64,000 nt of DNA from NCBI RefSeq assembly GCF_041320705.1, contig NZ_JBGGTQ010000010.1:1-64000 (forward strand), given 5' to 3'. The notes below the pieces were generated by a model. It made no database searches, was not told the DNA's origin, and worked only from the letters and a program-made list of their open reading frames with translations. This document shows positions 1-64,000 of the stretch, piece by piece. Source of the DNA: Kineococcus mangrovi. Its GTDB lineage: Bacteria; Actinomycetota; Actinomycetes; Actinomycetales; Kineococcaceae. Each line of letters begins with the position of its first letter. The first letter of the stretch is position 1. The position numbers and the translations under genes were made by a program.

Positions 1-177
1 CCGACGCCACGCAGACCATGAGAGAGCCACACCCGTGAAGCCGGTGGGCAGACGAAATGGGAACGACGCGTCGGGCACCTCGACACAGCCTGGCCGGGCT
101 GTTGCCGTGAGGGAAGTGAACAAGTAGACGAGAAGCGGACGAGTCCTGGTGCGCGGTGTCGCTGTCAGGATCATGGG
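1..177 (+). other. Left-edge stretch; possible 3' end of a truncated ORF
   Basis: One plus-strand frame is open from base 2 to a TAG at 125-127 (41 codons, running off the left edge). It could be the C-terminus of a gene that starts outside the window, but composition gives no strong support. GC is visibly lower than in the rest of the window. No RNA gene is recognised here. An AGGA at 167-170 is positioned to serve the next gene. Confidence 0.2.
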
Positions 178-585
178 ATGGATGGTGACGACGAGCTGGA
201 GAACGCCGCTGCAGAGGGCAGGCATCTGGTCGAGACCCTCGACGCTCTCCGCGCGTGGCTGCTCCTGGAGGACTCCTACGCTCGAGGCGGCGTACCCGAT
301 GAGGTCCTGCACTTCATCCACGACCACATCAGCCGCCTCCTCGGCCCTCAGGCCCACACGGTGGCCGGGAAAGTCCTGCACACGCACGTCGAGGCCGGCG
401 GGGACCTGGCGGACCTGGCGCGCGACCGTTCCGCCTTGCTCAACCTCCTCGCCGCAATCGAGGGCGAGCAGCGACCAGCCCCTACGCACCGCTGGACTGC
501 TCACGCACCGCTCAGCGGGCAGGCGATCCCCTCTAAGCGGACGTCAGCAGCGCAGGACGCGGACGACGGGAGCTCGGAGCCGTGA
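178..585 (+). CDS. Hypothetical protein, 135 aa
   Basis: I do not recognise this protein. The ATG at 178 has AGGA 7 nt upstream. Residues about 15-95 look like a compact helical domain, with a His-containing segment HFIHDHIS near residue 45 and HTHVEAG near 68. The last 35 residues are polar and probably disordered. No membrane segment or signal peptide is visible. A longer frame from 149 overlaps it, but that translation is rich in Ser, Arg and Thr with no domain character, so I prefer this frame. It lies in an accessory region next to a membrane protein on the other strand. Confidence 0.45.
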   Translation: MDGDDELENAAAEGRHLVETLDALRAWLLLEDSYARGGVPDEVLHFIHDHISRLLGPQAHTVAGKVLHTHVEAGGDLADLARDRSALLNLLAAIEGEQRPAPTHRWTAHAPLSGQAIPSKRTSAAQDADDGSSEP

Positions 586-677
586 CGACTTCGCGGTCAT
601 CCCGCAGCCCGCGTGGTCGGGACTTCATGGTCTTGCCGAAGAGCGAGCACGGTCACGAGCGTGCCGCCTCGGGCCCG

Positions 678-1355
678 TCAGCCACTTGAGCCCGCCCGTC
701 CGGGAAGGACGAAGTGGGTGATCGCGTCGGCCAGCAAGAGAAACCCCACGATGCCCACGATCCACAACCACGTGCCGCGGGCACCGGCGCGCAACCGCGC
801 GTCCCACCGCTGCATCCGCTGCCGCACCCGCGCCCCGGCCAGGCGGTAGGCCAGCAACAGCGCCACCGGCGGCAAGACCATGACCACGTTGTAGATGAAC
901 ATCAGGGGAAGCCACTGCTGGACGTCCAACCCGGCCCGGGTGATCAGGCCGATGACGCCCAGGTAAGGCAGTGCAGTGGAGAACTCCACGACCGAGATGC
1001 CCGCCCCGAGCAGGAACAGCCCCGCGTGACCACGCGCCGTGGGTACCGGTGAGCGTGGGCGCTGGGCGGGGGCGAAAAAGCTGTAGACGAGCAACGCTGC
1101 ACCGAGCAGGCCTTCCACGACGTAGGCCGCGTCGCTGTACCAAGCGTCACGCAACTGGACGGTGACCGCTTGCAGCCCCAGCAGCAGCAGACAGCCGGTG
1201 AGCAGGTAGGTGCTGAAGATGCCCGCGACGTAGGCCAGGACCCGTGAGCCTGGATCGGTGCGTGAAAGCAGCAGGTACAACGTCACCGCGATGGCTGAGG
1301 GGTTGATGCTGTCGATGAGCGCCAAGCCGAGCACCAAGGCCACCCAGGCGGCCAT
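678..1355 (-). CDS. GAP/LysE-superfamily membrane protein, 225 aa
   Basis: This is an integral membrane protein with about six hydrophobic segments (roughly residues 2-24, 38-60, 72-93, 108-130, 145-168 and 194-214). The N-terminal motif LIDSINPSA in the first helix is characteristic of the LysE/DsbD-like superfamily and the actinobacterial GAP (Sap, sulfolipid-1-addressing) family. Members of that superfamily export small molecules or take part in envelope lipid or thiol processes, but the substrate cannot be deduced here. The ATG at 1355 gives the usual family length. It is a single gene in an accessory region, transcribed opposite to its neighbours. Confidence 0.7.
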   Translation of the reverse strand: MAAWVALVLGLALIDSINPSAIAVTLYLLLSRTDPGSRVLAYVAGIFSTYLLTGCLLLLGLQAVTVQLRDAWYSDAAYVVEGLLGAALLVYSFFAPAQRPRSPVPTARGHAGLFLLGAGISVVEFSTALPYLGVIGLITRAGLDVQQWLPLMFIYNVVMVLPPVALLLAYRLAGARVRQRMQRWDARLRAGARGTWLWIVGIVGFLLLADAITHFVLPGRAGSSG

Positions 1356-1478
1356 CCAACCCCCTCACCGCGTCAGCATTCCCACGCCCACCGCCCAGCC
1401 GTCACCGGGCCGGACAAGTCCGGATCACGGTAGTCAGCGCGGCTAGGTCACAACAGCACCGCCGCCAAGAACGCCCGC

Positions 1479-1504
1479 TCATCCCGCGTTGTGCGCGGTC
1501 TCGA
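1479..1504 (+). repeat. Dispersed REP-like element, copy
   Basis: A copy of a short intergenic element with consensus TCATCCCGCGKTGTGCGCGG followed by TCTCG. The core forms a small dyad, CCGCG-5 nt-CGCGG, which is perfect in this copy. Other copies lie at 2192-2242 (two in tandem), 3013-3037 and 23108-23134, with a partial one at 591-620. This copy lies between the membrane-protein gene and the WapI-like gene. Confidence 0.55.
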
Positions 1505-1619
1505 ACTGACGCCGACCTCGCGGTCGTGTCGAAGACCGAGCGGTCTCGAAGACCGTGCTCAGAGCAGGACCAAGCACCGCGTTGAGCATCCCCGCCAGTA
1601 GACGCGGGACACTCCCCAG

Positions 1620-2117
1620 GTGCAGCTCACCTCCACCGACGGCGCCGCCTTCGAGCTCCGCGTCAGCGGCTACGAGTACCCGGACCTCACCACTGCCGGC
1701 GAACCGGACGCCAACTGGCTCGTCGTGCACGGCAGGGTGCGCACCGCCGCCGGGGAGTCATGGGCGTTCGACGAGCCGGACCTGACTACGTGGGACGCGC
1801 GAGAGCTGCTCGACTGGCTGCACGCCGCGGCCGAAGGACGCCTCGAGCCGACGGACACCCCCGCCTCTGACCTCATGACGCACACGCTGATCTTCACCGA
1901 GCCCAACCTGGCCTTCAGCATCGCCGCGGTCGAAGGTGAGCACACGGTGCTGCGCGTGCACCTGTCCCTGGAAGCTGAGGCCAGCAGACCCGGATGGACA
2001 GGAGGACTCAGTCCCCGCATCTACGAGTACAGCATCCCGTTGCGGGTCGACCGGGCTCAGCTGCTCATGGCAGCTGAGCAGTGGAGTAGCGACATCGCGC
2101 TGTTCCCAGCTCGTTGA
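1620..2117 (+). CDS. WapI-family immunity-like protein, 165 aa
   Basis: A small soluble protein that resembles the WapI family of immunity proteins, which neutralise the C-terminal toxin of WapA-type wall-associated or contact-dependent toxins. Features seen: an N-terminal beta-rich part (LRVSGYEYP, NWLVVHGRV), a central WDARELLDWL helix, then a second beta-rich half beginning TLIFTEPNLAFSI. The GTG at 1620 is used because the sequence upstream in frame has no domain character. No toxin gene, Rhs/YD repeats or other immunity gene lies beside it, so it would be an orphan. WapI-like proteins are also common as housekeeping-like solitary genes in actinobacteria, so the immunity role is only a family label. 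Confidence 0.6.
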   Translation: MQLTSTDGAAFELRVSGYEYPDLTTAGEPDANWLVVHGRVRTAAGESWAFDEPDLTTWDARELLDWLHAAAEGRLEPTDTPASDLMTHTLIFTEPNLAFSIAAVEGEHTVLRVHLSLEAEASRPGWTGGLSPRIYEYSIPLRVDRAQLLMAAEQWSSDIALFPAR

Positions 2118-2191
2118 CGACAGGGAACCACCGCCGTGGGGCGATGGTCTCGGCTTCAGCTGTTCCATCGTGCTCGTCCCGCTGCTCGCGC

Positions 2192-2242
2192 TCATCCCGC
2201 GGTGCGCGCGGCGCACGGTCATCCCGCGGTGTGCGCGTCTCA
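2192..2242 (+). repeat. Dispersed REP-like element, two tandem copies
   Basis: Two copies of the TCATCCCGCGG...GCGCG element stand head to tail (2192-2211 and 2219-2242) between the convergent WapI-like gene and the hypothetical gene on the minus strand. The second copy overlaps the stop codon of the minus-strand gene (2240-2242). The position between convergent 3' ends is typical of REP-type sequences. Confidence 0.55.
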
Positions 2243-2926
2243 GTCCACTGGGGAGCTCGCTGAGCTCAACAGCCCTGCGTCCTGCACCAGCTGCACCGCA
2301 TCGACCGCTGACCGTCGAGTCAGCAGCGTGACGTTCCACCGACGGCCGTCCTGGCCCGTCGGGGAGACCGACCACCCGACGCTGACCGCTCCACTGAGGT
2401 CAGCCTGGACACCGACCGCAGTCCCACCGACCTCGACCACGACGCAGTCACCTCCAGCCTTGACCGGGACGGGCAAGCCGTCGGCGTCCAGGTTGTGCCG
2501 GCGATGGATCATCGACAGCGGCCAGGGCCGGTCATCGGCCTCCTGGACGTAGATCGCCGTGACGTCAGCTCGCAGCACCGACGACGTCCGTGCCTGTCGC
2601 CAGTGCAGGTGCTGCGGCAGGTAGAAGACCGCGAACAGCGAGGTCACCGCCTGCCCGTCCTGGTCGACGACGAGCCTCGGCTCGCCTTCTCGTCCTGGCA
2701 CCGCGAGGACCTCGCGCTGGCCGGTGGTGGATCGGGCAGGAAGACGCAACGGGGCGAAGCCGCTCAGCCGGCGCAGGCGCTCCGCGCGCACGGGGGCCCA
2801 GGACCAGTGCAGAGAACCGGGTGCTCGAGACGAAGGCCGCAGCGCGGACGTGAGCTCCTGCCCGCGCTTCAGCAGCCGCAGGGCCTCGACCACCTCCATG
2901 GACAGCTGCTGCGCCTTCTCGGGCAT
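2240..2926 (-). CDS. Hypothetical protein, 228 aa
   Basis: I do not recognise this protein. The ATG at 2926 is preceded by a good ribosome site (AGGTGAGG, spacing 3-4 nt), so it is preferred over an in-frame upstream start at 3016, whose extra 30 residues are low-complexity Ala/Arg/Thr. Residues 1-30 form an amphipathic helix, followed by a mixed alpha/beta region with Trp-rich stretches (SLHWSWAPV, HLHWRQA) and a beta-rich C-terminal half. There is no signal peptide or membrane segment. It has an accessory-region setting and faces the WapI-like gene tail to tail. Confidence 0.5.
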   Translation of the reverse strand: MPEKAQQLSMEVVEALRLLKRGQELTSALRPSSRAPGSLHWSWAPVRAERLRRLSGFAPLRLPARSTTGQREVLAVPGREGEPRLVVDQDGQAVTSLFAVFYLPQHLHWRQARTSSVLRADVTAIYVQEADDRPWPLSMIHRRHNLDADGLPVPVKAGGDCVVVEVGGTAVGVQADLSGAVSVGWSVSPTGQDGRRWNVTLLTRRSAVDAVQLVQDAGLLSSASSPVD

Positions 2927-3012
2927 GTCCTCACCTCCCCTCGTCGCGGCGGTGACCTCCGTCCTAGCAGCTGCGCTGGTCCTTGCTCGTGCCGCTGAGC
3001 GCGACGTCACGG

Positions 3013-3037
3013 TCATCCCGCGGTGTGCGCGCAGTCG
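3013..3037 (+). repeat. Dispersed REP-like element, copy
   Basis: A further copy of the TCATCCCGCGGTGTGCGCG element, in the region between divergently transcribed genes (minus-strand start at 2926, plus-strand start at 3155). The preceding bases GACGTCACGG are also shared in part with the 2219 and 23108 copies, so the repeat may extend upstream. Confidence 0.55.
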
Positions 3038-3068
3038 TGGGAGACCGGCACCTGCTCAGCCCTGCGAC

Positions 3069-3110
3069 TGTCACCGAAGTCCTGACACGTGAAGTGTCAC
3101 CGATGTCCTG
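3069..3110 (+). repeat. Direct repeat resembling an insertion-sequence terminus
   Basis: The 16-mer TGTCACCGAWGTCCTG occurs at 3069-3084 and again at 3095-3110 with a single difference. The bases between form a dyad, TGACAC-5 nt-GTGTCA (3083-3099). From memory, similar TGTCACCGATGTCCTG sequences form the ends of IS481-type elements in actinobacteria. No transposase is nearby, so this would be a relic. An operator for the flanking lactonase gene is the alternative. Confidence 0.4.
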
Positions 3111-3142
3111 GTGCATCACCGTGAGGCGTGTCGGCCCGCGGC

Positions 3143-3148
3143 TAGGCT
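3143..3148 (+). promoter_or_regulatory. Predicted -10 box, leaderless start of the SMP-30 gene
   Basis: TAGGCT ends 6 nt before the GTG start at 3155, so transcription would begin at or beside the start codon. No Shine-Dalgarno sequence precedes the GTG. The -35 region is not obvious. Confidence 0.45.
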
Positions 3149-3154
3149 CGGCGC

Positions 3155-4162
3155 GTGACGCAGCCGTCCTCCCCCAGCCCCTCCCCCGCCCCGCAGGTCC
3201 TGGACCCGCGCGGAGCGTCCCTCCTCCCGCCCGGCACGGTCCTCGAACGCCTCGGGTCCGGCAGCACGTGGGCCGAGGGCCCCCTGTGGTTGCCGGCCGA
3301 GCGCGCGTGCGTCGTCAGCGACATCCCGGGGAACCGGGTCCTGCGCTGGGACGAGTCCAGCGGCACCGAGGCCGAGGGCGGCGGCGGGCTCACCGTCCAC
3401 CGCGACGGGGTGGAGTTCACCAACGGGCGCACGCTCGACCGCGAGGGTCGCGTCGTCGCGTGCTCGCACGGGCGGCGCGCGATCGAGCGCACGGAGGCCG
3501 ACGGCACCACGCACGTCCTCGTCGACCGGTTCGGGGACGAGCGGTTCAACTCCCCCAACGACGTCGTCGTCGCGCGCGACGGGGCGATCTGGTTCACCGA
3601 CCCGCCGTACGGCATCACCGTCGAGGTGGAGGGGCACGAGGGGTTCCGCGAGTACGGGGACAACTTCGTCTTCCGCTTCGACCCGGCGACGGAGGAGCTG
3701 CGCGTCGTCGTCACCGACGTCGAGGAGCCCAACGGGCTCGCCTTCTCCCCCGACGAGTCCCTGCTCTACGTGGCGGACACCTCCGCGGCACCCACCCCCG
3801 GCAACGGCAGCCACCGGCTCATCCGCGTCTACGACGTCCTGACCGGTGTGCGCGGCGGCCGCGGCGCCGACGCCGTCCCGTCCGGGCCGGTCGTGAAGAA
3901 CGGCCGGGTGTTCGTCGAGGTCGACCGCGGCCTGGCCGACGGGTTCCGCGTCGACACCGCCGGCAACGTCTGGACGAGCAACGGCGACGCCGTCACCGTG
4001 TTCGCCCCCGACGGCACCCGGCTGCTCGAGGTCGTGGTGGGCGAGGTCGTGGCGAACGTCTGCTTCGGCGGCGCGGACGGCACCGACCTGTTCGTGGCCG
4101 CGTCCACGAGCCTGCACCGGCTGCGCACGACCGCCGTGGGCGCGGACCTGACGTGGCTCTGA
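3155..4162 (+). CDS. SMP-30/gluconolactonase-family hydrolase, 335 aa
   Basis: A six-bladed beta-propeller of the SMP-30/gluconolactonase/LRE family, whose members hydrolyse sugar lactones or organophosphate-like esters with a single divalent metal. The expected metal-binding signatures are visible: Glu41 in the WAEGPLW motif, the Asn in FNSPNDVVV (about residue 132), and the Asp in the FSPDESLLYVADT blade (about residue 210). Length and absence of a signal peptide fit a cytoplasmic lactonase. The stop codon overlaps the start of the next gene (DinB-like), so the two are translationally coupled. The sugar substrate cannot be named from sequence. Confidence 0.85.
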   Translation: MTQPSSPSPSPAPQVLDPRGASLLPPGTVLERLGSGSTWAEGPLWLPAERACVVSDIPGNRVLRWDESSGTEAEGGGGLTVHRDGVEFTNGRTLDREGRVVACSHGRRAIERTEADGTTHVLVDRFGDERFNSPNDVVVARDGAIWFTDPPYGITVEVEGHEGFREYGDNFVFRFDPATEELRVVVTDVEEPNGLAFSPDESLLYVADTSAAPTPGNGSHRLIRVYDVLTGVRGGRGADAVPSGPVVKNGRVFVEVDRGLADGFRVDTAGNVWTSNGDAVTVFAPDGTRLLEVVVGEVVANVCFGGADGTDLFVAASTSLHRLRTTAVGADLTWL

Positions 4163-4668
4163 CCCCGGGGCCGGCGCGCCCCGAGCCGCCTCAGCGGGCC
4201 GGCGAGCGGGAGACCCTGGCGGGTTTCCTGGACTTCCACCGGGCCACGTTCGCGTGGAAGGTCGCGGGGCTGGACGCCGAGCAGCTGCGGCGCCGCGCGG
4301 TCGAGCCGTCCTCGATGTCCCTGCTGGGCCTCGTGCGCCACCTCGCCGACGTCGAGCGCAGCTGGTGGCGGGCCCGCGTCGACGGCCAGGACGCCCCGCC
4401 GGTCACGTACTCGCCCGAGAACCCCGACGGCGACTTCGACGACGTCGACGACGCCGACCCCCAGGAGGCGCTGGCCCGGCTGACCCGGGAGCAGGAGGAG
4501 GGACAGCGGGTCCTGGCGGCGCACGACCTCGACGACGTCTTCGAGCACCCGCGCCAGGGGACGACGAGCGTGCGCTGGGTGCTGGTGCACCTCGTGGAGG
4601 AGTACGCCCGGCACAACGGGCACGCCGACCTGCTGCGCGAGCGGGTCGACGGCGCGACCGGGGAGTGA
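4153..4668 (+). CDS. DinB-superfamily protein (DUF664-like), 171 aa
   Basis: A four-helix-bundle DinB/YfiT-like protein of the actinobacterial DUF664 type. The sequence carries the characteristic ETLAGFLDFHRATF start, then LLGLVRHLADVERSWW and a C-terminal LVHLVEEYARHNGHADLLRE. The three histidines expected to hold a metal are present in the last two segments. These proteins are predicted thiol-dependent (mycothiol or bacillithiol) transferases, but their reactions are mostly unknown. The GTG at 4153 overlaps the preceding lactonase stop by 10 nt. An 11-bp hairpin spans the stop codon. Confidence 0.8.
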   Translation: MALTPGPARPEPPQRAGERETLAGFLDFHRATFAWKVAGLDAEQLRRRAVEPSSMSLLGLVRHLADVERSWWRARVDGQDAPPVTYSPENPDGDFDDVDDADPQEALARLTREQEEGQRVLAAHDLDDVFEHPRQGTTSVRWVLVHLVEEYARHNGHADLLRERVDGATGE

Positions 4669-4680
4669 ACCCGGTCGCGC
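4652..4680 (+). terminator. Hairpin terminator between convergent genes
   Basis: A perfect 11-bp stem (GCGCGACCGGG / CCCGGTCGCGC) with a 7-nt loop that contains the DinB-like gene's TGA. It lies between the convergent DinB-like and DUF3046 genes and could serve both. There is no U-tract, as is usual in high-GC actinobacteria. Confidence 0.5.
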
Positions 4681-4687
4681 GGGACCG

Positions 4688-4915
4688 TCAGCGGCGCCGG
4701 GGCGGGCGCGGGTCCTTCCCCAGCCGGCGCGCGTCCGGCACGTCCATGGCGTCGCACAGGGCCAGCCAGATCGCCTTCGGGTCCACGCCGGCGTCCAGGG
4801 CCTCGCGCGCCGTCCGGTCCTCGAGGGCCAGCAGGTGCTGGTCGGCGGCCAGCGAGCGCCCGTAGGCGTCCCCGAACTCGTCGGTGACCAGGGTCCAGAA
4901 CTCGCTGACGCGCAT
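4688..4915 (-). CDS. DUF3046 protein, 75 aa
   Basis: A small acidic protein matching the actinobacterial DUF3046 family: MRVSEFWTLVTDEFG at the start, then GRSLAADQHLLAL, ALDAGVDPKAIWLALCDAMDVP, and a basic tail. The ATG at 4915 matches the family start; an upstream in-frame start at 4963 would add 16 atypical residues. Function is unknown. In many actinobacteria this family sits beside recA-recX, and here it is divergent from an Lhr helicase, so the DNA-repair neighbourhood is kept but recA itself is not in the window. Confidence 0.8.
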   Translation of the reverse strand: MRVSEFWTLVTDEFGDAYGRSLAADQHLLALEDRTAREALDAGVDPKAIWLALCDAMDVPDARRLGKDPRPPRRR

Positions 4916-4992
4916 GGGCGCCAGGGTGCCACGGGGCCCACGGGCCGCCGTCACGAGGCGCACGTGTCGGAGGCGGGTGGTGTCATGACGAG

Positions 4993-7900
4993 GTGAGCAC
5001 GCCCCGTCCCGCCGCAGCGGCCGCCGACCTGTCCGCGCCGGAGGTGCTGGGGCGGTTCTCCGAGGCCACCCGGGCGTGGTTCACGGGGGCGTTCGAGGCC
5101 CCGACCCCGGCCCAGCTCGGTGCGTGGGACGCCGTCAGCCGCGGCCAGCACGCGCTCGTCGTGGCCCCGACGGGGTCGGGCAAGACGCTGTCGGCGTTCC
5201 TGTGGGCCCTCGACGGGTTGGCCGCCGAACCGGTCCCGGAGGACAAGGACCACCGCTGCCGCGTGCTGTACGTCTCCCCCCTCAAGGCCCTCGCCGTCGA
5301 CGTGGAGCGCAACCTGCGCTCCCCGCTGACGGGCATCCGGCAGGCGGCGCAGCGCCTGGGCCTGCCCGTCCCCGACGTGCGCGTGGGCGTGCGCTCGGGG
5401 GACACCTCGACCGAGGAGCGCCGCGGGTTCACCCGCACCCCGCCGGACGTGCTCATCACGACACCGGAGTCGCTGTTCCTGCTGCTGACGTCGAAGGCGC
5501 GCGAGCAGCTGCGCGGGGTGCGCACGGTCGTGCTCGACGAGGTCCACGCCATGGCGGGGTCCAAGCGCGGGGCGCACCTGGCGGTGTCGCTGGAACGCCT
5601 CGACGCGCTCGTCGCCGCCGCCGGCGGGGAACCCACCCAGCGCGTCGGGTTGTCGGCGACGGTGCGCCCGGTGCAGACGGTCGCCGAGTGGGTCTCCGGC
5701 GGCCGGCCCGTCACCGTGGTGCAGCCGCCGTCGACGAAGGAGTTCGACCTGCGGGTCGTCGTGCCCGTCGAGGACATGAGCGACCTGGACGCCTCCGGCC
5801 GCGGCGCGGAGGACCCGGACGACCTCACGGGCCAGGCGGCGGGGGACCCGCGCCGGGCGAGCATCTGGCCGCACGTGGAGGAACGCATCGTCGACCTCGT
5901 GGCCGACCACCGCTCGACGCTGGTGTTCTCCAACTCCCGCCGGTTGTCCGAACGGCTCACCGCCCGCCTGAACGAGGTCTGGGACGAGCGGCTGAACCCG
6001 GAGGGGGAGGACGGGGACACCCCCGCGGCTCCCCCGGCCGAGGTGATGGGTGCCGCCGGGCACGCGCAGAACCGGCCCCCCGTCCTGGCCCGCGCCCACC
6101 ACGGGTCGGTCTCGAAGGAGCAGCGCTCCCTCATCGAGGAGGACCTCAAGGCCGGCCGGCTGCCCGCCGTCGTCGCGACGTCGAGCCTGGAGCTGGGCAT
6201 CGACATGGGCGCGGTCGACCTCGTCGTGCAGGTCGAGTCCCCGCCCAGCGTGGCCAGCGGGCTGCAGCGCGTCGGCCGCGCCGGCCACCAGGTCGGCGCG
6301 GTCTCCCGCGGGGTGCTGTTCCCTAAGTTCCGCGGCGACCTGCTGCAGACGGCGGTGGTCGTCGAGCGCATGCGCGACGGCCGGATCGAGGAGCTGCGCG
6401 TCCCGGCGAACCCCCTCGACGTGCTGGCCCAGCAGGTCGTGGCGATGGTGGCGATGGACGAGTGGACGGTGCCGGACCTGCTGGCCCTGGCCCAGCGCGC
6501 CGCCCCGTTCGCGACGTTGTCGCGCGCGGTGCTCGACGCGGTCCTGGACATGCTGTCCGGGCGGTACCCGAGCGAGGAGTTCGCCGAGCTGCGCCCGCGG
6601 CTGGTGTGGGACCGCGTCACCGACACCCTCACCGGGCGCCCCGGGGCGCAACGGCTCGCGGTGACCAGCGGCGGGACGATCCCCGACCGCGGGTTGTTCG
6701 GGGTGTTCCTGGCCTCCGGCGAGGGGCCGGGGCGGCGCGTCGGGGAGCTCGACGAGGAGATGGTCTACGAGTCCCGCGTGGGGGACGTCATCACGCTGGG
6801 GTCCTCGGCGTGGCGGGTGGAGGACATCACCCACGACCGCGTCCTCGTGACGCCGGCCCCGGGGCAGCCGGGGCGGTTGCCGTTCTGGCACGGGGAGGCC
6901 CTGGGCCGGCCCGCCGAGCTCGGCCGCGCGCTCGGGGAGTTCGTCCGCGAACTCGGCTCCCTCGACGGGGGTTTCGGCGGGGACGCCGCGCGCGAGCGGG
7001 TGCTGGCCGCGGGCCTGGACGACTGGGCCACGGGGAACCTGCTCGCCTACCTCACCGAGCAGCAGGAGGCGACGCGGCACGTCCCGGACGACCGCACGAT
7101 CGTCGTCGAGCGCTTCCGCGACGAGCTCGGGGACTGGCGCATCTGCCTGCACTCCCCCTTCGGCGGGCAGGTCCACTCCCCCTGGGCGCTGGCCCTCGGC
7201 GCCCGGATGCGCGAACGGTTCGGCGTCGACGTGCAGGCCATGCCCGCCGACGACGGGATCGTCCTGCGGCTACCGGACCTGGACCTGCCCGAGGGGCAGG
7301 CCCCCGACGTGGCCGACCTCGTGGCCCTGGAGGCGAACGAGGTGGCCGAGCTCGTGACGGCCGAGATCGGCGGTTCGGCGCTGTTCGCGTCCCGGTTCCG
7401 CGAGTGCGCCTCCCGGGCCCTGCTGCTGCCCCGCCGGCAGCCGGGCCGGCGCCAGCCGCTGTGGCAGCAGCGTCAGCGCGCGGCCTCGCTCCTGCAGGTC
7501 GCGAGCCGGTTCGCGAGCTTCCCGATCGTGCTGGAGACGGTGCGCGAGTGCTTGTCCGACGTCTTCGACGTGACCGGGCTCGAACAGCTCATGACCGACC
7601 TGGCCGCCCGCAAGGTCCGCATCGTCGAGGTCGAGTCGCCCCAACCCTCCCCCTTCGCCCGCGGCCTGATGTTCGGCTACGTCGCGCAGTTCCTCTACGA
7701 GGGCGACTCCCCGCTCGCGGAGCGGCGGGCCGCGGCGCTGGCCCTGGACCCGAGCCTGCTGGCCGAACTGCTCGGCCGCGGGGAGGGGGCCGCGCTGCGC
7801 GACCTGCTCGACCCCGAGGCCGTGCAGCGCACCGAGGACGAGCTGCAGCGGCTCGTCCCCGAGCGCCGGTCCACCGACGCCGAGGACGTCGCGGACCTGC

Positions 7901-9711
7901 TGCGCGTGCTCGGCCCGCTGACGACCGCCGAGGTCGCCGCCCGCAGCGAGGGCGACGCGACGCGCTGGCTGGCGGGGCTGGAGGACGCGCGCCGGCTCAT
8001 CCGGGTCCGGATCGCCGGCCAGGAGCACTGGGCCGTCATCGAAGACGCCGGGCGCCTGCGCGACGGCCTGGGCACCCCGCTGCCCGTCGGCATCCCCGAG
8101 GCGTTCACCGAACCGGTGGCCGACCCGCTGGGCGAGCTGTTCGGGCGGTACGCCCGCACCCGCGCCCCGTTCACGGCGGCCGACGCCGCGGCCCGCTTCG
8201 GCGTGGGCCGGGCGGTGGCGCACGACGCCCTGCGCCGGTTGCAGGCCTCCGGGCGCCTCGTCGAGGGCGAGCTGCGCCCGGGCGGGACGGGGCTGGAGTT
8301 CTGCGACGCCGACGTCCTGCGCATCCTGCGCCGCCGCTCGCTGGCCGCGCTGCGCGCCGACGTCGAACCCGTCCCGCCCCGGGACCTGGCCCGCTTCCTG
8401 CCCGCCTGGCAGGGCGTGAGCACCGGACTGCGCCAGCGGATGCGCGGCGTCGACGGGGTGCTGCGGGTCGTGGAGCAGCTGGCCGGTGCGGTCGTGCCGG
8501 CCAGCGCCCTGGAACCGCTCGTCCTGGCCTCCCGCGTCGAAGGCTACGTGCCGTCGATGCTCGACGAGCTGACCGCGGCCGGGGAGGTCGTGTGGTCCGG
8601 TCACGGCAGCCTGCCCGGTGACGACGGGTGGGTCTCGCTGCACCCGGCCGACCTCGCCCCGCTGACCCTGCCGGACCCGGCCGAGGCCGACGTCGAGGTG
8701 GACACCGAGCTGCACCGGGCCGTCCTGGACGCGCTCGGTGGTGGGGGCGCGTACTTCTTCCGGGCCCTGTCCGAGGCGGTCGGCTCGAGCGACGACCCCG
8801 GGCTCACCGCGGTGCTGTGGGACCTGGTGTGGGCGGGCCGGCTGACCAACGACACCCTGGCGCCGTTGCGCAACCGCCTGAGCGGCCGCGGGGCCCACAA
8901 GCCGCGCGCGTCGGCGCCCCGGACGCGCTACGCCCGGCCCGGTCGCGCCCCCCGCGGCACCCGGCGCCTGGAACTGCCCTCCCGCGGCGGACCGCCGTCG
9001 GCGGCGGGACGCTGGTCGGCGCTGCCCGAGGTCGAGACCGACGCGACGGTGCGCGCGCACGCCAGCGCCGAGGTGCTGCTGGACCGGCACGGCGTCCTGA
9101 CCCGCGGCGCCGTCGGCAGCGAGCGCGTCCCCGGCGGGTTCGCGGCGGTCTACAAGGTGCTGTCGGCGTTCGAGGACGCCGGCCGGGCCCGCCGCGGGTA
9201 CTTCGTCGAGGGCCTCGGCGCGTCCCAGTTCGCCACGACGGGCGCGGTGGACCGGCTGCGGGACACGGCGAAACCGGTGGGCGGGGCGAGCCCGTCGCAG
9301 CGGCGCGGTGCGTCGGACACCGGGCCCGGTGCCCTCGTCCTGGCCGCGACCGACCCGGCGAACCCCTACGGCGCCGCCCTGGCGTGGCCCGAACGGCCCG
9401 AGGGCAGCGCCGGGGCGAGCGGGCACCGGCCGGGCCGCAAGGCGGGTGCCCTCGTCGTCCTCGTCGACGGCGAGCTCGCCCTGTACGTCGAGCGCGGGGG
9501 CCGGTCGGTGCTGTCCTGGACGGCGCAGGAGGACGTGCTGCAACCGGCGGCCGACGCCCTGGCCCTGGCCGTGCGCGACGGGGTGCTGGGCAAGCTGACC
9601 GTGGAGAAGGCCGACGGCAGCGGCGTCCTGGCCGCCGACTCCCCGCTGGGCCGGGCCCTGGAGGCCGCCGGGTTCCACGCGACGCCCCGCGGGCTGCGGA
9701 TCCGGAGCTGA
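4993..9711 (+). CDS. lhr: Lhr-family ATP-dependent DNA helicase, 1,572 aa
   Basis: A superfamily 2 helicase of the long Lhr type found in actinobacteria. Members translocate 3'-5' on single-stranded DNA and unwind RNA:DNA hybrids, and they are linked to DNA repair. Motif I (APTGSGKT) is at residues 58-65 and the motif II box DEVH at 182-185. SATVRP (motif III) follows, then a helicase C-terminal domain with STLVFSNSRR and a QRVGRAGH motif VI. The Lhr-specific winged-helix and beta-barrel parts follow, and the last about 700 residues form the C-terminal extension typical of full-length Lhr. The GTG at 4993 is chosen because the frame closes just upstream. The Nei-type glycosylase gene starts 3 bp after the stop, so a joint repair role is likely. 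Confidence 0.93.
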   Translation: MSTPRPAAAAADLSAPEVLGRFSEATRAWFTGAFEAPTPAQLGAWDAVSRGQHALVVAPTGSGKTLSAFLWALDGLAAEPVPEDKDHRCRVLYVSPLKALAVDVERNLRSPLTGIRQAAQRLGLPVPDVRVGVRSGDTSTEERRGFTRTPPDVLITTPESLFLLLTSKAREQLRGVRTVVLDEVHAMAGSKRGAHLAVSLERLDALVAAAGGEPTQRVGLSATVRPVQTVAEWVSGGRPVTVVQPPSTKEFDLRVVVPVEDMSDLDASGRGAEDPDDLTGQAAGDPRRASIWPHVEERIVDLVADHRSTLVFSNSRRLSERLTARLNEVWDERLNPEGEDGDTPAAPPAEVMGAAGHAQNRPPVLARAHHGSVSKEQRSLIEEDLKAGRLPAVVATSSLELGIDMGAVDLVVQVESPPSVASGLQRVGRAGHQVGAVSRGVLFPKFRGDLLQTAVVVERMRDGRIEELRVPANPLDVLAQQVVAMVAMDEWTVPDLLALAQRAAPFATLSRAVLDAVLDMLSGRYPSEEFAELRPRLVWDRVTDTLTGRPGAQRLAVTSGGTIPDRGLFGVFLASGEGPGRRVGELDEEMVYESRVGDVITLGSSAWRVEDITHDRVLVTPAPGQPGRLPFWHGEALGRPAELGRALGEFVRELGSLDGGFGGDAARERVLAAGLDDWATGNLLAYLTEQQEATRHVPDDRTIVVERFRDELGDWRICLHSPFGGQVHSPWALALGARMRERFGVDVQAMPADDGIVLRLPDLDLPEGQAPDVADLVALEANEVAELVTAEIGGSALFASRFRECASRALLLPRRQPGRRQPLWQQRQRAASLLQVASRFASFPIVLETVRECLSDVFDVTGLEQLMTDLAARKVRIVEVESPQPSPFARGLMFGYVAQFLYEGDSPLAERRAAALALDPSLLAELLGRGEGAALRDLLDPEAVQRTEDELQRLVPERRSTDAEDVADLLRVLGPLTTAEVAARSEGDATRWLAGLEDARRLIRVRIAGQEHWAVIEDAGRLRDGLGTPLPVGIPEAFTEPVADPLGELFGRYARTRAPFTAADAAARFGVGRAVAHDALRRLQASGRLVEGELRPGGTGLEFCDADVLRILRRRSLAALRADVEPVPPRDLARFLPAWQGVSTGLRQRMRGVDGVLRVVEQLAGAVVPASALEPLVLASRVEGYVPSMLDELTAAGEVVWSGHGSLPGDDGWVSLHPADLAPLTLPDPAEADVEVDTELHRAVLDALGGGGAYFFRALSEAVGSSDDPGLTAVLWDLVWAGRLTNDTLAPLRNRLSGRGAHKPRASAPRTRYARPGRAPRGTRRLELPSRGGPPSAAGRWSALPEVETDATVRAHASAEVLLDRHGVLTRGAVGSERVPGGFAAVYKVLSAFEDAGRARRGYFVEGLGASQFATTGAVDRLRDTAKPVGGASPSQRRGASDTGPGALVLAATDPANPYGAALAWPERPEGSAGASGHRPGRKAGALVVLVDGELALYVERGGRSVLSWTAQEDVLQPAADALALAVRDGVLGKLTVEKADGSGVLAADSPLGRALEAAGFHATPRGLRIRS

Positions 9712-9714
9712 GGG

Positions 9715-10617
9715 GTGCCCGAGGGAGACGTCGTCTGGCGCACCGCGCGGCGCCTGCACCGGGCCCTGGCCGGCCGAGAGCTCACCGCGAGCGACCTGCG
9801 CTGGCCGAGCCTGGCCACGGTCGACCTCACCGGCCGCAAGGTCGTCGAGGTCGTCAGCGCCGGCAAGCACCTCCTGACGCGCATCGCGGCCGGCCCGGCG
9901 CTCGACGGGACCCAGGACCCGGCCCTCACGCTGCACAGCCACCTGCGGATGGAGGGGTCCTGGTACGTCGAGCGGACCGGTGACCCCCGCGGGCGCCGCT
10001 CGGCCTCCGGTGTCCGCGCCGTGCTCGGCACCGACGTGTGGACGGCCGTGGGCCACAAGCTGGGGATGCTCGACCTGGTGACCACCGACCGCGAGGACGA
10101 GCTCGTCGGCCACCTCGGCCCGGACCTGCTGGGTCCGGGCTGGGACCCGGGCGAGGCCGGTCGCCGGCTCCTCGCCGACCCCGACCGCGAGCTGGGGGCG
10201 GCGCTGCTGGACCAACGCGTCCTGGCCGGGGTGGGCACGTTCTACCTGGCCGAGGCGTGCTTCCTGGCCCGGCTCACGCCCTGGTCGCCGGTGCGGGACC
10301 TGGAGGACCCGGCGGCCTTCGTGGCGCTGGTGCACCGGCTGCTGGACCTCAACAAGGACCGCGCCGACCAGGTGACCACGGGCGACCTGCGCCGGGGCCG
10401 GCAGAACTACGCCCACGCCCGCTCGGGGCTGCCGTGCCTACGGTGCGGCGCCACCGTGCGGGTGGCGGTGATCGGGGACCCGCCGCAGGACCGGACGGCG
10501 TTCTACTGCCCCGGCTGCCAGCGCGGCCCCGCCCCGACGGACGACGGCCGGCCGCAGCGCCCGCTGGGCAGCTCCAGCCGGCCGCAGGCCGCGCGCACCT
10601 ACCGCACGCGGAAGTGA
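9715..10617 (+). CDS. nei: Fpg/Nei-family DNA glycosylase/AP lyase, 300 aa
   Basis: This enzyme excises oxidised bases and cleaves the abasic site. The catalytic N-terminus is intact: after Met removal Pro2 is the Schiff-base nucleophile, followed by Glu3 (MPEGDVVWR, the Nei rather than Fpg pattern). The helix-two-turn-helix with LDQRVLAGVGTFY (about residues 163-176) and the C-terminal zinc finger (Cys241, Cys244, Cys265, Cys268) are present. The GTG start lies 3 bp after the Lhr stop, so the two are very probably cotranscribed. This pairing is recurrent in actinobacteria. Specificity between Nei1- and Nei2-like enzymes cannot be settled here. Confidence 0.92.
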   Translation: MPEGDVVWRTARRLHRALAGRELTASDLRWPSLATVDLTGRKVVEVVSAGKHLLTRIAAGPALDGTQDPALTLHSHLRMEGSWYVERTGDPRGRRSASGVRAVLGTDVWTAVGHKLGMLDLVTTDREDELVGHLGPDLLGPGWDPGEAGRRLLADPDRELGAALLDQRVLAGVGTFYLAEACFLARLTPWSPVRDLEDPAAFVALVHRLLDLNKDRADQVTTGDLRRGRQNYAHARSGLPCLRCGATVRVAVIGDPPQDRTAFYCPGCQRGPAPTDDGRPQRPLGSSSRPQAARTYRTRK

Positions 10618-10624
10618 CCCGGGC

Positions 10625-11149
10625 TCAGGCCGCCGGGATGAGGCGTCGGCGCACGATGAGCTCCAGCTCGGCCGGCAGGCCCTCGAGCTCGACGGAGAAC
10701 TCCCGGCTCGGCACCTCCCCGAGGGCGGAGTCGATGGCGTGGTCGACGACCGAGTCGACGGCCTGCTCGACGATCGAGTCCAGATCGGTGTCGAGGGCGC
10801 TGCCGGGGGCGTCGGCCGCCTCGGCCCGGTCGGCCACCTCGGGGCTGATGGGGCGGGGTGCCGCGGGGGTCGGGACGATCCCCTCGGCGGCGTAGCGACG
10901 ACGTGCGCCCGGGCCCTCCTCGTCGGCGATGCGCCGCGTCACCTCGCCCAGGACCTCGGACAGGGGCACGTCCAGGGCGGTGCAGATGGAGGCCAGCAGT
11001 TCGCTGGAGGCCTCCTTCTGGCCGCGTTCGACCTCGCTGAGGTACCCCAGGGACACCCGGGCCGTCGAGGAGACCTCGCGCAGGGTGCGCTGCTGCCCGC
11101 GCCGTTCGTCACGCAGCACGTCACCGATCGTCCGGCGGAGCACGACCAT
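10625..11149 (-). CDS. clgR: ClgR-type XRE-family transcriptional activator, 174 aa
   Basis: A Cro/C1-type helix-turn-helix regulator. Residues 5-70 carry the near-invariant ClgR HTH ([50 protein letters not shown]). In actinobacteria ClgR activates clpP, clpC and other proteolysis or envelope-stress genes, and is itself degraded by Clp. The variable acidic linker (residues about 85-150) and the short C-terminal segment ending [11 protein letters not shown] are as in the family. The ATG at 11149 has a GGGAGG ribosome site; the longer in-frame extension upstream is not conserved-looking. It stands next to cinA-pgsA-rimO, the usual arrangement. Confidence 0.9.
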
Positions 11150-11300
11150 GCGACGGCCTCCCTCAGGGAGTCGAGGTGGCAGTCCGCGCAACGCCGGTCG
11201 TCCGTCCGGACCTGCTCGGTGGCTGCCTGTGGTGGAACCACCACCGTACCCCGGACGGGGCGCGGAGGTGGTGGTGGGAACGGAGTTGCGCACGTCTGGC

Positions 11301-11825
11301 TCAACTCCCCGCGGGGTCGTCGTGTTCCTCCGCGGGGGCGGCGAGCAGGGCCGCGAGCTCGGCCAGGACCGCGCGCACCGTCTCCCGGCGGACCGCGGGC
11401 CGCTCGCCCGGCACGTCGAGCCGCACGTGCCGGGCCCCACCGGGCAGCTCGTCGGCCGCCAGCCCGACGAAGACCGTCCCCGCGGGGAAGCCGTCGGCCG
11501 GGCCCGGTCCGGCGACGCCCGTCGTGGCCAGGCCGACGTCGGCACCCAGCACTCGGCGGGCACCGCGGGCCATCTGCTCGGCGACGGCGCCGTCGACGGG
11601 ACCGGTGCGCGCGAGGGCCGCGGCGTCGACCCCGAGGACGCTCACCTTCAGCGCGGTGGCGTAGGCCACGACGCCGCCGCGGACGACGGCCGAGGCGCCC
11701 GGGACGTCGACGAGGGTCGCGCACAGCAGGCCGCCGGTCAGCGACTCGGCCGTGGCGACGGTACGACCGGCGGCGGTCAGCGCCGCGACCACCGCGTGCG
11801 CGTCGGCGGCGGGGCCGGCCGTCAC
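11301..11825 (-). CDS. CinA C-terminal domain protein (NMN deamidase type), 174 aa
   Basis: A stand-alone CinA-C/PncC domain that in characterised homologues hydrolyses nicotinamide mononucleotide to nicotinate mononucleotide in the pyridine nucleotide salvage cycle. Recognisable motifs are [24 protein letters not shown] near the N-terminus, [17 protein letters not shown], and [12 protein letters not shown]. The N-terminal MoCF domain of full-length CinA is absent, as is normal in actinobacteria. The GTG at 11825 overlaps the pgsA stop by 4 bp (GTGA), indicating translational coupling. Confidence 0.88.
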
Positions 11826-12394
11826 GGGCGCAGGAGCCTGGCCCCGGCGACGAAGTACGCCCAGGCGCTCCAGACCGTCAGGACGACCGCGACCGCCATG
11901 ACGGCCAGGCACAGCGGGTCCAGCGCGGCGGGCAGCGGCAGGACGAACAGCCCCACGGCGACCGTCTGCACGACCGTCTTGATCTTGCCGCCCTTGGCGG
12001 CGGGGATGACCCCGCGGCGGATGACGATGAAGCGCAGCAGGGTGACGAGCAGCTCGCGGGCGAGGATGACCACGGTCATCCACCACCACAGCCGTCCCTG
12101 CAGGGACAGGACGAGCAGGCCGGCGCCGATGAGCGCCTTGTCCGCGATGGGGTCGGCGATCTTGCCGAAGTCGGAGACGACCTCCCAGCGGCGGGCCAGG
12201 TGCCCGTCGTAGCGGTCGGTGATGCTGGCGGCGACGAAGACGACCGTCGCGGCGAGCCGCCAGCGCCAGTTCGTGCCGCCGTCGGCGGCCAGGAACCAGA
12301 CGAACACCGGCACGAAGACGATCCGCAGCACCGTCAGCGCGTTCGGCAGGTGCACCCGGTGCGTGTTCCAGTGCAGACCCGCCTTGGTGCTCAT
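11822..12394 (-). CDS. pgsA: CDP-diacylglycerol-glycerol-3-phosphate 3-phosphatidyltransferase, 190 aa
   Basis: A membrane enzyme of the CDP-alcohol phosphotransferase family. It makes phosphatidylglycerol phosphate, the committed step to phosphatidylglycerol and cardiolipin. The full catalytic motif D-x2-D-G-x2-A-R-...-G-x3-D-x3-D is present with Asp60, Asp63, Asp81 and Asp85. About six membrane segments surround it. The ATG at 12394 overlaps the rimO stop by 4 bp and the stop overlaps cinA by 4 bp, so rimO-pgsA-cinA behave as one operon. A phosphatidylinositol synthase is the main alternative, but the gene order favours PgsA. Confidence 0.9.
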
Positions 12395-13857
12395 GCCCCG
12401 ACCGTAGTCCCCACCAGCGGCTCCGCGAGGAGGTCGGCCCCGGCGACCCCCGTGACCCGGGCGCGCACGACGTCGCCGACGGCGACCGTCACGCCCGGCG
12501 GCAGGTCCAGCTCGGTCTCGCCGTCGACGTCCGGTCCCTGGTGGGCGGCGCGGCCGACGACGTGCGGGTCGCCGTCCTCGTCCACGACGGACTCCACGAG
12601 CACCTCGACGACCTCCCCGAGCCGTTCCTCGGCGCGCTGGGCGACCAGCTCCTCGACGAGGCGGCTGACGCGGTCGGCGCGGGCGGCGACGACGTCCTCG
12701 GGCAGCTTCCCCTCGAGGGTCGCAGCCTCCGTGCCGTCCTCGTCGGAGTAGCCGAAGACCCCGACGACGTCGAGCCGGGCGCGTTCGAGGAAGGAGCACA
12801 GCTCCTCGACGTCGTCCTCGGTCTCCCCGGGGAAGCCGACGATGACGTTGGACCGCACGCCCGCGGTCGGGAACCGTTCGCGCACCTGCTCCAGCAGGGC
12901 CAGGAAGGCGTCGGTGCTGCCGAAGCGGCGCATGCGGCGCAGCACGTTCGGCGCGGAGTGCTGGAACGACAGGTCGAAGTACGGCACGACCCCGGGCGTG
13001 GCGGTCAGGGCGTCCAGCAGACCGGGACGGACCTCGGCCGGCTGCAGGTAGGAGACGCGGACCCGCTCGATGCCCTCCACGGCGGCGACCTGCGGCAACA
13101 GGGCCTCCAGCGCCCGCAGGTCCCCGAGGTCCTTGCCGTAGGAGGTGGTGTTCTCGCTGACGAGGAAGACCTCCTTGACGCCCTGCCCGGCCAGCCACCG
13201 CGTCTCGGCGAGGACCTCGCCCGCGGGCCGGGAGACGAAGGACCCGCGGAAGGCGGGGATGGCGCAGAACGAGCAGCGGCGGTCGCAGCCCGCCGCGATC
13301 TTGACCGGCGCCCACGGGCCCGAGCCGAGCCGTCGGCGCACGACCCGCGGACCGCTCGCGGGGGCCAGGCCCTCCGGCAGGTCGGGTTCGGCGACGGTGG
13401 TGGCGGCACGGGCGGCCTGCCGGTCGGCCGGGGCCAGCGGCAGCAGCGTGCGGCGGTCGCGCGGGACGTGGGACTCGCGCGCCTCGCCGTGCAGGATCGC
13501 CTCGAGGTGGCTCGACAGGTCCCCGTAGGAGTCGAACCCGAGGACGGCGTCGGCCTCGGGCAGGGACTCGGCGAGGTCCTTGCCGTAGCGCTCGGCCATG
13601 CACCCGACCGCGACGACGGCCTTCGTCCGCCCCGCCTCCTTGAGGTCGGCCGCGGCCAGGACCGTGTCGATGGAGTCCTTCTTGGCCTGCTCGACGAACC
13701 CGCAGGTGTTGACGACCGCCACGTCGGCGCCGTCCGCGTCCTCGACCAGGGTCCAGCCGGCGTCGGCGAGGCGCCCGGCGAGCTCCTCGGAGTCGACGTC
13801 GTTGCGGGCGCAGCCGAGGGTCACCAGGGCGACGGAACGGGTGGGGGTGGCGGGCAC
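12391..13857 (-). CDS. rimO: Ribosomal protein S12 methylthiotransferase RimO, 488 aa
   Basis: A radical-SAM methylthiotransferase that modifies the conserved aspartate of ribosomal protein S12. The N-terminal UPF0004 cluster cysteines are Cys16, Cys52 and Cys86. The radical-SAM motif CDRRCSFC has Cys191, Cys195 and Cys198. A C-terminal TRAM domain follows (about residues 415-485). Spacing and the [12 protein letters not shown] context fit RimO rather than the tRNA enzyme MiaB. The GTG at 13857 has no Shine-Dalgarno sequence but has a TACCCT box 6 nt upstream, suggesting a leaderless first gene of the rimO-pgsA-cinA operon. Confidence 0.93.
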
Positions 13858-13863
13858 CGATCC

Positions 13864-13869
13864 AGGGTA
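13864..13869 (-). promoter_or_regulatory. Predicted -10 box, leaderless start of rimO
   Basis: On the minus strand TACCCT ends 6 nt before the GTG of rimO. No ribosome-binding sequence lies between them. Confidence 0.5.
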
Positions 13870-13924
13870 CGTGGCCCCGGACCCGGTCCCGCCCGACCGC
13901 GGGGTCAGGCGCGCTCAGGCCCGC

Positions 13925-14746
13925 TCAGGCGGTGCGGGGCCGCGGGGCGTGCGGGGGCTGGGCCCGCGCCACCTCCCCCACGTCGGGGGCCCCGGGCGCG
14001 GGCGCGTCCGGCGCGTGCGGGGCGGGGGGACCGACGCGCGACGGGTCGGCGTCGCGGGCGGGTTCGGGAGCGTGCGGGTGGTCCAGGGACGCCCCCTCCT
14101 CCAGGAGCGCGCGCATGGGCCGGGTGGGCCGGAACCAGCCCCCGTCCGGCGGCAGGGCCGTCAGCCGGGTGCGGCCCAGGGAGACCTGGAACGAGCCCGG
14201 CACGTCCTCGAGGTCGACGAACTCGATGAGCGGGGACTCCTGCGCGTAGCCGGCGACCTCCGCGAACGACAGCACCACCACGCGCACCCCCGCGCGGTGC
14301 AGCTCCTCCAGGGGGGCCAGGAAGTTGCGCCCGTCCCCGCTGGCCACGACCACGCGGCGCAGCCGGTGGCTGGCCCGGCGGGAGGCGATGTGCTGCAGCA
14401 TCGCGTCGTCGACGTCGTCCTCGGGGTGCACCTTGGGCCGGGCGAACACGGCGTACCCGAAGTTGCGCAGCGCTTCGATCCAGCCCCGCAGCGACACCGC
14501 GCTCGTCGGGTGGACGTTGGTGAACACGCAGCCCTCGACCTCGTGGTCGGCGGCCTCGGCGAGGAACCAGCGGGCGATGGCGTCGAAGCGCGGGCGGTCC
14601 GAGGACGCCGGCCGCGACCCGAGGATCGAGGACAGCGTCATGTCGATGTTCGGTGCGTCCCAGACGAGGAGGTCGAGGTCTCGGCGCTCGCCGTCGCGGC
14701 GATCGCCGGGCAGCCGGACGGGCTCGGTGGGTCGGGGCGCGTCCAT
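13925..14746 (-). CDS. NYN-domain protein (predicted RNase), 273 aa
   Basis: A PIN-like NYN domain protein, a family of predicted metal-dependent ribonucleases. The domain begins LLVWDAPNIDMTLSSILG (about residue 25), where Asp and Asn are the expected acidic and polar active-site residues. It continues with VHPEDDVDDAMLQHIA and VVVASGDGRNFLAPLEEL, whose acidic residues complete the metal site. The last about 60 residues are rich in Pro and Ala and probably disordered. Actinobacterial homologues commonly lie between rimO and ftsK, as here. The substrate is unknown. The ATG at 14746 has a TAACTT box 6 nt upstream. Confidence 0.82.
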   Translation of the reverse strand: MDAPRPTEPVRLPGDRRDGERRDLDLLVWDAPNIDMTLSSILGSRPASSDRPRFDAIARWFLAEAADHEVEGCVFTNVHPTSAVSLRGWIEALRNFGYAVFARPKVHPEDDVDDAMLQHIASRRASHRLRRVVVASGDGRNFLAPLEELHRAGVRVVVLSFAEVAGYAQESPLIEFVDLEDVPGSFQVSLGRTRLTALPPDGGWFRPTRPMRALLEEGASLDHPHAPEPARDADPSRVGPPAPHAPDAPAPGAPDVGEVARAQPPHAPRPRTA

Positions 14747-14752
14747 GGTTCA

Positions 14753-14758
14753 AAGTTA
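14753..14758 (-). promoter_or_regulatory. Predicted -10 box, leaderless start of the NYN gene
   Basis: TAACTT on the minus strand ends 6 nt before the ATG. Immediately upstream is an inverted repeat, CACGGAGAG (14759-14767) and CTCTCCGTG (14793-14801), placed over the -35 region and suited to an operator. Its regulator is unknown. Confidence 0.45.
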
Positions 14759-14812
14759 CACGGAGAGTCACCGACAGGCGACGCCTTGCTCGCTCTCCGT
14801 GACGTGTCGTCG

Positions 14813-14861
14813 CCCCCGGCTCGGCCTCGTCGACGCCACCCGCGCCGAGGCCGAGCGGGGG
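14813..14861 (-). terminator. Hairpin terminator after ftsK
   Basis: The arms 14813-14829 and 14846-14861 pair over 16 bp with one bulged base and a 16-nt loop. The structure abuts the ftsK stop (14862-14864), so it would end the ftsK transcript before the NYN gene. Confidence 0.6.
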
Positions 14862-17675
14862 TCAGCGGCGGTCGAGCAGCTCCCAGGCGTCCTCGGACCC
14901 GTCCCCGTCGACGACCTCGGGCTCGCCCGCGGGCTCCTGCGCGCTCGGCGGTTCCTCACCGCGCATGAGGGCGAGGGTGGCGGGCAGGTCGTCGGGGCGC
15001 ACGAGCACGTCGCGGGCCTTGGACCCCTCGCTCGGGCCCACGACGCCGCGCGACTCCAGCAGGTCCATGAGCCGGCCCGCCTTGGCGAACCCGACCCGCA
15101 GCTTGCGCTGCAGCATCGACGTGGAACCGAACTGCGTCGTGACGACGAGCTCGGCGGCCTGCAGCAGCACGTCGAGGTCGTCGCCGATCTCCTCGTCGAT
15201 CTGCTTCTTCTGCGTCGGCGCGACGACGTCCTCGCGGTACACGGGGCGCAGCTGCGCCTTGACGTGCGAGACGACGGCCTCGATCTCGCTCTCGGTGACC
15301 CAGGCCCCCTGCACGCGCATGGGCTTGGAGGCGCCCATCGGCAGGAACAGCGCGTCGCCCTGGCCGACGAGCTTCTCGGCACCGGGCTGGTCCAGGACCA
15401 CGCGGGAGTCGGCGAGCGAGCTCGTCGCGAAGGCCAGCCGGGAGGGGACGTTGGCCTTGATGAGCCCGGTGACGACGTCGACCGAGGGGCGCTGGGTCGC
15501 CAGGACCAGGTGGATCCCGGCGGCGCGCGCCAGCTGCGTGATGCGCTGGATGGACGCCTCGACGTCGCGGGGGGCGACCATCATGAGGTCGGCCAGCTCG
15601 TCGACGATCACGAGCAGGTACGGGTAGGGGTGCAGCACCCGCTGCGAGCCCTCCGGCGGCGTGACCTTGCCCGCCTTCACCGCCTTGTTGAAGTCGTCGA
15701 CGTGCTTGAATCCGAACGCGGCGAGGTCGTCGTAGCGGACGTCCATCTCGCGCACGACCCACTCCAGGGCCTCGGCGGCCTTCTTCGGGTTCGTGATGAT
15801 CGGCGTGATGAGGTGCGGGATGCCCTCGTAGATCGTCAGCTCGACGCGCTTGGGGTCGACCAGGACCATGCGCACCTCGTCCGGCGTGGACCGCATGAGG
15901 ATCGAGGTGATCATCGAGTTCACGAAGCTCGACTTCCCGGCGCCGGTGGCCCCGGCGACGAGCAGGTGCGGCATCTTCGCCAGGTTGGCCACGACGAACC
16001 CGCCCTCGACGTCCTTGCCGACCCCCATGACCATCGGGTGCTCGGTCGAGGTCGCCGCGTGCGAGCGCAGGACGTCGCCGAGGGAGACCGTCTCGCGGTC
16101 GCTGTTGGGGATCTCGATGCCGATCGCGGACTTGCCGGGGATCGGGGACAGGATGCGCACGTCGGCGCTGGCCACCGCGTAGGCGATGTTCTTGGACAGC
16201 TGGGTGACGCGCTCGACCTTCGTCCCGGGACCGAGCTCGACCTCGTAGCGCGTGACCGTCGGGCCGCGGGAGAAGCCGGTGACGCGCGCGTCGATGTCGA
16301 ACTGGTCCAGCACCCCCGACAACGCCTCGACGACGCGGTCGTTGGCGGCGCTGCGCTCCTTCGGCGGGGTCCCCGGCGTCAGGGCCGCCGCCTCGGGCAG
16401 CGTGTACGTCACGTCCGGGGCGAGGGTGAGCTGCTCGATGCGCGGCGGCAGCGGGGTGGCCTCCGGCGGGGCGAGGTCCGCGGGCTTGCTGGCGGGCACG
16501 GAGGCCCCGTCGACGACGGGCGCGGCGGGGCCGCCGTCGGCGGCCAGCGCCTCGCGCACGGACGGGACGTCGGAGGGCACGGCGCGGCGCTCGCCGGGGC
16601 GGGGCCGGCGTCCGGTCCCCTCGACGGCGGCGTCGGTGATGGCGGCCTGCTCGAAGGCCTCGTCCCCGACGCGGGCGGCGGCCTCCTCCGCCTCGCGCGC
16701 CTCCTGGGCCTTGCGCCCGCGCCGGCGCGGCGGGGCGTCGTCCTGCCCCGGCCCGGCCTCCAGCGCGCGGGCCGCGCGCTGGCGGGCCAGGGCGCTGGCG
16801 GGCAGGTCCCCCCGGGAGGGGCGTTCCTCGGGCGCGGGCCGGTGCGGGTGGTGGGTCAGCCGCTCGTAGGCCTCGCGCGCGCGGGACGGGATGGCGTGCA
16901 CCGGCGTGGCGGTGAGGACGAGCACGCCGAAGAAGCCGAGCAGCACGAGGATCGGCACGACGACCCACGCCGTCAGGGCCGTCGTCAGGGGACCGGCCAC
17001 GAGGAAGCCGAGCATCCCGCCGGAGTCGGTGACCGCACCGGCGCCCTCGGGCCCGGTCGGGGACGGGGCGCCGGTGGCCAGGTGCACGAGGCCGGCCGTG
17101 GCCAGCGTCAGGGCGATCGAGCCCACGACGGCGCGCGTGGTGGTCTGGGTGTGGTCGGGGTGGCGCAGCAGGTGCACCGACAGGCCCACGAGCACGACGG
17201 GCAGCACGAGGGCGACCTCGCCGAACGTCCCGGCGACGACGGTGTGGACGAAGGCGCCGGCGCGGCCGGGCAGGCCCCACCACTCGCGGGCGGCGACGAC
17301 GATCGCCAGGGCCAGCAGGGCGAAGCCGGCGCCGTCGCGGCGCAGCTCGGGGTCGAGGTCGCGGGCGCCGGTCCCGACGCGCCGGGCGGCCCCGCCGACG
17401 AGGTGCGCGAAACCCATCCACACGGCCGTGACCGCGCGCACCGGCCAGGACGGCTCCGTGCGCACGGGGGCGCGCTTGGCGGCGGGCCTGCTCCCCGAGC
17501 GGCCGGCCGCGGGACGCGCGCCCCGGCCGCCGCTCGAGCGCGCGGGGGCCTTGCCCCCCGCCGCCGGCTTCGTGCCGGACTTCGTGCCACCTCGCGATCC
17601 GGTCGCCACGGTCGAGGCCCCTCCCCTGCTGCTGGTGCGCTTGGTCGTTCGCGCGGTCGCGCCCCGGGTGGCCAT
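14862..17675 (-). CDS. ftsK: DNA translocase FtsK/SpoIIIE, 937 aa
   Basis: A septal DNA pump that clears chromosomal DNA from the division plane. A basic, Gly/Ala/Lys-rich N-tail (residues 1-75) precedes four membrane helices (about 85-260). A low-complexity acidic and Arg-rich linker follows (about 260-430), then the alpha/beta motor with Walker A GATGAGKSS near residues 573-582 and a DELADLMM Walker B. The C-terminal gamma winged helix (LQRKLRVGFAKAGRLMDLLE, about residue 870) reads KOPS-type sequences. The ATG at 17675 follows a TACGGT box by 6 nt, pointing to a leaderless mRNA. A longer in-frame start upstream lacks domain support. Confidence 0.95.
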   Translation of the reverse strand: MATRGATARTTKRTSSRGGASTVATGSRGGTKSGTKPAAGGKAPARSSGGRGARPAAGRSGSRPAAKRAPVRTEPSWPVRAVTAVWMGFAHLVGGAARRVGTGARDLDPELRRDGAGFALLALAIVVAAREWWGLPGRAGAFVHTVVAGTFGEVALVLPVVLVGLSVHLLRHPDHTQTTTRAVVGSIALTLATAGLVHLATGAPSPTGPEGAGAVTDSGGMLGFLVAGPLTTALTAWVVVPILVLLGFFGVLVLTATPVHAIPSRAREAYERLTHHPHRPAPEERPSRGDLPASALARQRAARALEAGPGQDDAPPRRRGRKAQEAREAEEAAARVGDEAFEQAAITDAAVEGTGRRPRPGERRAVPSDVPSVREALAADGGPAAPVVDGASVPASKPADLAPPEATPLPPRIEQLTLAPDVTYTLPEAAALTPGTPPKERSAANDRVVEALSGVLDQFDIDARVTGFSRGPTVTRYEVELGPGTKVERVTQLSKNIAYAVASADVRILSPIPGKSAIGIEIPNSDRETVSLGDVLRSHAATSTEHPMVMGVGKDVEGGFVVANLAKMPHLLVAGATGAGKSSFVNSMITSILMRSTPDEVRMVLVDPKRVELTIYEGIPHLITPIITNPKKAAEALEWVVREMDVRYDDLAAFGFKHVDDFNKAVKAGKVTPPEGSQRVLHPYPYLLVIVDELADLMMVAPRDVEASIQRITQLARAAGIHLVLATQRPSVDVVTGLIKANVPSRLAFATSSLADSRVVLDQPGAEKLVGQGDALFLPMGASKPMRVQGAWVTESEIEAVVSHVKAQLRPVYREDVVAPTQKKQIDEEIGDDLDVLLQAAELVVTTQFGSTSMLQRKLRVGFAKAGRLMDLLESRGVVGPSEGSKARDVLVRPDDLPATLALMRGEEPPSAQEPAGEPEVVDGDGSEDAWELLDRR

Positions 17676-17681
17676 GCGGTC

Positions 17682-17687
17682 ACCGTA
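17682..17687 (-). promoter_or_regulatory. Predicted -10 box, leaderless start of ftsK
   Basis: TACGGT on the minus strand ends 6 nt before the ATG at 17675, with no Shine-Dalgarno sequence between them. Confidence 0.5.
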
Positions 17688-17810
17688 CCCGGGCACGACT
17701 GCTCCGCCCGGGCGAGCGCCCAGCCGGGTCCCAGCCTCTCCCGCGCGGCGGCGGGACCGCCGCCGACACGCCGCGACCGGCCCCCGGGACCGCACCGGCA
17801 GACTGGCCCC

Positions 17811-18947
17811 GTGCCCCCGCCCACCACCGCCACCACCACCGCCCCCGGCCGCCTGGTCGGGGTCGACCTGGCCCGGGCCGTCGCGGTCGCGGGGATGATG
17901 GCCGTGCACGTCCTGCCCGGGCAGGAGGCGCCCGGGGCCGCCGGCGCCCTGTACTCCCTCGCCCACGGCCGCGCCTCGGGCCTGTTCGCCGTCCTGGCCG
18001 GGCTCTCCCTGGGGCTGGCGACGCGCCGCGACGGGCACGACCGCGCCGCCGCCCGCACCTCCGTCCTCGTCCGGGGCCTGCTCGTGGCCCTCCTGGGCCT
18101 GCTGCTCGTGGACGCCGGCGGCCGGGTCGCGGTGATCCTGCCGTACTACGGCGTCGCCTTCGCCGTCGTGCTGCCGTTCCTGTGGTGGCCGGCGCGCCGC
18201 CTGGCGGTCCTGGGCGTGGCCTGGCTGGCCCTGGCTCCGCTGCTGTCCTTCGCGGTGCGCCGCGCGGCGGGCCTGCCGTCGCAGTACGAGCAGCCGACGC
18301 TGGGCTGGCTGACCCGCCCGGGCGACCTGCTGGAGACGCTGGCCCTCACCGGCTACTACCCGGTCGTCGGCTGGGCCGGGTACCTCGTGCTCGGGCTGGC
18401 GGTCTCACGGGTGGACCTGCGCGCGAGCGCCGGTGCGCTGCGCGTCCTCGGGGTGGGCGCGGTGCTGGCCGCGGCCGCGTGGCTGGCCAGCGGGGTGCTG
18501 CTGGGACCCGGTGGGGGGCTCGCCGCCCTGCGGGTCGTGGCCGGGCCGTCGGCCGGACCGGACGGCACCGACTTCTACGGCACCGTCCCCACGGACTCGC
18601 CGTGGTGGCTCGCGGTGGTCGCACCGCACTCGGGGACGCCGTTCGACCTCCTGCACACGGCCGGCACGGCGCTCGTGGTCATCGGTGCGGCGTGCCTGCT
18701 GCCCGCGGCGGTGACGCGCTTCCTCGTCCCGGTGGCCGCCGTGGGCGCCATGCCGCTGACGGTCTACACCGGGCACGTGCTGGCCCTGGCCGGCACGGAC
18801 GAGCAGTCCCTGCGCCTGTGGGGTCTGCACGTGGTCGTCGCGCTGGTCGGGGCGACCGCCTGGCGCCTCGTCGCGGGTCGCGGGCCGCTGGAGGTCGTGG
18901 TGGGTCAGGTGGCGTCGGCGGCCGGTTCTCCCCTGCGGCGCCGCTGA
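17811..18947 (+). CDS. HGSNAT/DUF1624-type membrane acyltransferase, 378 aa
   Basis: A polytopic membrane protein with about ten hydrophobic helices. The N-terminal GVDLARAVAVAGMMAVHVLP is the signature of the heparan-alpha-glucosaminide N-acetyltransferase catalytic domain family, also seen with DUF418. The His in that motif is the likely catalytic or acyl-carrying residue. Bacterial members are thought to acetylate envelope glycans or export acyl groups, but the substrate here is unknown. The GTG at 17811 starts just before the first helix. It is divergent from ftsK and convergent with the proline-rich gene, so it is probably monocistronic. Confidence 0.78.
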   Translation: MPPPTTATTTAPGRLVGVDLARAVAVAGMMAVHVLPGQEAPGAAGALYSLAHGRASGLFAVLAGLSLGLATRRDGHDRAAARTSVLVRGLLVALLGLLLVDAGGRVAVILPYYGVAFAVVLPFLWWPARRLAVLGVAWLALAPLLSFAVRRAAGLPSQYEQPTLGWLTRPGDLLETLALTGYYPVVGWAGYLVLGLAVSRVDLRASAGALRVLGVGAVLAAAAWLASGVLLGPGGGLAALRVVAGPSAGPDGTDFYGTVPTDSPWWLAVVAPHSGTPFDLLHTAGTALVVIGAACLLPAAVTRFLVPVAAVGAMPLTVYTGHVLALAGTDEQSLRLWGLHVVVALVGATAWRLVAGRGPLEVVVGQVASAAGSPLRRR

Positions 18948-18957
18948 CCGGCCCGGC

Positions 18958-19884
18958 TCAGGACCCGTCGGGCCCCTCGGACGGGGTGGGCTGGCGCACG
19001 GCCCGGTCCAGGACCGGGGCGACGGACTGCTGCGGGGTGGACGGTCGGCCGGGTTCGGCCGGGGTCTGCACGCGCACCTGCACGCGCACCTGCCCCGGGG
19101 TGGGCGTGCTCACCTCGCCGGTGACCGTGACGGGGTGGGGCAGCGGCACCTGCACCGTCACCGACCCGGTGGGGGGGCTCAGGTGCTCCGGCAGGGGCAC
19201 GGGGAGCTCGACGGAGGCCGACAGCAGGTCGGGGGCGCCCGCCCCGGCAGCGGTGGGCGCGGGGTCTGCGGGCGCGGGGTCTGCCGGAGCGGGCCCGGTC
19301 GGAGCGGGCCCGGTCGGAGCGGGCCCGGTCGGGGCGGGGTCCGTCGGTGTGGGCTCGGTCGGGGCCGGCCCGGTCGGTGCCGGGCCCTCCGGTGGCGTCG
19401 GGACGGTCCTCGGCGCGGTCGTCCCGGTGGGAGCGGGCGCGGCCGGGGACCGCGTCACCCCCGGGTGACCCGCACCGGCCGGCGTCGACCCCTCGACGAC
19501 GGGGCCGGCCGGCGCGGACCACGACCCCGACCCCGACCCCGACCCCGACGAGGACGAGGACGTCGACGCGGCAGGAACGTCCGTGCCCGCTCCCGGCGGG
19601 GAGGAGGGCGAGGCCGTCCCCGGCGCGGTGGACGCGGGCACCCGGGCGGCCGGGGACGACGAGGACGGTGCGGCCGCCGCGAACGGGGTGGGGGTCCCCA
19701 CGACCGGTGGGGCGGACCCGGCCGGCACGTCGGCGCGGTCCACGAGCAGGACACCGCCGAGGACGCCGAAGGAGAGGGTCACCCCGGCGGCGACGACCCG
19801 CGCGGGCCGGCTGCCGAGGAAACCGCCGGTGGAGTGCCGCGGGGAGTAGGCGACCTCCGACCGGGTCCGGGGAGGCGTCTGCAC
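18958..19884 (-). CDS. Pro/Ala/Thr-rich membrane-anchored repeat protein, 308 aa
   Basis: I do not recognise a family. Residues 1-26 are a short basic cytoplasmic tail, 28-49 a single membrane helix, and the rest is an extracytoplasmic low-complexity region. The centre has a run of pentapeptides of the type P-A-P-T-G/D (about residues 165-210), encoded by a 15-bp tandem repeat. The C-terminal 70 residues (from PDLLSASVELPVPLPEHL) are more ordered and contain alternating hydrophobic beta-like stretches. Such Pro-rich spacers usually cross the cell wall. The GTG at 19884 has a TAGGTT box 6 nt upstream. Confidence 0.6.
   Translation of the reverse strand: MQTPPRTRSEVAYSPRHSTGGFLGSRPARVVAAGVTLSFGVLGGVLLVDRADVPAGSAPPVVGTPTPFAAAAPSSSSPAARVPASTAPGTASPSSPPGAGTDVPAASTSSSSSGSGSGSGSWSAPAGPVVEGSTPAGAGHPGVTRSPAAPAPTGTTAPRTVPTPPEGPAPTGPAPTEPTPTDPAPTGPAPTGPAPTGPAPADPAPADPAPTAAGAGAPDLLSASVELPVPLPEHLSPPTGSVTVQVPLPHPVTVTGEVSTPTPGQVRVQVRVQTPAEPGRPSTPQQSVAPVLDRAVRQPTPSEGPDGS
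19256..19390 (-). repeat. 15-bp tandem repeat, about nine units
   Basis: The unit, approximately GGAGCGGGCCCGGTC on the plus strand, is repeated nine times. Three central units (19286-19330) are identical and the outer ones diverge. It encodes the pentapeptide run of the proline-rich protein, so copy-number changes would stay in frame. Confidence 0.8.
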
Positions 19885-19890
19885 GGCGTG

Positions 19891-19896
19891 AACCTA
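19891..19896 (-). promoter_or_regulatory. Predicted -10 box, leaderless start of the proline-rich gene
   Basis: TAGGTT on the minus strand ends 6 nt before the GTG at 19884. Confidence 0.45.
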
Positions 19897-19983
19897 GCAC
19901 CCCCGGTCGCAGTCCGTAGTCCTGCGGACACGGCGAGGGAGGTGCCGGGCCACCCGCGACCCGGGCCCGCCCCCGCCGCCCGG

Positions 19984-21669
19984 TCAGGCGGTGACGACGA
20001 CCGGGACGATCATCGGCCGGCGGCGGTGCGTCTGGGACACCCAGGTCCCCACGGTGCGCCGGACGATCTGCTGCAGCTGGTAGGTGTCGACCGGGCCGGT
20101 GGACGCCTCGTTGAGCGCGTTCTCCACGCGCTTGCGGACGGCGTTGAACCGGTCGTCACCGTCGCCGATGAACCCGCGGGCGTTGAACTCCGGCCCGGAG
20201 ACGACCTTGCCGGTCACCGAGTCCACCGCGACGAAGATGGAGATGAACCCCTCCTCGCCGAGGATGCGCCGGTCCTTGAGGTCGGCCTCGGTGATCTCCC
20301 CGACGCTGGACCCGTCGACGTAGACGTACCCGACCGGGACGGCCCCCACGATGCTCGCCCGGCCGTCGACCAGGTCGACGACGACGCCGTCCTCGGCGAT
20401 GACGACGCGCTCGCGCGGGACACCCGTCTTGACGGCGAGCTCGGCGTTGGCCAGCAGGTGCCGGATCTCCCCGTGCACGGGCATGACGTTGCGGGGTTTG
20501 AGCACGTTGTAGCAGTAGAGCAGCTCCCCGGCGCTGGCGTGGCCGGAGACGTGGATCTTCGCGCTCTGCTGGTGCACGACCGTCGCGCCCAGCCGGGCCA
20601 GCCCGTTGACGACGCGGTACACCGAGTTCTCGTTCCCCGGGATGAGGGAACTGGCGAGGATCACCGTGTCGCCGGCGTCGATCGCGATGCGGTGGTCGCG
20701 GTTGGCCATGCGCGACAGGGCCGCCATGGGTTCGCCCTGCGAACCGGTGCACATGAGCACGACGCGGTCCTCGGGCAGGTCGTCGACCTGCTTGAGGTCG
20801 ATGAGCAGGTTCTTCGGCACCGTCAGGTACCCCAGGTCGGCCGCGATGCCCATGTTGCGGACCATCGAACGACCGACGAGGGCCACCTTGCGCCCGTGCG
20901 CGTCCGCGGCGTTGAGCACCTGCTGCACGCGGTGCACGTGGGAGGCGAAGGAGGCGACGATGATGCGCTTCTCGGCGCGGCCGAACAGCTGCTCCAGGAC
21001 CGGGCCGATGTCCCGCTCGGGCGCGGTGAACCCGGGGACCTCGGCGTTGGTGGAGTCGACGCAGAACAGGTCCACGCCCTCGTCGCCGAGGCGGGCGAAG
21101 GCGTTGAGGTCGGTGATGCGGTTGTCCAGCGGGAGCTGGTCCATCTTGAAGTCGCCCGTGTGCAGGACCAGGCCCGCGCTCGTGCGGACCGCGACGGCCA
21201 GGGCGTCCGGGATGGAGTGGTTCACCGCGATGAACTCGCACTCGAAGGGGCCGAGCTGCTCCTTCTGCCCCTCGCGCACCCCGAGGGTGTACGGCTTGAT
21301 GCGGTGTTCCTTGAGCTTGGCCTCGATGAGCGCCAGCGTCAGCTGGGAACCGAGCAGGGGGATGTCCGGGCGCAGCTTCAGCAGGTAGGGGACGGCCCCG
21401 ATGTGGTCCTCGTGCCCGTGCGTCAGGACCAGCGCGACGATGTCGTCGAGCCGGTCGGCGATCGGGCCGAAGTCGGGGAGGATGAGGTCGACACCGGGCT
21501 GGTGGTCCTCGGGGAACAGCACGCCGCAGTCGACGACGAGCAGCTTGCCCTCGTGCTCCAGGACGGTCATGTTGCGCCCGACCTCGCCCAGGCCGCCGAG
21601 GCCGTAGACGCGCAGGGCGCCCTTCGGCAGCGGCGGCGGGGACGTCAGTTCGGGGTGGGGGTGGCTCAT
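19984..21669 (-). CDS. rnj: Ribonuclease J, 561 aa
   Basis: A metallo-beta-lactamase/beta-CASP ribonuclease with 5'-3' exo- and endonuclease activity in mRNA decay and rRNA maturation. The zinc motif HGHEDH is at residues 84-89 in THGHEDHIGAVPY. The beta-CASP region carries DSTNAEVPG and CTGSQGEPMAALSRM, and the C-terminal HVSGHAS and MPVHGEIRHL motifs complete the active site. The ATG at 21669 has a strong GGAGGAG site. It lies 56 bp downstream of dapA on the same strand, the standard actinobacterial arrangement. Confidence 0.95.
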   Translation of the reverse strand: MSHPHPELTSPPPLPKGALRVYGLGGLGEVGRNMTVLEHEGKLLVVDCGVLFPEDHQPGVDLILPDFGPIADRLDDIVALVLTHGHEDHIGAVPYLLKLRPDIPLLGSQLTLALIEAKLKEHRIKPYTLGVREGQKEQLGPFECEFIAVNHSIPDALAVAVRTSAGLVLHTGDFKMDQLPLDNRITDLNAFARLGDEGVDLFCVDSTNAEVPGFTAPERDIGPVLEQLFGRAEKRIIVASFASHVHRVQQVLNAADAHGRKVALVGRSMVRNMGIAADLGYLTVPKNLLIDLKQVDDLPEDRVVLMCTGSQGEPMAALSRMANRDHRIAIDAGDTVILASSLIPGNENSVYRVVNGLARLGATVVHQQSAKIHVSGHASAGELLYCYNVLKPRNVMPVHGEIRHLLANAELAVKTGVPRERVVIAEDGVVVDLVDGRASIVGAVPVGYVYVDGSSVGEITEADLKDRRILGEEGFISIFVAVDSVTGKVVSGPEFNARGFIGDGDDRFNAVRKRVENALNEASTGPVDTYQLQQIVRRTVGTWVSQTHRRRPMIVPVVVTA

Positions 21670-21725
21670 GCGGCTCCTCCTGCGGCCCGGGGGCCGCGAC
21701 GGTCGAACGGGTGGGGCGGGGTCCT

Positions 21726-22643
21726 TCAGGCGTCCGGGGCCAGACCGGCCAGCACCAGGTCGGCGCGGATCGCGTCGACCTCCGCCGCGGTCGCGGCCAG
21801 CAGGGGCTGACGCACGGTGCGGCCGGCCAGGACGCCGGTCGCCTCGAGGGCGGCCTTGACGGCGACGGCACCCTGGGTGCGCGTCATGATCCCGCGGACG
21901 GCGGGCAGCAGCTGGGTGTTGACGGCGCGCGCCGTCACGAGGTCACCGGCGTCGACCGCGGCGATCATGCGGGCGTGCTCGCGGCCGGCGACGTGGCTCA
22001 CGACGGAGACGACGCCGGACCCGCCGAGGGCCAGCAGCGGCAGGTTGAGGGCGTCCTCGCCGGAGTAGTACGCCAGGTCGGTGCGGGCCAGGACCTGCGC
22101 GGTGGCGTGCAGGTCGCTCTTGGCGTCCTTGACCGCCACGACCCGGTCGTGCTCGGCGGCCCGCAGGAGGGTCTCGGTCTCGATCGGCACCCCCGCGCGG
22201 GCGGGGATGTCGTAGAGCATGACGGGCAGCCCCGTCGCGTCGGCGACCGTCTCGAAGTGCGCGAGGAGAGCGGCCTGCGGGGGCTTGTTGTAGTACGGCG
22301 TGACGACGAGCAGGCCGTGGGCGCCGGCCTTCTCGGCGGCGCGGGCCAGGTCGACCGTGTGCCGGGTGTCGTTGGTGCCGACGCCGGCGACGACGACGAC
22401 CCGCTCCCCCACGGCGTCCAGGACGGTGCGCAGCAGCGCGTCCTTCTCCTCGTCGGAGGTGGTCGGCGACTCCCCCGTCGTCCCGCTCACGACCAGCCCG
22501 TCGTGGCCGGTGGCGACGAGGTGCTCGGCGAGCGCGCCCGCCGCGGCGAGGTCGAGGGACCCGTCGGGCCGGAAGGGGGTGACCATCGCGCTCAGCACCG
22601 TCCCGAACGGACGGGGAGGCGGTGCTGCGGTGGCGGTCGGCAT
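21726..22643 (-). CDS. dapA: 4-hydroxy-tetrahydrodipicolinate synthase, 305 aa
   Basis: Condenses pyruvate with aspartate semialdehyde, the first dedicated step to diaminopimelate and lysine. The Schiff-base Lys172 lies in AVKDAKSD. The GTTGE motif (Thr55, Thr56) and Tyr144 in LYDIP give the proton-relay residues, and TPYYNKP is intact. Length is typical. The ATG at 22643 has a TAACCT box 6 nt upstream and no ribosome site, so a leaderless transcript dapA-rnj is likely. The next enzyme, DapB, is about 10 kb away in this genome. Confidence 0.95.
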   Translation of the reverse strand: MPTATAAPPPRPFGTVLSAMVTPFRPDGSLDLAAAGALAEHLVATGHDGLVVSGTTGESPTTSDEEKDALLRTVLDAVGERVVVVAGVGTNDTRHTVDLARAAEKAGAHGLLVVTPYYNKPPQAALLAHFETVADATGLPVMLYDIPARAGVPIETETLLRAAEHDRVVAVKDAKSDLHATAQVLARTDLAYYSGEDALNLPLLALGGSGVVSVVSHVAGREHARMIAAVDAGDLVTARAVNTQLLPAVRGIMTRTQGAVAVKAALEATGVLAGRTVRQPLLAATAAEVDAIRADLVLAGLAPDA

Positions 22644-22649
22644 GGGCCG

Positions 22650-22655
22650 AGGTTA
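22650..22655 (-). promoter_or_regulatory. Predicted -10 box, leaderless start of dapA
   Basis: TAACCT on the minus strand ends 6 nt before the ATG at 22643. Confidence 0.5.
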
Positions 22656-22732
22656 CCGCGACGGGGCTCACCCGCGGCCCACCGCACGCGTCGGCCGCGC
22701 GCCCCCTCGGGGGCGGGCGCCCCGGACGTGGG

Positions 22733-22780
22733 GGGACCCGGTCGCTGCCCGCTCGGGGGTCCGGGCAGCGACCGGGTCCC
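22733..22780 (-). terminator. Perfect 19-bp hairpin, probable terminator
   Basis: GGGACCCGGTCGCTGCCCG (22733-22751) pairs exactly with 22762-22780 around a 10-nt loop. It lies between divergent dapA and the YdhK gene, where no 3' end is expected, so it implies an unannotated short transcript or the leftover terminator of a lost gene. Confidence 0.5.
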
Positions 22781-23107
22781 TGGGGGGCTCATCGACGCCG
22801 GGCCCGCCCGCGTTACAGGCCGGGGCGCAGGCGACCTCCGCGCCCCCACCGCCACCGTGGCGCGCTCCTCCGGGGGCCGGGGGTGGACGGGCGCGTGACG
22901 GTGCGGCAGGGCGGGTCCGGCGCCGAGGAACCGTCGTGGACGATCCGCGCCGCTCGCGTCCTGACCGCCCGCCCGCTCACGCCGACGTCCGCGGCGCGCA
23001 CACGCCGGAGTGGTACGTTCCGACCCGCTCACGAGCGGCGAACGGGTTGCAACGCACCACTTCCGCAGTGCGGCACGTTCGCGCGCGCCGTTCCGGCGAC
23101 CTTCCGG

Positions 23108-23134
23108 TCGTCCCGCGTGGTGCGCGGTCCCGAG
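23108..23134 (+). repeat. Dispersed REP-like element, copy
   Basis: A divergent copy of the element found at 1479, 2192, 2219 and 3013. It has TCGTCCCGCGTGGTGCGCGG with the dyad CCGCG-5 nt-CGCGG intact. The following bases, through CGCGGTCGTG near 23155, also resemble the flank of the 1479 copy. Confidence 0.5.
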
Positions 23135-23198
23135 CGGCCCGCGACGTCGCGGTCGTGATGGCCGTCGAGACCCCCTGACTCCTGAGACCTGTTCTCGA

Positions 23199-23204
23199 TA
23201 GGAT
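23199..23204 (+). promoter_or_regulatory. Possible -10 box of the YdhK-like gene
   Basis: TAGGAT stands about 60 nt upstream of the YdhK-like start. No clear -35 sequence is seen. Confidence 0.3.
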
Positions 23205-23263
23205 CCCCCGTCCGCGCGGCACCGACGGCCGAGCGCGAGTCCGCACACCTCGTGAGGGATGAG

Positions 23264-23899
23264 ATGACGATGCACGACCGCCCGTTGGCGAAGACAGCTG
23301 CCGGATTGCTCAGCGTGGGGGTGTTGCTGGCCGGGTGCGCCACCGGCGACGCCGAACCGGCCGCCGCCCCGACGACCTCCACGAACGGGACCAGCGCCGA
23401 CTCCGAAGAGCACGAGGGACACGAGCACCACGGGGGGCACGGAGACCACGGGGGGCACGAGCACCACGACCACGCCCCCGACGGTGGTCCACCTCCCGCG
23501 GGCATCACCGAGGCGGCCGCTGCGACCTACCCGGTGGGAACCGAGGTCCTGCTGCGCGCTGACCACATGCCGGGGATGGACGGGGTCACCGGCACCGTGG
23601 TGGGGGCCTTCGACACCACCGCCTACTCCGTGAGCTACACGCCGACCACCGGAGGGTCACCGGTCGAAGACCACAAGTGGGTGGTCCAGGAGGAGCTGCG
23701 CGACGCCGGTCCCGACCGGCTCCCCGCTGGAGCCGAGGTGGTCTTGGACGCCACCCACATGAGCGGCATGCAGGGGGCCACGGCGACGATCGACAGCTCC
23801 ACCGACGAGACGACCTACATGGTCGACTTCGAAGCCGACGGCATGGCGATGGTCAACCACAAGTGGGTCGTGGAGAGCGAGATGGAGCCCGCTGCCTGA
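23264..23899 (+). CDS. YdhK-family (DUF1541) lipoprotein, 211 aa
   Basis: A secreted lipoprotein: a short basic N-terminus, a hydrophobic segment and the lipobox LLAGC with Cys25 as the lipidation site. A His/Glu/Gly-rich linker with many HH and GH pairs (about residues 48-75) could bind metal. Two DUF1541 repeats follow, each with an HMxGM motif, a Tyr-rich strand and an HKWV ending (about residues 90-145 and 150-205). YdhK-like proteins are often found near copper or other metal-resistance genes, so a periplasmic-side metal role is plausible but unproven. The ATG at 23264 has GAGGG upstream; a GTG at 23252 and an ATG at 23270 are alternatives. No metal transporter is adjacent. Confidence 0.82.
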   Translation: MTMHDRPLAKTAAGLLSVGVLLAGCATGDAEPAAAPTTSTNGTSADSEEHEGHEHHGGHGDHGGHEHHDHAPDGGPPPAGITEAAAATYPVGTEVLLRADHMPGMDGVTGTVVGAFDTTAYSVSYTPTTGGSPVEDHKWVVQEELRDAGPDRLPAGAEVVLDATHMSGMQGATATIDSSTDETTYMVDFEADGMAMVNHKWVVESEMEPAA

Positions 23900-24207
23900 C
23901 CTGCCTCCGCGCAGGAGGACCGCACGCCCAGTTCGTCACCCCGGCAGCACCGGCGGCCGGACGCCCCGAGCACCTCGACCCACGCACTCGCCGACGTGCT
24001 CTCGAAGCACCGGTCCGCGTCAGCAGGAGCGGGTTCCGTCAGAGCGGTGCACCGCGCCCCGGCGGGTGCAGGAGTGCACCCGTCCACCGCGACCACGGTC
24101 CCCGAGGACGAGCTGACGGAGGGAGGCGGTCAGCGCCGAGCCGCAGCGCGAACCGCTGCACCCGGCTCACCCTGTCCCGGGGCTCTCGCCACCCAGCCGC
24201 GGACCCG
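23900..24207. other. Intergenic region between convergent genes
   Basis: There are 308 bp between the YdhK-like gene and a minus-strand HAD gene. The only structure seen is an 8-bp hairpin with a 4-nt loop (CGGGTGCA at 24063-24070, TGCACCCG at 24075-24082), which may act as a terminator. No coding frame here has protein-like composition. Confidence 0.4.
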
Positions 24208-24906
24208 TCAGACGAGCCGGACCCGCACCCCGTCGGGGCCGTCGTCCAGGCGCACCTGCGACAGCAGCGGCACGACGAGGTCGGCGTCCAGGGGACCGTC
24301 GGGGTGGGTCGTGCGCACGGCCAGCGTCGCGCACCCGGCGGCCCGCGCCGCGGCCAGCCCGGCGGGGGCGTCCTCCACCACGAGGCAGTCGGCGGGGTCG
24401 ACCCCCAGGCGCTGCGCCCCCAGGAGGAAGCAGTCCGGGGCGGGTTTGCCCCGGGCCACGTCGTCGAAGGTGACGAGCACGTCGGGATCGGGCAACCCCG
24501 CCGCGCGCCGGCGGGCGTCGGCCAGCGGCGCCGAGCAGGAGGTGACGACGGCCCAGCGCCGCGGGGTCAACCCGGCCAGCAGCTCCGCGACCCCCGGCAG
24601 CTGCACGACGCCGGCGACGTCGGTGACCTCCAGCTCGGTGATGCGCGCCGCGGCCACCGCGTAACCCTCCGGGCCGACGAGGTCGGCCACGATCTCGGGT
24701 GCGGGGCGGCCGTGCCCGTGCGCGCGCAGCAGCGCCTCGCCGCTCACGCCGTGCTCGATCGCCCACGTCGTCCAGGACCGCTCGATGGCGGCCGTGGAGT
24801 CGACCAGCGTGCCGTCCATGTCGAACAGCACCGCGGCGAAGGTGCGGTCCAGGACGCGCTCGGGGGCGGCGCCGTCGGCGGGGAGGGTCGCGGGGAGGGG
24901 TTCCAC
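24208..24906 (-). CDS. HAD-IA family phosphatase, 232 aa
   Basis: A haloacid-dehalogenase hydrolase acting on a small phosphorylated metabolite. Motif I DMDGTLVDS has nucleophile Asp29 and Asp31. Motif II is VTSCSAPL, motif III the Lys in GKPAPD, and motif IV VVEDAPAG. The cap is the helical C1 type, as in phosphoglycolate phosphatases and DOG-type sugar phosphatases; the GKPAPDCFLLGA stretch fits the sugar-phosphatase branch. The GTG at 24906 has a TAGGGT box 6 nt upstream. Substrate is not predictable. Confidence 0.85.
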   Translation of the reverse strand: MEPLPATLPADGAAPERVLDRTFAAVLFDMDGTLVDSTAAIERSWTTWAIEHGVSGEALLRAHGHGRPAPEIVADLVGPEGYAVAAARITELEVTDVAGVVQLPGVAELLAGLTPRRWAVVTSCSAPLADARRRAAGLPDPDVLVTFDDVARGKPAPDCFLLGAQRLGVDPADCLVVEDAPAGLAAARAAGCATLAVRTTHPDGPLDADLVVPLLSQVRLDDGPDGVRVRLV

Positions 24907-24912
24907 CGCCGC

Positions 24913-24918
24913 ACCCTA
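24913..24918 (-). promoter_or_regulatory. Predicted -10 box, leaderless start of the HAD gene
   Basis: TAGGGT on the minus strand ends 6 nt before the GTG at 24906. Confidence 0.5.
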
Positions 24919-24976
24919 CGACGCCGTGCCGGGGCCCGGCCGGTGCCGGGGTGGGGACCGTGCGGACCGGCCCCGC

Positions 24977-25885
24977 TCAGGGCAGCAGGACGATGCGCCC
25001 CTGCCGGTGCGGGCGTTCGGCCGTCGCGAACGCCTCGACGACGTCGTCGAGGGCGAACGCGCCCGCGATGGGCACGTGCAGCCGGTCCTCGGCGAGGAGG
25101 TCGACGAGCTCGGCCAGCACCTCGGCGCGCCGGGGGGCGACCGGCCCGAACTCCAGGTCGGCCTCCAGCGGCAGCGTGGCCACGCATCGGGAGGCGGGGA
25201 CCTCGAGGGCCTCGGCGAGGTGCTCGACGTCGGCGCCGGTGGTGTCCACCACGACGTCGACGCGTCCGGCGCGCTCGTGCACGACGCGGGCCAGCGCACC
25301 GGCGTCGGCGGGGGTGACGGCGTCCGCGCCGTGCGCGTGCAGCCAGTCGTGGTGCACCGGCTCGGCGACGCCGACGACCTCGGCCCCGCACAGCCGGGCG
25401 AGCTGGACGACGAGGGTGCCGACGTCGGAGGCCGCCCCCACGACGAGCACGACGTCGCCGTCGCCGACCCCGGTGGACTCCACGCACGTCCAGGCCGTCA
25501 CGCCGGCCACGTAGAGGGCACCGGCGACCTCCCAGGAGACGGAGGCGGGTTTGCGCACGAGGGAGCTCTCCGGGACGACGACGGCGTCGGCGTGCCCGCC
25601 CTGCTCCGGGCTCCAGCCGAGCACCTCGTCGCCGACCGCGAAGCGGCGGGCGCGGGACCCGACGTCGGTGACGACCCCGGCGAACTCCGAGCCGGTGGCG
25701 GCCGGGAAGGCGCGCGGGTACAGCTCGGCCAGGGCGCCCTCGCGCGCGGCGGACTCCCCCGCCGTCACGCCCGAGGCGCGGACGGTGACGCGGACCTCGG
25801 TGGGGTCGGGCCTGCGGGCGGGGACCTCGACGACGCGCAGGACGTCGGGACCGCCCCACCGCTCGAAGCGGACGACTCTGCTCAC
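24977..25885 (-). CDS. MDR-family NADP-dependent oxidoreductase, 302 aa
   Basis: A medium-chain dehydrogenase/reductase of the quinone-reductase/enoyl-reductase type. The N-terminal GroES-like half opens VRFERWGGPDVLRVVEVP, and EFAGVVTDVG and GDEVLGW are family motifs. The Rossmann half has VLVVGAASDVGTLVVQLA as the nucleotide loop (about residue 150). The zinc-binding cysteines of alcohol dehydrogenases are absent, as expected for quinone-oxidoreductase-like members. The GTG at 25885 fits the domain start; the open frame runs far upstream but without domain content. Substrate is unknown. Confidence 0.85.
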   Translation of the reverse strand: MSRVVRFERWGGPDVLRVVEVPARRPDPTEVRVTVRASGVTAGESAAREGALAELYPRAFPAATGSEFAGVVTDVGSRARRFAVGDEVLGWSPEQGGHADAVVVPESSLVRKPASVSWEVAGALYVAGVTAWTCVESTGVGDGDVVLVVGAASDVGTLVVQLARLCGAEVVGVAEPVHHDWLHAHGADAVTPADAGALARVVHERAGRVDVVVDTTGADVEHLAEALEVPASRCVATLPLEADLEFGPVAPRRAEVLAELVDLLAEDRLHVPIAGAFALDDVVEAFATAERPHRQGRIVLLP

Positions 25886-26119
25886 GCGGGCAGCGTGTCC
25901 TGCGCGGCCGGGACGGGGCAAGCCCGTGCTGTGCTGGGCGGGTGACCCGCGGGTCCTCGCGCGGGCCCCGGTGCGGGCTCGGCGCGGGCCCGGTGCCCGC
26001 GACTGCGCCGGACGGGCGGTTCCGCAGCCGCGAGCTGCACCCGGGCCCCCGTGGTGCCGATCCCCAGTCGTCACCTGCAGCCGGCCGGGTGCCCCCTCGA
26101 CCGGGAGCGCTGCACCCCC

Positions 26120-28345
26120 ATGACCCGTCGCACCGTCCGACCCCGCGCGAGCGCCGCACCCGGCACGTCGGGGTCCTGCACCCGCGCGGTGGTGCCGCTC
26201 GTCGCGGTCGTGCTCCTGGCCCTCGCCGCGGCCCTGCTGTGCCCGGGCCAGGCGGTGGCCGTGCTGCGCACCGGGGCCGGCGCCCTGGTCCTGGCGCTGC
26301 TGCACGAGCGCGTGCGCCGGGTGGAGGCCGAACGGGACGTGTGGCGGTGGTTCCGCACCGCGGTGCTCGTCGCGACCGCCGGGTCCGCGCTCGACCTCGC
26401 GGCCGGCGTCCCGCTCGCCCTGACCGGGGCCGGTCTCGCGGGCTGCGCCCTGTTGTACCGCGGCCTCATCGTGTGGAACCGGACGAGCACCCGCACGGCC
26501 GACCCGGGCGACTGGCTCAACGGGATCAGCGCCATCTTCGCCGTCGTCGCCGTGGCCGACCTGGTCCTGGCGGCCACGGGCCGGCCGCTGCCGGCGGTGG
26601 TCGGGGTGCAGCCGGTGCTCGTCGGCGCCGCCGCCCTGTTCGTCGTGCTCGGCACGACGCTGACGGTGGCGGTCATGGCGGCGCTGCTGACCGACCTGCG
26701 GCCCTGGGTCCTCAGCGCCGGGACGGGCGCGGCGCTGGCCGGGCTGGTGCTGGAGGGGACCGGCCGGCCCGGGTGGGCGGTGCCCGGGGCCGCGGCCCTG
26801 GTGCTCAGCGTCGGGATCTCCTCGCAGCTGCCCGTGCGCCCGACCCGGCCCCAACCCGCCACGACGCAGTCGCTGACGGTGGGCGCCTTCGTCGTGCTGG
26901 CCGCCGGGGTCGCGGTGCTCGCCGGGGCCACCCGCCTGCCGCCGCAGGCGACGACGCCCGCCGTGCTCTGGGCCGCGGCCGCCGTCGTCGGCGTCAGCTT
27001 CCGCGTCGTGCACCTCATCGGCGACCTGTCCTCCCTCGCCGTCCGGCAGCAGGAGGCCCTCACCGACGAGCTGACGGGGCTGGCCAACCGGCGCGCCTTC
27101 GACCGCGCCCTCGCCGCACCGTCCCCGGGGCGGGCGCTGCTGGTGCTCGACGTCGACCGCTTCAAGGAGGTCAACGACCGCTACGGCCACCACACCGGGG
27201 ACCGGCTGCTGGCCTCGGTGGCGCAGCGGCTGACCGGGACCGTCCCGGACGGTGCGCTCCTGTGCCGCCTCGGCGGGGACGAGTTCGCCGTCCTCGTGCC
27301 CGACCCCGACGAGGGGACCGCCCTGGCCCTGGCCGGCGAGCTGCTGGCCGCGGCGGGGGCGGACGAGCGGCGGACCGGCGTGAGCATCGGCGTGGCGACC
27401 GACGGGGCGACCGGCGGGGCGGCGGGGGACGGTGCGGAGCTCTTCCGGCGCGCCGACACCGCCATGTACCAGGCCAAGGCGGCCCGCTCCGGCGTCCGGC
27501 TCTACGACGCCGTCCTCGACGCGGCCGCCCGCCGGCGGGCGGGCCTGGCGGACGACCTGCACGCGCTGTGGCGCGAGGGCTCGGCCGACGGCACGGTCGA
27601 CCAGCTCGAGGTCTTCTACCAGCCCCAGGTCGCGCTCGCCGACGGCCGCGTGCGCGGGGTGGAGGCGCTCGTGCGCTGGCGGCACCCCGTGCTCGGGTTG
27701 CTGCCCCCCGCGGCCTTCCTGGACGTGGTGGAGGACGAGGGCCTCACCGGTCCGCTCACCGTGCACGTCCTGCGGACGGCCGCGCGCGACGCCGGCCGGT
27801 GGCGCGCGGGCGGGTGGCCGGAGCTGTCGGTGTCGGTGAACCTGTCCGGTGACCACCTGTCCGACCCGGCGCTGCTGCCCCTGCTGCAGGACGTCCTGGC
27901 CGGCGGCCTGGACGCGGCGGCCGTCGTCCTGGAGGTCACCGAGACCGCGCTCGTGCAGGAGGCCGACGCCGGGCTCGACCTGTGCCACGCCCTGCGCCGC
28001 CTCGGGTTCGGGTTGAGCATCGACGACTACGGGACGGGGTACTCCTCGCTGGCCCACCTCAGCGACCTGCCCGCCACCGAGCTGAAGGTGGACCGGTCCT
28101 TCACGCAGCGGCTGCTGACCGACGGCGGGGTGCGCGCCATCGTGGCCGCCACCGTCGGCCTGGCGCACGAGCTCGGGCTGCGGGTCGTGGCCGAGGGCGC
28201 CGAGGACCTGCCGACGGTGGACGCGTTGCGCCTCCTGGGCTGCGACGACGTCCAGGGGTTCGTGCACGCCCGCCCCATGCCGGTCGGCGACCTCGGTCCC
28301 TGGCTCGTCGCGCACCACCGCGCCCCGTCGGCGGCGCAGGGCTGA
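26120..28345 (+). CDS. Membrane GGDEF-EAL protein (c-di-GMP turnover), 741 aa
   Basis: The N-terminal 300 residues contain about eight hydrophobic helices forming a membrane sensor of unnamed type. The GGDEF domain has an intact GGDEF at 385-389, so diguanylate cyclase activity is possible. The RxxD inhibitory site expected five residues before it is missing. The EAL domain has EAL at 515-517, and the [32 protein letters not shown] and VAEGAED motifs needed for c-di-GMP hydrolysis are kept. Both activities may therefore be present. The ATG at 26120 is preferred; the extra residues from an upstream GTG at 26051 have no helix. Confidence 0.9.
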
Positions 28346-28495
28346 GCGGGGACCCCGCCGGGGCGCCGGGCGAGGCGGGGGGCGTCCCCGGGTCCGCCAC
28401 GGGTGCGCACCCGTCGTGCGTCGTCGACGGCAGGGGCGGGGGCGCACCGCGGCACGAGGGACCGCGACCGACCTGCGCCGCGCCCGGTGTCCTCC

Positions 28496-28501
28496 TAGGG
28501 T
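28496..28501 (+). promoter_or_regulatory. Predicted -10 box, leaderless start of the beta-PGM/GH65 operon
   Basis: TAGGGT ends 7 nt before the GTG at 28509. No ribosome-binding sequence precedes the start. Confidence 0.45.
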
Positions 28502-28508
28502 TCGCACC

Positions 28509-29279
28509 GTGCTGGGACTGCCTGACCACGTGACCGCGCTGCTGTTCGACCTCGACGGGGTCCTCACCGACACCGCCGCGGTCCACGACCGGGCCTGGAC
28601 GGCGACCTTCGACGCGTTCCTGCGCGCGCACGCCGAGCACACCGGGGAGGAGTTCCGCGCCTTCGACCCCGACGACGACTACGCGAGGCACGTCGACGGC
28701 AAACCCCGCGCCGACGGCGTGCGCGACTTCCTCGCCTCCCGTGGCGTCGTGCTGCCGGAGGGCTCGGCGGACGACCCCGCGGACCAGCCCTACGAGGACA
28801 CCACCGTCGCCGGGCTGGGCAACCGCAAGAACGAGGACCTGCTGCGGCGCATCGAGACCGACGGGGTGGACGTCTACGAGGGGTCGCGGCGGTACCTGCG
28901 AGCCGCGCGCGAGGCGGGGCTGCGCCGGGCCGTCGTGTCCTCCAGCGCGAACACCCGGCAGGTGCTCGAGGTCACCGGGCTGGCCGGGCTCGTCGAGGAG
29001 CGCGTCGACGGGGTGACGTTGCGCGAGCAGCACATCGCCGGCAAACCCGCGCCCGACAGCTACCTCGCCGGCGCTCGCGCCCTCGGTGTCGACCCGGGCC
29101 GGGCGGCCGTGTTCGAGGACGCGCTATCCGGGGTGGCCGCGGGCCGCGCCGGCGGGTTCGGCGCCGTCGTCGGCGTGGACCGGCACCCCGGGCGGCCCGG
29201 GCACGCGGACGCGTTGCGTGAGCACGGCGCGACGCTCGTCGTCACCGACCTCGCCGACCTGCTGGGGACCTCCTCGTGA
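28509..29279 (+). CDS. Beta-phosphoglucomutase family protein, 256 aa
   Basis: A HAD-superfamily mutase expected to interconvert beta-glucose 1-phosphate and glucose 6-phosphate. Motif [10 protein letters not shown] has Asp14 (phosphoryl acceptor) and Asp16 (acid/base). The cap contains the substrate-loop stretch [15 protein letters not shown], and the core has [14 protein letters not shown] and FEDALSGV. The stop overlaps the start of the GH65 gene by 4 bp (GTGA). This pairing is the standard phosphorolytic route for disaccharides: the phosphorylase supplies beta-glucose 1-phosphate to this enzyme. Confidence 0.9.
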
Positions 29280-31630
29280 TCTCCCAGGAGACCTTCCCCG
29301 TCGAGCCCTGGCAGGTCCGCGAGACGCAGCTGGTGCTGGACCTGCTCGGGTCCTCCGAGTCGGTGTTCGCCCTGTCCAACGGCCACATCGGGTTCCGCGG
29401 CAACCTCGACGAGGGTGAACCCCACGGCCTGCCCGGGACCTACCTCAACTCCTTCCACGAGGAGCGGCCGCTGCCCCACGCCGAGGCCGGTTACGGCTAC
29501 CCCGAGGTCGGGCAGACCGTCGTCAACGTCACCGACGGCAAGCTCGTGCGGTTGTTCGTCGACGACGAACCGTTCGACGTGCGGTACGGGACGCTGCTCG
29601 CGCACGAGCGCGTGCTGGACCTGCGGGCCGGGACGCTCGCGCGGACCGTGGACTGGACGTCCCCGGCGGGGCAGCGGATCCGGGTCCGCTCGACCCGCCT
29701 GGTCTCGTTCGTCCAGCGCGCCTGCGCCGCCGTCGAGTACGTCGTCGAGGCCGTCGACCAGCCGATCCGGGTCACGCTGCAGTCGGAGCTGGTGGCGAAC
29801 GCGGCGATGCCCGAGCAGTCCGGGGACCCGCGGGTGTCCGCCGTCCTGCGCTCGCCCCTGCAGGCCGTCGAGAGCGACTGCGGTCCGGCCGGGGCCACCC
29901 TGGTGCACCGCACCCGGGCCAGCGGCCTGCAGATGGCCGCCGGCATGGAGAACCACGTGGACGCGCCGGGCCGGGCGCACGTCGAGACGCACCGCGCGCA
30001 GGACTGGGCCCGCACGACCGTGGTGTCCATGCTGGAGCCGGGGCAGGAGCTGCGGCTGACGAAGTTCCTCGCCTACGGCTGGTCGGCGCTGCGGTCCACG
30101 CCCGCGCTGCGCGACCAGGTGGCCGGAGCCCTCTCCGGCGCCCGGTTCACCGGGTTCGCGGGCATGCTGGAGGAGCAGCGCGCCTACCTGGAGGAGTTCT
30201 GGGACGCCGCCGACGTCGAGGTCGAGGGCGACGCCGAGGTCCAGCAGGCCGTGCGGTTCGCGCTGTTCCACGTCCTGCAGGCCGGGGCCCGGGCCGAGCA
30301 GCGCGGCATCGCCGCCAAGGGCCTGACGGGTCCGGGGTACGACGGGCACACGTTCTGGGACACCGAGGCGTACGTCCTGCCGGTGCTGACGTACACCTCC
30401 CCGCAGGCGGCCGCGGACGCGCTGCGCTGGCGGGCCCGCACGATCGAGCCGGCGCGGCAGCGGGCCGCCGAGCTCGGCCTGGGCGGCGCCGCGTTCCCGT
30501 GGCGGACGATCCGCGGGCAGGAGTCCAGCGGGTACTGGCCGGCCGGGACGGCGGCGTTCCACGTCAACGCGGACATCTCCGCCGCCGTCGAGCGGTACCG
30601 CATCGTCACGGGCAGCGAGGACCTCGAGACCGACGGCGGCCTGCTCGTGCTCGTCGAGACGGCCCGGCTGTGGATGTCGCTGGGGCACCACGACGCGCGC
30701 GGCGGCTGGCACGTGGCCGGGGTGACGGGGCCGGACGAGTACACGGCCGTCGTGGTCGACAACCTCTTCACCAACCTGGCCGCGGCGCAGAACCTGCGGG
30801 CGGCGGCGGAGGCGTGCGGTCGCCACCCCGACCTGGCCCGGTCCCTCGGCGTGGACCTGGAGGAGCAGGCCACCTGGCGGGACGCGGCCGCGGCCGTCAC
30901 CGTCCCCTACGATGAGGACCTGCGCGTGCACCAGCAGTGCGCGGGCTTCACCCAGCGGCCGGAGTGGGACTTCGAGGGCCACCGGGAGTACCCGCTGCTG
31001 CTGCACTCGCCCTACTTCGACCTCTACCGCCGGCAGGTCGTCAAGCAGGCCGACCTGCAGATGGCGCTGTTCTGGTTCCCCGACGCGTTCACGGCCCAGG
31101 ACAAGGCCCGCGCGGTCGACTACTACGAACGCCGGACCGTGCGGGACTCCTCGCTGTCGGCTGCGGTGCAGGCGATCACGGCGGCCGAGGTGGGTCACCT
31201 CGAACTGGCCCACGACTACCTGTACGAGGCGGCGACCGTCGACCTGCGCAACCTGCACCACAACACCGGCGACGGCCTGCACGTGGCCTCGCTGGCCGGG
31301 ACCTGGCTCGCGCTGGTCCACGGCTTCGGCGGGATGCGCGACACCGGCGGCGCCCTGCGGTTCGACCCGCACCTGCCCTCGGGGGTGTCCCGGCTGCGGT
31401 TCACGATCCGCTGGCGGCAGGCCAAGCTGTGCGTCGACGTCCACCCCGACGCGGTGACGTACACCGTGCGCGACCACGGGTCGAGCATCGACCTGCGCCA
31501 CGGGGACGAGGAGCTGACCGTGCGCTCCGGTGAGGCCGTGACACGGCCGGTCACGCCCCTCGTGCCCCTGCTGCCCCGACCTCAGCAACCGCCCGGCCGC
31601 GCCCCGCACCACCGCGAGCACCACGCCTGA
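29276..31630 (+). CDS. GH65 disaccharide phosphorylase, 784 aa
   Basis: A glycoside hydrolase family 65 protein, most likely a trehalose, maltose or kojibiose phosphorylase that releases beta-glucose 1-phosphate. The N-terminal beta-sandwich opens with [20 protein letters not shown]. The (alpha/alpha)6 barrel has [12 protein letters not shown], and the general acid Glu488 lies in [14 protein letters not shown]. The phosphate-loop region [12 protein letters not shown] and the C-terminal beta-sheet follow. The Pro/His-rich tail of about 25 residues is not part of the fold. It is translationally coupled to beta-PGM. Which disaccharide is cleaved cannot be decided by eye. Confidence 0.9.
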
Positions 31631-31909
31631 CTCCCCCGGCCCGACTCGCCCGGCCTGACTCCCTGCACCGACTCCCCGCCCCCGGGAGCGCCGTCGGGGA
31701 GCGGGTGCCGTGTCGTCGGCGGGTCCGAGGGCGAGGAGCCCGGCCTGGGCGCCGTCGTCGGGGTGCTCCCACGTGGAGGCGACCGTCGTCATGGCCCCGC
31801 TGACCTGCACGACGGCCGTGGCCGGGGCCGAGCGCGGCGCGTCGCCGGCCCGCAGGCGGAAGACGTTCTCGCCGGTCCAGGTCCCGGGGCGGTCCACGGA
31901 GAGGGGCAC
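31631..31909 (-). pseudogene. 3'-truncated remnant of a small actinobacterial protein gene
   Basis: On the minus strand a GTG at 31909 opens a frame with real protein character for about 65 residues (RPGTWTGENVFRLR, TTVASTWEHPDDGAQAGLL, then LALG). This matches, from memory, the first half of a family of about 150-residue actinobacterial proteins with a GxWxGxNxFRL start. After that the sequence turns into Arg/Gly low complexity and runs, without stop, antisense into the GH65 gene. The 31631-31680 junction is full of GACTCCC-type repeats. I read it as a gene whose 3' half was deleted. Confidence 0.45.
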
Positions 31910-31941
31910 GATCCGAGCCTCGTGACCGGTGAGGGCACGCG

Positions 31942-32394
31942 TCAGGACGGCGAGCGGTGCAGCCTCACGGCGTGGCGGGCCGCGGCGCGCCCGCGGCGGC
32001 GGTCCCCGGCGGCGTCGTAGGCCATCGCGAGGCGGTACCAGGCGCCGGCGTCCTGCGGTGACGCCTCGACCTCGGTCCGGGCCTCCTCCCAGGCGCGGGA
32101 GCCCGCGGCGCGGTCGATGCGACCGGCCGCGGTGCGCTCGAGGTCGTCGACGGGCAGTTCACCCCGCTGCGCGAGCTCGCGGCCCAGGCGCTCGGTCGCC
32201 AGCCCGAAGAGGAGCTCGCGCACGACGGCCCACAGCCCCACGAGCGGCAGCAGGAACAGGGCGATGCCCAGGAGGACGCCCGCCCACTCCCCGGTGCGGA
32301 TCAGCTCGTAGCCCAGGCGGCCGAGGAAGACGAAGTAGAACAGCAGCGCCGCGACGCTGACCGCGATGACGACCTTGGCGCGCACGCCCGCCAC
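31942..32394 (-). CDS. Membrane protein with TPR-like tail, 150 aa
   Basis: Two membrane helices (about residues 7-27 and 38-60) are followed by a helical cytoplasmic tail. Its last 45 residues (WEEARTEVEASPQDAGAWYRLAMAYDAAGD) look like one tetratricopeptide repeat. No enzymatic motif is present. The GTG at 32394 lies 14 bp after the dapB stop, with a GGGCGAGGG ribosome site, so it is probably the distal gene of the pnp-M16-dapB operon. Actinobacterial homologues occur in this same place next to dapB. Function is unknown. Confidence 0.7.
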   Translation of the reverse strand: MAGVRAKVVIAVSVAALLFYFVFLGRLGYELIRTGEWAGVLLGIALFLLPLVGLWAVVRELLFGLATERLGRELAQRGELPVDDLERTAAGRIDRAAGSRAWEEARTEVEASPQDAGAWYRLAMAYDAAGDRRRGRAAARHAVRLHRSPS

Positions 32395-32408
32395 TGCCCT
32401 CGCCCCCG

Positions 32409-33164
32409 TCAGTCCAGGTCGAGGTAGTGCTCGAGGCCGACCGTCACGCCCGGACGGGACGAGACCTGGCGCACGCCCACGAGCAGACCGGGCATGTACG
32501 CGGCCCGGTCGTAGGTGTCGTCGCGCAGGGTGAGGGTCTCCCCCGGGCCGCCGAGCACGACCTCCTGGTGGGCGGTCATCCCGCGCATCCGGACGGCGTG
32601 CACGTGGATGCCGTCGACGACGGCTCCCCGGGCCCCGGGCAGCTCCGTGGTCGTCGCGTCCGGCACGTCGCCCAGCCCGGCGTCGGCGCGCGCGGCCGCG
32701 ATGAGCCTGGCCGTGCGGATCGCCGAGCCGCTGGGGGCGTCCACCTTGTCCGGGTGGTGCAGCTCGACGACCTCGACGGACTCGAAGAAACGGGCGGCCT
32801 TGGCCGCCAGCTGCATGACCAGGACCGCGCCGATGCCGAAGTTCGTGGCGATGAGGACGTTGCGGTCGGCGGCCCGCGCCCAGGCGGTCACCTGCTCGAC
32901 GCGCTCGGGCGTGAACCCCGTGGTGCCGGTGACGACGTGCATCCCCCGTCCCAGCGCCCGTTCGACGTTGCCCATGACCTGGTCGGGCACGGTGAGGTCG
33001 ACGAACACGTCGCTGCCCTCGGCCGCGGCCGGGTCGTCACCGCGACCGAGGGCCGCGACGAGCTCGAGGTCGGGCGCGGCCTCGACGGCGGCGACGGCGA
33101 GCGACCCCATCCGCCCGCGCGCCCCCGCCACCGAGACCCGGACCGGGCCGGCGGAGCTGGTCAC
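32409..33164 (-). CDS. dapB: 4-hydroxy-tetrahydrodipicolinate reductase, 251 aa
   Basis: Reduces the DapA product in diaminopimelate/lysine synthesis. The nucleotide motif VAGARGRMG is at about residues 12-20, and the catalytic HHPDKVDAPSG with its His and Lys lies near residue 132. FVDLTVPD and GTTGFTPE complete the family pattern. The GTG at 33164 overlaps the M16 protease stop by 4 bp (GTGA), a conserved coupling in actinobacteria. Confidence 0.95.
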   Translation of the reverse strand: MTSSAGPVRVSVAGARGRMGSLAVAAVEAAPDLELVAALGRGDDPAAAEGSDVFVDLTVPDQVMGNVERALGRGMHVVTGTTGFTPERVEQVTAWARAADRNVLIATNFGIGAVLVMQLAAKAARFFESVEVVELHHPDKVDAPSGSAIRTARLIAAARADAGLGDVPDATTTELPGARGAVVDGIHVHAVRMRGMTAHQEVVLGGPGETLTLRDDTYDRAAYMPGLLVGVRQVSSRPGVTVGLEHYLDLD

Positions 33165-34534
33165 TGGACGACCCCGGTGAAGCCCGTGTCGTCGCCGAAG
33201 GGCCCCACGACCGTCACCGACCGCGGCCGCGCCAGCAGGTCGGCCGCCATCGCCTGGACCTCCTCGGCCGTCACCGACCGGATCCGCGCCAGGACGGTGT
33301 CGACGTCGAGGAACTGCCCGTGGGTCAGTTCGGACTTGCCGAGCCGGTTCATGCGCGAACCGGAGTCCTCCAGCCCCAGCACGAGACCGCCGGTGAGCTG
33401 GCCGATCCCGCGCGCCAGCTCCTCGGCCTCCAGCGGCTTCTCGCCCAGCGCGACCAGCTCGGCGAGCATGAGGTCGCTGACCTGCGCCGCCTTGGCCGGT
33501 GAGCACCCGGCGTACAGGCCCACGTAGCCGGAGTCGGCGTAGTTGGCGTTGAACGAGTACACCGAGTACGCCAGGCCCCGCTTCTCGCGGACCTCCTGGA
33601 ACAGCCGCGAGCTCATCCCGCCGCCGAGGACGGCGTTGAGCACCGACAGCGTGAACCGGCGCGGGTCGGTCGCGGTGATGCCGGTCATGCCGAGCAGGAC
33701 GTGCGCCTGCTCGCTCTGGCGGTCCACGACGAGGGCGCGGCCGCGGTCTAGACCGCCGGCCACCTCACCGCTGACGCGGCGCGCGCGGGGGGCGGCCCGG
33801 CCGAGGTCGCCGGCGGCGCGGTCCAGCTCGCGCTGCACCGTGGCGACGACCTCGTCGTGCTCGAGCCCACCGGCCGCGGTGAACACGAGCGTGGACGGCT
33901 GGTAGTGCTCGCGGTAGTGCGCCCACACGTCGTCGCGGCCGACGGCGCGGATGGTCTCGGGGGTGCCCCCGATGGGCCGGGCCAGCGGGTGCTCGCCGAG
34001 GACGAGCTCGGCGAAGCGCTCGTGCGCGACGTCACCCGGGTCGTCGTCGTTCATCGCCAGCTCCTCGAGGATGACCTCGCGCTCGCTGGTGAAGTCGTCG
34101 TCGTCGAGGACCGCGGAGGTGACCATGTCGGTCACGACGTCGATCGCCATCGGCAGGTCGGAGTCGAGCACCCGCGCGTAGTAGGTCGTGTGCTCCTTGC
34201 CGGTGGCGGCGTTGGCCTCGCCGCCGACGGCGTCGAAGGCCGAGGCGATGTCCATCGCGTCGCGCCGCTCGGTGCCCTTGAACAGCAGGTGCTCGAGGAA
34301 GTGCGTGGAGCCGAAGTGGCCCTTCGTCTCGTCGCGCGAGCCGACGCCGACCCAGCAGCCGATGCTCGCCGAGCGCTGGCCCGGCATCGCCTCGGTGAGC
34401 ACGCGCGCACCGCACGGCAGGACCGTGCGCTGGACGAGGGCCCCGTCGGCGTCCGACAGGACGGTGGTAGCGGGAACCCCGCCGGCCGCCGCGGTGGGCA
34501 GCTCGACGGGGTTCCCGGTCGGGTTCGACGTCAC
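33161..34534 (-). CDS. M16 zinc metallopeptidase, 457 aa
   Basis: An insulinase/processing-peptidase-like protease. The inverted zinc motif HFLEH is at residues 78-82 (STHFLEHLLFKGT), and the third ligand is a Glu in SEREVILEE near residue 158. The C-terminal half contains the R/Y pair region (KRGLAYSVYSFNANY). The GTG at 34534 follows the pnp stop by 1 bp. The pnp-M16-dapB order is widely conserved in actinobacteria, but the protease substrate is not established. Confidence 0.92.
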   Translation of the reverse strand: MTSNPTGNPVELPTAAAGGVPATTVLSDADGALVQRTVLPCGARVLTEAMPGQRSASIGCWVGVGSRDETKGHFGSTHFLEHLLFKGTERRDAMDIASAFDAVGGEANAATGKEHTTYYARVLDSDLPMAIDVVTDMVTSAVLDDDDFTSEREVILEELAMNDDDPGDVAHERFAELVLGEHPLARPIGGTPETIRAVGRDDVWAHYREHYQPSTLVFTAAGGLEHDEVVATVQRELDRAAGDLGRAAPRARRVSGEVAGGLDRGRALVVDRQSEQAHVLLGMTGITATDPRRFTLSVLNAVLGGGMSSRLFQEVREKRGLAYSVYSFNANYADSGYVGLYAGCSPAKAAQVSDLMLAELVALGEKPLEAEELARGIGQLTGGLVLGLEDSGSRMNRLGKSELTHGQFLDVDTVLARIRSVTAEEVQAMAADLLARPRSVTVVGPFGDDTGFTGVVQ

Positions 34535-34535
34535 C

Positions 34536-36791
34536 TCAGGCGTCGGCCGTCTCGGCCGCGGCAGCGCCGTCGGCGGGAGCGTCCGCGCCGGCCTCCTCGG
34601 CCACCACCGGCACGAGCGACAGCTTGCCGCGCGGGTCGATCTCGGCGATCTCGACCTGGACCTTCTGGCCCACCGAGACGACGTCCTCGACGTTGTCCAC
34701 GCGCTTGCCGCCGGCGAGCTTGCGCAGCTGGGAGATGTGCAGCAGGCCGTCCTTGCCGGGCATGAGCGAGACGAACGCGCCGAAGGTCGTCGTCTTGACG
34801 ACGGTGCCGAGGTAGCGCTCGCCGACCTCGGGCATCGTCGGGTTGGCGATGGCGTTGACCGCGGCGCGGGCCGCCTCCGCCGAGGGGCCGTCGACGGCCC
34901 CGATGAACACCGTGCCGTCGTCCTCGATGGAGATGTCGGCGCCGGTGTCCTCCTGGATCTGGTTGATCATCTTGCCCTTGGGCCCGATGACCTCGCCGAT
35001 CTTGTCCACGGGGACCTTGACGGTGATGATGCGCGGCGCGGTCGGCGACATCTCGTCCGGGGTGTCGATGGCCTCGGCCATGACGTCCAGGATGTACAGG
35101 CGCGCGTCGCGGGCCTGGGTCAGCGCACCGGCCAGGACCGAGGCCGGGATCCCGTCGAGCTTGGTGTCGAGCTGGATCGCGGTGACGAACTCCCTGGTGC
35201 CGGCCACCTTGAAGTCCATGTCCCCGAACGCGTCCTCGGCGCCCAGGATGTCGGTCAGCGCCGCGTACTCGGTCTGGCCGTCGACGGTGTCGGAGACCAG
35301 GCCCATGGCGATGCCGGCGACGGGGGCGCGCAGCGGGACGCCCGCGTTGAGCAGCGACAGCGTCGAGGCGCAGACCGAACCCATCGAGGTGGAGCCGTTG
35401 GAGCCCAGCGCTTCGGAGACCTGGCGGATCGCGTAGGGGAACTCCTCGCGGGCCGGCAGGACGGGGACGAGGGCGCGCTCGGCGAGGGCGCCGTGCCCGA
35501 TCTCGCGACGCTTGGGCGAGCCGACGCGACCGGTCTCACCGGTCGAGTACGGCGGGAAGTTGTAGTTGTGCATGTAGCGCTTGCGCGTCACCGGGGACAG
35601 CGTGTCGAGCTGCTGCTCCATGCGGAGCATGTTCAGCGTGGTGACCCCCAGGATCTGGGTCTCGCCGCGCTCGAACAGCGCCGAGCCGTGCACGCGGGGC
35701 AGGACCTCGACCTCGGCGGACAGCGTCCGGATGTCGGCGAGCCCGCGGCCGTCGATGCGGACCTTGTCCTTGAGGATGCGCTGGCGGATCAGGGCCTTCT
35801 GCACCGAGCGGTACGCGGCCGAGACCTCCTTCTCGCGGCCGGCGAAGGCCTCCGCGAGCTCGCCCTTGACGCGGTCCTTGATCTCGTCGACCCGGGTCTC
35901 GCGCTCCTGCTTGCCGGCGATGGCCAGCGCCGCGGCCAGCTCGGTCGCGGACGCGTCGAAGACGGCCTGGTAGGTGTCGTCGGCGTAGTCCGGGAACAGC
36001 GGGAACTCGGCGGTCGGCTTGGCGGCCTGGGCGGCGACCTCGGCCTGCGCCTTGACGAGCTTGGCGATGTGCGGCTTGGCGGCCTCCAGGCCCTGGGCCA
36101 CGACCTCCTCGGTGGGGGCGGTCGCGCCCTGGTCCTTGACGAGGTTCCAGGAACCCTCGGTGGCCTCGGCCTCGACCATCATGATCGCGACGTCCTCGGA
36201 CCCGTCGGGCGCGGTGACGACGCGGCCGGCGACGACCATGTCGAAGACGGCGCGCTCGATCTCGGAGTAGCGCGGGAACGCGACCCACTGGCCGTCGATG
36301 AGGGCGACGCGGACACCGCCGACCGGGCCGGAGAACGGCAGGCCGGACAGCTGGGTCGACATCGAGGCGGCGTTGATGGCCACGACGTCGTAGGCGTCGT
36401 CGGGGTGGATCGCCATGACGGACACGACGACCTGGACCTCGTTGCGCAGGCCCTTGACGAAGCTCGGGCGCAGCGGGCGGTCGATGAGCCGGCAGGCGAG
36501 GATCGCCTCGGTCGAGGGGCGGCCCTCGCGGCGGAAGAACGAGCCGGGGATCTTGCCCGCGGCGTAGCTGCGCTCCTCGACGTCGATCGTCAGGGGGAAG
36601 AAGTCGAACTGGTCCTTCGGGGACTTCCCGGCGGTCGTGGCGCTCAGCAGGAACGTCTCGCCGTCGAGGTAGACGCTCGCGGAACCGGCGGCCTGCTTGG
36701 CGAGGCGGCCGGTCTCGAAGCGGACGGTGCGGGTGCCGAACGAGCCGTTGTCGAGGACGGCTTCGGCGGCGGTGATCTCAGGACCCTCCAA
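34536..36791 (-). CDS. pnp: Polyribonucleotide nucleotidyltransferase (PNPase), 751 aa
   Basis: A 3'-5' phosphorolytic exoribonuclease of the RNA degradosome. Two RNase PH cores (about residues 15-230 and 330-560) flank an alpha-helical domain. The KH domain ([12 protein letters not shown], about residue 585) and the S1 domain ([20 protein letters not shown], about residue 650) follow, with an Ala/Glu-rich acidic tail. The start is chosen as TTG at 36791 because GGAGGAGG stands 6 nt upstream and the product then begins [16 protein letters not shown], as in homologues. A longer in-frame extension is rich in Arg and Pro only. It lies downstream of rpsO. Confidence 0.95.
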
Positions 36792-36984
36792 GGGGTTCCT
36801 CCTCCGGGTTGGCGCGGCACCCGCGCGCTCCGGCCTTCGATCGAGACCCACGGAGACCCCAGGTCGCCTGGGACGTCCGGAGGCCACTACCGAGGACCGG
36901 TGCGGCGCTGCGCGGTACCGCTGGGTGTGCTGCTCGCGGGTCGTGCACCTGCGAGTCTGCCGCGGGTGCGGCTCGGGTGCGCAA

Positions 36985-37017
36985 CAGGGGTGGTCCCGAG
37001 TCGTGGGACCACCCCTG
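36985..37017 (-). terminator. Hairpin terminator between rpsO and pnp
   Basis: A perfect 13-bp stem, CAGGGGTGGTCCC (36985-36997) with 37005-37017, and a 7-nt loop, 25 nt downstream of the rpsO stop. It could terminate rpsO or serve as an RNase processing site ahead of pnp, a place where pnp autoregulation acts in other bacteria. Confidence 0.7.
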
Positions 37018-37042
37018 TCGCGTCAGGTCCCTGACCGGTGGG

Positions 37043-37312
37043 TCAGCGACGGATACCCAGTCGCTCGATGATCGAGCGGTAGCGGTTGATGTCCTTCTTG
37101 GCCATGTACTTCAGCAGGTTGCGACGCTGACCGACCAGCAGCAGCAGCCCGCGGCGGCTGTGGTGGTCGTGCTGGTGCGTCTTGAGGTGCTCCGTGAGGT
37201 CGCGGATGCGCTGGGTCAGCATCGCGACCTGGACCTCGGGCGAGCCGGTGTCGCCCTCGCTGGTGGCGTACTCGGCCATGATCTTCTGCTTCGTGGCGGC
37301 GTCGAGGGGCAC
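37043..37312 (-). CDS. rpsO: 30S ribosomal protein S15, 89 aa
   Basis: A primary 16S rRNA-binding protein of the small-subunit platform. The full-length 89-residue sequence shows the signature [20 protein letters not shown] and the ending [12 protein letters not shown]. The GTG at 37312 has an AGGAGAG site. It has its own predicted promoter (TAACGT near 37400) and a terminator just downstream, in the ribF-rpsO-pnp order common in bacteria. Confidence 0.97.
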
Positions 37313-37399
37313 TCGTCTCTCCTTGCACTCGTTGCGCGGTGCCTCGGGGCTGATCCACCCGGGCGCTCTGGGTCCGCGGCCGATCGAACGGCGGTCACC

Positions 37400-37405
37400 A
37401 CGTTA
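37400..37405 (-). promoter_or_regulatory. Possible -10 box of rpsO
   Basis: TAACGT on the minus strand lies about 90 nt upstream of the rpsO start, in the only non-coding gap before it. No convincing -35 is visible. A leader of about 80 nt would leave room for S15 autoregulation. Confidence 0.35.
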
Positions 37406-37447
37406 CCAGCGGCGCGCGCGCACCCCGACCGCCCCCGGGCGGGTGCC

Positions 37448-38413
37448 TCAGCCCAGCAGCAGGGCGCGGCAGCGGGCGACGTCGCGCTCCATCTGCTCCA
37501 CGAGCGGTCCGACGCCCTCGAAGCGCAGCGTCGGCCGCAGGTGGGCCACGACGTCGAGGTCGACGCGCTCGCCGTACAGGTCCAGGACGTCGTCCGGGCC
37601 GGCTCCGGGCTGGCCAGGCAGGCAGTACGCCTCGACCTGGCGGCGGACGCCGTCGAACGTCGGGTTCGTCCCGATGGAGACGGCCGCGGCCAGCCGCGCG
37701 CCCGAGGGCCGGGTCAGCCAGCCCGCGTAGACGCCGTCGGCCGGCACGAGCCCCACGGCGGCGTCGGTGTCGAGGTTGGCCGTCGGGTACCCCAGCTCGC
37801 GGCCGCGGTGGTCGCCGTGCACGACGGTGGAGGTGATGCGGTGCGGGTGGCCCAGCATCTGCGCGGCGCGCTCGGCCTCCCCGGCGGCCAGGGCCTGCCG
37901 GACGGCCGTCGAGCTCACCCGGTGCTCCCCCGTCCCCGGGTCCCCCAGGTCGTCGAGGACGACCACCTCGAAGCCGTGCCGGCGCCCCAGCTCCCGCATC
38001 GCGGCCAGGTCCCCGGAGTTCGCGCGGCCGAACCGCACGTCGTGGCCCACGACCACGACCTGGGCGCGCAGCGCGCCGACGAAGACGTCCTCGACGAAGC
38101 GCTCCGGGCTCCAGGCGGCCAGCTCCCGCGTGAACCGCATGACGAGGACCGCGTCCAGGCCCGTGCGCTCCAGCAGGTCGAGGCGGTGGTCCAGCCCCGT
38201 CAGCAGCCCGGGGGCGCGGTCGGGGTCGAGGACCTGCAGGGGGTGCGGGTCGAAGGTCACGGCGACCGAGCCCAGCCCGCGAGCGCGGGCGAGGTCGACG
38301 ACCCGGCCCAGGACGGCGGCGTGACCGCGGTGGACCCCGTCGAAGTTGCCGATGGTGACCACGGAACGGCCGAACGCCGGTTCGACGTCTGACAGGTCTT
38401 CCCACCGCTGCAC
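37448..38413 (-). CDS. ribF: Bifunctional riboflavin kinase/FAD synthetase, 321 aa
   Basis: Converts riboflavin to FMN and FAD. The N-terminal adenylyltransferase has [11 protein letters not shown] (about residues 21-31), with the nucleotide-binding HxGH-like motif, and the later [10 protein letters not shown]. The C-terminal kinase has GYPTANL (about residue 210) and [10 protein letters not shown]. Length is typical. The GTG at 38413 begins [10 protein letters not shown], the usual actinobacterial N-terminus. In most actinobacteria truB lies directly upstream, but here truB is 8 kb away. Confidence 0.95.
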
Positions 38414-38546
38414 GCGGACACTGTGCCAGCAGCCGGTCGCGCACCCCGAACGCGGGCTGGCTAGCGTCCTTCCCGGGACCCACCGTCGTGGACCGACACG
38501 GCACACCCGCCGAGCCCGCCCGCGGGCCGCAGCACAGGAGGACCAG

Positions 38547-40265
38547 ATGAGCGAGGACATGAACGACGACCGGGTGAGCGGACCCGTCGACCCGACCACC
38601 ACGGCGGCCTGGTCCGCCCTGGAGGCCCACCGCGAGGCGACGACGCCGGACCTGGCGGGCTGGTTCGCCGCCGACCCGCAGCGGGCGCGGCGGCTGAGCC
38701 TGGAGGTGGGCGACCTCTTCGTGGACCTGTCGAAGAACCTCGTCACCGACGAGACCGTCGAGGCGCTGCTGCAGCTCGCCGAGCAGACCGGCGTGCTGGC
38801 CCGGCGCGACGCGATGTTCGCGGGTGAGCACATCAACGTCACCGAGGACCGCGCCGTCCTGCACACCGCGCTGCGCCGCCCGCCGGGCGCCTCCCCCGCC
38901 CTCGTCGTCGACGGCCAGGACGTCGACGCCGACGTGCAGGCCGAGCTGGGGAAGGTGTTCGAGTTCGCCGACGCCGTGCGCAGCGGGCGGTGGACGGGCG
39001 TGACCGGCAAGCGGATCACGCACGTCGTCAACATCGGCATCGGCGGCTCCGACCTCGGGCCGGTCATGGCCTACGAGGCGCTCAAGCCGTACGTGCAGGC
39101 CGGGCTGGAGTGCCGGTTCGTCTCCAACATCGACCCCACCGACGTGGCCGAGACGACGAAGGACCTCGACCCCGAGACGACGCTGTTCATCGTGGCGTCC
39201 AAGACGTTCGGCACGTTGGAGACGCTCACCAACGCCCGCCTGGCCCGCGCCTGGCTGTGGCGCGAGCTGTCCGCCGCCGGGGCCCTGCAGGACTCCGACG
39301 AGGCCCGCCGGGACGCCGTCGCCCAGCACTTCGTCGCCGTCTCCACCGCGCTGCAGAAGGTCGCGGACTTCGGCATCGACCCGGCCAACGCGTTCGGGTT
39401 CTGGGACTGGGTGGGCGGCCGGTACTCCGTCGACTCCGCCATCGGCACCTCCCTGGCCGTCGCGGTCGGGCCGGAGGCCTTCCGCGAGTTCCTGGCCGGG
39501 TTCCACGCCGTCGACGAGCACTTCCGCACGACCGAGCCGGCGCGGAACGTGCCGCTGCTCATGGGCCTGCTCAACGTCTGGTACGTGAACTTCCTCGGCG
39601 CCCACACCCACGCGGTGCTGCCGTACTCGCAGTACCTGCACCGGTTCGCGGCCTACCTGCAGCAGCTGACGATGGAGTCGAACGGCAAGTCGGTGCGCTA
39701 CGACGGCGAACCCGTCACGACGGACACCGGTGAGGTGTTCTGGGGCGAACCCGGCACCAACGGCCAGCACGCGTTCTACCAGCTCATCCACCAGGGCACC
39801 CGGGTCATCCCGGCCGACTTCATCGCCTTCGCCACGCCCGCCCACCCCCTGGTGGACGAGGCCGCCGACGGGGCCGACGTGCACGCGCTGTTCATGGCGA
39901 ACTTCTTCGCCCAGACCAAGGCGCTCGCGTTCGGCAAGTCGGCCGAGGAGGTCCGCGCCGAGGGCACGGCCGAGGACGTCGTCCCGGCGCGGGTGTTCTC
40001 CGGGAACCGGCCGACGACGTCGATCATGGCGCCGTCCCTCACCCCGTCGGTGCTCGGGCAGCTCATCGCGCTGTACGAGCACGTCACGTTCGTCGAGGGT
40101 GCCGTGTGGGGCATCGACAGCTTCGACCAGTGGGGCGTCGAGCTCGGCAAGAAGCTCGCGCTGGAGATCGCCCCGGCGCTGACCGGGGACACCGCGGCGC
40201 TGGACGCGCAGGACCCCTCGACGGGGTCGCTCATCCGGTACTACCTGGAGCACCGGGCGAACTGA
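38547..40265 (+). CDS. pgi: Glucose-6-phosphate isomerase, 572 aa
   Basis: Interconverts glucose 6-phosphate and fructose 6-phosphate. Seen in order: [11 protein letters not shown] sugar-phosphate loop (about residue 160), [20 protein letters not shown], the PGI signature around [13 protein letters not shown], catalytic Glu/His in [16 protein letters not shown], and the C-terminal Gln/Lys in [13 protein letters not shown]. The ATG at 38547 has CAGGAGG upstream. It is divergent from ribF, with TAGCGT near 38462 as a possible -10. It would take up the glucose 6-phosphate made by the GH65/beta-PGM pair. Confidence 0.96.
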
Positions 40266-40277
40266 CCCGGGCCGGGC

Positions 40278-42140
<1,863 letters not shown>

Positions 42141-42145
42141 CTCGC

Positions 42146-42337
42146 TCAGACGCCCGGGAAGGGGAAGCGCAGCGCGGCCGCCCGGTTCGGGTCCTGTGAC
42201 GGCCCCGGTTCGGGGACGGGGCCGACGTCGAGCTCGGCGACGGTGTCCTCGGGGCGCACCCGCGGCGGCAGCGTGCGCCAGCGCGCCCTCGGGTCGGGCG
42301 TCGTCACGTCCTGGTCGGGATCTGCACCCACGTCCAC
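42146..42337 (-). CDS. Small conserved-looking protein, 63 aa
   Basis: A short soluble polypeptide with no named domain. The stretch RWRTLPPRVRPEDTVAELDV looks conserved-protein-like, and it ends PNRAAALRFPFPGV. It lies 5 bp upstream of the thioredoxin-NHL gene on the same strand, which supports translation as an operon partner. The GTG/ATG choice is uncertain. It could also be an unexpressed leader. Confidence 0.5.
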   Translation of the reverse strand: MDVGADPDQDVTTPDPRARWRTLPPRVRPEDTVAELDVGPVPEPGPSQDPNRAAALRFPFPGV

Positions 42338-42395
42338 CGCACCTCCGTTCGGGACCGATCCTCCCCGCCCGGTCGCCGCCGGGCGACCCGGGACC

Positions 42396-43193
42396 TCACC
42401 CGGCCCGCAGCGCCTCCCGCAGCAGCAGGGTCCGGTGCCGCAGGACCCAGCGCGCGCTGTCGGTGCGCCAGGCCATCGCCCACAGCGGTGCGTGGTCGGT
42501 GCTGCCCGGCCGCACCCGGGCCTGCTCGGCCTGGGCGGCCGCGTCCGCCACGGCCACCTCGACGAGGAGGTCGACGAGCTCCTCGCGGCGGGCCAGGGGC
42601 AGCTCGTACCCGTCCAGGAGCAGGCGCAGCTGTCGCGCCCGCTGCGCCGCGGTCCCCAGACCCTGCAGCTCGGCGACGACGTCCCCGACCAGCTGGGCGT
42701 TCAGCCAGCCCGCCTGGGCGAGCTCGACGAGGGGGTCCACCGGACCGGCCGCCTCCCAGTCCACGAGGGCGACGGGCCGGCCGGCGCGGGACACCCAGTT
42801 CCAGGGGCCGGTGTCGCCGTGGCCCACGATCCGCGGGCCACGGCCGAGGTCGCGCACGAACCACGGCTGCCAGGACGCGCCGGCCGGCGGGTCGAAGTCC
42901 GCGACCGCCCGGTGCAGGTCCCGCAGCACGGACCCCACGTCCCCGACGGCGTCGTCCGCCCACGGCGCGGGGGCGAGGACGTCCCCCGGCACGAACGTCA
43001 CGGCCTCCCGCCCGTCCGGGGCGAACCCCGACCCCACGGGTCGGGGCGCCGCCTGGAACCCCTTGTCCTGCAGGTGCCGCAGCAGCGCCAGCACCGGGGA
43101 GGACCACGGCGCGGCCGGGCGCAGGACGACGTCGCCGCGGCGGGTGACGACGCTGCGCCCGCCCCCGGTCAGCAGGTGCTCGTCGGGTTCCAC
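42396..43193 (-). CDS. Aminoglycoside-phosphotransferase-family kinase, 265 aa
   Basis: A protein-kinase-like phosphotransferase of the APH family. The catalytic loop IVGHGDTGPWNWVSRAGRPVALVDWEAAG contains the HGD Brenner motif and the metal-binding Asp in VDWE. The N-lobe is short (VTRRGDVVLRPAAPW). Such solitary actinobacterial members phosphorylate small molecules of unknown identity, and antibiotic resistance should not be assumed. The GTG at 43193 is chosen; the frame extends far upstream antisense to the dehydrogenase gene without domain content. Divergent from that gene. Confidence 0.83.
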   Translation of the reverse strand: MEPDEHLLTGGGRSVVTRRGDVVLRPAAPWSSPVLALLRHLQDKGFQAAPRPVGSGFAPDGREAVTFVPGDVLAPAPWADDAVGDVGSVLRDLHRAVADFDPPAGASWQPWFVRDLGRGPRIVGHGDTGPWNWVSRAGRPVALVDWEAAGPVDPLVELAQAGWLNAQLVGDVVAELQGLGTAAQRARQLRLLLDGYELPLARREELVDLLVEVAVADAAAQAEQARVRPGSTDHAPLWAMAWRTDSARWVLRHRTLLLREALRAG

Positions 43194-43283
43194 GACCCCA
43201 GCACACCAGGGCCGCACCCGGGGCTGGCAAGCTCCCTGCAGCGCCGCACCACCGTTCCGCAGGCCTCGACGAGGAGAAGAGCC

Positions 43284-44333
43284 ATGACCGCGACCACCGT
43301 CCCCACGACGATGCGGGCCAGCGTCCTGCTGCGCCAGGGCGTGATCGAGATGCAGGAACGGCCCGTGCCCACCGCCGCCGACGGCGAGGTCCTCGTCCGC
43401 GTCGGCTCGGTCGGGGTGTGCGGCTCCGACGTGCACTACTACCAGCACGGGCGCATCGGCGACATGGTCGTCACCGCCCCGATCGTCCTCGGGCACGAGG
43501 TCTCCGGCACCGTCGTCGCCGTCGGCCGCGGGGTCCCCGAGTCCCGCGTCGGGGACCGCGTCGCCATCGACCCCCAGGTCCCGTGCCGGCGCTGCCGGCA
43601 GTGCAAGTCCGGCCGGTCCAACCTGTGCCCGTTCATGGAGTTCTACGCCACACCCCCCTTCGACGGGACGTTCTGCGACTACGTGACGGCGCCCGCCGAC
43701 CAGGCGTACACGGTGCCGGACAGCCTGTCCGACGAGTCCGCCGCGCTGCTCGAACCCCTCAGCGTCGGGTTGTGGGCCGCCCACAAGGCCGGCATCGGTC
43801 CCGGGGACCGGGTGCTCATCGCCGGCGCCGGGCCCATCGGGGCGATGTGCGCCCAGGCCGTGCGCGCCCGGGGAGCCACCGACGTCGTGGTCACCGACTT
43901 CGTCGACTCCCGCCGCGAGCGCATCACCTCCTTCGGCGCGACCCGGGCGCTGCACCCGGTCACCGACGCCGAGGAGATCGCCGCCCTGCGCGCCGACGCG
44001 TTCATCGACTGCTCCGGGGCGACCCCGGCGGTCCTGTCCGGCATCGCCGCCACCCGCGGGGGCGGGACCGTCGTCCTCGTCGGGCTCGGCGCGGAGGAGA
44101 TGCCGCTGCCGGTGCAGCTCATCGCCACCCGCGAGATCAACGTCACCGGGGTGTTCCGCTACATCGACACCTGGCCCCGCGGCATCGAGCTGGTCACCTC
44201 CGGTGCGGTGCACCTGGACGACATGGTGACCGCCCGCTACCCGCTGGAGCAGGTCGAGGAGGCGCTGAACGCCGACTCGGACCCGCTGAGCATGAAAGCC
44301 GTCGTCGTCGTCAACGCACCCGAGGTGAACTGA
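43284..44333 (+). CDS. Zinc-dependent polyol/alcohol dehydrogenase, 349 aa
   Basis: A medium-chain zinc dehydrogenase of the sorbitol/xylitol dehydrogenase type that oxidises a polyol with NAD(P). Catalytic zinc ligands are Cys46 and His71-Glu72 (GHEVSG). The structural-zinc cysteines Cys101, Cys104, Cys107 and Cys115 are all present. The Rossmann motif GAGPIGAMCAQ is at about residues 175-185, and the VTDFVDSRRER stretch that follows suggests an NAD preference. The ATG at 43284 has GAGGAGAAG upstream. The SDR gene begins 1 bp after the stop, so the two form an operon for polyol or sugar oxidation. Confidence 0.9.
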   Translation: MTATTVPTTMRASVLLRQGVIEMQERPVPTAADGEVLVRVGSVGVCGSDVHYYQHGRIGDMVVTAPIVLGHEVSGTVVAVGRGVPESRVGDRVAIDPQVPCRRCRQCKSGRSNLCPFMEFYATPPFDGTFCDYVTAPADQAYTVPDSLSDESAALLEPLSVGLWAAHKAGIGPGDRVLIAGAGPIGAMCAQAVRARGATDVVVTDFVDSRRERITSFGATRALHPVTDAEEIAALRADAFIDCSGATPAVLSGIAATRGGGTVVLVGLGAEEMPLPVQLIATREINVTGVFRYIDTWPRGIELVTSGAVHLDDMVTARYPLEQVEEALNADSDPLSMKAVVVVNAPEVN

Positions 44334-44334
44334 C

Positions 44335-45105
44335 ATGGCCGTCCTGGACACGTTCTCGCTGACCGGCAAGGTCGCCCTGGTCACCGGTGGCTACCGCGGG
44401 CTGGGCCGGGCCTTCGCCCAGGCCGTCGCCGAGGCGGGCGCCGACGTCGTCGTCGCCGCCCGGAACGAGGAGGCCTCGGTGGCCGCGGCCGCCGAGATCG
44501 CCGACAGCACCGGCCGGCGCACCCTCGGCCTGCGGCTGGACGTCACCTCCCGCGCCGAGGTCGAGGCCGCCGTGGCCCGCACGACGCAGGAACTGGGCGC
44601 CCTGGACGTCCTGGTCAACAACGCCGGCACCTGCGTGCACCGCCCCGCCCTGGAGGTGACCGACGAGGAGTACGACGACGTCATCACCACCAACCTCAAG
44701 GGCGTGTGGCTGCCCAGCACCGTCGCTGCGCGCTGGATGGCCGGGCACGGCGGCGGGAGCATCGTCAACATCGGCTCCATCAGCGCCTCGATCGTCAACC
44801 GCCCGCAGCTGCAGCCGGTCTACAACGCCTCCAAGGCCGCGGTGCACCAGCTGACGAAGTCCCTGGCCGCCGAGTGGGCCCCGCTGGGCATCCGCGTCAA
44901 CGCCGTCGCCCCGGGGTACGTCAAGACGGAGATGGCACCCGTCGACCGGCCCGAGTTCCGGCGCATGTGGATCGAGGACGCGCCCATGCAGCGCTACGCC
45001 AGCCCCGAGGAGATCGCCGCCACCGTCGTCTACCTCGCCTCGGAGGCGTCGAGCTTCTCGACGGGGTCGGTGGTCGTCACCGACGGTGGGTACACGCTCT
45101 TCTGA
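44335..45105 (+). CDS. Short-chain dehydrogenase/reductase, 256 aa
   Basis: A classical SDR. The cofactor loop TGGYRGLG is at residues 17-24, NNAG at 95-98, the catalytic serine in the NIGSIS segment (145-150), and Tyr163 with Lys167 in YNASK. The C-terminal PEEIAATVVYLASEASSF and VTDGGYTLF are typical of carbohydrate/polyol SDRs such as gluconate 5-dehydrogenase. The ATG follows the dehydrogenase stop by 1 bp. A very long palindrome follows the stop and probably ends the transcript. Confidence 0.9.
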   Translation: MAVLDTFSLTGKVALVTGGYRGLGRAFAQAVAEAGADVVVAARNEEASVAAAAEIADSTGRRTLGLRLDVTSRAEVEAAVARTTQELGALDVLVNNAGTCVHRPALEVTDEEYDDVITTNLKGVWLPSTVAARWMAGHGGGSIVNIGSISASIVNRPQLQPVYNASKAAVHQLTKSLAAEWAPLGIRVNAVAPGYVKTEMAPVDRPEFRRMWIEDAPMQRYASPEEIAATVVYLASEASSFSTGSVVVTDGGYTLF

Positions 45106-45111
45106 CGCCTC

Positions 45112-45182
45112 CGCGGGTTCCGCCTCGTTGCCTCCCCGGGGCCGATCATCGGCCCCGGGGAGGCAACGAGGCGCAACCCGCG
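45112..45182. terminator. 71-nt near-perfect palindrome after the SDR gene
   Basis: Arms of 35 nt (45112-45146 and 45148-45182) pair with a single mismatch around one central base. The inner 25 bp are perfect. The stem is far longer than an ordinary terminator and begins 7 nt after the SDR stop. It would stop transcription in either direction. A second hairpin (45212-45232) follows. Confidence 0.7.
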
Positions 45183-45211
45183 CGGAGCGAGGGGGTGGGA
45201 ACAAGGGAGGA

Positions 45212-45232
45212 GGGGGTGTGGTTCACACCCCC
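45212..45232 (+). promoter_or_regulatory. 9-bp hairpin ahead of a mini-ORF
   Basis: GGGGGTGTG and CACACCCCC pair perfectly with a 3-nt loop, just after a GGGAGGAGG ribosome-site-like stretch and 3 nt before an ATG at 45236. It may be part of a leader for the symporter gene or a second terminator. Confidence 0.4.
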
Positions 45233-45235
45233 GGC

Positions 45236-45304
45236 ATGGACATGGCAGCGGACTTCACCGAGCGGCTCCACATCGACCTCGGACGGGCGCAGAGCGCCAG
45301 GTAG
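45236..45304 (+). CDS. Possible 22-aa leader peptide upstream of the symporter
   Basis: ATG at 45236 to TAG at 45302-45304 encodes 22 residues beginning MDMAADFTERLHIDLG. It stands between two hairpins and the symporter start at 45353. It has no recognisable family. It may be a leader, a remnant of a longer gene, or chance. Confidence 0.2.
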   Translation: MDMAADFTERLHIDLGRAQSAR

Positions 45305-45352
45305 CGGCGGGGCACGACCCTTCCCGCCACCCCGTCGTCCCTGGAGTTCCCT

Positions 45353-46654
45353 GTGCTCACCCGCCTGCGCCGCACGCCCTTCGGCGTGCAGGTCCTCATC
45401 GGTCTCGTCCTCGGCATCGCGCTCGGCGCGCTCGCCCGCTCGATGGGCGGCACCGACGAGGACCCCAACTGGCTCACCACCACCCTGACCACCGTCGGGT
45501 CGATCTTCGTCACCATGCTGCGGACCCTCGTGCCGCCGTTGGTCGTGCTCGCCGTGCTCACCTCGATCGCCAACCTGCGCGAGGTGACGAACGCCGCACG
45601 GCTGGCCTGGCAGACGCTGCTGTGGTTCGCGATCACCGCGCTCGTCGCCGTCGGCATCGGGATGGGCATCGGCGTGCTCACCGACCCCGGCGTCCGGTCC
45701 TCGGTGTCGGCCGGCGCGGTGGAGGACCCGTCCTCGACGGGGTCCTGGCTGGACTTCCTGCAAGGCATCGTCCCGACCAACATCCTCGGTCTGCAGGCCT
45801 CCAACGGCTCCAGCGGCATCTCGCTGAACTTCAACGTCCTGCAGCTCCTCGTCGTCGCCGTGGTGCTCGGCATCGCCGTCCTGAAGGTCGGGGAGAAGGC
45901 CGAACCCGTGCTGACCTTCGCCCGCTCGGCCCTGGCCATCGTCCAGACCGTGCTGTGGTGGGTCATCCGGCTCGCCCCGATCGGCACCGTCGGTCTGCTC
46001 GGCCGGGCCGTGGCCACCTACGGGTGGGACGCGCTCAGCCCGCTGGCCGTCTTCGTGATCGACATCTACGTCGGCCTGGCACTCGTGCTGTTCGTCGTGT
46101 ACCCGGTGCTGCTGAAGGCCCACGGCCTGCGCGTGCGCAGCTTCGCCGCCGGGGTGTGGCCGGCGACCCAGCTCGGGTTCGTCTCCCGCTCCTCGATCGG
46201 CACCCTGCCGGTGACGCAGCGCGTCACCGAGGGCCTGGGTGTCCCGCGGTCCTACGCCTCCTTCGCGGTGCCGCTGGGCGCCACGACGAAGATGGACGGC
46301 TGCGCCGCGATCTACCCGGCCCTGGCCGCGATCTTCGTCGCCGGCTTCTTCGGGATCGACCTGTCGATCACCGACTACGTGCTCATCGCGTTCGTGTCCG
46401 TCGTGGGGTCGGCCGCTACGGCCGGCCTGACGGGGGCGACCGTCATGCTCACGCTGACGCTGTCGACGCTGGGTCTGCCGCTGGCCGGGGTGGGGCTGCT
46501 GCTGGCCATCGACCCGATCCTGGACATGGGCCGCACCGCGGTGAACGTCACCGGGCAGGCGCTCGTCCCGACGATCGTGGCCAAGCGGGAGGGCATGCTG
46601 GACCTGGCCCGCTTCCGCGACCGGCACGGCGTGCGCGAGACCGTGCCCGCCTGA
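45353..46654 (+). CDS. Dicarboxylate/amino acid:cation symporter (DAACS), 433 aa
   Basis: A GltP/DctA-type transporter that takes up C4-dicarboxylates or acidic amino acids with H+ or Na+. There are about eight membrane helices and two re-entrant loops. The hairpin-1 serine motif is SRSSIGTLPVT (about residue 280), TTKMDGCAAIYPA corresponds to the cation-binding TM7, and the substrate-binding TM8 has DPILDMGRTAVNVTG (about residue 385). The conserved Asp, Arg and Asn are all present. The GTG at 45353 has GGAG upstream. It is convergent with truB, with a strong terminator between. Confidence 0.92.
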   Translation: MLTRLRRTPFGVQVLIGLVLGIALGALARSMGGTDEDPNWLTTTLTTVGSIFVTMLRTLVPPLVVLAVLTSIANLREVTNAARLAWQTLLWFAITALVAVGIGMGIGVLTDPGVRSSVSAGAVEDPSSTGSWLDFLQGIVPTNILGLQASNGSSGISLNFNVLQLLVVAVVLGIAVLKVGEKAEPVLTFARSALAIVQTVLWWVIRLAPIGTVGLLGRAVATYGWDALSPLAVFVIDIYVGLALVLFVVYPVLLKAHGLRVRSFAAGVWPATQLGFVSRSSIGTLPVTQRVTEGLGVPRSYASFAVPLGATTKMDGCAAIYPALAAIFVAGFFGIDLSITDYVLIAFVSVVGSAATAGLTGATVMLTLTLSTLGLPLAGVGLLLAIDPILDMGRTAVNVTGQALVPTIVAKREGMLDLARFRDRHGVRETVPA

Positions 46655-46696
46655 CGCCCCCGCCCGACGCCTGGGGCGTCCGGCACCCGCTGCGCC

Positions 46697-46739
46697 GAGG
46701 GCCCGACCCGGGGACGCACCGTCCCGGGGCCGGGCCCTC
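46697..46739. terminator. Bidirectional hairpin terminator
   Basis: Arms 46697-46716 and 46720-46739 pair over 20 positions with two mismatches and a 3-nt loop, exactly between the convergent symporter and truB genes. Confidence 0.75.
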
Positions 46740-46742
46740 GCG

Positions 46743-47627
46743 CTACCCGGCGGCGGCCAGGACGAGCAACGGCTTCGCCCCGCGCGGGGTGTCGCCGACG
46801 AGCGCGACGAGCGTCCCGTCGGGGGCGAAGGCCCCGACCGGACCCTCCTGGCCCGAGGCGGGCAGGAACCCCCCGTGCGCCAGGCTCCCCGCCTCCCGCT
46901 CGTCGACCTCGCGCACCGGGAACAGGCGCCGGGCGACCGCGGCGAGCGGTTCCACCCGGGGCTGGGCCTCCACCTGCTCCAGCGTGCGGGCCTCCGCCAG
47001 CGTGAACGGCCCCGAGCGGGTGCGGCGCAACGCCGTCAGGTGACCGCCGACGCCGAGGGCGCGGCCGAGGTCGCGGGCCAGGGCGCGGACGTAGGTGCCG
47101 CTGGAGACCTCGACGACGACGTCGAGGTCCAGGAACCCCTGGTCGAACCGGCGGTCCAGCACCTCGAAGCGGGAGACCGTCACCGGCCGGGGCGCCAGGT
47201 CGACGTCCTGCCCGCCCCGGACCCGGGCGTAGCTGCGCCGGCCGTCGACCTTGATGGCGCTGACCGAGCTCGGGACCTGCTGGATCGGCCCCGTGAGGGC
47301 CTCGACGGCCGCGGCGAGGGCGTCGTCGGCGACGTCCGTCGCGTCCACCGCGTCCCCCAGGGGTTCGCCCTCGGCGTCGTCGGTGACGGTCGCGACGCCG
47401 AGCCGGATCGTGGCCGTGTAGGCCTTGTCGTGGGCGACGAGGTGGGTGAGGAACTTCGTGCCCCGGTTCGCGCCGAGGACGAGGACGCCCGTCGCGGCGG
47501 GGTCCAGCGTCCCGGCGTGCCCGACGCGGCGCGTCGAGAGCAGCCGGCGGCACCGGCCCACGACGTCGTGGCTGGTCCAGCCCGCCGGTTTGTCGACGAC
47601 GAGGATGCCGTCCCCCACGCCGCTCAC
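46743..47627 (-). CDS. truB: tRNA pseudouridine(55) synthase, 294 aa
   Basis: Makes pseudouridine 55 in the T-loop of tRNAs. The catalytic Asp42 lies in GHAGTLDPAATGVL. DKPAGWTSHDVV, the DKAYTATIRLGVAT strand and the C-terminal PUA-like part are present. The GTG at 47627 gives the standard start. It is the last gene of the rimP-to-truB operon; ribF, which usually follows, has been displaced by the pgi-to-symporter block. Confidence 0.95.
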   Translation of the reverse strand: MSGVGDGILVVDKPAGWTSHDVVGRCRRLLSTRRVGHAGTLDPAATGVLVLGANRGTKFLTHLVAHDKAYTATIRLGVATVTDDAEGEPLGDAVDATDVADDALAAAVEALTGPIQQVPSSVSAIKVDGRRSYARVRGGQDVDLAPRPVTVSRFEVLDRRFDQGFLDLDVVVEVSSGTYVRALARDLGRALGVGGHLTALRRTRSGPFTLAEARTLEQVEAQPRVEPLAAVARRLFPVREVDEREAGSLAHGGFLPASGQEGPVGAFAPDGTLVALVGDTPRGAKPLLVLAAAG

Positions 47628-47721
47628 GGGAGCACCTGCGCGGTGGGGGTCGGCACGGGGCGGGGGCGGTGGGGACGGTTCGGCACGGGAGCAGCATGCC
47701 CTGTCCCGGCGGGCGGTCCGG

Positions 47722-48237
47722 TCAGGGGAACGGCTCGAACACCGACTGCGCGAAGCCGAACAGCACGACGACGAGCACCAGGAAGGCCGCTCCGACGGCG
47801 GCCACGACGATCCCGCCCGCCCCGCGCCCGAGGACCGAGCCGCCCTCGGCGAGCACGTGCGCCCGGTCGGGGTCGGCGGGGTCGTAGACGACCTGCGCCG
47901 GTCGACCGGGCACGAAGGACTTGTTCCAGACCTGCTCGCCCACGACGGTCACCTCGCGGCCGGCGGCCTCGAAGCGCACCACGGGCGAGAACGTCATGCG
48001 GTGCTCGTGGTGGCTGGTGATCCGGTTGTCCACCACCGTCCCGGTCGTGGTGACGCCCTCGGTGCCCAGGCGCACCGCGTCCCGGGACCGGCGGCGGGCG
48101 CGCACCGCGGCCCGGACCCCGCCGAGGGCGACGGCCACGCCGAGGAGCAGCAGCAGCGCGAAGAGGACGAGGAAGAACGTGGGGACGCCGTCGCCGGCGC
48201 CCCCACCCGGGTCAGGGAGGGGGAACTGCGGATCCAC
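47722..48237 (-). CDS. DUF3592 membrane protein, 171 aa
   Basis: Two membrane helices (about residues 17-40 and 140-163) flank a beta-rich extracytoplasmic domain of the DUF3592 type (VTTTGTVVDNRITSHHEHRMTFSPVVRFEAAG, then the GRPAQVVYDPADPDRAHV box). Function is unknown. The GTG at 48237 lies 23 bp after the rbfA stop. This place is often taken by a DHH-family oligoribonuclease (NrnA) gene in other actinobacteria, which is not found here. Confidence 0.8.
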   Translation of the reverse strand: MDPQFPLPDPGGGAGDGVPTFFLVLFALLLLLGVAVALGGVRAAVRARRRSRDAVRLGTEGVTTTGTVVDNRITSHHEHRMTFSPVVRFEAAGREVTVVGEQVWNKSFVPGRPAQVVYDPADPDRAHVLAEGGSVLGRGAGGIVVAAVGAAFLVLVVVLFGFAQSVFEPFP

Positions 48238-48260
48238 CCCTCCACAGTGCCACCGGGAGG

Positions 48261-48785
48261 TCAGCCGCGGGCGACGTTCGCCGAGGCGTCGTCCCCGTCG
48301 CCGTCCTCCACCTCGTCCAGGTCGTCGTCCCGCTCGCCCAGGTCGTCGTCCCAGGCGTCGTCGTGCTCGGCGGGCTTGCGGTACGGGTCGGCCTCGCCGG
48401 CGGGCTCCGCCCCGGCCGCGAGGGCGGCGACGCGGGCGTCCTGCTCGGCGGCCTTGGACAGCAGGTCGGTGATCTGCTGGGCCGTCTCGGGCACCTCGTC
48501 GGCGGTGAAGGTCAGCGTCGGGGTGAGCCGGATGCCGGTGCGCTTGCCGACCTCCGAGCGCAGCACGCCCTTGGCCGATTCCAGCGCCGCCTTCGTCCCG
48601 GCCTTCTCCTCCTCGGAGCCGAACACGGTGTAGTAGAGCGTCGCGTGCTGCAGGTCGTTCGTCACCCGGGCGTCGGTGATCGTCACGAACCCCAGGCGGG
48701 GGTCCTTGACGCGCTTCTCCAGCGCGTCGGCGACGACGACCTTGATGCGGTCGGCGAGCTTGCGGGCACGAGTGGGATCCGCCAC
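48261..48785 (-). CDS. rbfA: 30S ribosome-binding factor RbfA, 174 aa
   Basis: A KH-type factor for late 30S maturation and cold adaptation. Residues 1-115 carry the domain (ADRIKVVVADALEKRVKDPRLGFVTITD, ATLYYTVFG). Residues 120-174 are a strongly acidic tail with many Asp pairs, longer than in the typical protein. The GTG at 48785 has AGGAG. It lies in the nusA-infB-rbfA-truB operon. Confidence 0.93.
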   Translation of the reverse strand: MADPTRARKLADRIKVVVADALEKRVKDPRLGFVTITDARVTNDLQHATLYYTVFGSEEEKAGTKAALESAKGVLRSEVGKRTGIRLTPTLTFTADEVPETAQQITDLLSKAAEQDARVAALAAGAEPAGEADPYRKPAEHDDAWDDDLGERDDDLDEVEDGDGDDASANVARG

Positions 48786-48829
48786 GGGGAACTCCTGCAG
48801 GGTCGGGATCGAGCGTCCGGCACCGGTCC

Positions 48830-49123
48830 TCAGTCCTTGGAGGACAGGGACTGGCGCCGGGCGGAGAGGATCTGGAACTCCGGGTGCGCCGCGACGAGGC
48901 GTTCGCACCGGTCGAGCACGTCGGTGCAGCGCGCGGCGTCGGCGGCCACCACGGCGACCGCGACCTCGGCCCGCCGGTGCAGGTCGAGGTGGCCGGTCTC
49001 GGCCGCGGCGACCTCGAAGGTGCGGCGCAGCTCGGCGACCAGGGGCCGCACGAGGCTGCGCTTGCCCTTGAGGGAGTGGACGTCGCCGAGGAGCAGGTCG
49101 ACGGTGAGCGTTGCTGTGAACAT
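48830..49123 (-). CDS. DUF503 protein, 97 aa
   Basis: A small alpha/beta protein of the YlxP/DUF503 family: FTATLTVDLLLGDVHSLKGKRSLVRPLVAELRRTFEVAAAETG and a C-terminal helix. Members lie between infB and rbfA in many Gram-positive bacteria and may assist ribosome biogenesis, but no activity is established. The ATG at 49123 is the family start; an upstream in-frame start lacks support. Confidence 0.88.
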   Translation of the reverse strand: MFTATLTVDLLLGDVHSLKGKRSLVRPLVAELRRTFEVAAAETGHLDLHRRAEVAVAVVAADAARCTDVLDRCERLVAAHPEFQILSARRQSLSSKD

Positions 49124-49157
49124 GGGGTGAGGGGGTGACCGCCGGGTCGTGCGCGGG

Positions 49158-52100
49158 TCAGTTCCGCGCCTTCTCCTGCATCTCGAACGTCTCGATGACG
49201 TCGTCGACCTGAAGGTCGTTGAACGATCCGAGGCCGATACCGCACTCGTAGCCCTCGCGGACCTCGGTGGCGTCGTCCTTGAACCGTCGCAGCGACTCGA
49301 TGGCGAGGTTGTCCCCGTGCACGACACCGCGGCGCAGCACGCGCGCCTTGGTGTTGCGACGGATGAGTCCCGACCGGACGAGGCAGCCGGCGATGTTGCC
49401 GAACTTCGACGAGCGGAAGACCTCGCGGATCTCCGCCGTGCCGAGCTGGACCTCCTCGTACTCCGGCTTGAGCATCCCCTTGAGGGAGGCCTCGACGTCC
49501 TCGATCGCCTGGTAGATGACCGAGTAGAACCGGATGTCGACGCCCTCGCGGTCGGCGAACTCCTTGGTCTGCTGCTCCGGGCGCACGTTGAACCCGATGA
49601 TGATCGCGTTCGAGGCGACGGCGAGGTTGACGTTGTTCTTCGTCACCGCACCGACACCGCGGTCGATCACGCGCAGCTCGACCTCGTCGCCGACGTCGAT
49701 CTTGTAGAGCGCGTCCTCGAGGGCCTCGACCGACCCCGCCCCGTCACCCTTGAGGATGAGGTTGAGGGTCTCGACCTTGCCCTGCTCCAGCGCCTTGGTG
49801 AAGTCCTCCAGCGAGATCTTCTTGCGCGCCTTCGCCAGCGATGCGCTCCGCTCGGCGGCGTCGCGCTTCTCCGCGATCTGCCGGGCGGTCCGGTCGTCGG
49901 GCGCGGCGAGGAAGGTGTCCCCGGCCCCCGGCACCGACGTCAGCCCGAGGACCTGGACCGGACGCGACGGGGTTGCGACATCGATGGAGTCGCCGTTCTC
50001 GTCGATCATCGCGCGGACGCGCCCGTAACCGGTGCCGGCGACGATCGCGTCACCGACGCGCAGCGTCCCGGACTGGACCAGGACGGTGGCGACGGGACCG
50101 CGGCCCTTGTCGAGGTTGCCCTCGATCGCGACACCGCGCGCGTCCTTGTCCGGGTTCGCGCGCAGGTCCAGCGAGGCGTCGGCGGTGAGCAGGACGGCCT
50201 CGAGGAGGTCGTCCAGGCCCATGCCCTGCTTCGCGGACACGTTGACGAACATCGTGTCGCCGCCGTACTCCTCGGCCACGAGGTTGTACTCGGTGAGCTG
50301 CTGCCGGACCTTGTCCGGGTTCGCGCCCTCCTTGTCGACCTTGTTGACCGCCACGACGATCGGGACGTCCGCCGCCTGGGCGTGGTTGAGCGCCTCGACG
50401 GTCTGCGGCATCACGCCGTCGTCGGCCGCCACCACGAGGATGGCGATGTCCGTCACCTTCGCCCCACGGGCACGCATGGCCGTGAAGGCCTCGTGACCCG
50501 GGGTGTCGATGAACGTGATGGGACGCTCGATGCCCTCGTGCGACTTGGCGACCTGGTAGGCACCGATGTGCTGGGTGATGCCACCGGCCTCCTTCGCCAC
50601 GACGTCGGAGGAGCGGATCGCGTCGAGCAGCTTCGTCTTCCCGTGGTCGACGTGACCCATGACGGTGACGACCGGGGGACGCGCCTGCAGCTCCTCGTCG
50701 CCCTCGGCCTCGAGCTCGGCGTCGAGGTCGATGGAGAAGCCCGCGAGCAGCTCGCGCTCCTCGTCCTCGGGCGAGACGACCTCGATGACGTAACCGAGCT
50801 CCTGGCCGAGCACCTGGAAGGTGTCCTCGTCCAGGGACGCGGTGGCGGTGACCATCTCGCCCAGGTGGAAGAGGATCGTCACCAGCGCCGCGGGGTCGGC
50901 GTCGATGCGGTCGGCGAAGTCGCTGACCGAGGCGCCGCGCCGGATGCGGACGACGGTCGAGCCGTCACCGCGCCGGACGGAGACGCCGCCGACCGACGGC
51001 GCCGCCATCGCCTCGAACTCCTGGCGCTTGGCGCGCTTGGACTTGCGGCCCTTGGCCGGCTTGCCGCCGGCGCGGCCGAACGCGCCCTGGGTGCCGCCGC
51101 GGTTGCCCGGACGACCACCACCACCGGGACGACCGGCGAAGCCGCCGCCACCGGGACCACCGGGACGACCGGCGTACCCGCCGCCGCCACCGCGGCCACC
51201 ACCGGGGCCACCACGGCCCGGCGCACCGGGACGACCGGCACCGGCACCGGGACGGCCGACCGTCGGGCGCGCGGGCATCATGCCGGGGTTCGGACGCGGG
51301 CCACCGGGGCGAGGACCACCCGGACCGGCCGGACCCGGGCGGGGACCGCCCTGCGGGCGCGGCATGCCCTGGTTGGCCGCGAAGGGGTTGTTGCCCGGAC
51401 GCGGGCCACCCTGCGGGCGCGGCATGCCCTGGCTGGTCGCGAAGGGGTTGTTGCCCGGACGCGGCGAACCGCCACCGGGACGGGGCGCACCACCGGGAGC
51501 ACCGGCACCGGGACGACCCTGGCGCTCGCCCTGGGGACGGTCGCCCTGCGGGCGGTCGCCGCGCGGACGGTCGCCACCGGGGCGCTCGGCACGCTCGGGA
51601 CGCTCACCGCGGTCCGGACGCGGACCCCGCGCACCGGGACCGCCGGGGCCACCCTGGCCGGGGGCACCCGGACGGGCGCCGGGACCACCGGGGCCGGGAC
51701 GGGCCCCCGGACGGGGGCCCTGGCCGGGACCGCCGGAGGACGGCGGGGTGGACGGACGGGCACCCGGGGTCGGGCGCTGTCCGGGCGTCGCCGGCCGCTG
51801 GGGGGCGGGACGCTCGGCCGGGGCGCTCGGCGGGGCCTGGAACGCCGGACCGGAGGCCGCCGCGGGTGCGGGGGCGGCCGGAGCCGACGGGGCGGGTGCC
51901 GCAGCCGGCGCGGGCGCCGACGGGGCGGGTGCACCGGCGGAGGGCGCCGGGCGCGCGGGCGCCGGAGCCGGGGGCGCCGACGGGCGGGCCGACGGCGCGG
52001 GGCCCGGACGGGCACCGCTCGGGACGCGCGGACCCGGCTTCACCGCCGGACCCGGCCGGGCGGCGCCGGCGCCGCCCTCGGTGGGGAACTTGTCCTTCAG

Positions 52101-52235
52101 CCGCCGGATGACCGGCGGTTCGACGGTCGAGCTCGCGGAACGCACGAACTCACCCATCTCCTTGAGCGTGGCCAGCACGACCTTGCTCTCGACTCCGAAC
52201 TCCTTGGCGAGCTCGTAGACCCGGACCTTCGCCAC
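49158..52235 (-). CDS. infB: Translation initiation factor IF-2, 1,025 aa
   Basis: The GTPase that places initiator tRNA on the 30S subunit. The N-terminal IF2N motif ([30 protein letters not shown]) is followed by about 350 residues rich in Pro, Gly, Arg and Ala, then a second IF2N-like segment. The G domain has GHVDHGKTK near residue 525 and NKVDKEG near 630, followed by domains II-IV. It is longer than E. coli IF-2 because of the linker, which contains a 60-bp tandem duplication. The GTG at 52235 has GGAGAG upstream. Confidence 0.97.
51351..51464 (-). repeat. 60-bp tandem duplication inside infB
   Basis: Two units of 60 bp (starting at 51351 and 51411) are nearly identical over 54 bp. They encode the repeated segment RPGNNPFA[12 protein letters not shown] of the IF-2 linker. 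Confidence 0.8.
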
Positions 52236-52326
52236 ATCTCTCCTGTCTCGGTCCGGGCTCGTCTCTACCGGGCGCGGACCGTCATCAGTCGGGGGGATTC
52301 ATCGCTGGAGACTCATCGGGTGCTCA

Positions 52327-52626
52327 TCAGCTGTTCGACCCGCTCTCATCGGTGGTGGTGGACACGACGGCCTCGTGCGGGCACGAGTCCAGGTAGGACC
52401 GTACTCCCGAGGTGTCGAGGGGAGCCGTCCGGCGCAACGCCCGGGACCAGGCCCGGCGCTTGTCCGCCAGCTCCAGGCACGTGGTGCTCTCGTGCAACCA
52501 CGCGCCCCTGCCGGGGAGCCGGCGACGCACGTCGACGAGGAGGACTCCCGCCTCGTCCGGTGCGACGACGACTCTCAGCAGCGACGACCGGCCGTCCCGG
52601 CGGCGGCACCCGACGCACGTGCGCAC
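52327..52626 (-). CDS. YlxR (DUF448) RNA-binding protein, 99 aa
   Basis: A small basic nucleic-acid-binding protein with the family's N-terminal [10 protein letters not shown] and the GRGAWLH strand. YlxR lies between nusA and infB in Gram-positive bacteria. In one studied species it affects RNase P or transcription, but its role is not general knowledge. The GTG at 52626 is used. A possible promoter, TAGACT (52697-52702, minus strand), lies between it and nusA. Confidence 0.9.
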
Positions 52627-52712
52627 CGGAGGGCGCAGGGCGTGCTCGGACCGCCGGTCGGTGTGACCGGTCGCAGGCAGTGTAACGATGGGGAGAGTCT
52701 AGCCCTTCCCGC

Positions 52713-53714
52713 TCAGGCCTCGCCCGCCTGCTCACCGGCCCGGGTGTCGGGGCGGATGTCGATGCGCCAGCCCGTCAGCTTGGCGGCGAGGCGGGCGTTC
52801 TGCCCCTCCTTGCCGATGGCCAGGGACAGCTGGTAATCCGGCACCACGACCCGGGCCGAGCGCGCGGCGAGGTCCACGACCTCCACCGACGTCACCCGCG
52901 CCGGCGACAGCGCGTTGGCCACGAAGCGGGCGGGTTCCTCGTCGAAGTCGACGATGTCGATCTTCTCCCCGCGCAGCTCCGACATCACCGCGCGCACGCG
53001 CTGACCCACCGGACCGATGCAGGCGCCCTTGGCGTTGACCCCCGGCCGCGTGGCGCGCACCGCCATCTTCGAGCGGTGACCGGCCTCGCGCGAGAGCGCG
53101 GTGATCTGCACGGTGCCGTCGGCGATCTCGGGGACCTCGAGCGCGAAGAGCTTGCGCACGAGCTGCGGGTGGGAACGGCTGAGGACGACCTGCGGGCCCT
53201 TGGGGCCCTTCTTGACGCTCACGACGAAGCAGCGCAGCCGCGAGCCGTGCTCGTACTTCTCCCCCGGCACCTGCTCGGCCGGGGGCAGCACGCCCTCGAG
53301 GGTGCCGAGGTCGACCTGGACCACGCGCGGGTCCCGGCCCTGCTGGACGACGCCGGAGACGATCTCGCCCTCGGTGCCGGCGAACTCGCCGAGCACCGCG
53401 TCGTCCTCGGCGTCGCGCAGGCGCTGCAGGATGACCTGGCGGGCCGTGGTCGCCGCGATCCGGCCGAAGCCGCTCGGCGTGTCGTCGAACTCGCCGACGA
53501 CGGCGCCCTCGTCGTCGCGCTCCTTGGCCAGCACCCGCACCTCACCGGTGCCGCGGTCCAGCTCGACCCGGGCGTCGGGGTGCGCCTTGTGGTCGGCGTG
53601 CTCGGTGCGGTGGTAGGCCACGAGCAGCGCCTGCTCGATCGCCCGCACGAGCGTCTCGAAGGGGATCTCGCGGTCCCGCTCCAGCATCCGCAGGGCGGCC
53701 ATGTCGATGTTCAC
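52713..53714 (-). CDS. nusA: Transcription factor NusA, 333 aa
   Basis: A transcription elongation, pausing and antitermination factor. The N-terminal polymerase-binding domain ([29 protein letters not shown]) is followed by S1 (about 130-195) and two KH domains ([45 protein letters not shown]). The extra C-terminal repeats of the E. coli protein are absent, as is normal here. The GTG at 53714 overlaps the rimP stop by 4 bp (GTGA). Confidence 0.96.
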
Positions 53715-54337
53715 TGCTCGTCCTCGGTCTCGTCGTCAGCGTGGTCGGCGTCGTCGTCCAGCCCGTCGTCCAACCCGTCGTCCGGCCCGTCGTCCAGCCC
53801 GTCGTCCAGGTCGTCCGCGCGGCGGAACTCCACCTGCACCTCGCCGCGGACCAGGTCCGCCCAGGCGAGGTCGTGGGGCGCCCCGACGTCCCTGGCCCGC
53901 GGCGGGCGACCCTTGACCGCCTGCGGCTCACCCGTCCCGTGCACGCCCTCGTCGTCGACGGACACGACGCGCAGCAGCACCGAGGAGGAGTCGGCCAGGA
54001 CGGCCCGCACGAGGCGACCGCGGGCCCGCGCCCAGTGCCGCCGGGTCGTCAGGGGGCGCTCGACCCCCGGCGAGGTCACCTCGAGCGTGTAGGGCGCCTG
54101 CCCCAGGACGTCGGCGTCGTCGAGGGCCTGCGAGACGGCCGTGGAGGCCACCGCAACGGCGTCGAGGTCGACGTCGGCGGGTTCGTCACCGGCGCCGTCG
54201 ACGACGACCCGCACCACGTGGCGGCGCCCGGCGCTGCTGACGTCGACGTCGTCGAGGACGAGGGAGTCGCCCACCTCGGAGCCGGGGGCGAAGACGGGGG
54301 CCAGCGCCCTCCGGACGGCCTCCTCCAACGTCGACAC
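53711..54337 (-). CDS. rimP: Ribosome maturation factor RimP, 208 aa
   Basis: Needed for 30S subunit maturation. The N-terminal domain is followed by [26 protein letters not shown], the family signature (about residues 84-110), and a short SH3-like C-domain. The last about 40 residues are an Asp-rich tail built from a 12-bp repeat (DDGL and DDGP units), which is not part of the fold. The GTG at 54337 has GGGAGGGG upstream. First gene of the operon. Confidence 0.93.
53753..53812 (-). repeat. 12-bp tandem repeat in the rimP 3' end
   Basis: Five units of GTCGTCCAGCCC with small changes encode the L/G-D-D-G acidic tail of RimP. Copy-number changes would keep the frame. Confidence 0.8.
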
Positions 54338-54405
54338 GACCGCCCCTCCCTGCTCTCGAGTTGTCCTGACGGCCGCACCGGGTCCCGGCGCGGGCACGAC
54401 GGGAC

Positions 54406-54411
54406 AGCTTA
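54406..54411 (-). promoter_or_regulatory. Possible -10 box of the rimP-truB operon
   Basis: TAAGCT on the minus strand lies about 70 nt upstream of the rimP start, the only non-coding gap ahead of the operon. The -35 is unclear. Confidence 0.35.
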
Positions 54412-54508
54412 GACGCTGGAGGGCACCCCTCCGGCCGCCCCGGGACCGCCCGGTGGACCGGGGGTGCGCCCGCCGGGGACGATCCCCCACCTGGCACGAT
54501 CGACGACC

Positions 54509-55633
54509 GTGCCACCCGCCCCACCCCCCGTGGTCCCGACCACCACCGGGCACCCCTCGCGCCGGGCGCTGCTCGGGTCCCTGGCGCTGGCGGGTCTGGG
54601 CCCGGCGCTGGCCGGGTGCGGGGTGCGCTGGGTCGTGGGGGACGAACCGACGCCGACGGCCGAGCGCGGGCCGGACGACGTGGCCCGCGAGGGCGCGGCC
54701 GCCGACGCGCTCGCCCTCCTCGCCGTGCTCGAGGCCGCCGCCGGCGGGCCCGCCCCGCTGCAGGCCGTCGCCGGCGAGGCCGCGCAGGTGTGCCGCGCGC
54801 ACCTGCTCGCCCTCGGCGGCTCCGACCCGTCGTCGCCGGCGAGCACCGGGCCCGCGACCGCGACCCCGACCGACGCGCAGGTCGTCACCGACCGGTTGGG
54901 GCGGGCGTCGGCCGCGGCGGTCGCCGGGCTGGCGCCCGCGCAGGGCCGCGGACCCGGCGCGTCGATGGCGCGGTTGCTCGTCGCGGTCGCCGCCTCGCGG
55001 GCCGTGCTGGCCGACGCGGTCGCCGTCGCGACGGGGGCCGTCGTGCGCGAGGCCGAGGCGACCGTGACGGGTGAGGACGTCGGACCGGTCCCCCCGACGC
55101 CGTCGACGGGCACCGCCACGACGGCCCCGACCCCCGGCGGGTCCCCCACGAGCGCGCCGACCTCCACCCGCGTCCGGGCGCTGCAGGCCGCCCTCGCCGG
55201 TGAGCACGCCGCCGTCCACGCCTACGCCCTCGTCGCCGGGCGGCTGAGCACCCCGCGGCGCGAGGAGGCGCTGGCCGACCTGGTCGCCCACCGCGTCGCC
55301 CGCGACGACCTCGTCGACGAGCTCACGGCGCTGGGAGCCACCCCGGTCGAGGCGGCGGCCGGTTACGACGTCGCGGCCCCCACCCCCGAGGCCGCCACCG
55401 CGCTGGCGGCCTCGGTCGAGGAGCGCGTCACCGCCCTGCGCGTGGACGTCGTCGCGAGCGCCGGCACCGGGCGGGCCGCCGCCGCGGCCGGGGTCCTCGC
55501 GGCGGCACGCGCGGCGCGCCGCTGGGGCTCGACGGTCGTGGCGTTCCCCGGCCTGCCGTGGCTGGGCGAGGACGGACGCCCCGTCCCGGGCGCCACCCCC
55601 GCCACCACCGGCGCCGGTGCACCGACCCCCTGA
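54509..55633 (+). CDS. DUF4439 ferritin-like lipoprotein, 374 aa
   Basis: A secreted lipoprotein: the N-terminal SRRALLGSLALAGLGPALAGC has twin Arg and a lipobox with Cys at about residue 37, suggesting Tat export and lipidation. The C-terminal domain (RVRALQAALAGEHAAVHAYALVAGRL, about residue 225, to the end) is the DUF4439 four-helix ferritin-like domain, with Glu and His in EHAAVHAY as possible metal ligands. A Pro/Thr-rich linker precedes it. Function is unknown. The GTG at 54509 is preferred over 54464, which would put extra residues before the signal. DUF4439 next to rimP is a recurrent actinobacterial arrangement. Confidence 0.85.
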   Translation: MPPAPPPVVPTTTGHPSRRALLGSLALAGLGPALAGCGVRWVVGDEPTPTAERGPDDVAREGAAADALALLAVLEAAAGGPAPLQAVAGEAAQVCRAHLLALGGSDPSSPASTGPATATPTDAQVVTDRLGRASAAAVAGLAPAQGRGPGASMARLLVAVAASRAVLADAVAVATGAVVREAEATVTGEDVGPVPPTPSTGTATTAPTPGGSPTSAPTSTRVRALQAALAGEHAAVHAYALVAGRLSTPRREEALADLVAHRVARDDLVDELTALGATPVEAAAGYDVAAPTPEAATALAASVEERVTALRVDVVASAGTGRAAAAAGVLAAARAARRWGSTVVAFPGLPWLGEDGRPVPGATPATTGAGAPTP

Positions 55634-55671
55634 GCGGGGGTCCGCGGGCCGGCTGGGAGACTGCGCCCGAG

Positions 55672-56568
55672 ATGAGCAGCCCACCCCCGCCCCCACCGGC
55701 CGTCCGGCGCCCGCGCGCGACCGGCGCGCCGCTGCGGGTCATGACGTGGAACGTGTGGTGGCGGTTCGGGGACTGGCGCGCCCGCCGGGAGGCGATCCTC
55801 GCGGTCCTGCAGGAGGAGCAGCCCGACGTCGTGGGGCTGCAGGAGGTCTGGGCCGACGACGGGGAGAACCTCGCCGAGTGGCTCGCCGAGCGGCTCGGGA
55901 TGCACGCCGCCTGGTCGCCCTCCCCCGCCCCCGACCGCTGGCGGCGCCGGCTGCGCCAGCACGGGGACCCCTCGGCCGAGTCCCTGCAGTTCGGCAACGC
56001 CGTCCTCAGCCGCTGGCCGTTCCTGAGCACCGACGTCCTGGCCCTGCCCGCGGGCGGGCACGAGGACGAGGGCCGCACGGCGCTGCAGGTGCTCGTCGAC
56101 GCCCCGCGCCGGCCGCTGCCGTTCACGACGACCCACCTCAACTCCTCCCCGGCCGAGTCCGCGGTCCGGGTGGCCCAGGTGCGCGAGCTCGTGCCGTTCG
56201 TGGCGCGGACGCGGGTCAGGGGGGCGCACTACCCGCCGGTGCTGACGGGCGACTTCAACGCCGTCGCCGAGTCCGACGAGCTGCGGCTGTGCCACGGGTA
56301 CCAGACGGCGGGGCCCGTGCCGGGGTTCGTCCTCGTCGACTCCTGGCGCTTCGCGGACCCGGCCGACCCCGGGTTCACGTGGGACCGGCGCAACCCGTTC
56401 GTCGCGCGCATCCACCAGCCCGACGCCCGGATCGACCACGTCCTCGTCGGCCTGGCGCCCTTCACGGGCGAGGGGTCGGTGCGCGACGTGCGGCGGGTCG
56501 CCGTCGACCCCGTCGACGGGGTGTGGGCCAGCGACCACGCGGCCGTCCTCGTCGACCTCGAACCCTGA
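55672..56568 (+). CDS. Endonuclease/exonuclease/phosphatase family protein, 298 aa
   Basis: An EEP-fold metal-dependent phosphodiesterase acting on nucleic acids, phosphoinositides or sphingolipids; the substrate is unknown. Motifs seen: RVMTWNVWWRFGDW, the catalytic Glu in VGLQEVWAD, TTTHLNSSP, LTGDFNAVAESDELR with the Asp-Asn pair, RIDHVLVG, and the C-terminal WASDHAAVLVDLE His. No signal peptide is visible. The ATG at 55672 fits the domain start. The PucR gene ends 3 bp beyond, on the opposite strand. Confidence 0.88.
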   Translation: MSSPPPPPPAVRRPRATGAPLRVMTWNVWWRFGDWRARREAILAVLQEEQPDVVGLQEVWADDGENLAEWLAERLGMHAAWSPSPAPDRWRRRLRQHGDPSAESLQFGNAVLSRWPFLSTDVLALPAGGHEDEGRTALQVLVDAPRRPLPFTTTHLNSSPAESAVRVAQVRELVPFVARTRVRGAHYPPVLTGDFNAVAESDELRLCHGYQTAGPVPGFVLVDSWRFADPADPGFTWDRRNPFVARIHQPDARIDHVLVGLAPFTGEGSVRDVRRVAVDPVDGVWASDHAAVLVDLEP

Positions 56569-56571
56569 CCT

Positions 56572-58134
56572 TCAGGCGCCGACCACGGCGCGGCAGGCCA
56601 GGTGCAGCGCGAGCCGCTGGTCCCGGTCGGTGAGGTCGACCTCGAGCAGCTGCTGCACTCGCGCGACGCGGGCGGCGACCGTGTTGCGGTGCACGCCGAG
56701 GACCGCGGCCGTCCGCACCAGCGAGCTCTCCTGGTCCAGGTAGGCCGCCAGGGTCGTCACGAGGTCCGACCCGGGCGGACCGAGCGGTTCGAGCAGGCTG
56801 CGCGCGGCCGGCGGGAACGTGCCCGTGCGGGTCCAGGCGAGCAGCGTCTGGGCGACGCCGAGCTGGTCGACGTGCAGGAAGCAGCCCTGCTCCGTGCGAC
56901 CCGCGGCCAGCCCCGCCGCGTCCGTCGCCTCGGCCAGCGAGCGGGCGATGCCGCCGGGCCCGACGCGCGGACGGCCGACCCCCGTCCAGCAGCGCAGGTG
57001 CCGGCGCAGCTCCCGGTGCACCCGTCGCAGGTCCTCGGACAGCTCGCGGACCGTCTCGGCCGCCGGCGGCCGCGGCAGGGTGACCCAGGCGCTCCACCCG
57101 TCGCCGTGCTCGACGACCACCGGGGCGAGCCCGCCCCGGGCGAAGACGGCGGCCACCTCGTCGCGCGAGCCGGCGGTGTCCGTCGCGGCGGGGGTGCCCA
57201 GGCGGACGCCCACGTGCCACCCGTCGAGCGCCCAGCCGGCGGCGGCCGCGCGCCGGCGCAGCTCAGCGTCCGGACCGTCGCCACCGGCGAGGACGTCGAT
57301 CAGGAGCGCGGCCCGGGCCCGGGCGTCCCGTTCGAGACCCAGGCGGTCCACCCCGAGGCGCCCGGCCAGCCCCGCGGCCGCGACGGCGAGGCAGTCGGCG
57401 ACCGTCTCGGGGTCGGCCCACCGGGGCGCGGCCGCCGTGAGCCAGCGCTGCGCCGCCCGCACCCCCGGCAGCAGGACCGGGTGCGCGAGGACCGTGCCGC
57501 CGTCCGGCCCGGGCAGCGGGACGCGCTGCGGCACGGGTTCGCCGGTGCGCAGCCCGGCCGTCGCGACGGGTGCGGGACCGGTGTGCAGGACGGCGCCGTG
57601 GCCGTCCAGCAGCGCGACGGGCAGGCCCAGGACGCGTTCGAGCAGGCGCACCAGCGCCGCGCCCTCCCGCGCGGAGCCGACCGCGCCCGGCAGCGAGGCC
57701 GAGACCTCGCGCACGGCCCGCGCCCGGTCGACGTCGGGCGCGGCGAGCGCGACCGCCGCCTCCAGCGCCCGCTGCAGCACCGGCTCGTCGGCCAGGAGCA
57801 GCGCGAGGCCCAGCCGGGAGCACAGCAACCGGGTCCCTCCCGTGGGTTCGGCCGCCGACGGGAGCAGCACGGCGACGACCCCGGCGTCGGCCGCCCGGCG
57901 CAGCTGCACCTCCAGCCGCCACGCGTCGGCCGTCCCGGCCCCGACCGCCCCCGCGAGGCAGAGCAGCGTGCCGGGTGCGACGGCGGGGACGGCGGTCGCA
58001 CCGCCCCCGTCGGCGAGGAGCACGCCGGTGGGCGGTGGACCGTCCACCGGGCCGGCGACGTGCCGGACCGCGTCGCGCCAGCCGGGCAGGTGCAGCAGCG
58101 CGGGCAGCCCCCTCGTGCTCACCGGGACGTTCAC
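56572..58134 (-). CDS. PucR-family transcriptional regulator, 520 aa
   Basis: A PucR-type regulator of purine, amide or related catabolism. The N-terminal PucR-like sensor half (residues about 1-130) is followed by a GGDEF-derived middle region. The C-terminal HTH_30 is LVTTLAAYLDQESSLVRTAAVLGVHRNTVAARVARVQQLL (about residues 455-500). The GTG at 58134 overlaps the stop of DUF917-A by 4 bp, so it belongs to the same operon and probably controls it. PucR proteins often respond to a pathway intermediate, but the ligand is unknown here. Confidence 0.88.
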   Translation of the reverse strand: MNVPVSTRGLPALLHLPGWRDAVRHVAGPVDGPPPTGVLLADGGGATAVPAVAPGTLLCLAGAVGAGTADAWRLEVQLRRAADAGVVAVLLPSAAEPTGGTRLLCSRLGLALLLADEPVLQRALEAAVALAAPDVDRARAVREVSASLPGAVGSAREGAALVRLLERVLGLPVALLDGHGAVLHTGPAPVATAGLRTGEPVPQRVPLPGPDGGTVLAHPVLLPGVRAAQRWLTAAAPRWADPETVADCLAVAAAGLAGRLGVDRLGLERDARARAALLIDVLAGGDGPDAELRRRAAAAGWALDGWHVGVRLGTPAATDTAGSRDEVAAVFARGGLAPVVVEHGDGWSAWVTLPRPPAAETVRELSEDLRRVHRELRRHLRCWTGVGRPRVGPGGIARSLAEATDAAGLAAGRTEQGCFLHVDQLGVAQTLLAWTRTGTFPPAARSLLEPLGPPGSDLVTTLAAYLDQESSLVRTAAVLGVHRNTVAARVARVQQLLEVDLTDRDQRLALHLACRAVVGA

Positions 58135-59234
58135 GCCCGGACCCCCGACGCGGGGACGAGGACGGGGTCCACGTCGTACCCGAAGGCGCGCGGCCCCACG
58201 GCGCCGAGGCGGGCCGGGTCGCGCCAGAACGCCGGGGCGTCCAGGCGGAGCACGACCACGTCGTCCCCGCGACGGACGCGGTCGCAGGACACCGGTCGCG
58301 CCGCGCGCCGGTCCAGGACGGCGAGCACGTCGGGTGTGGTGGCGACGACCTCGCCGTCGACGAGGGCGAGCAGGTACTCGTTCTCCATCTCCAGGCGCAG
58401 CAGCGCGCTCGTGGCGCGGTCGCGCACGACGAGGCTGCCGCGACCGAACCCGCCCTGCCCGGCGCCGCGGTGGCGCACGACCTCCAGGACGCGGCCGGAG
58501 GCCAGCACCGTACCGCCGGCGGCCGCGGCCACGGCGGCCGGGCCGGGCGCGTCGGGCAGCGCGAGGAGGCGGCGGCCGACGTCGAGCAGCCGTCGCGTCG
58601 TGCCCGCCAGCGCGTGGCGGCGCAGCGCGCGCAGGGGTCGGGGCCCCACCGCGATCGCGGCCCAGCCTCCGCCGCCGGCCAGCACGCTGCGCACGCTGCG
58701 CTCGGTCGTCACCGCGTCGCCGCCGTCGACGACGACGACCTGACCACCCGGCAGGGCCAGGGCCAGCGGCGTGATGTCGGACCCGGCGACGGCCAGGGAG
58801 AACTGGTCCAGCCGGGGCAGGGCACGGCCGCAGAGGTCGAGGTCGACGACGGGCAGCGGCCTCGCCGGCGCGGACAGCGCCGTGACGAGGGCGGTCGCGG
58901 CGTTGAGCCCGGCCGCCTCGATGCTCGCCACCGCCCCGGCCCACCGCCCGGTCCAGCGCTGGACGGCGTCGAGGGCGCGGGTGAACTCCCCGCCGCCGGG
59001 CAGCTGCTCGGTGAAGACGACCGTCGCGCCGACCATGCCGACGGCCGAGACGAGCAGGTCCGGGTCCGCGGCGTCCGCGGCGTCCGCGGCGTCCGGGTCG
59101 AGCAGGTCCACCGACCCGCCCCGCAGCAGCCGGGAGACGAGGACGCCGCCGGCCCGGGCGTCCCCGCCCCCGCCGGAGCCCAGCACCTCGGCCCCGCGGA
59201 CGAGGGCCGGGACGTCGGCGGCGGTGAGCTCCAC
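58131..59234 (-). CDS. DUF917 (S-methyl-thiohydantoin-desulfurase-type) paralogue A, 367 aa
   Basis: The most divergent of three tandem DUF917 proteins. The N-terminal glycine loop GAEVLGSGGGGDARAG is kept. The segments that read MMGAPTVMVEK, EAGGVNSLIP and DADGMGRAFPELQM in its neighbours have become GMVGATVVFTEQ, EAAGLNAATAL and DLDLCGRALPRLDQ, so catalytic competence is doubtful. It may be a structural or regulatory subunit. A DNA tandem repeat at 59068-59098 encodes a DAA run. The GTG at 59234 is used. As I recall, Pfam now names this family for thiohydantoin desulfurases of ergothioneine breakdown. Confidence 0.82.
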   Translation of the reverse strand: MELTAADVPALVRGAEVLGSGGGGDARAGGVLVSRLLRGGSVDLLDPDAADAADAADPDLLVSAVGMVGATVVFTEQLPGGGEFTRALDAVQRWTGRWAGAVASIEAAGLNAATALVTALSAPARPLPVVDLDLCGRALPRLDQFSLAVAGSDITPLALALPGGQVVVVDGGDAVTTERSVRSVLAGGGGWAAIAVGPRPLRALRRHALAGTTRRLLDVGRRLLALPDAPGPAAVAAAAGGTVLASGRVLEVVRHRGAGQGGFGRGSLVVRDRATSALLRLEMENEYLLALVDGEVVATTPDVLAVLDRRAARPVSCDRVRRGDDVVVLRLDAPAFWRDPARLGAVGPRAFGYDVDPVLVPASGVRA

Positions 59235-59273
59235 GGCGGCGATCCTGCCGCACCCGTGCCCGGGTCGGCCGGG

Positions 59274-60398
59274 TCAGGTCAGCGCGGGGGCGGGCACCGG
59301 CACGAGCTCCTCGACGGGCGTGAAGTCGAGGTCCAGGCCGAACGCGCGGGGCCCGAACACGGCCAGGGCCTGCGGCGTGCGCATGATCGGTGGCGTCGAG
59401 ATCGCCACGACGACGACGCGCTGGCCCCAGCGCAGCCCCTCGGTCGTGATGGGTTCCCCCGTCTGCTCGTCCAGGACGCAGATGAGGTCGGGCACCACGC
59501 AGACGACCTCGCCGTCGAGGACGGCGACGAGGTGCTCGTTCTGGAACGACAGCCGCAGCTGGGAGCCGTCGTGGCCGCGCAGGTCGGCGTGCCCGCGGGC
59601 GAAACCACCGGTCGTGCGGCGTTCGACGTCGCCGACCTTGCCGGTGAACAGCGTGCGGACGTTCTCGTAGCCGGTCGTGGCGAAGAACGCCACGAGCGCG
59701 TCGACGGGGTCGCTGTGGCTCTCCCGGGCCTCCCGGATCGCCCGGCCCGCCCCCAGCGACATGGACATGGTGTGCGGGATCGCGGTGCGCCGGACGTCCG
59801 CACCGGTCATGGGGTACTCGGCGATGAGGGCCGCGCCACCGAACTGGATCGCGATGGCGCGCGAGCAGCGTTCCATCCGGACGTCGTCGGCGCCGGTGTC
59901 GACGAGCACCGTCTCCTCGCGGTCGCTGGCGACCACCATGGGCGAGCCGGGCACGCCGTAGACGCTGAACGTCTCCATCTGCAGCTCGGGGAACGCCCGG
60001 CCCATCCCGTCCGCGTCCACGACGGGCAACCCCGTCCGCGCGCCGACGAGCAGCGGCATCATGGAGTTGATCCCGCCGCACTCGATGGGCATGGTCGCCT
60101 CGGCGCGACGGCCGAGGTGGGCCTCGAGGGTGCGCAGCGCGACGACGGCCTCGCTGCCGCGGGGGATCTTCTCCACCATCACCGTCGGCGCGCCCATCAT
60201 GGCCGTCGGGACGACGAACGCCGCGTCGGGCAGTTCCGCCTCGTCCTGCGGGTCCAGCACGGTGACGGGCCCGTTCTCGCGGATCGCCTGCTGGACGAGC
60301 AACCGCCCGATGTAGGGGTCGCCGCCGCCGCCGGTACCCAGGAGCGCAGCGCCGCGGGCGAGGTCGGGCAGCACGGTCTCGTCGAGGATCCAGCTCAC
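59274..60398 (-). CDS. DUF917 paralogue B, 374 aa
   Basis: Conserved DUF917 member with GAALLGTGGGGDPYIG, AMMGAPTVMVEKIP, IECGGINSMMPLLVG and VVDADGMGRAFPELQM, plus the C-terminal FQNEHLVAVLDGEVV strands and FGPRAFGLDLD near the end. The Cys in ECGG (Ala in paralogue C) is a distinctive difference at a likely active-site loop. The GTG at 60398 overlaps the stop of paralogue C by 4 bp. Family function: see paralogue A; the exact substrate is unknown. Confidence 0.87.
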   Translation of the reverse strand: MSWILDETVLPDLARGAALLGTGGGGDPYIGRLLVQQAIRENGPVTVLDPQDEAELPDAAFVVPTAMMGAPTVMVEKIPRGSEAVVALRTLEAHLGRRAEATMPIECGGINSMMPLLVGARTGLPVVDADGMGRAFPELQMETFSVYGVPGSPMVVASDREETVLVDTGADDVRMERCSRAIAIQFGGAALIAEYPMTGADVRRTAIPHTMSMSLGAGRAIREARESHSDPVDALVAFFATTGYENVRTLFTGKVGDVERRTTGGFARGHADLRGHDGSQLRLSFQNEHLVAVLDGEVVCVVPDLICVLDEQTGEPITTEGLRWGQRVVVVAISTPPIMRTPQALAVFGPRAFGLDLDFTPVEELVPVPAPALT

Positions 60399-61525
60399 CG
60401 GTTCGCCTCCGTCGGGGTGGGCAGTGGCCCGGGGGTCGCGCGGACCGGGTCGCTCTCGTACCCGAAGACCCGCGGCCCGGCCAGGGCCAGGCCCGCGGGG
60501 CTGTGCCAGCGCTCGTCGCACGGAGCGGCGAGGACGGTGACGCGGTGGCCGTACCGCATCCCCTCGGTGCGCACGGCCTCTCCCGTCTGGGTGTCCAGGG
60601 CGCAGATGAGGTCCGGGACGGTGGACACCGTGCGGCCGTCGCGGACGGCGACGAGGAACTCGTTCTGGAACTCCAGCAGGAGTTCGGACCCCGCGTCGGG
60701 CCCCGTGCCGTCCAGCCGCGCCTCGCCCCGGGCGAAACCCGTCGTCGTCCGGCGGGCGACGTCGGTGATCTTGCCGGTGAACAGGACCGTGCCGCCGAGG
60801 AGGTCGGCGACGGCCCCGGCGGGGTCACCGCTGGTCCGGGCCGCGGTGAGGGTCCGCCCGATCCGCGCAGCCAGCGACAGGGTTCCCGGCACGAGCGCCT
60901 GCCGCGCCTGGGCCCCGGTCATCCAGTAGTCGCTGATCATCGCCGAGCAGCCCATGTCGATCGTCACCGACCGGGCGAACCGCTCGGCCCAGCGGTTGTC
61001 GACGGTGTCCAGGACACCGGAGTTCCCCTTCTCGTCGACGATCGACATGGGCGTCCCGCGGATCCCGTACACGGTGGGCAGGACCATCTGCAGCTCCGGG
61101 AAGGCCCGCCCCATGCCGTCGGCGTCCAGCAGCGGCAGACCGAGTTCGGCGGCCCCCACGAACGGGATGAGGGAGTTCACACCACCGGCCTCGATGCAGG
61201 CCAGGTGCGTGACCTCAAGCCCCAGGTGGTCGGTGAGGACGCGGATGGCGCGGCCCACCTGGTCGGTCGACGGCAGCTTCTCGACCATGACCGTCGGCGC
61301 GCCCATCATCGCCACCGGCAGGACGACGGCGTCGTCGGGCAGGTCCGCCAGGGGCGTCAGGTCGACGGGTCCGTGGGCGCGCACCGCGGCCCCGGCGAGC
61401 AGCCCGCCGATGTGGGGGTCACCGCCGCCCCCGGTGCCCAGGACCGCTGCGCCCCGGCCGATGTCGGCGAGGTCGTCCAGCTCGACCCGGGTTCCGGTCC
61501 TCGTGCCACCGCGCGTGTCAGGCAT
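60395..61525 (-). CDS. DUF917 paralogue C, 376 aa
   Basis: The second well-conserved DUF917 member, with GAAVLGTGGGGDPHIG, AMMGAPTVMVEKLP, IEAGGVNSLIPFVG, LLDADGMGRAFPELQM and FQNEFLVAVRDGRTV. The ATG at 61525 overlaps the 3' end of the hydantoinase-type gene by 8 bp, so the two are coupled. Together with paralogue B it keeps every motif I can see in the family. Paired DUF917 genes beside a hydantoinase/oxoprolinase-type gene are a known arrangement; a third copy is less usual. Confidence 0.87.
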   Translation of the reverse strand: MPDTRGGTRTGTRVELDDLADIGRGAAVLGTGGGGDPHIGGLLAGAAVRAHGPVDLTPLADLPDDAVVLPVAMMGAPTVMVEKLPSTDQVGRAIRVLTDHLGLEVTHLACIEAGGVNSLIPFVGAAELGLPLLDADGMGRAFPELQMVLPTVYGIRGTPMSIVDEKGNSGVLDTVDNRWAERFARSVTIDMGCSAMISDYWMTGAQARQALVPGTLSLAARIGRTLTAARTSGDPAGAVADLLGGTVLFTGKITDVARRTTTGFARGEARLDGTGPDAGSELLLEFQNEFLVAVRDGRTVSTVPDLICALDTQTGEAVRTEGMRYGHRVTVLAAPCDERWHSPAGLALAGPRVFGYESDPVRATPGPLPTPTEANR

Positions 61526-63095
61526 GCACGGCCTCCCGGCGGGCGGGTGCGAGCTGCAGGTCCCCGACGGCCTTGACGCGGATGCGCGTCGCGCCACCGG
61601 GCAGGTACGGCAGCGGCACCTCGTCGACCTCGAGCACCTCGACCGTGCGGGGGTCGGCCCCGGCGGCGACGGCGCGTTCGGCCGCCTCGGCGCGGGCGGT
61701 GTCGAGCACCTCGGTCCGCTTGCCCGGTTCGATGGAGAACACCCGGTCCACCTCGCCGCCCACCTGCGCGATGGCTGCGCCGATGGCGTTGGCGACGGCG
61801 AAGTTCTCCGGGCGCAGGACCTCCCCGGCTCCGGTGAGGTGGTCGGGCAGCAGCACGGAACCTCCGCCGACGGCCACGACGGGCAGCGGCTGCGCCGAGG
61901 TGCGCATGCGGTCGACCGCGTCGGCCACGTCGGACGCGATCCGCTCCAGCGCCGTGCGCACGAGCGCGGGGTCGAGGTCGGCGACCCGGGACGCGTCGCC
62001 GATGTCGGCCCGGCCGGACGCCACGGCGATGTCCGTCGCCGTCAGCGTCGACCCGCCGAAGACGAGTGCTTCGTCGACGAGGCGGAAACCCACCGACTCC
62101 GGGCCGACTCGTACCTCGGCGCCCTGCCCGCGGACGAGGGACCCGCCCCCGATGCCGATGGACAGCACGTCCGGCATCCGGAAGTTCGTGCGGATGCCCG
62201 CGACGCTGACCTCGGTCGTCGCCTCGCGCGGGAAACCCCGCTGCAGGACGCCGACGTCGGAGGTGGTGCCGCCGACGTCGACGACCGCGCAGGTGTGGAC
62301 GCCGGACAGGACGGCCGCCCCGCGCATGGAGTTCGTGGGGCCGGAGGCGAACGTCGAGACCGGGTAGCGGCGGGCGTGCTCGACGTCCAGCAGGGTGCCG
62401 TCGTTGGAGCTGAGGTAGATCGGGGCGTCGATCCCGGCGCCGGCGACGGAGGTGCGCAACCCGTCGACGATGCCCCCGGCCAGTTCCCGCAGGGCGGCGT
62501 TGACGACGGTGGCGTTCTCCCGCTCCAGCAGGCCGATGCGGCCGATCTCGTGCGACAGCGAGATCGCGACGTGGGGCAGTTCGGCGGCCAGGACCTGCGC
62601 GGCGCGCAGCTCGAACTCGGTGTTCACGGGCGAGAACACCGACGTGATGGCGACGGAGCGGACACCGTGGGCCGCCATGTCGGCGGCGTGCCGGCGCAGC
62701 TCGTCCTCGTCGAGCTCGGAGATCGTCCGGCCGTCGAACTCGTGCCCGCCGTGGGCCAGGTAGGCGCGGCCGGAGACGGCCTGCACGAGCCGCTCGGGCC
62801 AGTCGACCATCGGTGGCAGGGAGGCCGTGGCCGGCAACCCCAGCCGCAGAGCGGCGGTCGGGGCCAGCCGCCGGGCCTCGACGAGGGCGTTGACGAAGTG
62901 CGTCGTGCCGATCATCACCGCCCGCACCCCGGCCGGGTCGAACGCCCGCCGGTGCTGCAGGCCGGACAGGGCCGCGACGATCCCGCCGGAGACGTCGGCG
63001 CTCGTGGAGCACTTGACGGCGGCCAGGACCGAGCCGTCGTCGTCGAGCAGGACCGCGTCCGTGTTGGTGCCGCCGACGTCGATGCCGATGCGCAT
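61518..63095 (-). CDS. Hydantoinase/oxoprolinase-family protein, 525 aa
   Basis: An ATP-dependent ring-opening amidohydrolase of the hydantoinase A/oxoprolinase type. It has the N-terminal ASKHA nucleotide motif MRIGIDVGGTNTDAVLLD, IGTTHFVNAL, SHEIGRIGLLEREN, ASGPTNSMRG, VDVGGTTSDVG (phosphate 2 loop) and IGIGGGSLVRG. At 525 residues it corresponds to the A subunit alone, and no HyuB-type partner is visible downstream; DUF917 proteins occupy that place. The ATG at 63095 has GAGAGGAA. Likely substrate: a hydantoin-like ring, not determined. Confidence 0.9.
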   Translation of the reverse strand: MRIGIDVGGTNTDAVLLDDDGSVLAAVKCSTSADVSGGIVAALSGLQHRRAFDPAGVRAVMIGTTHFVNALVEARRLAPTAALRLGLPATASLPPMVDWPERLVQAVSGRAYLAHGGHEFDGRTISELDEDELRRHAADMAAHGVRSVAITSVFSPVNTEFELRAAQVLAAELPHVAISLSHEIGRIGLLERENATVVNAALRELAGGIVDGLRTSVAGAGIDAPIYLSSNDGTLLDVEHARRYPVSTFASGPTNSMRGAAVLSGVHTCAVVDVGGTTSDVGVLQRGFPREATTEVSVAGIRTNFRMPDVLSIGIGGGSLVRGQGAEVRVGPESVGFRLVDEALVFGGSTLTATDIAVASGRADIGDASRVADLDPALVRTALERIASDVADAVDRMRTSAQPLPVVAVGGGSVLLPDHLTGAGEVLRPENFAVANAIGAAIAQVGGEVDRVFSIEPGKRTEVLDTARAEAAERAVAAGADPRTVEVLEVDEVPLPYLPGGATRIRVKAVGDLQLAPARREAVHA

Positions 63096-63128
63096 GGGGG
63101 TTCCTCTCGGGTGCTGCGGGGTGTCCGG

Positions 63129-64000
63129 TCAGGCGGTCGCGGTGGCGGGTTCGGCGACCTCGCCGTCGGTGGTGCGGCTCGTCCCCACCTCGCGCAGCAG
63201 GCCCGTGCGGCCGGCGACGACGTACAGGACGAAGGAGATGACGAGGGAGTTCACCGACCCCAGCCCGACGTGGACGAAGTACCCGAACAGCGACGCCACG
63301 GCCCACACGACGATCGTCGCGGGCACCCACGTCGGGGAGGTCTCGGGGACGGCGTCACCGTCGGCGCGCGAGCTCTCCAGGACCCCGCGCCACTTCTTCA
63401 CGACGAAGTACTCCGCGACCATGATCCCCGCGATGGGCGGGAAGACGACACCGAGGACGATGAGGAACCCGGTGAGCTGGCCGAGGATCCCGGCCGCGGC
63501 GAGCAGGCTCCCGACGACGCCGATGACGGCGGTCGTGACGGCCCGGTTGACGCGGCGACCGGTGACGGTGCCGATGAAGTTCACGACCCCGAGGCCGGAG
63601 GAGTAGAGGTTCCAGTCGTTGATCTTCACGGTGCCCAGGAGGACGACGAGGACCGCCACCCAACCGACGGAGGAGGTCAGGATGGTGGTGATGTCCGGGG
63701 AGCCGATGGCGTGCGCGAGCAGGACACCGGACATCCCGATGACGTACTCGCCCAGCGTGAAGCCCACGACGGTCTGCTTGACGACGTCGGCGCTGGACTT
63801 GTTGAACCGGGTCATGTCCGGGGTGATGACGGCCCCGACGATGAACCCGCCGGCGACGAGGGTCGTCCCGGTGGCCAGGCTGATGGGTTCGCCCGGCGGC
63901 GGGGTGGACATGAGCGCACCGACGTCGTTCGTGGCCAGCTCGCTGACGATCGCCCAGCCGACGAGGACGAGGAACGCCGGCACGGTGACGTACGCCGTCC
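63129..64000 (-). CDS. NCS1-family cytosine/purine/hydantoin permease, partial (5' end beyond window)
   Basis: The last about 290 residues of a nucleobase:cation symporter-1 transporter, running off the right edge. Eight or more hydrophobic segments are visible, with the family stretches ITPDMTRFNKSSADVV, DWNLYSSGLGVVNF and PPIAGIMVAEYFVVKKWRG. These match CodB/hydantoin-type permeases. The stop is 33 bp before the hydantoinase-type start, so it is probably the upstream gene of this operon and supplies its substrate. Confidence 0.9.
   Translation of the reverse strand, partial: TAYVTVPAFLVLVGWAIVSELATNDVGALMSTPPPGEPISLATGTTLVAGGFIVGAVITPDMTRFNKSSADVVKQTVVGFTLGEYVIGMSGVLLAHAIGSPDITTILTSSVGWVAVLVVLLGTVKINDWNLYSSGLGVVNFIGTVTGRRVNRAVTTAVIGVVGSLLAAAGILGQLTGFLIVLGVVFPPIAGIMVAEYFVVKKWRGVLESSRADGDAVPETSPTWVPATIVVWAVASLFGYFVHVGLGSVNSLVISFVLYVVAGRTGLLREVGTSRTTDGEVAEPATATA

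Follow-up and report, generated by a model that had tools for sequence, protein, structure and literature searches.

A dispersed family of gene-end palindromes in Kineococcus and a candidate partner gene bracketed by its copies

The REP and REPIN elements, which are moved by a RAYT (TnpA-REP) transposase of the Y1 HUH type, are among the closest described counterparts of the repeat family that we report here. Passages of one study (PMC3733652) give REP stems of 5 to 13 bp for the GTAG type and 8 to 9 bp for the CGTC type, with a terminal tag, and indicate that the CGTC repeats seem to have no dedicated transposase. Palindromic repeats that lack a known mobilizer are an open puzzle, and the present family, in a genus in which we found no Y1 transposase, has a candidate partner of a different kind. 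We favor, with a probability of roughly 0.6, a reading in which these palindromes form a REP-like dispersed non-coding repeat family whose partner protein is of a new type and probably acts in trans; a role in transcription termination, if any, would be secondary.

The window, by which we mean the whole stretch of DNA that was analyzed (64,000 nt from Kineococcus mangrovi, contig NZ_JBGGTQ010000010.1), contains one copy of the palindrome, and the features at this locus are as follows.

44335..45105, plus strand: upstream SDR (short-chain dehydrogenase) gene, matching adh_short_C2 at E 1.7e-66
45112..45182, no strand assigned: the whole near-perfect palindrome, 71 nt, with 35-nt arms about center 45147 (repeat search and folds)
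45122..45172, no strand assigned: the 51-bp family core unit, scored by covariance model R1 at 77.7 bits on both strands
45126..45138, plus strand: left A-subtype core, CGTTGCCTCCCCG (pattern search)
45156..45168, minus strand: right A-subtype core, inverted, at the fixed spacing of the family (pattern search)
45353..46654, plus strand: downstream dicarboxylate symporter gene (SDF family), matching SDF at E 1.4e-96

An earlier note, made from the letters of the window, had described a 71-nt palindrome directly after the SDR gene, and the repeat search bears this out: the arms (45112-45146 and 45148-45182) are 35 nt each and 97% complementary, with one mismatch and a single base between them, and the palindrome begins 6 nt 3' of the SDR stop codon (TGA, 45103-45105). 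The remark in the same note that it is much longer than a normal terminator also holds. Folding of the window palindrome gives -49.4 kcal/mol as DNA (z -13.1) and -76.9 kcal/mol as RNA (z -12.2); in neither case did any of 200 shuffles do as well. No U-tract was found after the stem at the window copy, the one copy checked. Weaker model matches elsewhere in the window, the strongest at 33004-33064 on the minus strand (27 bits), resemble coding sequence by eye and were rejected as palindromes.

A multicopy family with paired changes in its arms

The window palindrome is one copy of a fast-changing dispersed palindromic repeat family with a 51-bp core. Searching its own genome (G000) with the palindrome and its flanks, with 40 of 97 candidates scored, returned at least 33 strand-wise matches, self included, which fall at about 17 places; the core CGTTGCCTCCNCG occurs in this genome 13 times forward and 13 times in reverse, as opposed to 0 and 0 for the same pattern read backwards. 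Given these matches and this control, the palindrome is not a product of chance. Covariance model R1, built from an alignment of 51 hand-picked copies (A1), yielded at E 0.01 on both strands, with up to 150 candidates scored per genome, 42 matches in G000 and 47, 112, 66, and 60 in G001, G005, G006, and G008, the four other palindrome-rich genomes of the genus. These two-strand matches correspond to ~21, ~23, ~56, ~33, and ~30 copies, respectively. Six other genomes of the genus gave 0 to 3 weak matches each, and across 396 genomes of the order E 1e-6 was passed by those five only (15 candidates scored per genome, a depth at which weak copies may be missed). The genome search that the earlier note had advised thus uncovers about 21 family copies in the window's own genome. 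Conservation in relatives, which it had also proposed to examine, is partial, in that four other genomes of the genus carry the family and the window site is kept in one of them, G006, as subtype B, as against the six with few or no matches. Because the palindrome belongs to a dispersed multicopy family that recurs in five assemblies, the suggestion of a recent local inverted duplication is unsupported and an assembly artefact is unlikely.

The family consensus is N4-CGTTG with arms of 23 to 25 bp. Copies in G001, G005, and G006 have the same core but different letters in the outer and inner parts of the stem, one G006 copy (L062) has an altered right arm, and G008 has a subtype of its own (CGTTGTGACAACG). 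In copies whose arms are made by the exact 8-mers TTGCCTCC and GGAGGCAA, the starts of these 8-mers lie 31 bases apart. Several places in the window's own genome have extra half-copies, directly oriented and with a period near 30 bp.

Some related arrangements were observed alongside. Single-arm tandem arrays with a 30-bp period and similar linkers stand beside three copies (L010:5771-5883, L018:7004-7143, and L021:5883-6052), and G005 has tandem CGCGATCAAGGACCGGGTCAC-like units at L067:2105-2259, where G008 has a palindrome. A different palindrome, GCCCATCGTCGACGCGCTACGG, occurs at L010:4716 (G000) and L057:2493 (G006), loci that cover the same region.

Elsewhere, single short or weak matches were seen in G004 and G019 and one unpaired core in G003. 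The exact A-core pair pattern had four stray matches in a genome collection that may lack records near the window, approximately the chance number by our estimate, and one match in viral contigs, likewise about what chance would give. An Rfam scan of seven palindrome loci matched no family over the palindromes; its sole match, away from them, was a SAM riboswitch (RF00162, L021:473-565, minus strand, 65.9 bits). Literature titles and the openings of abstracts held no description of this repeat.

The two arms of the palindrome change together. The alignment of 51 copies is gap-free, 94.9% of its cells are paired, and 17 of the 23 arm pairs have changed on both sides. The covariation score is 0.496, compared with 0.129 in shuffles; none of 500 shuffles reaches it, and the same is true for any of five measures. 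Pairing above chance extends about five positions beyond the 51-bp core, and the positions adjacent to the center are less symmetric, as in a loop. These paired changes would fit the formation of a cruciform, which the earlier note had considered, or of a hairpin.

Placement of the copies and turnover of their subtypes

From 219 model matches in 100 loci we kept 108 distinct copies, dropping the decayed copy at L125 and the weak one at L073:3318; L130, L131, and L138 are among the loci outside this search. According to gene calls made with a simple script, a called stop codon lies within -10 to 60 bp of the 51-bp core in 78 of the 108 copies, and at 6 to 34 bp in 67. The copies are found in 37 convergent, 61 co-directional, and 9 divergent gene pairs, with one setting undefined; background gaps of the same loci (n = 258) comprise 50, 140, and 68, respectively. 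Convergent settings are enriched (37/107 versus 50/258, p 0.003) and divergent settings depleted (9/107 versus 68/258, p 7e-5). A scan of the 108 copies for target-site duplications over 140 length/offset combinations gave no clear signal; the filter retained two excesses, one for a 5-mer at offset 6 (5 copies, a count reached in 0 of 200 shuffles) and one for a 3-mer at offset 7 (10 copies, p 0.015).

The earlier note had raised a bidirectional terminator, and the family as a whole could be read in the same way, as plain bidirectional intrinsic terminators: strong GC hairpins that selection on RNA structure keeps at the 3' ends of genes and that are similar by descent. The position of copies just 3' of stop codons and their convergent bias agree with that proposal, as do the great stability of the window hairpin and the ordinary shorter hairpins that follow the SDR orthologue in G008 and G009. 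Against it, CGTTG and the fixed spacing are common to unrelated loci and to several species, the window copy lacks a U-tract, and some copies lie 5' of genes, including one before the gene that we call gene x. At the bldD site, moreover, the palindrome adjoins a separate GC-rich hairpin (by eye). Mispairs on the transcribed strand of the 61 co-directional copies comprise 42 G-U and 36 A-C, a difference without bias (p 0.57), so that there is no sign of selection on RNA pairing in one direction; in B. cereus terminators, by contrast, G-U is the intermediate in 89.5% of resolvable AU-GC switches, as stated in passages of PMC5381666. We regard terminators of the plain kind as an unlikely explanation. 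If the palindromes are instead dispersed repeats with a partner protein, effects on termination or on the 3' ends of mRNAs would arise as a by-product and allow copies to persist.

Sites common to several genomes carry different subtypes, with orthology judged among the fetched loci, which are part of each genome's copies. The window site holds A in G000 and B in G006, and both flanking genes are common to the two. After the SDR orthologue, G005 has a further subtype and a different downstream gene, and no hairpin was found in G001 or G007 at the threshold used; subtype CCGTTGACGCATCGGT occurs in G005 (L083 and L091), where it follows the SDR orthologue and also occupies the L013 site. The L013 site is A in G000 versus B in G006, the L016 site A in G000 versus C in G006, and the nusB, bldD, and L014 sites are D in G008 and A in G000 and G001. 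Within some genomes, almost all of the sampled copies are of one subtype (D in 21/21 from G008 and A in 16/17 from G001, counts biased by the way copies were found), and G005 and G006 have mixed subtypes with hybrid arms, A/B and A/C hybrids among them.

Since shared sites carry different subtypes, sites persist or are re-used while their letters are replaced. Descent with replacement is the simplest reading of these sequence comparisons, although repeated insertion at favored sites could also have replaced one subtype with another, as could general recombination. Sites also come or go, for the L011 and L020 sites are filled in G000 and empty in G006, and the L021 site is filled in G000, G005, and G006 and empty in G008. 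No precise empty site was seen among these three, as the intergenic flanks at L011 and L020 (G006) and at L021 (G008) differ too much.

Gene x and its bracketing palindromes

Gene x, which encodes ~311 aa, has a palindrome on each side in all five palindrome-rich genomes, and this bracketing occurs at two unrelated loci. In G000, G001, G006, and G008 the gene lies between nusB and bldD, with NusB and BldD as its neighbors, and these four brackets may represent a single ancestral event. The G005 homologue (61% identical) is bracketed at another locus, L154, where by eye its neighbors are a response regulator and a LacI-type regulator. The 5' palindrome is 110 bp from the gene x start in four genomes and 131 bp in G008; the stop codon is 1, 1, 6, 9, and 16 bp from the 3' palindrome across the five. 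When the two loci are aligned, the matches span gene x, extend into the 3' palindrome with G006, and leave the flanking genes unaligned; part of the G005 flank gives two short matches, of 49 and 32 bp, to the interior of gene x rather than to a corresponding flank. In each genome the bracketing palindromes belong to a subtype that resides there, and the 5' palindrome of G006 is an altered A. Within the genus, we surveyed the five palindrome-rich genomes and 800 kb, from a contig of 4.76 Mb, of the palindrome-poor G007, and in those 800 kb gene x, nusB, and bldD are all absent.

The interval between the 5' palindrome and gene x contains two or more TCCACA- or GCACAG-type 9-mers in six of six cases, Rhodococcus ruber (see below) included (L018:6894-7003, L060:4499-4608, L047:4485-4594, L114:2163-2293, L154:2948-3057, and L213:2824-2946), with one of each type in G005. 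We take these 9-mers to resemble DnaA boxes.

With dN/dS of 0.14 to 0.40 in 10 of 10 pairs, gene x is by this sequence measure under purifying selection. Its N terminus resembles the AbiEi-like winged helix PF13338 below the curated cut-off (4/5 members at E up to 1), and PADLOC AbiEi models match gene x at E 7e-11 and 3e-12 at best. Its C terminus matches PF18741 / REase_MTES_1575 weakly in 5/5 members, again below the curated cut-off. No NCBIfam family matches gene x. Against the PDB, a single sequence found only YhfX (4kbx, E 0.033, residues 107-206) and a profile gave as its best match the 'Mobile intron protein' 3r3p (E 0.36, residues 233-299), neither of them significant. Both 3r3p and REase_MTES_1575 are presumably Vsr/EDxHD-type nucleases. 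D239, E250, D252, and H257 are invariant in the five gene x sequences, and we would guess that they are catalytic. Gene x had no match in phages and no confirmed match in viral contigs.

A plasmid collection held one gene x homologue, 33% identical, on R. ruber NZ_CP145323.1, the one record on which the Rhodococcus evidence is based. It too is bracketed by palindromes, with arms of 26 and 22 bp and gaps of 123 and 14 bp, that have the CGAT/ATCG tip of many copies in the window's genus, so that the same bracketing is seen in two genera of different orders. The 74-kb record has six such motif pairs, all with one spacing (32 bases); four of the six passed the palindrome scan, three of these at convergent gene ends, where one overlaps an annotated 3' end. 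Although named plasmid pmega_4, the record carries serS, pks13, fadD32, and arabinosyltransferase genes and resembles a fragment of a chromosome.

AbiEi binds inverted repeats at its own promoter. The likeness of gene x to AbiEi and the palindrome 5' of the gene would accordingly suit a scheme in which the palindromes are operators to which gene x, or a paralogue, binds through its winged-helix part, the dispersed copies forming a regulon or serving as decoys. Against this, most copies lie close to 3' ends, divergent gaps have fewer copies than the background would give, and binding by a dimer needs no matching of variable positions between the two arms of a copy, yet they match. Operators are in our judgment quite unlikely.

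We return to the preferred reading, a repeat family with a partner acting in trans. We infer that gene x may act on the palindromes by cutting and copying. Its protein would recognize the palindrome and cause it to be copied into hairpin sites that already exist, or to replace what stands there, possibly by a cut that is then repaired from another copy, in the manner of a homing endonuclease. Overwriting of this kind would produce subtype switches at stable sites, hybrid A/B and A/C arms, and half-copies beside copies. If the gene x protein does act on the palindromes, short hairpins would have a novel means of spreading in bacterial genomes and overwriting them, and the concerted evolution of dispersed repeats would become testable in a simple system.

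Comparison with known systems

Like intrinsic terminators, the palindromes are GC-rich hairpins just 3' of stop codons; unlike them, the family shares its primary sequence and a fixed length across loci, shows no G-U bias, and has no U-tract at the window copy. Gene x has a weak winged-helix similarity at its N terminus to AbiEi, the antitoxin of a type IV toxin-antitoxin system, from which it differs in having a C-terminal region with nuclease-like similarity. That region is weakly similar to Vsr/EDxHD-type homing or restriction-like nucleases, but gene x was seen with neither an intron nor a host gene, and dispersed palindromes flank it.

REP/REPIN and RAYT systems and the present family both consist of short non-coding palindromes that number in the tens and lie at the 3' ends of genes and between convergent ones, the same kind of genomic distribution as that described for REPs in passages of PMC3733652, and in both the partner gene is flanked by repeats. 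The differences lie in anatomy and enzyme: the repeat here is a 51-bp near-perfect palindrome whose arms of 23 to 25 bp and consensus without a GTAG or CGTC tag depart from short tagged stems, and the flanked gene has an AbiEi winged-helix look and a nuclease-like end. A search at E 0.001 for the Y1 HUH transposase (PF01797, Y1_Tnp) found it in none of 11 genomes of the genus and in 5 of 14 controls, E. coli included. That the palindromes are REP/REPIN elements moved by a RAYT is largely contradicted for the present-day genomes, could be rescued only by a lost or very divergent transposase, and is to us highly improbable. Membership fails on the transposase and on repeat anatomy, and the two systems would work alike at most by analogy. 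More tentatively, and at somewhat less than even odds, we propose an undescribed actinobacterial class of repeats in which a winged-helix and nuclease-like protein, encoded between its own palindromes, would copy them into gene-end hairpins and overwrite older copies, with palindrome and protein matched within each species: a counterpart of REP/RAYT that operates without an HUH transposase.
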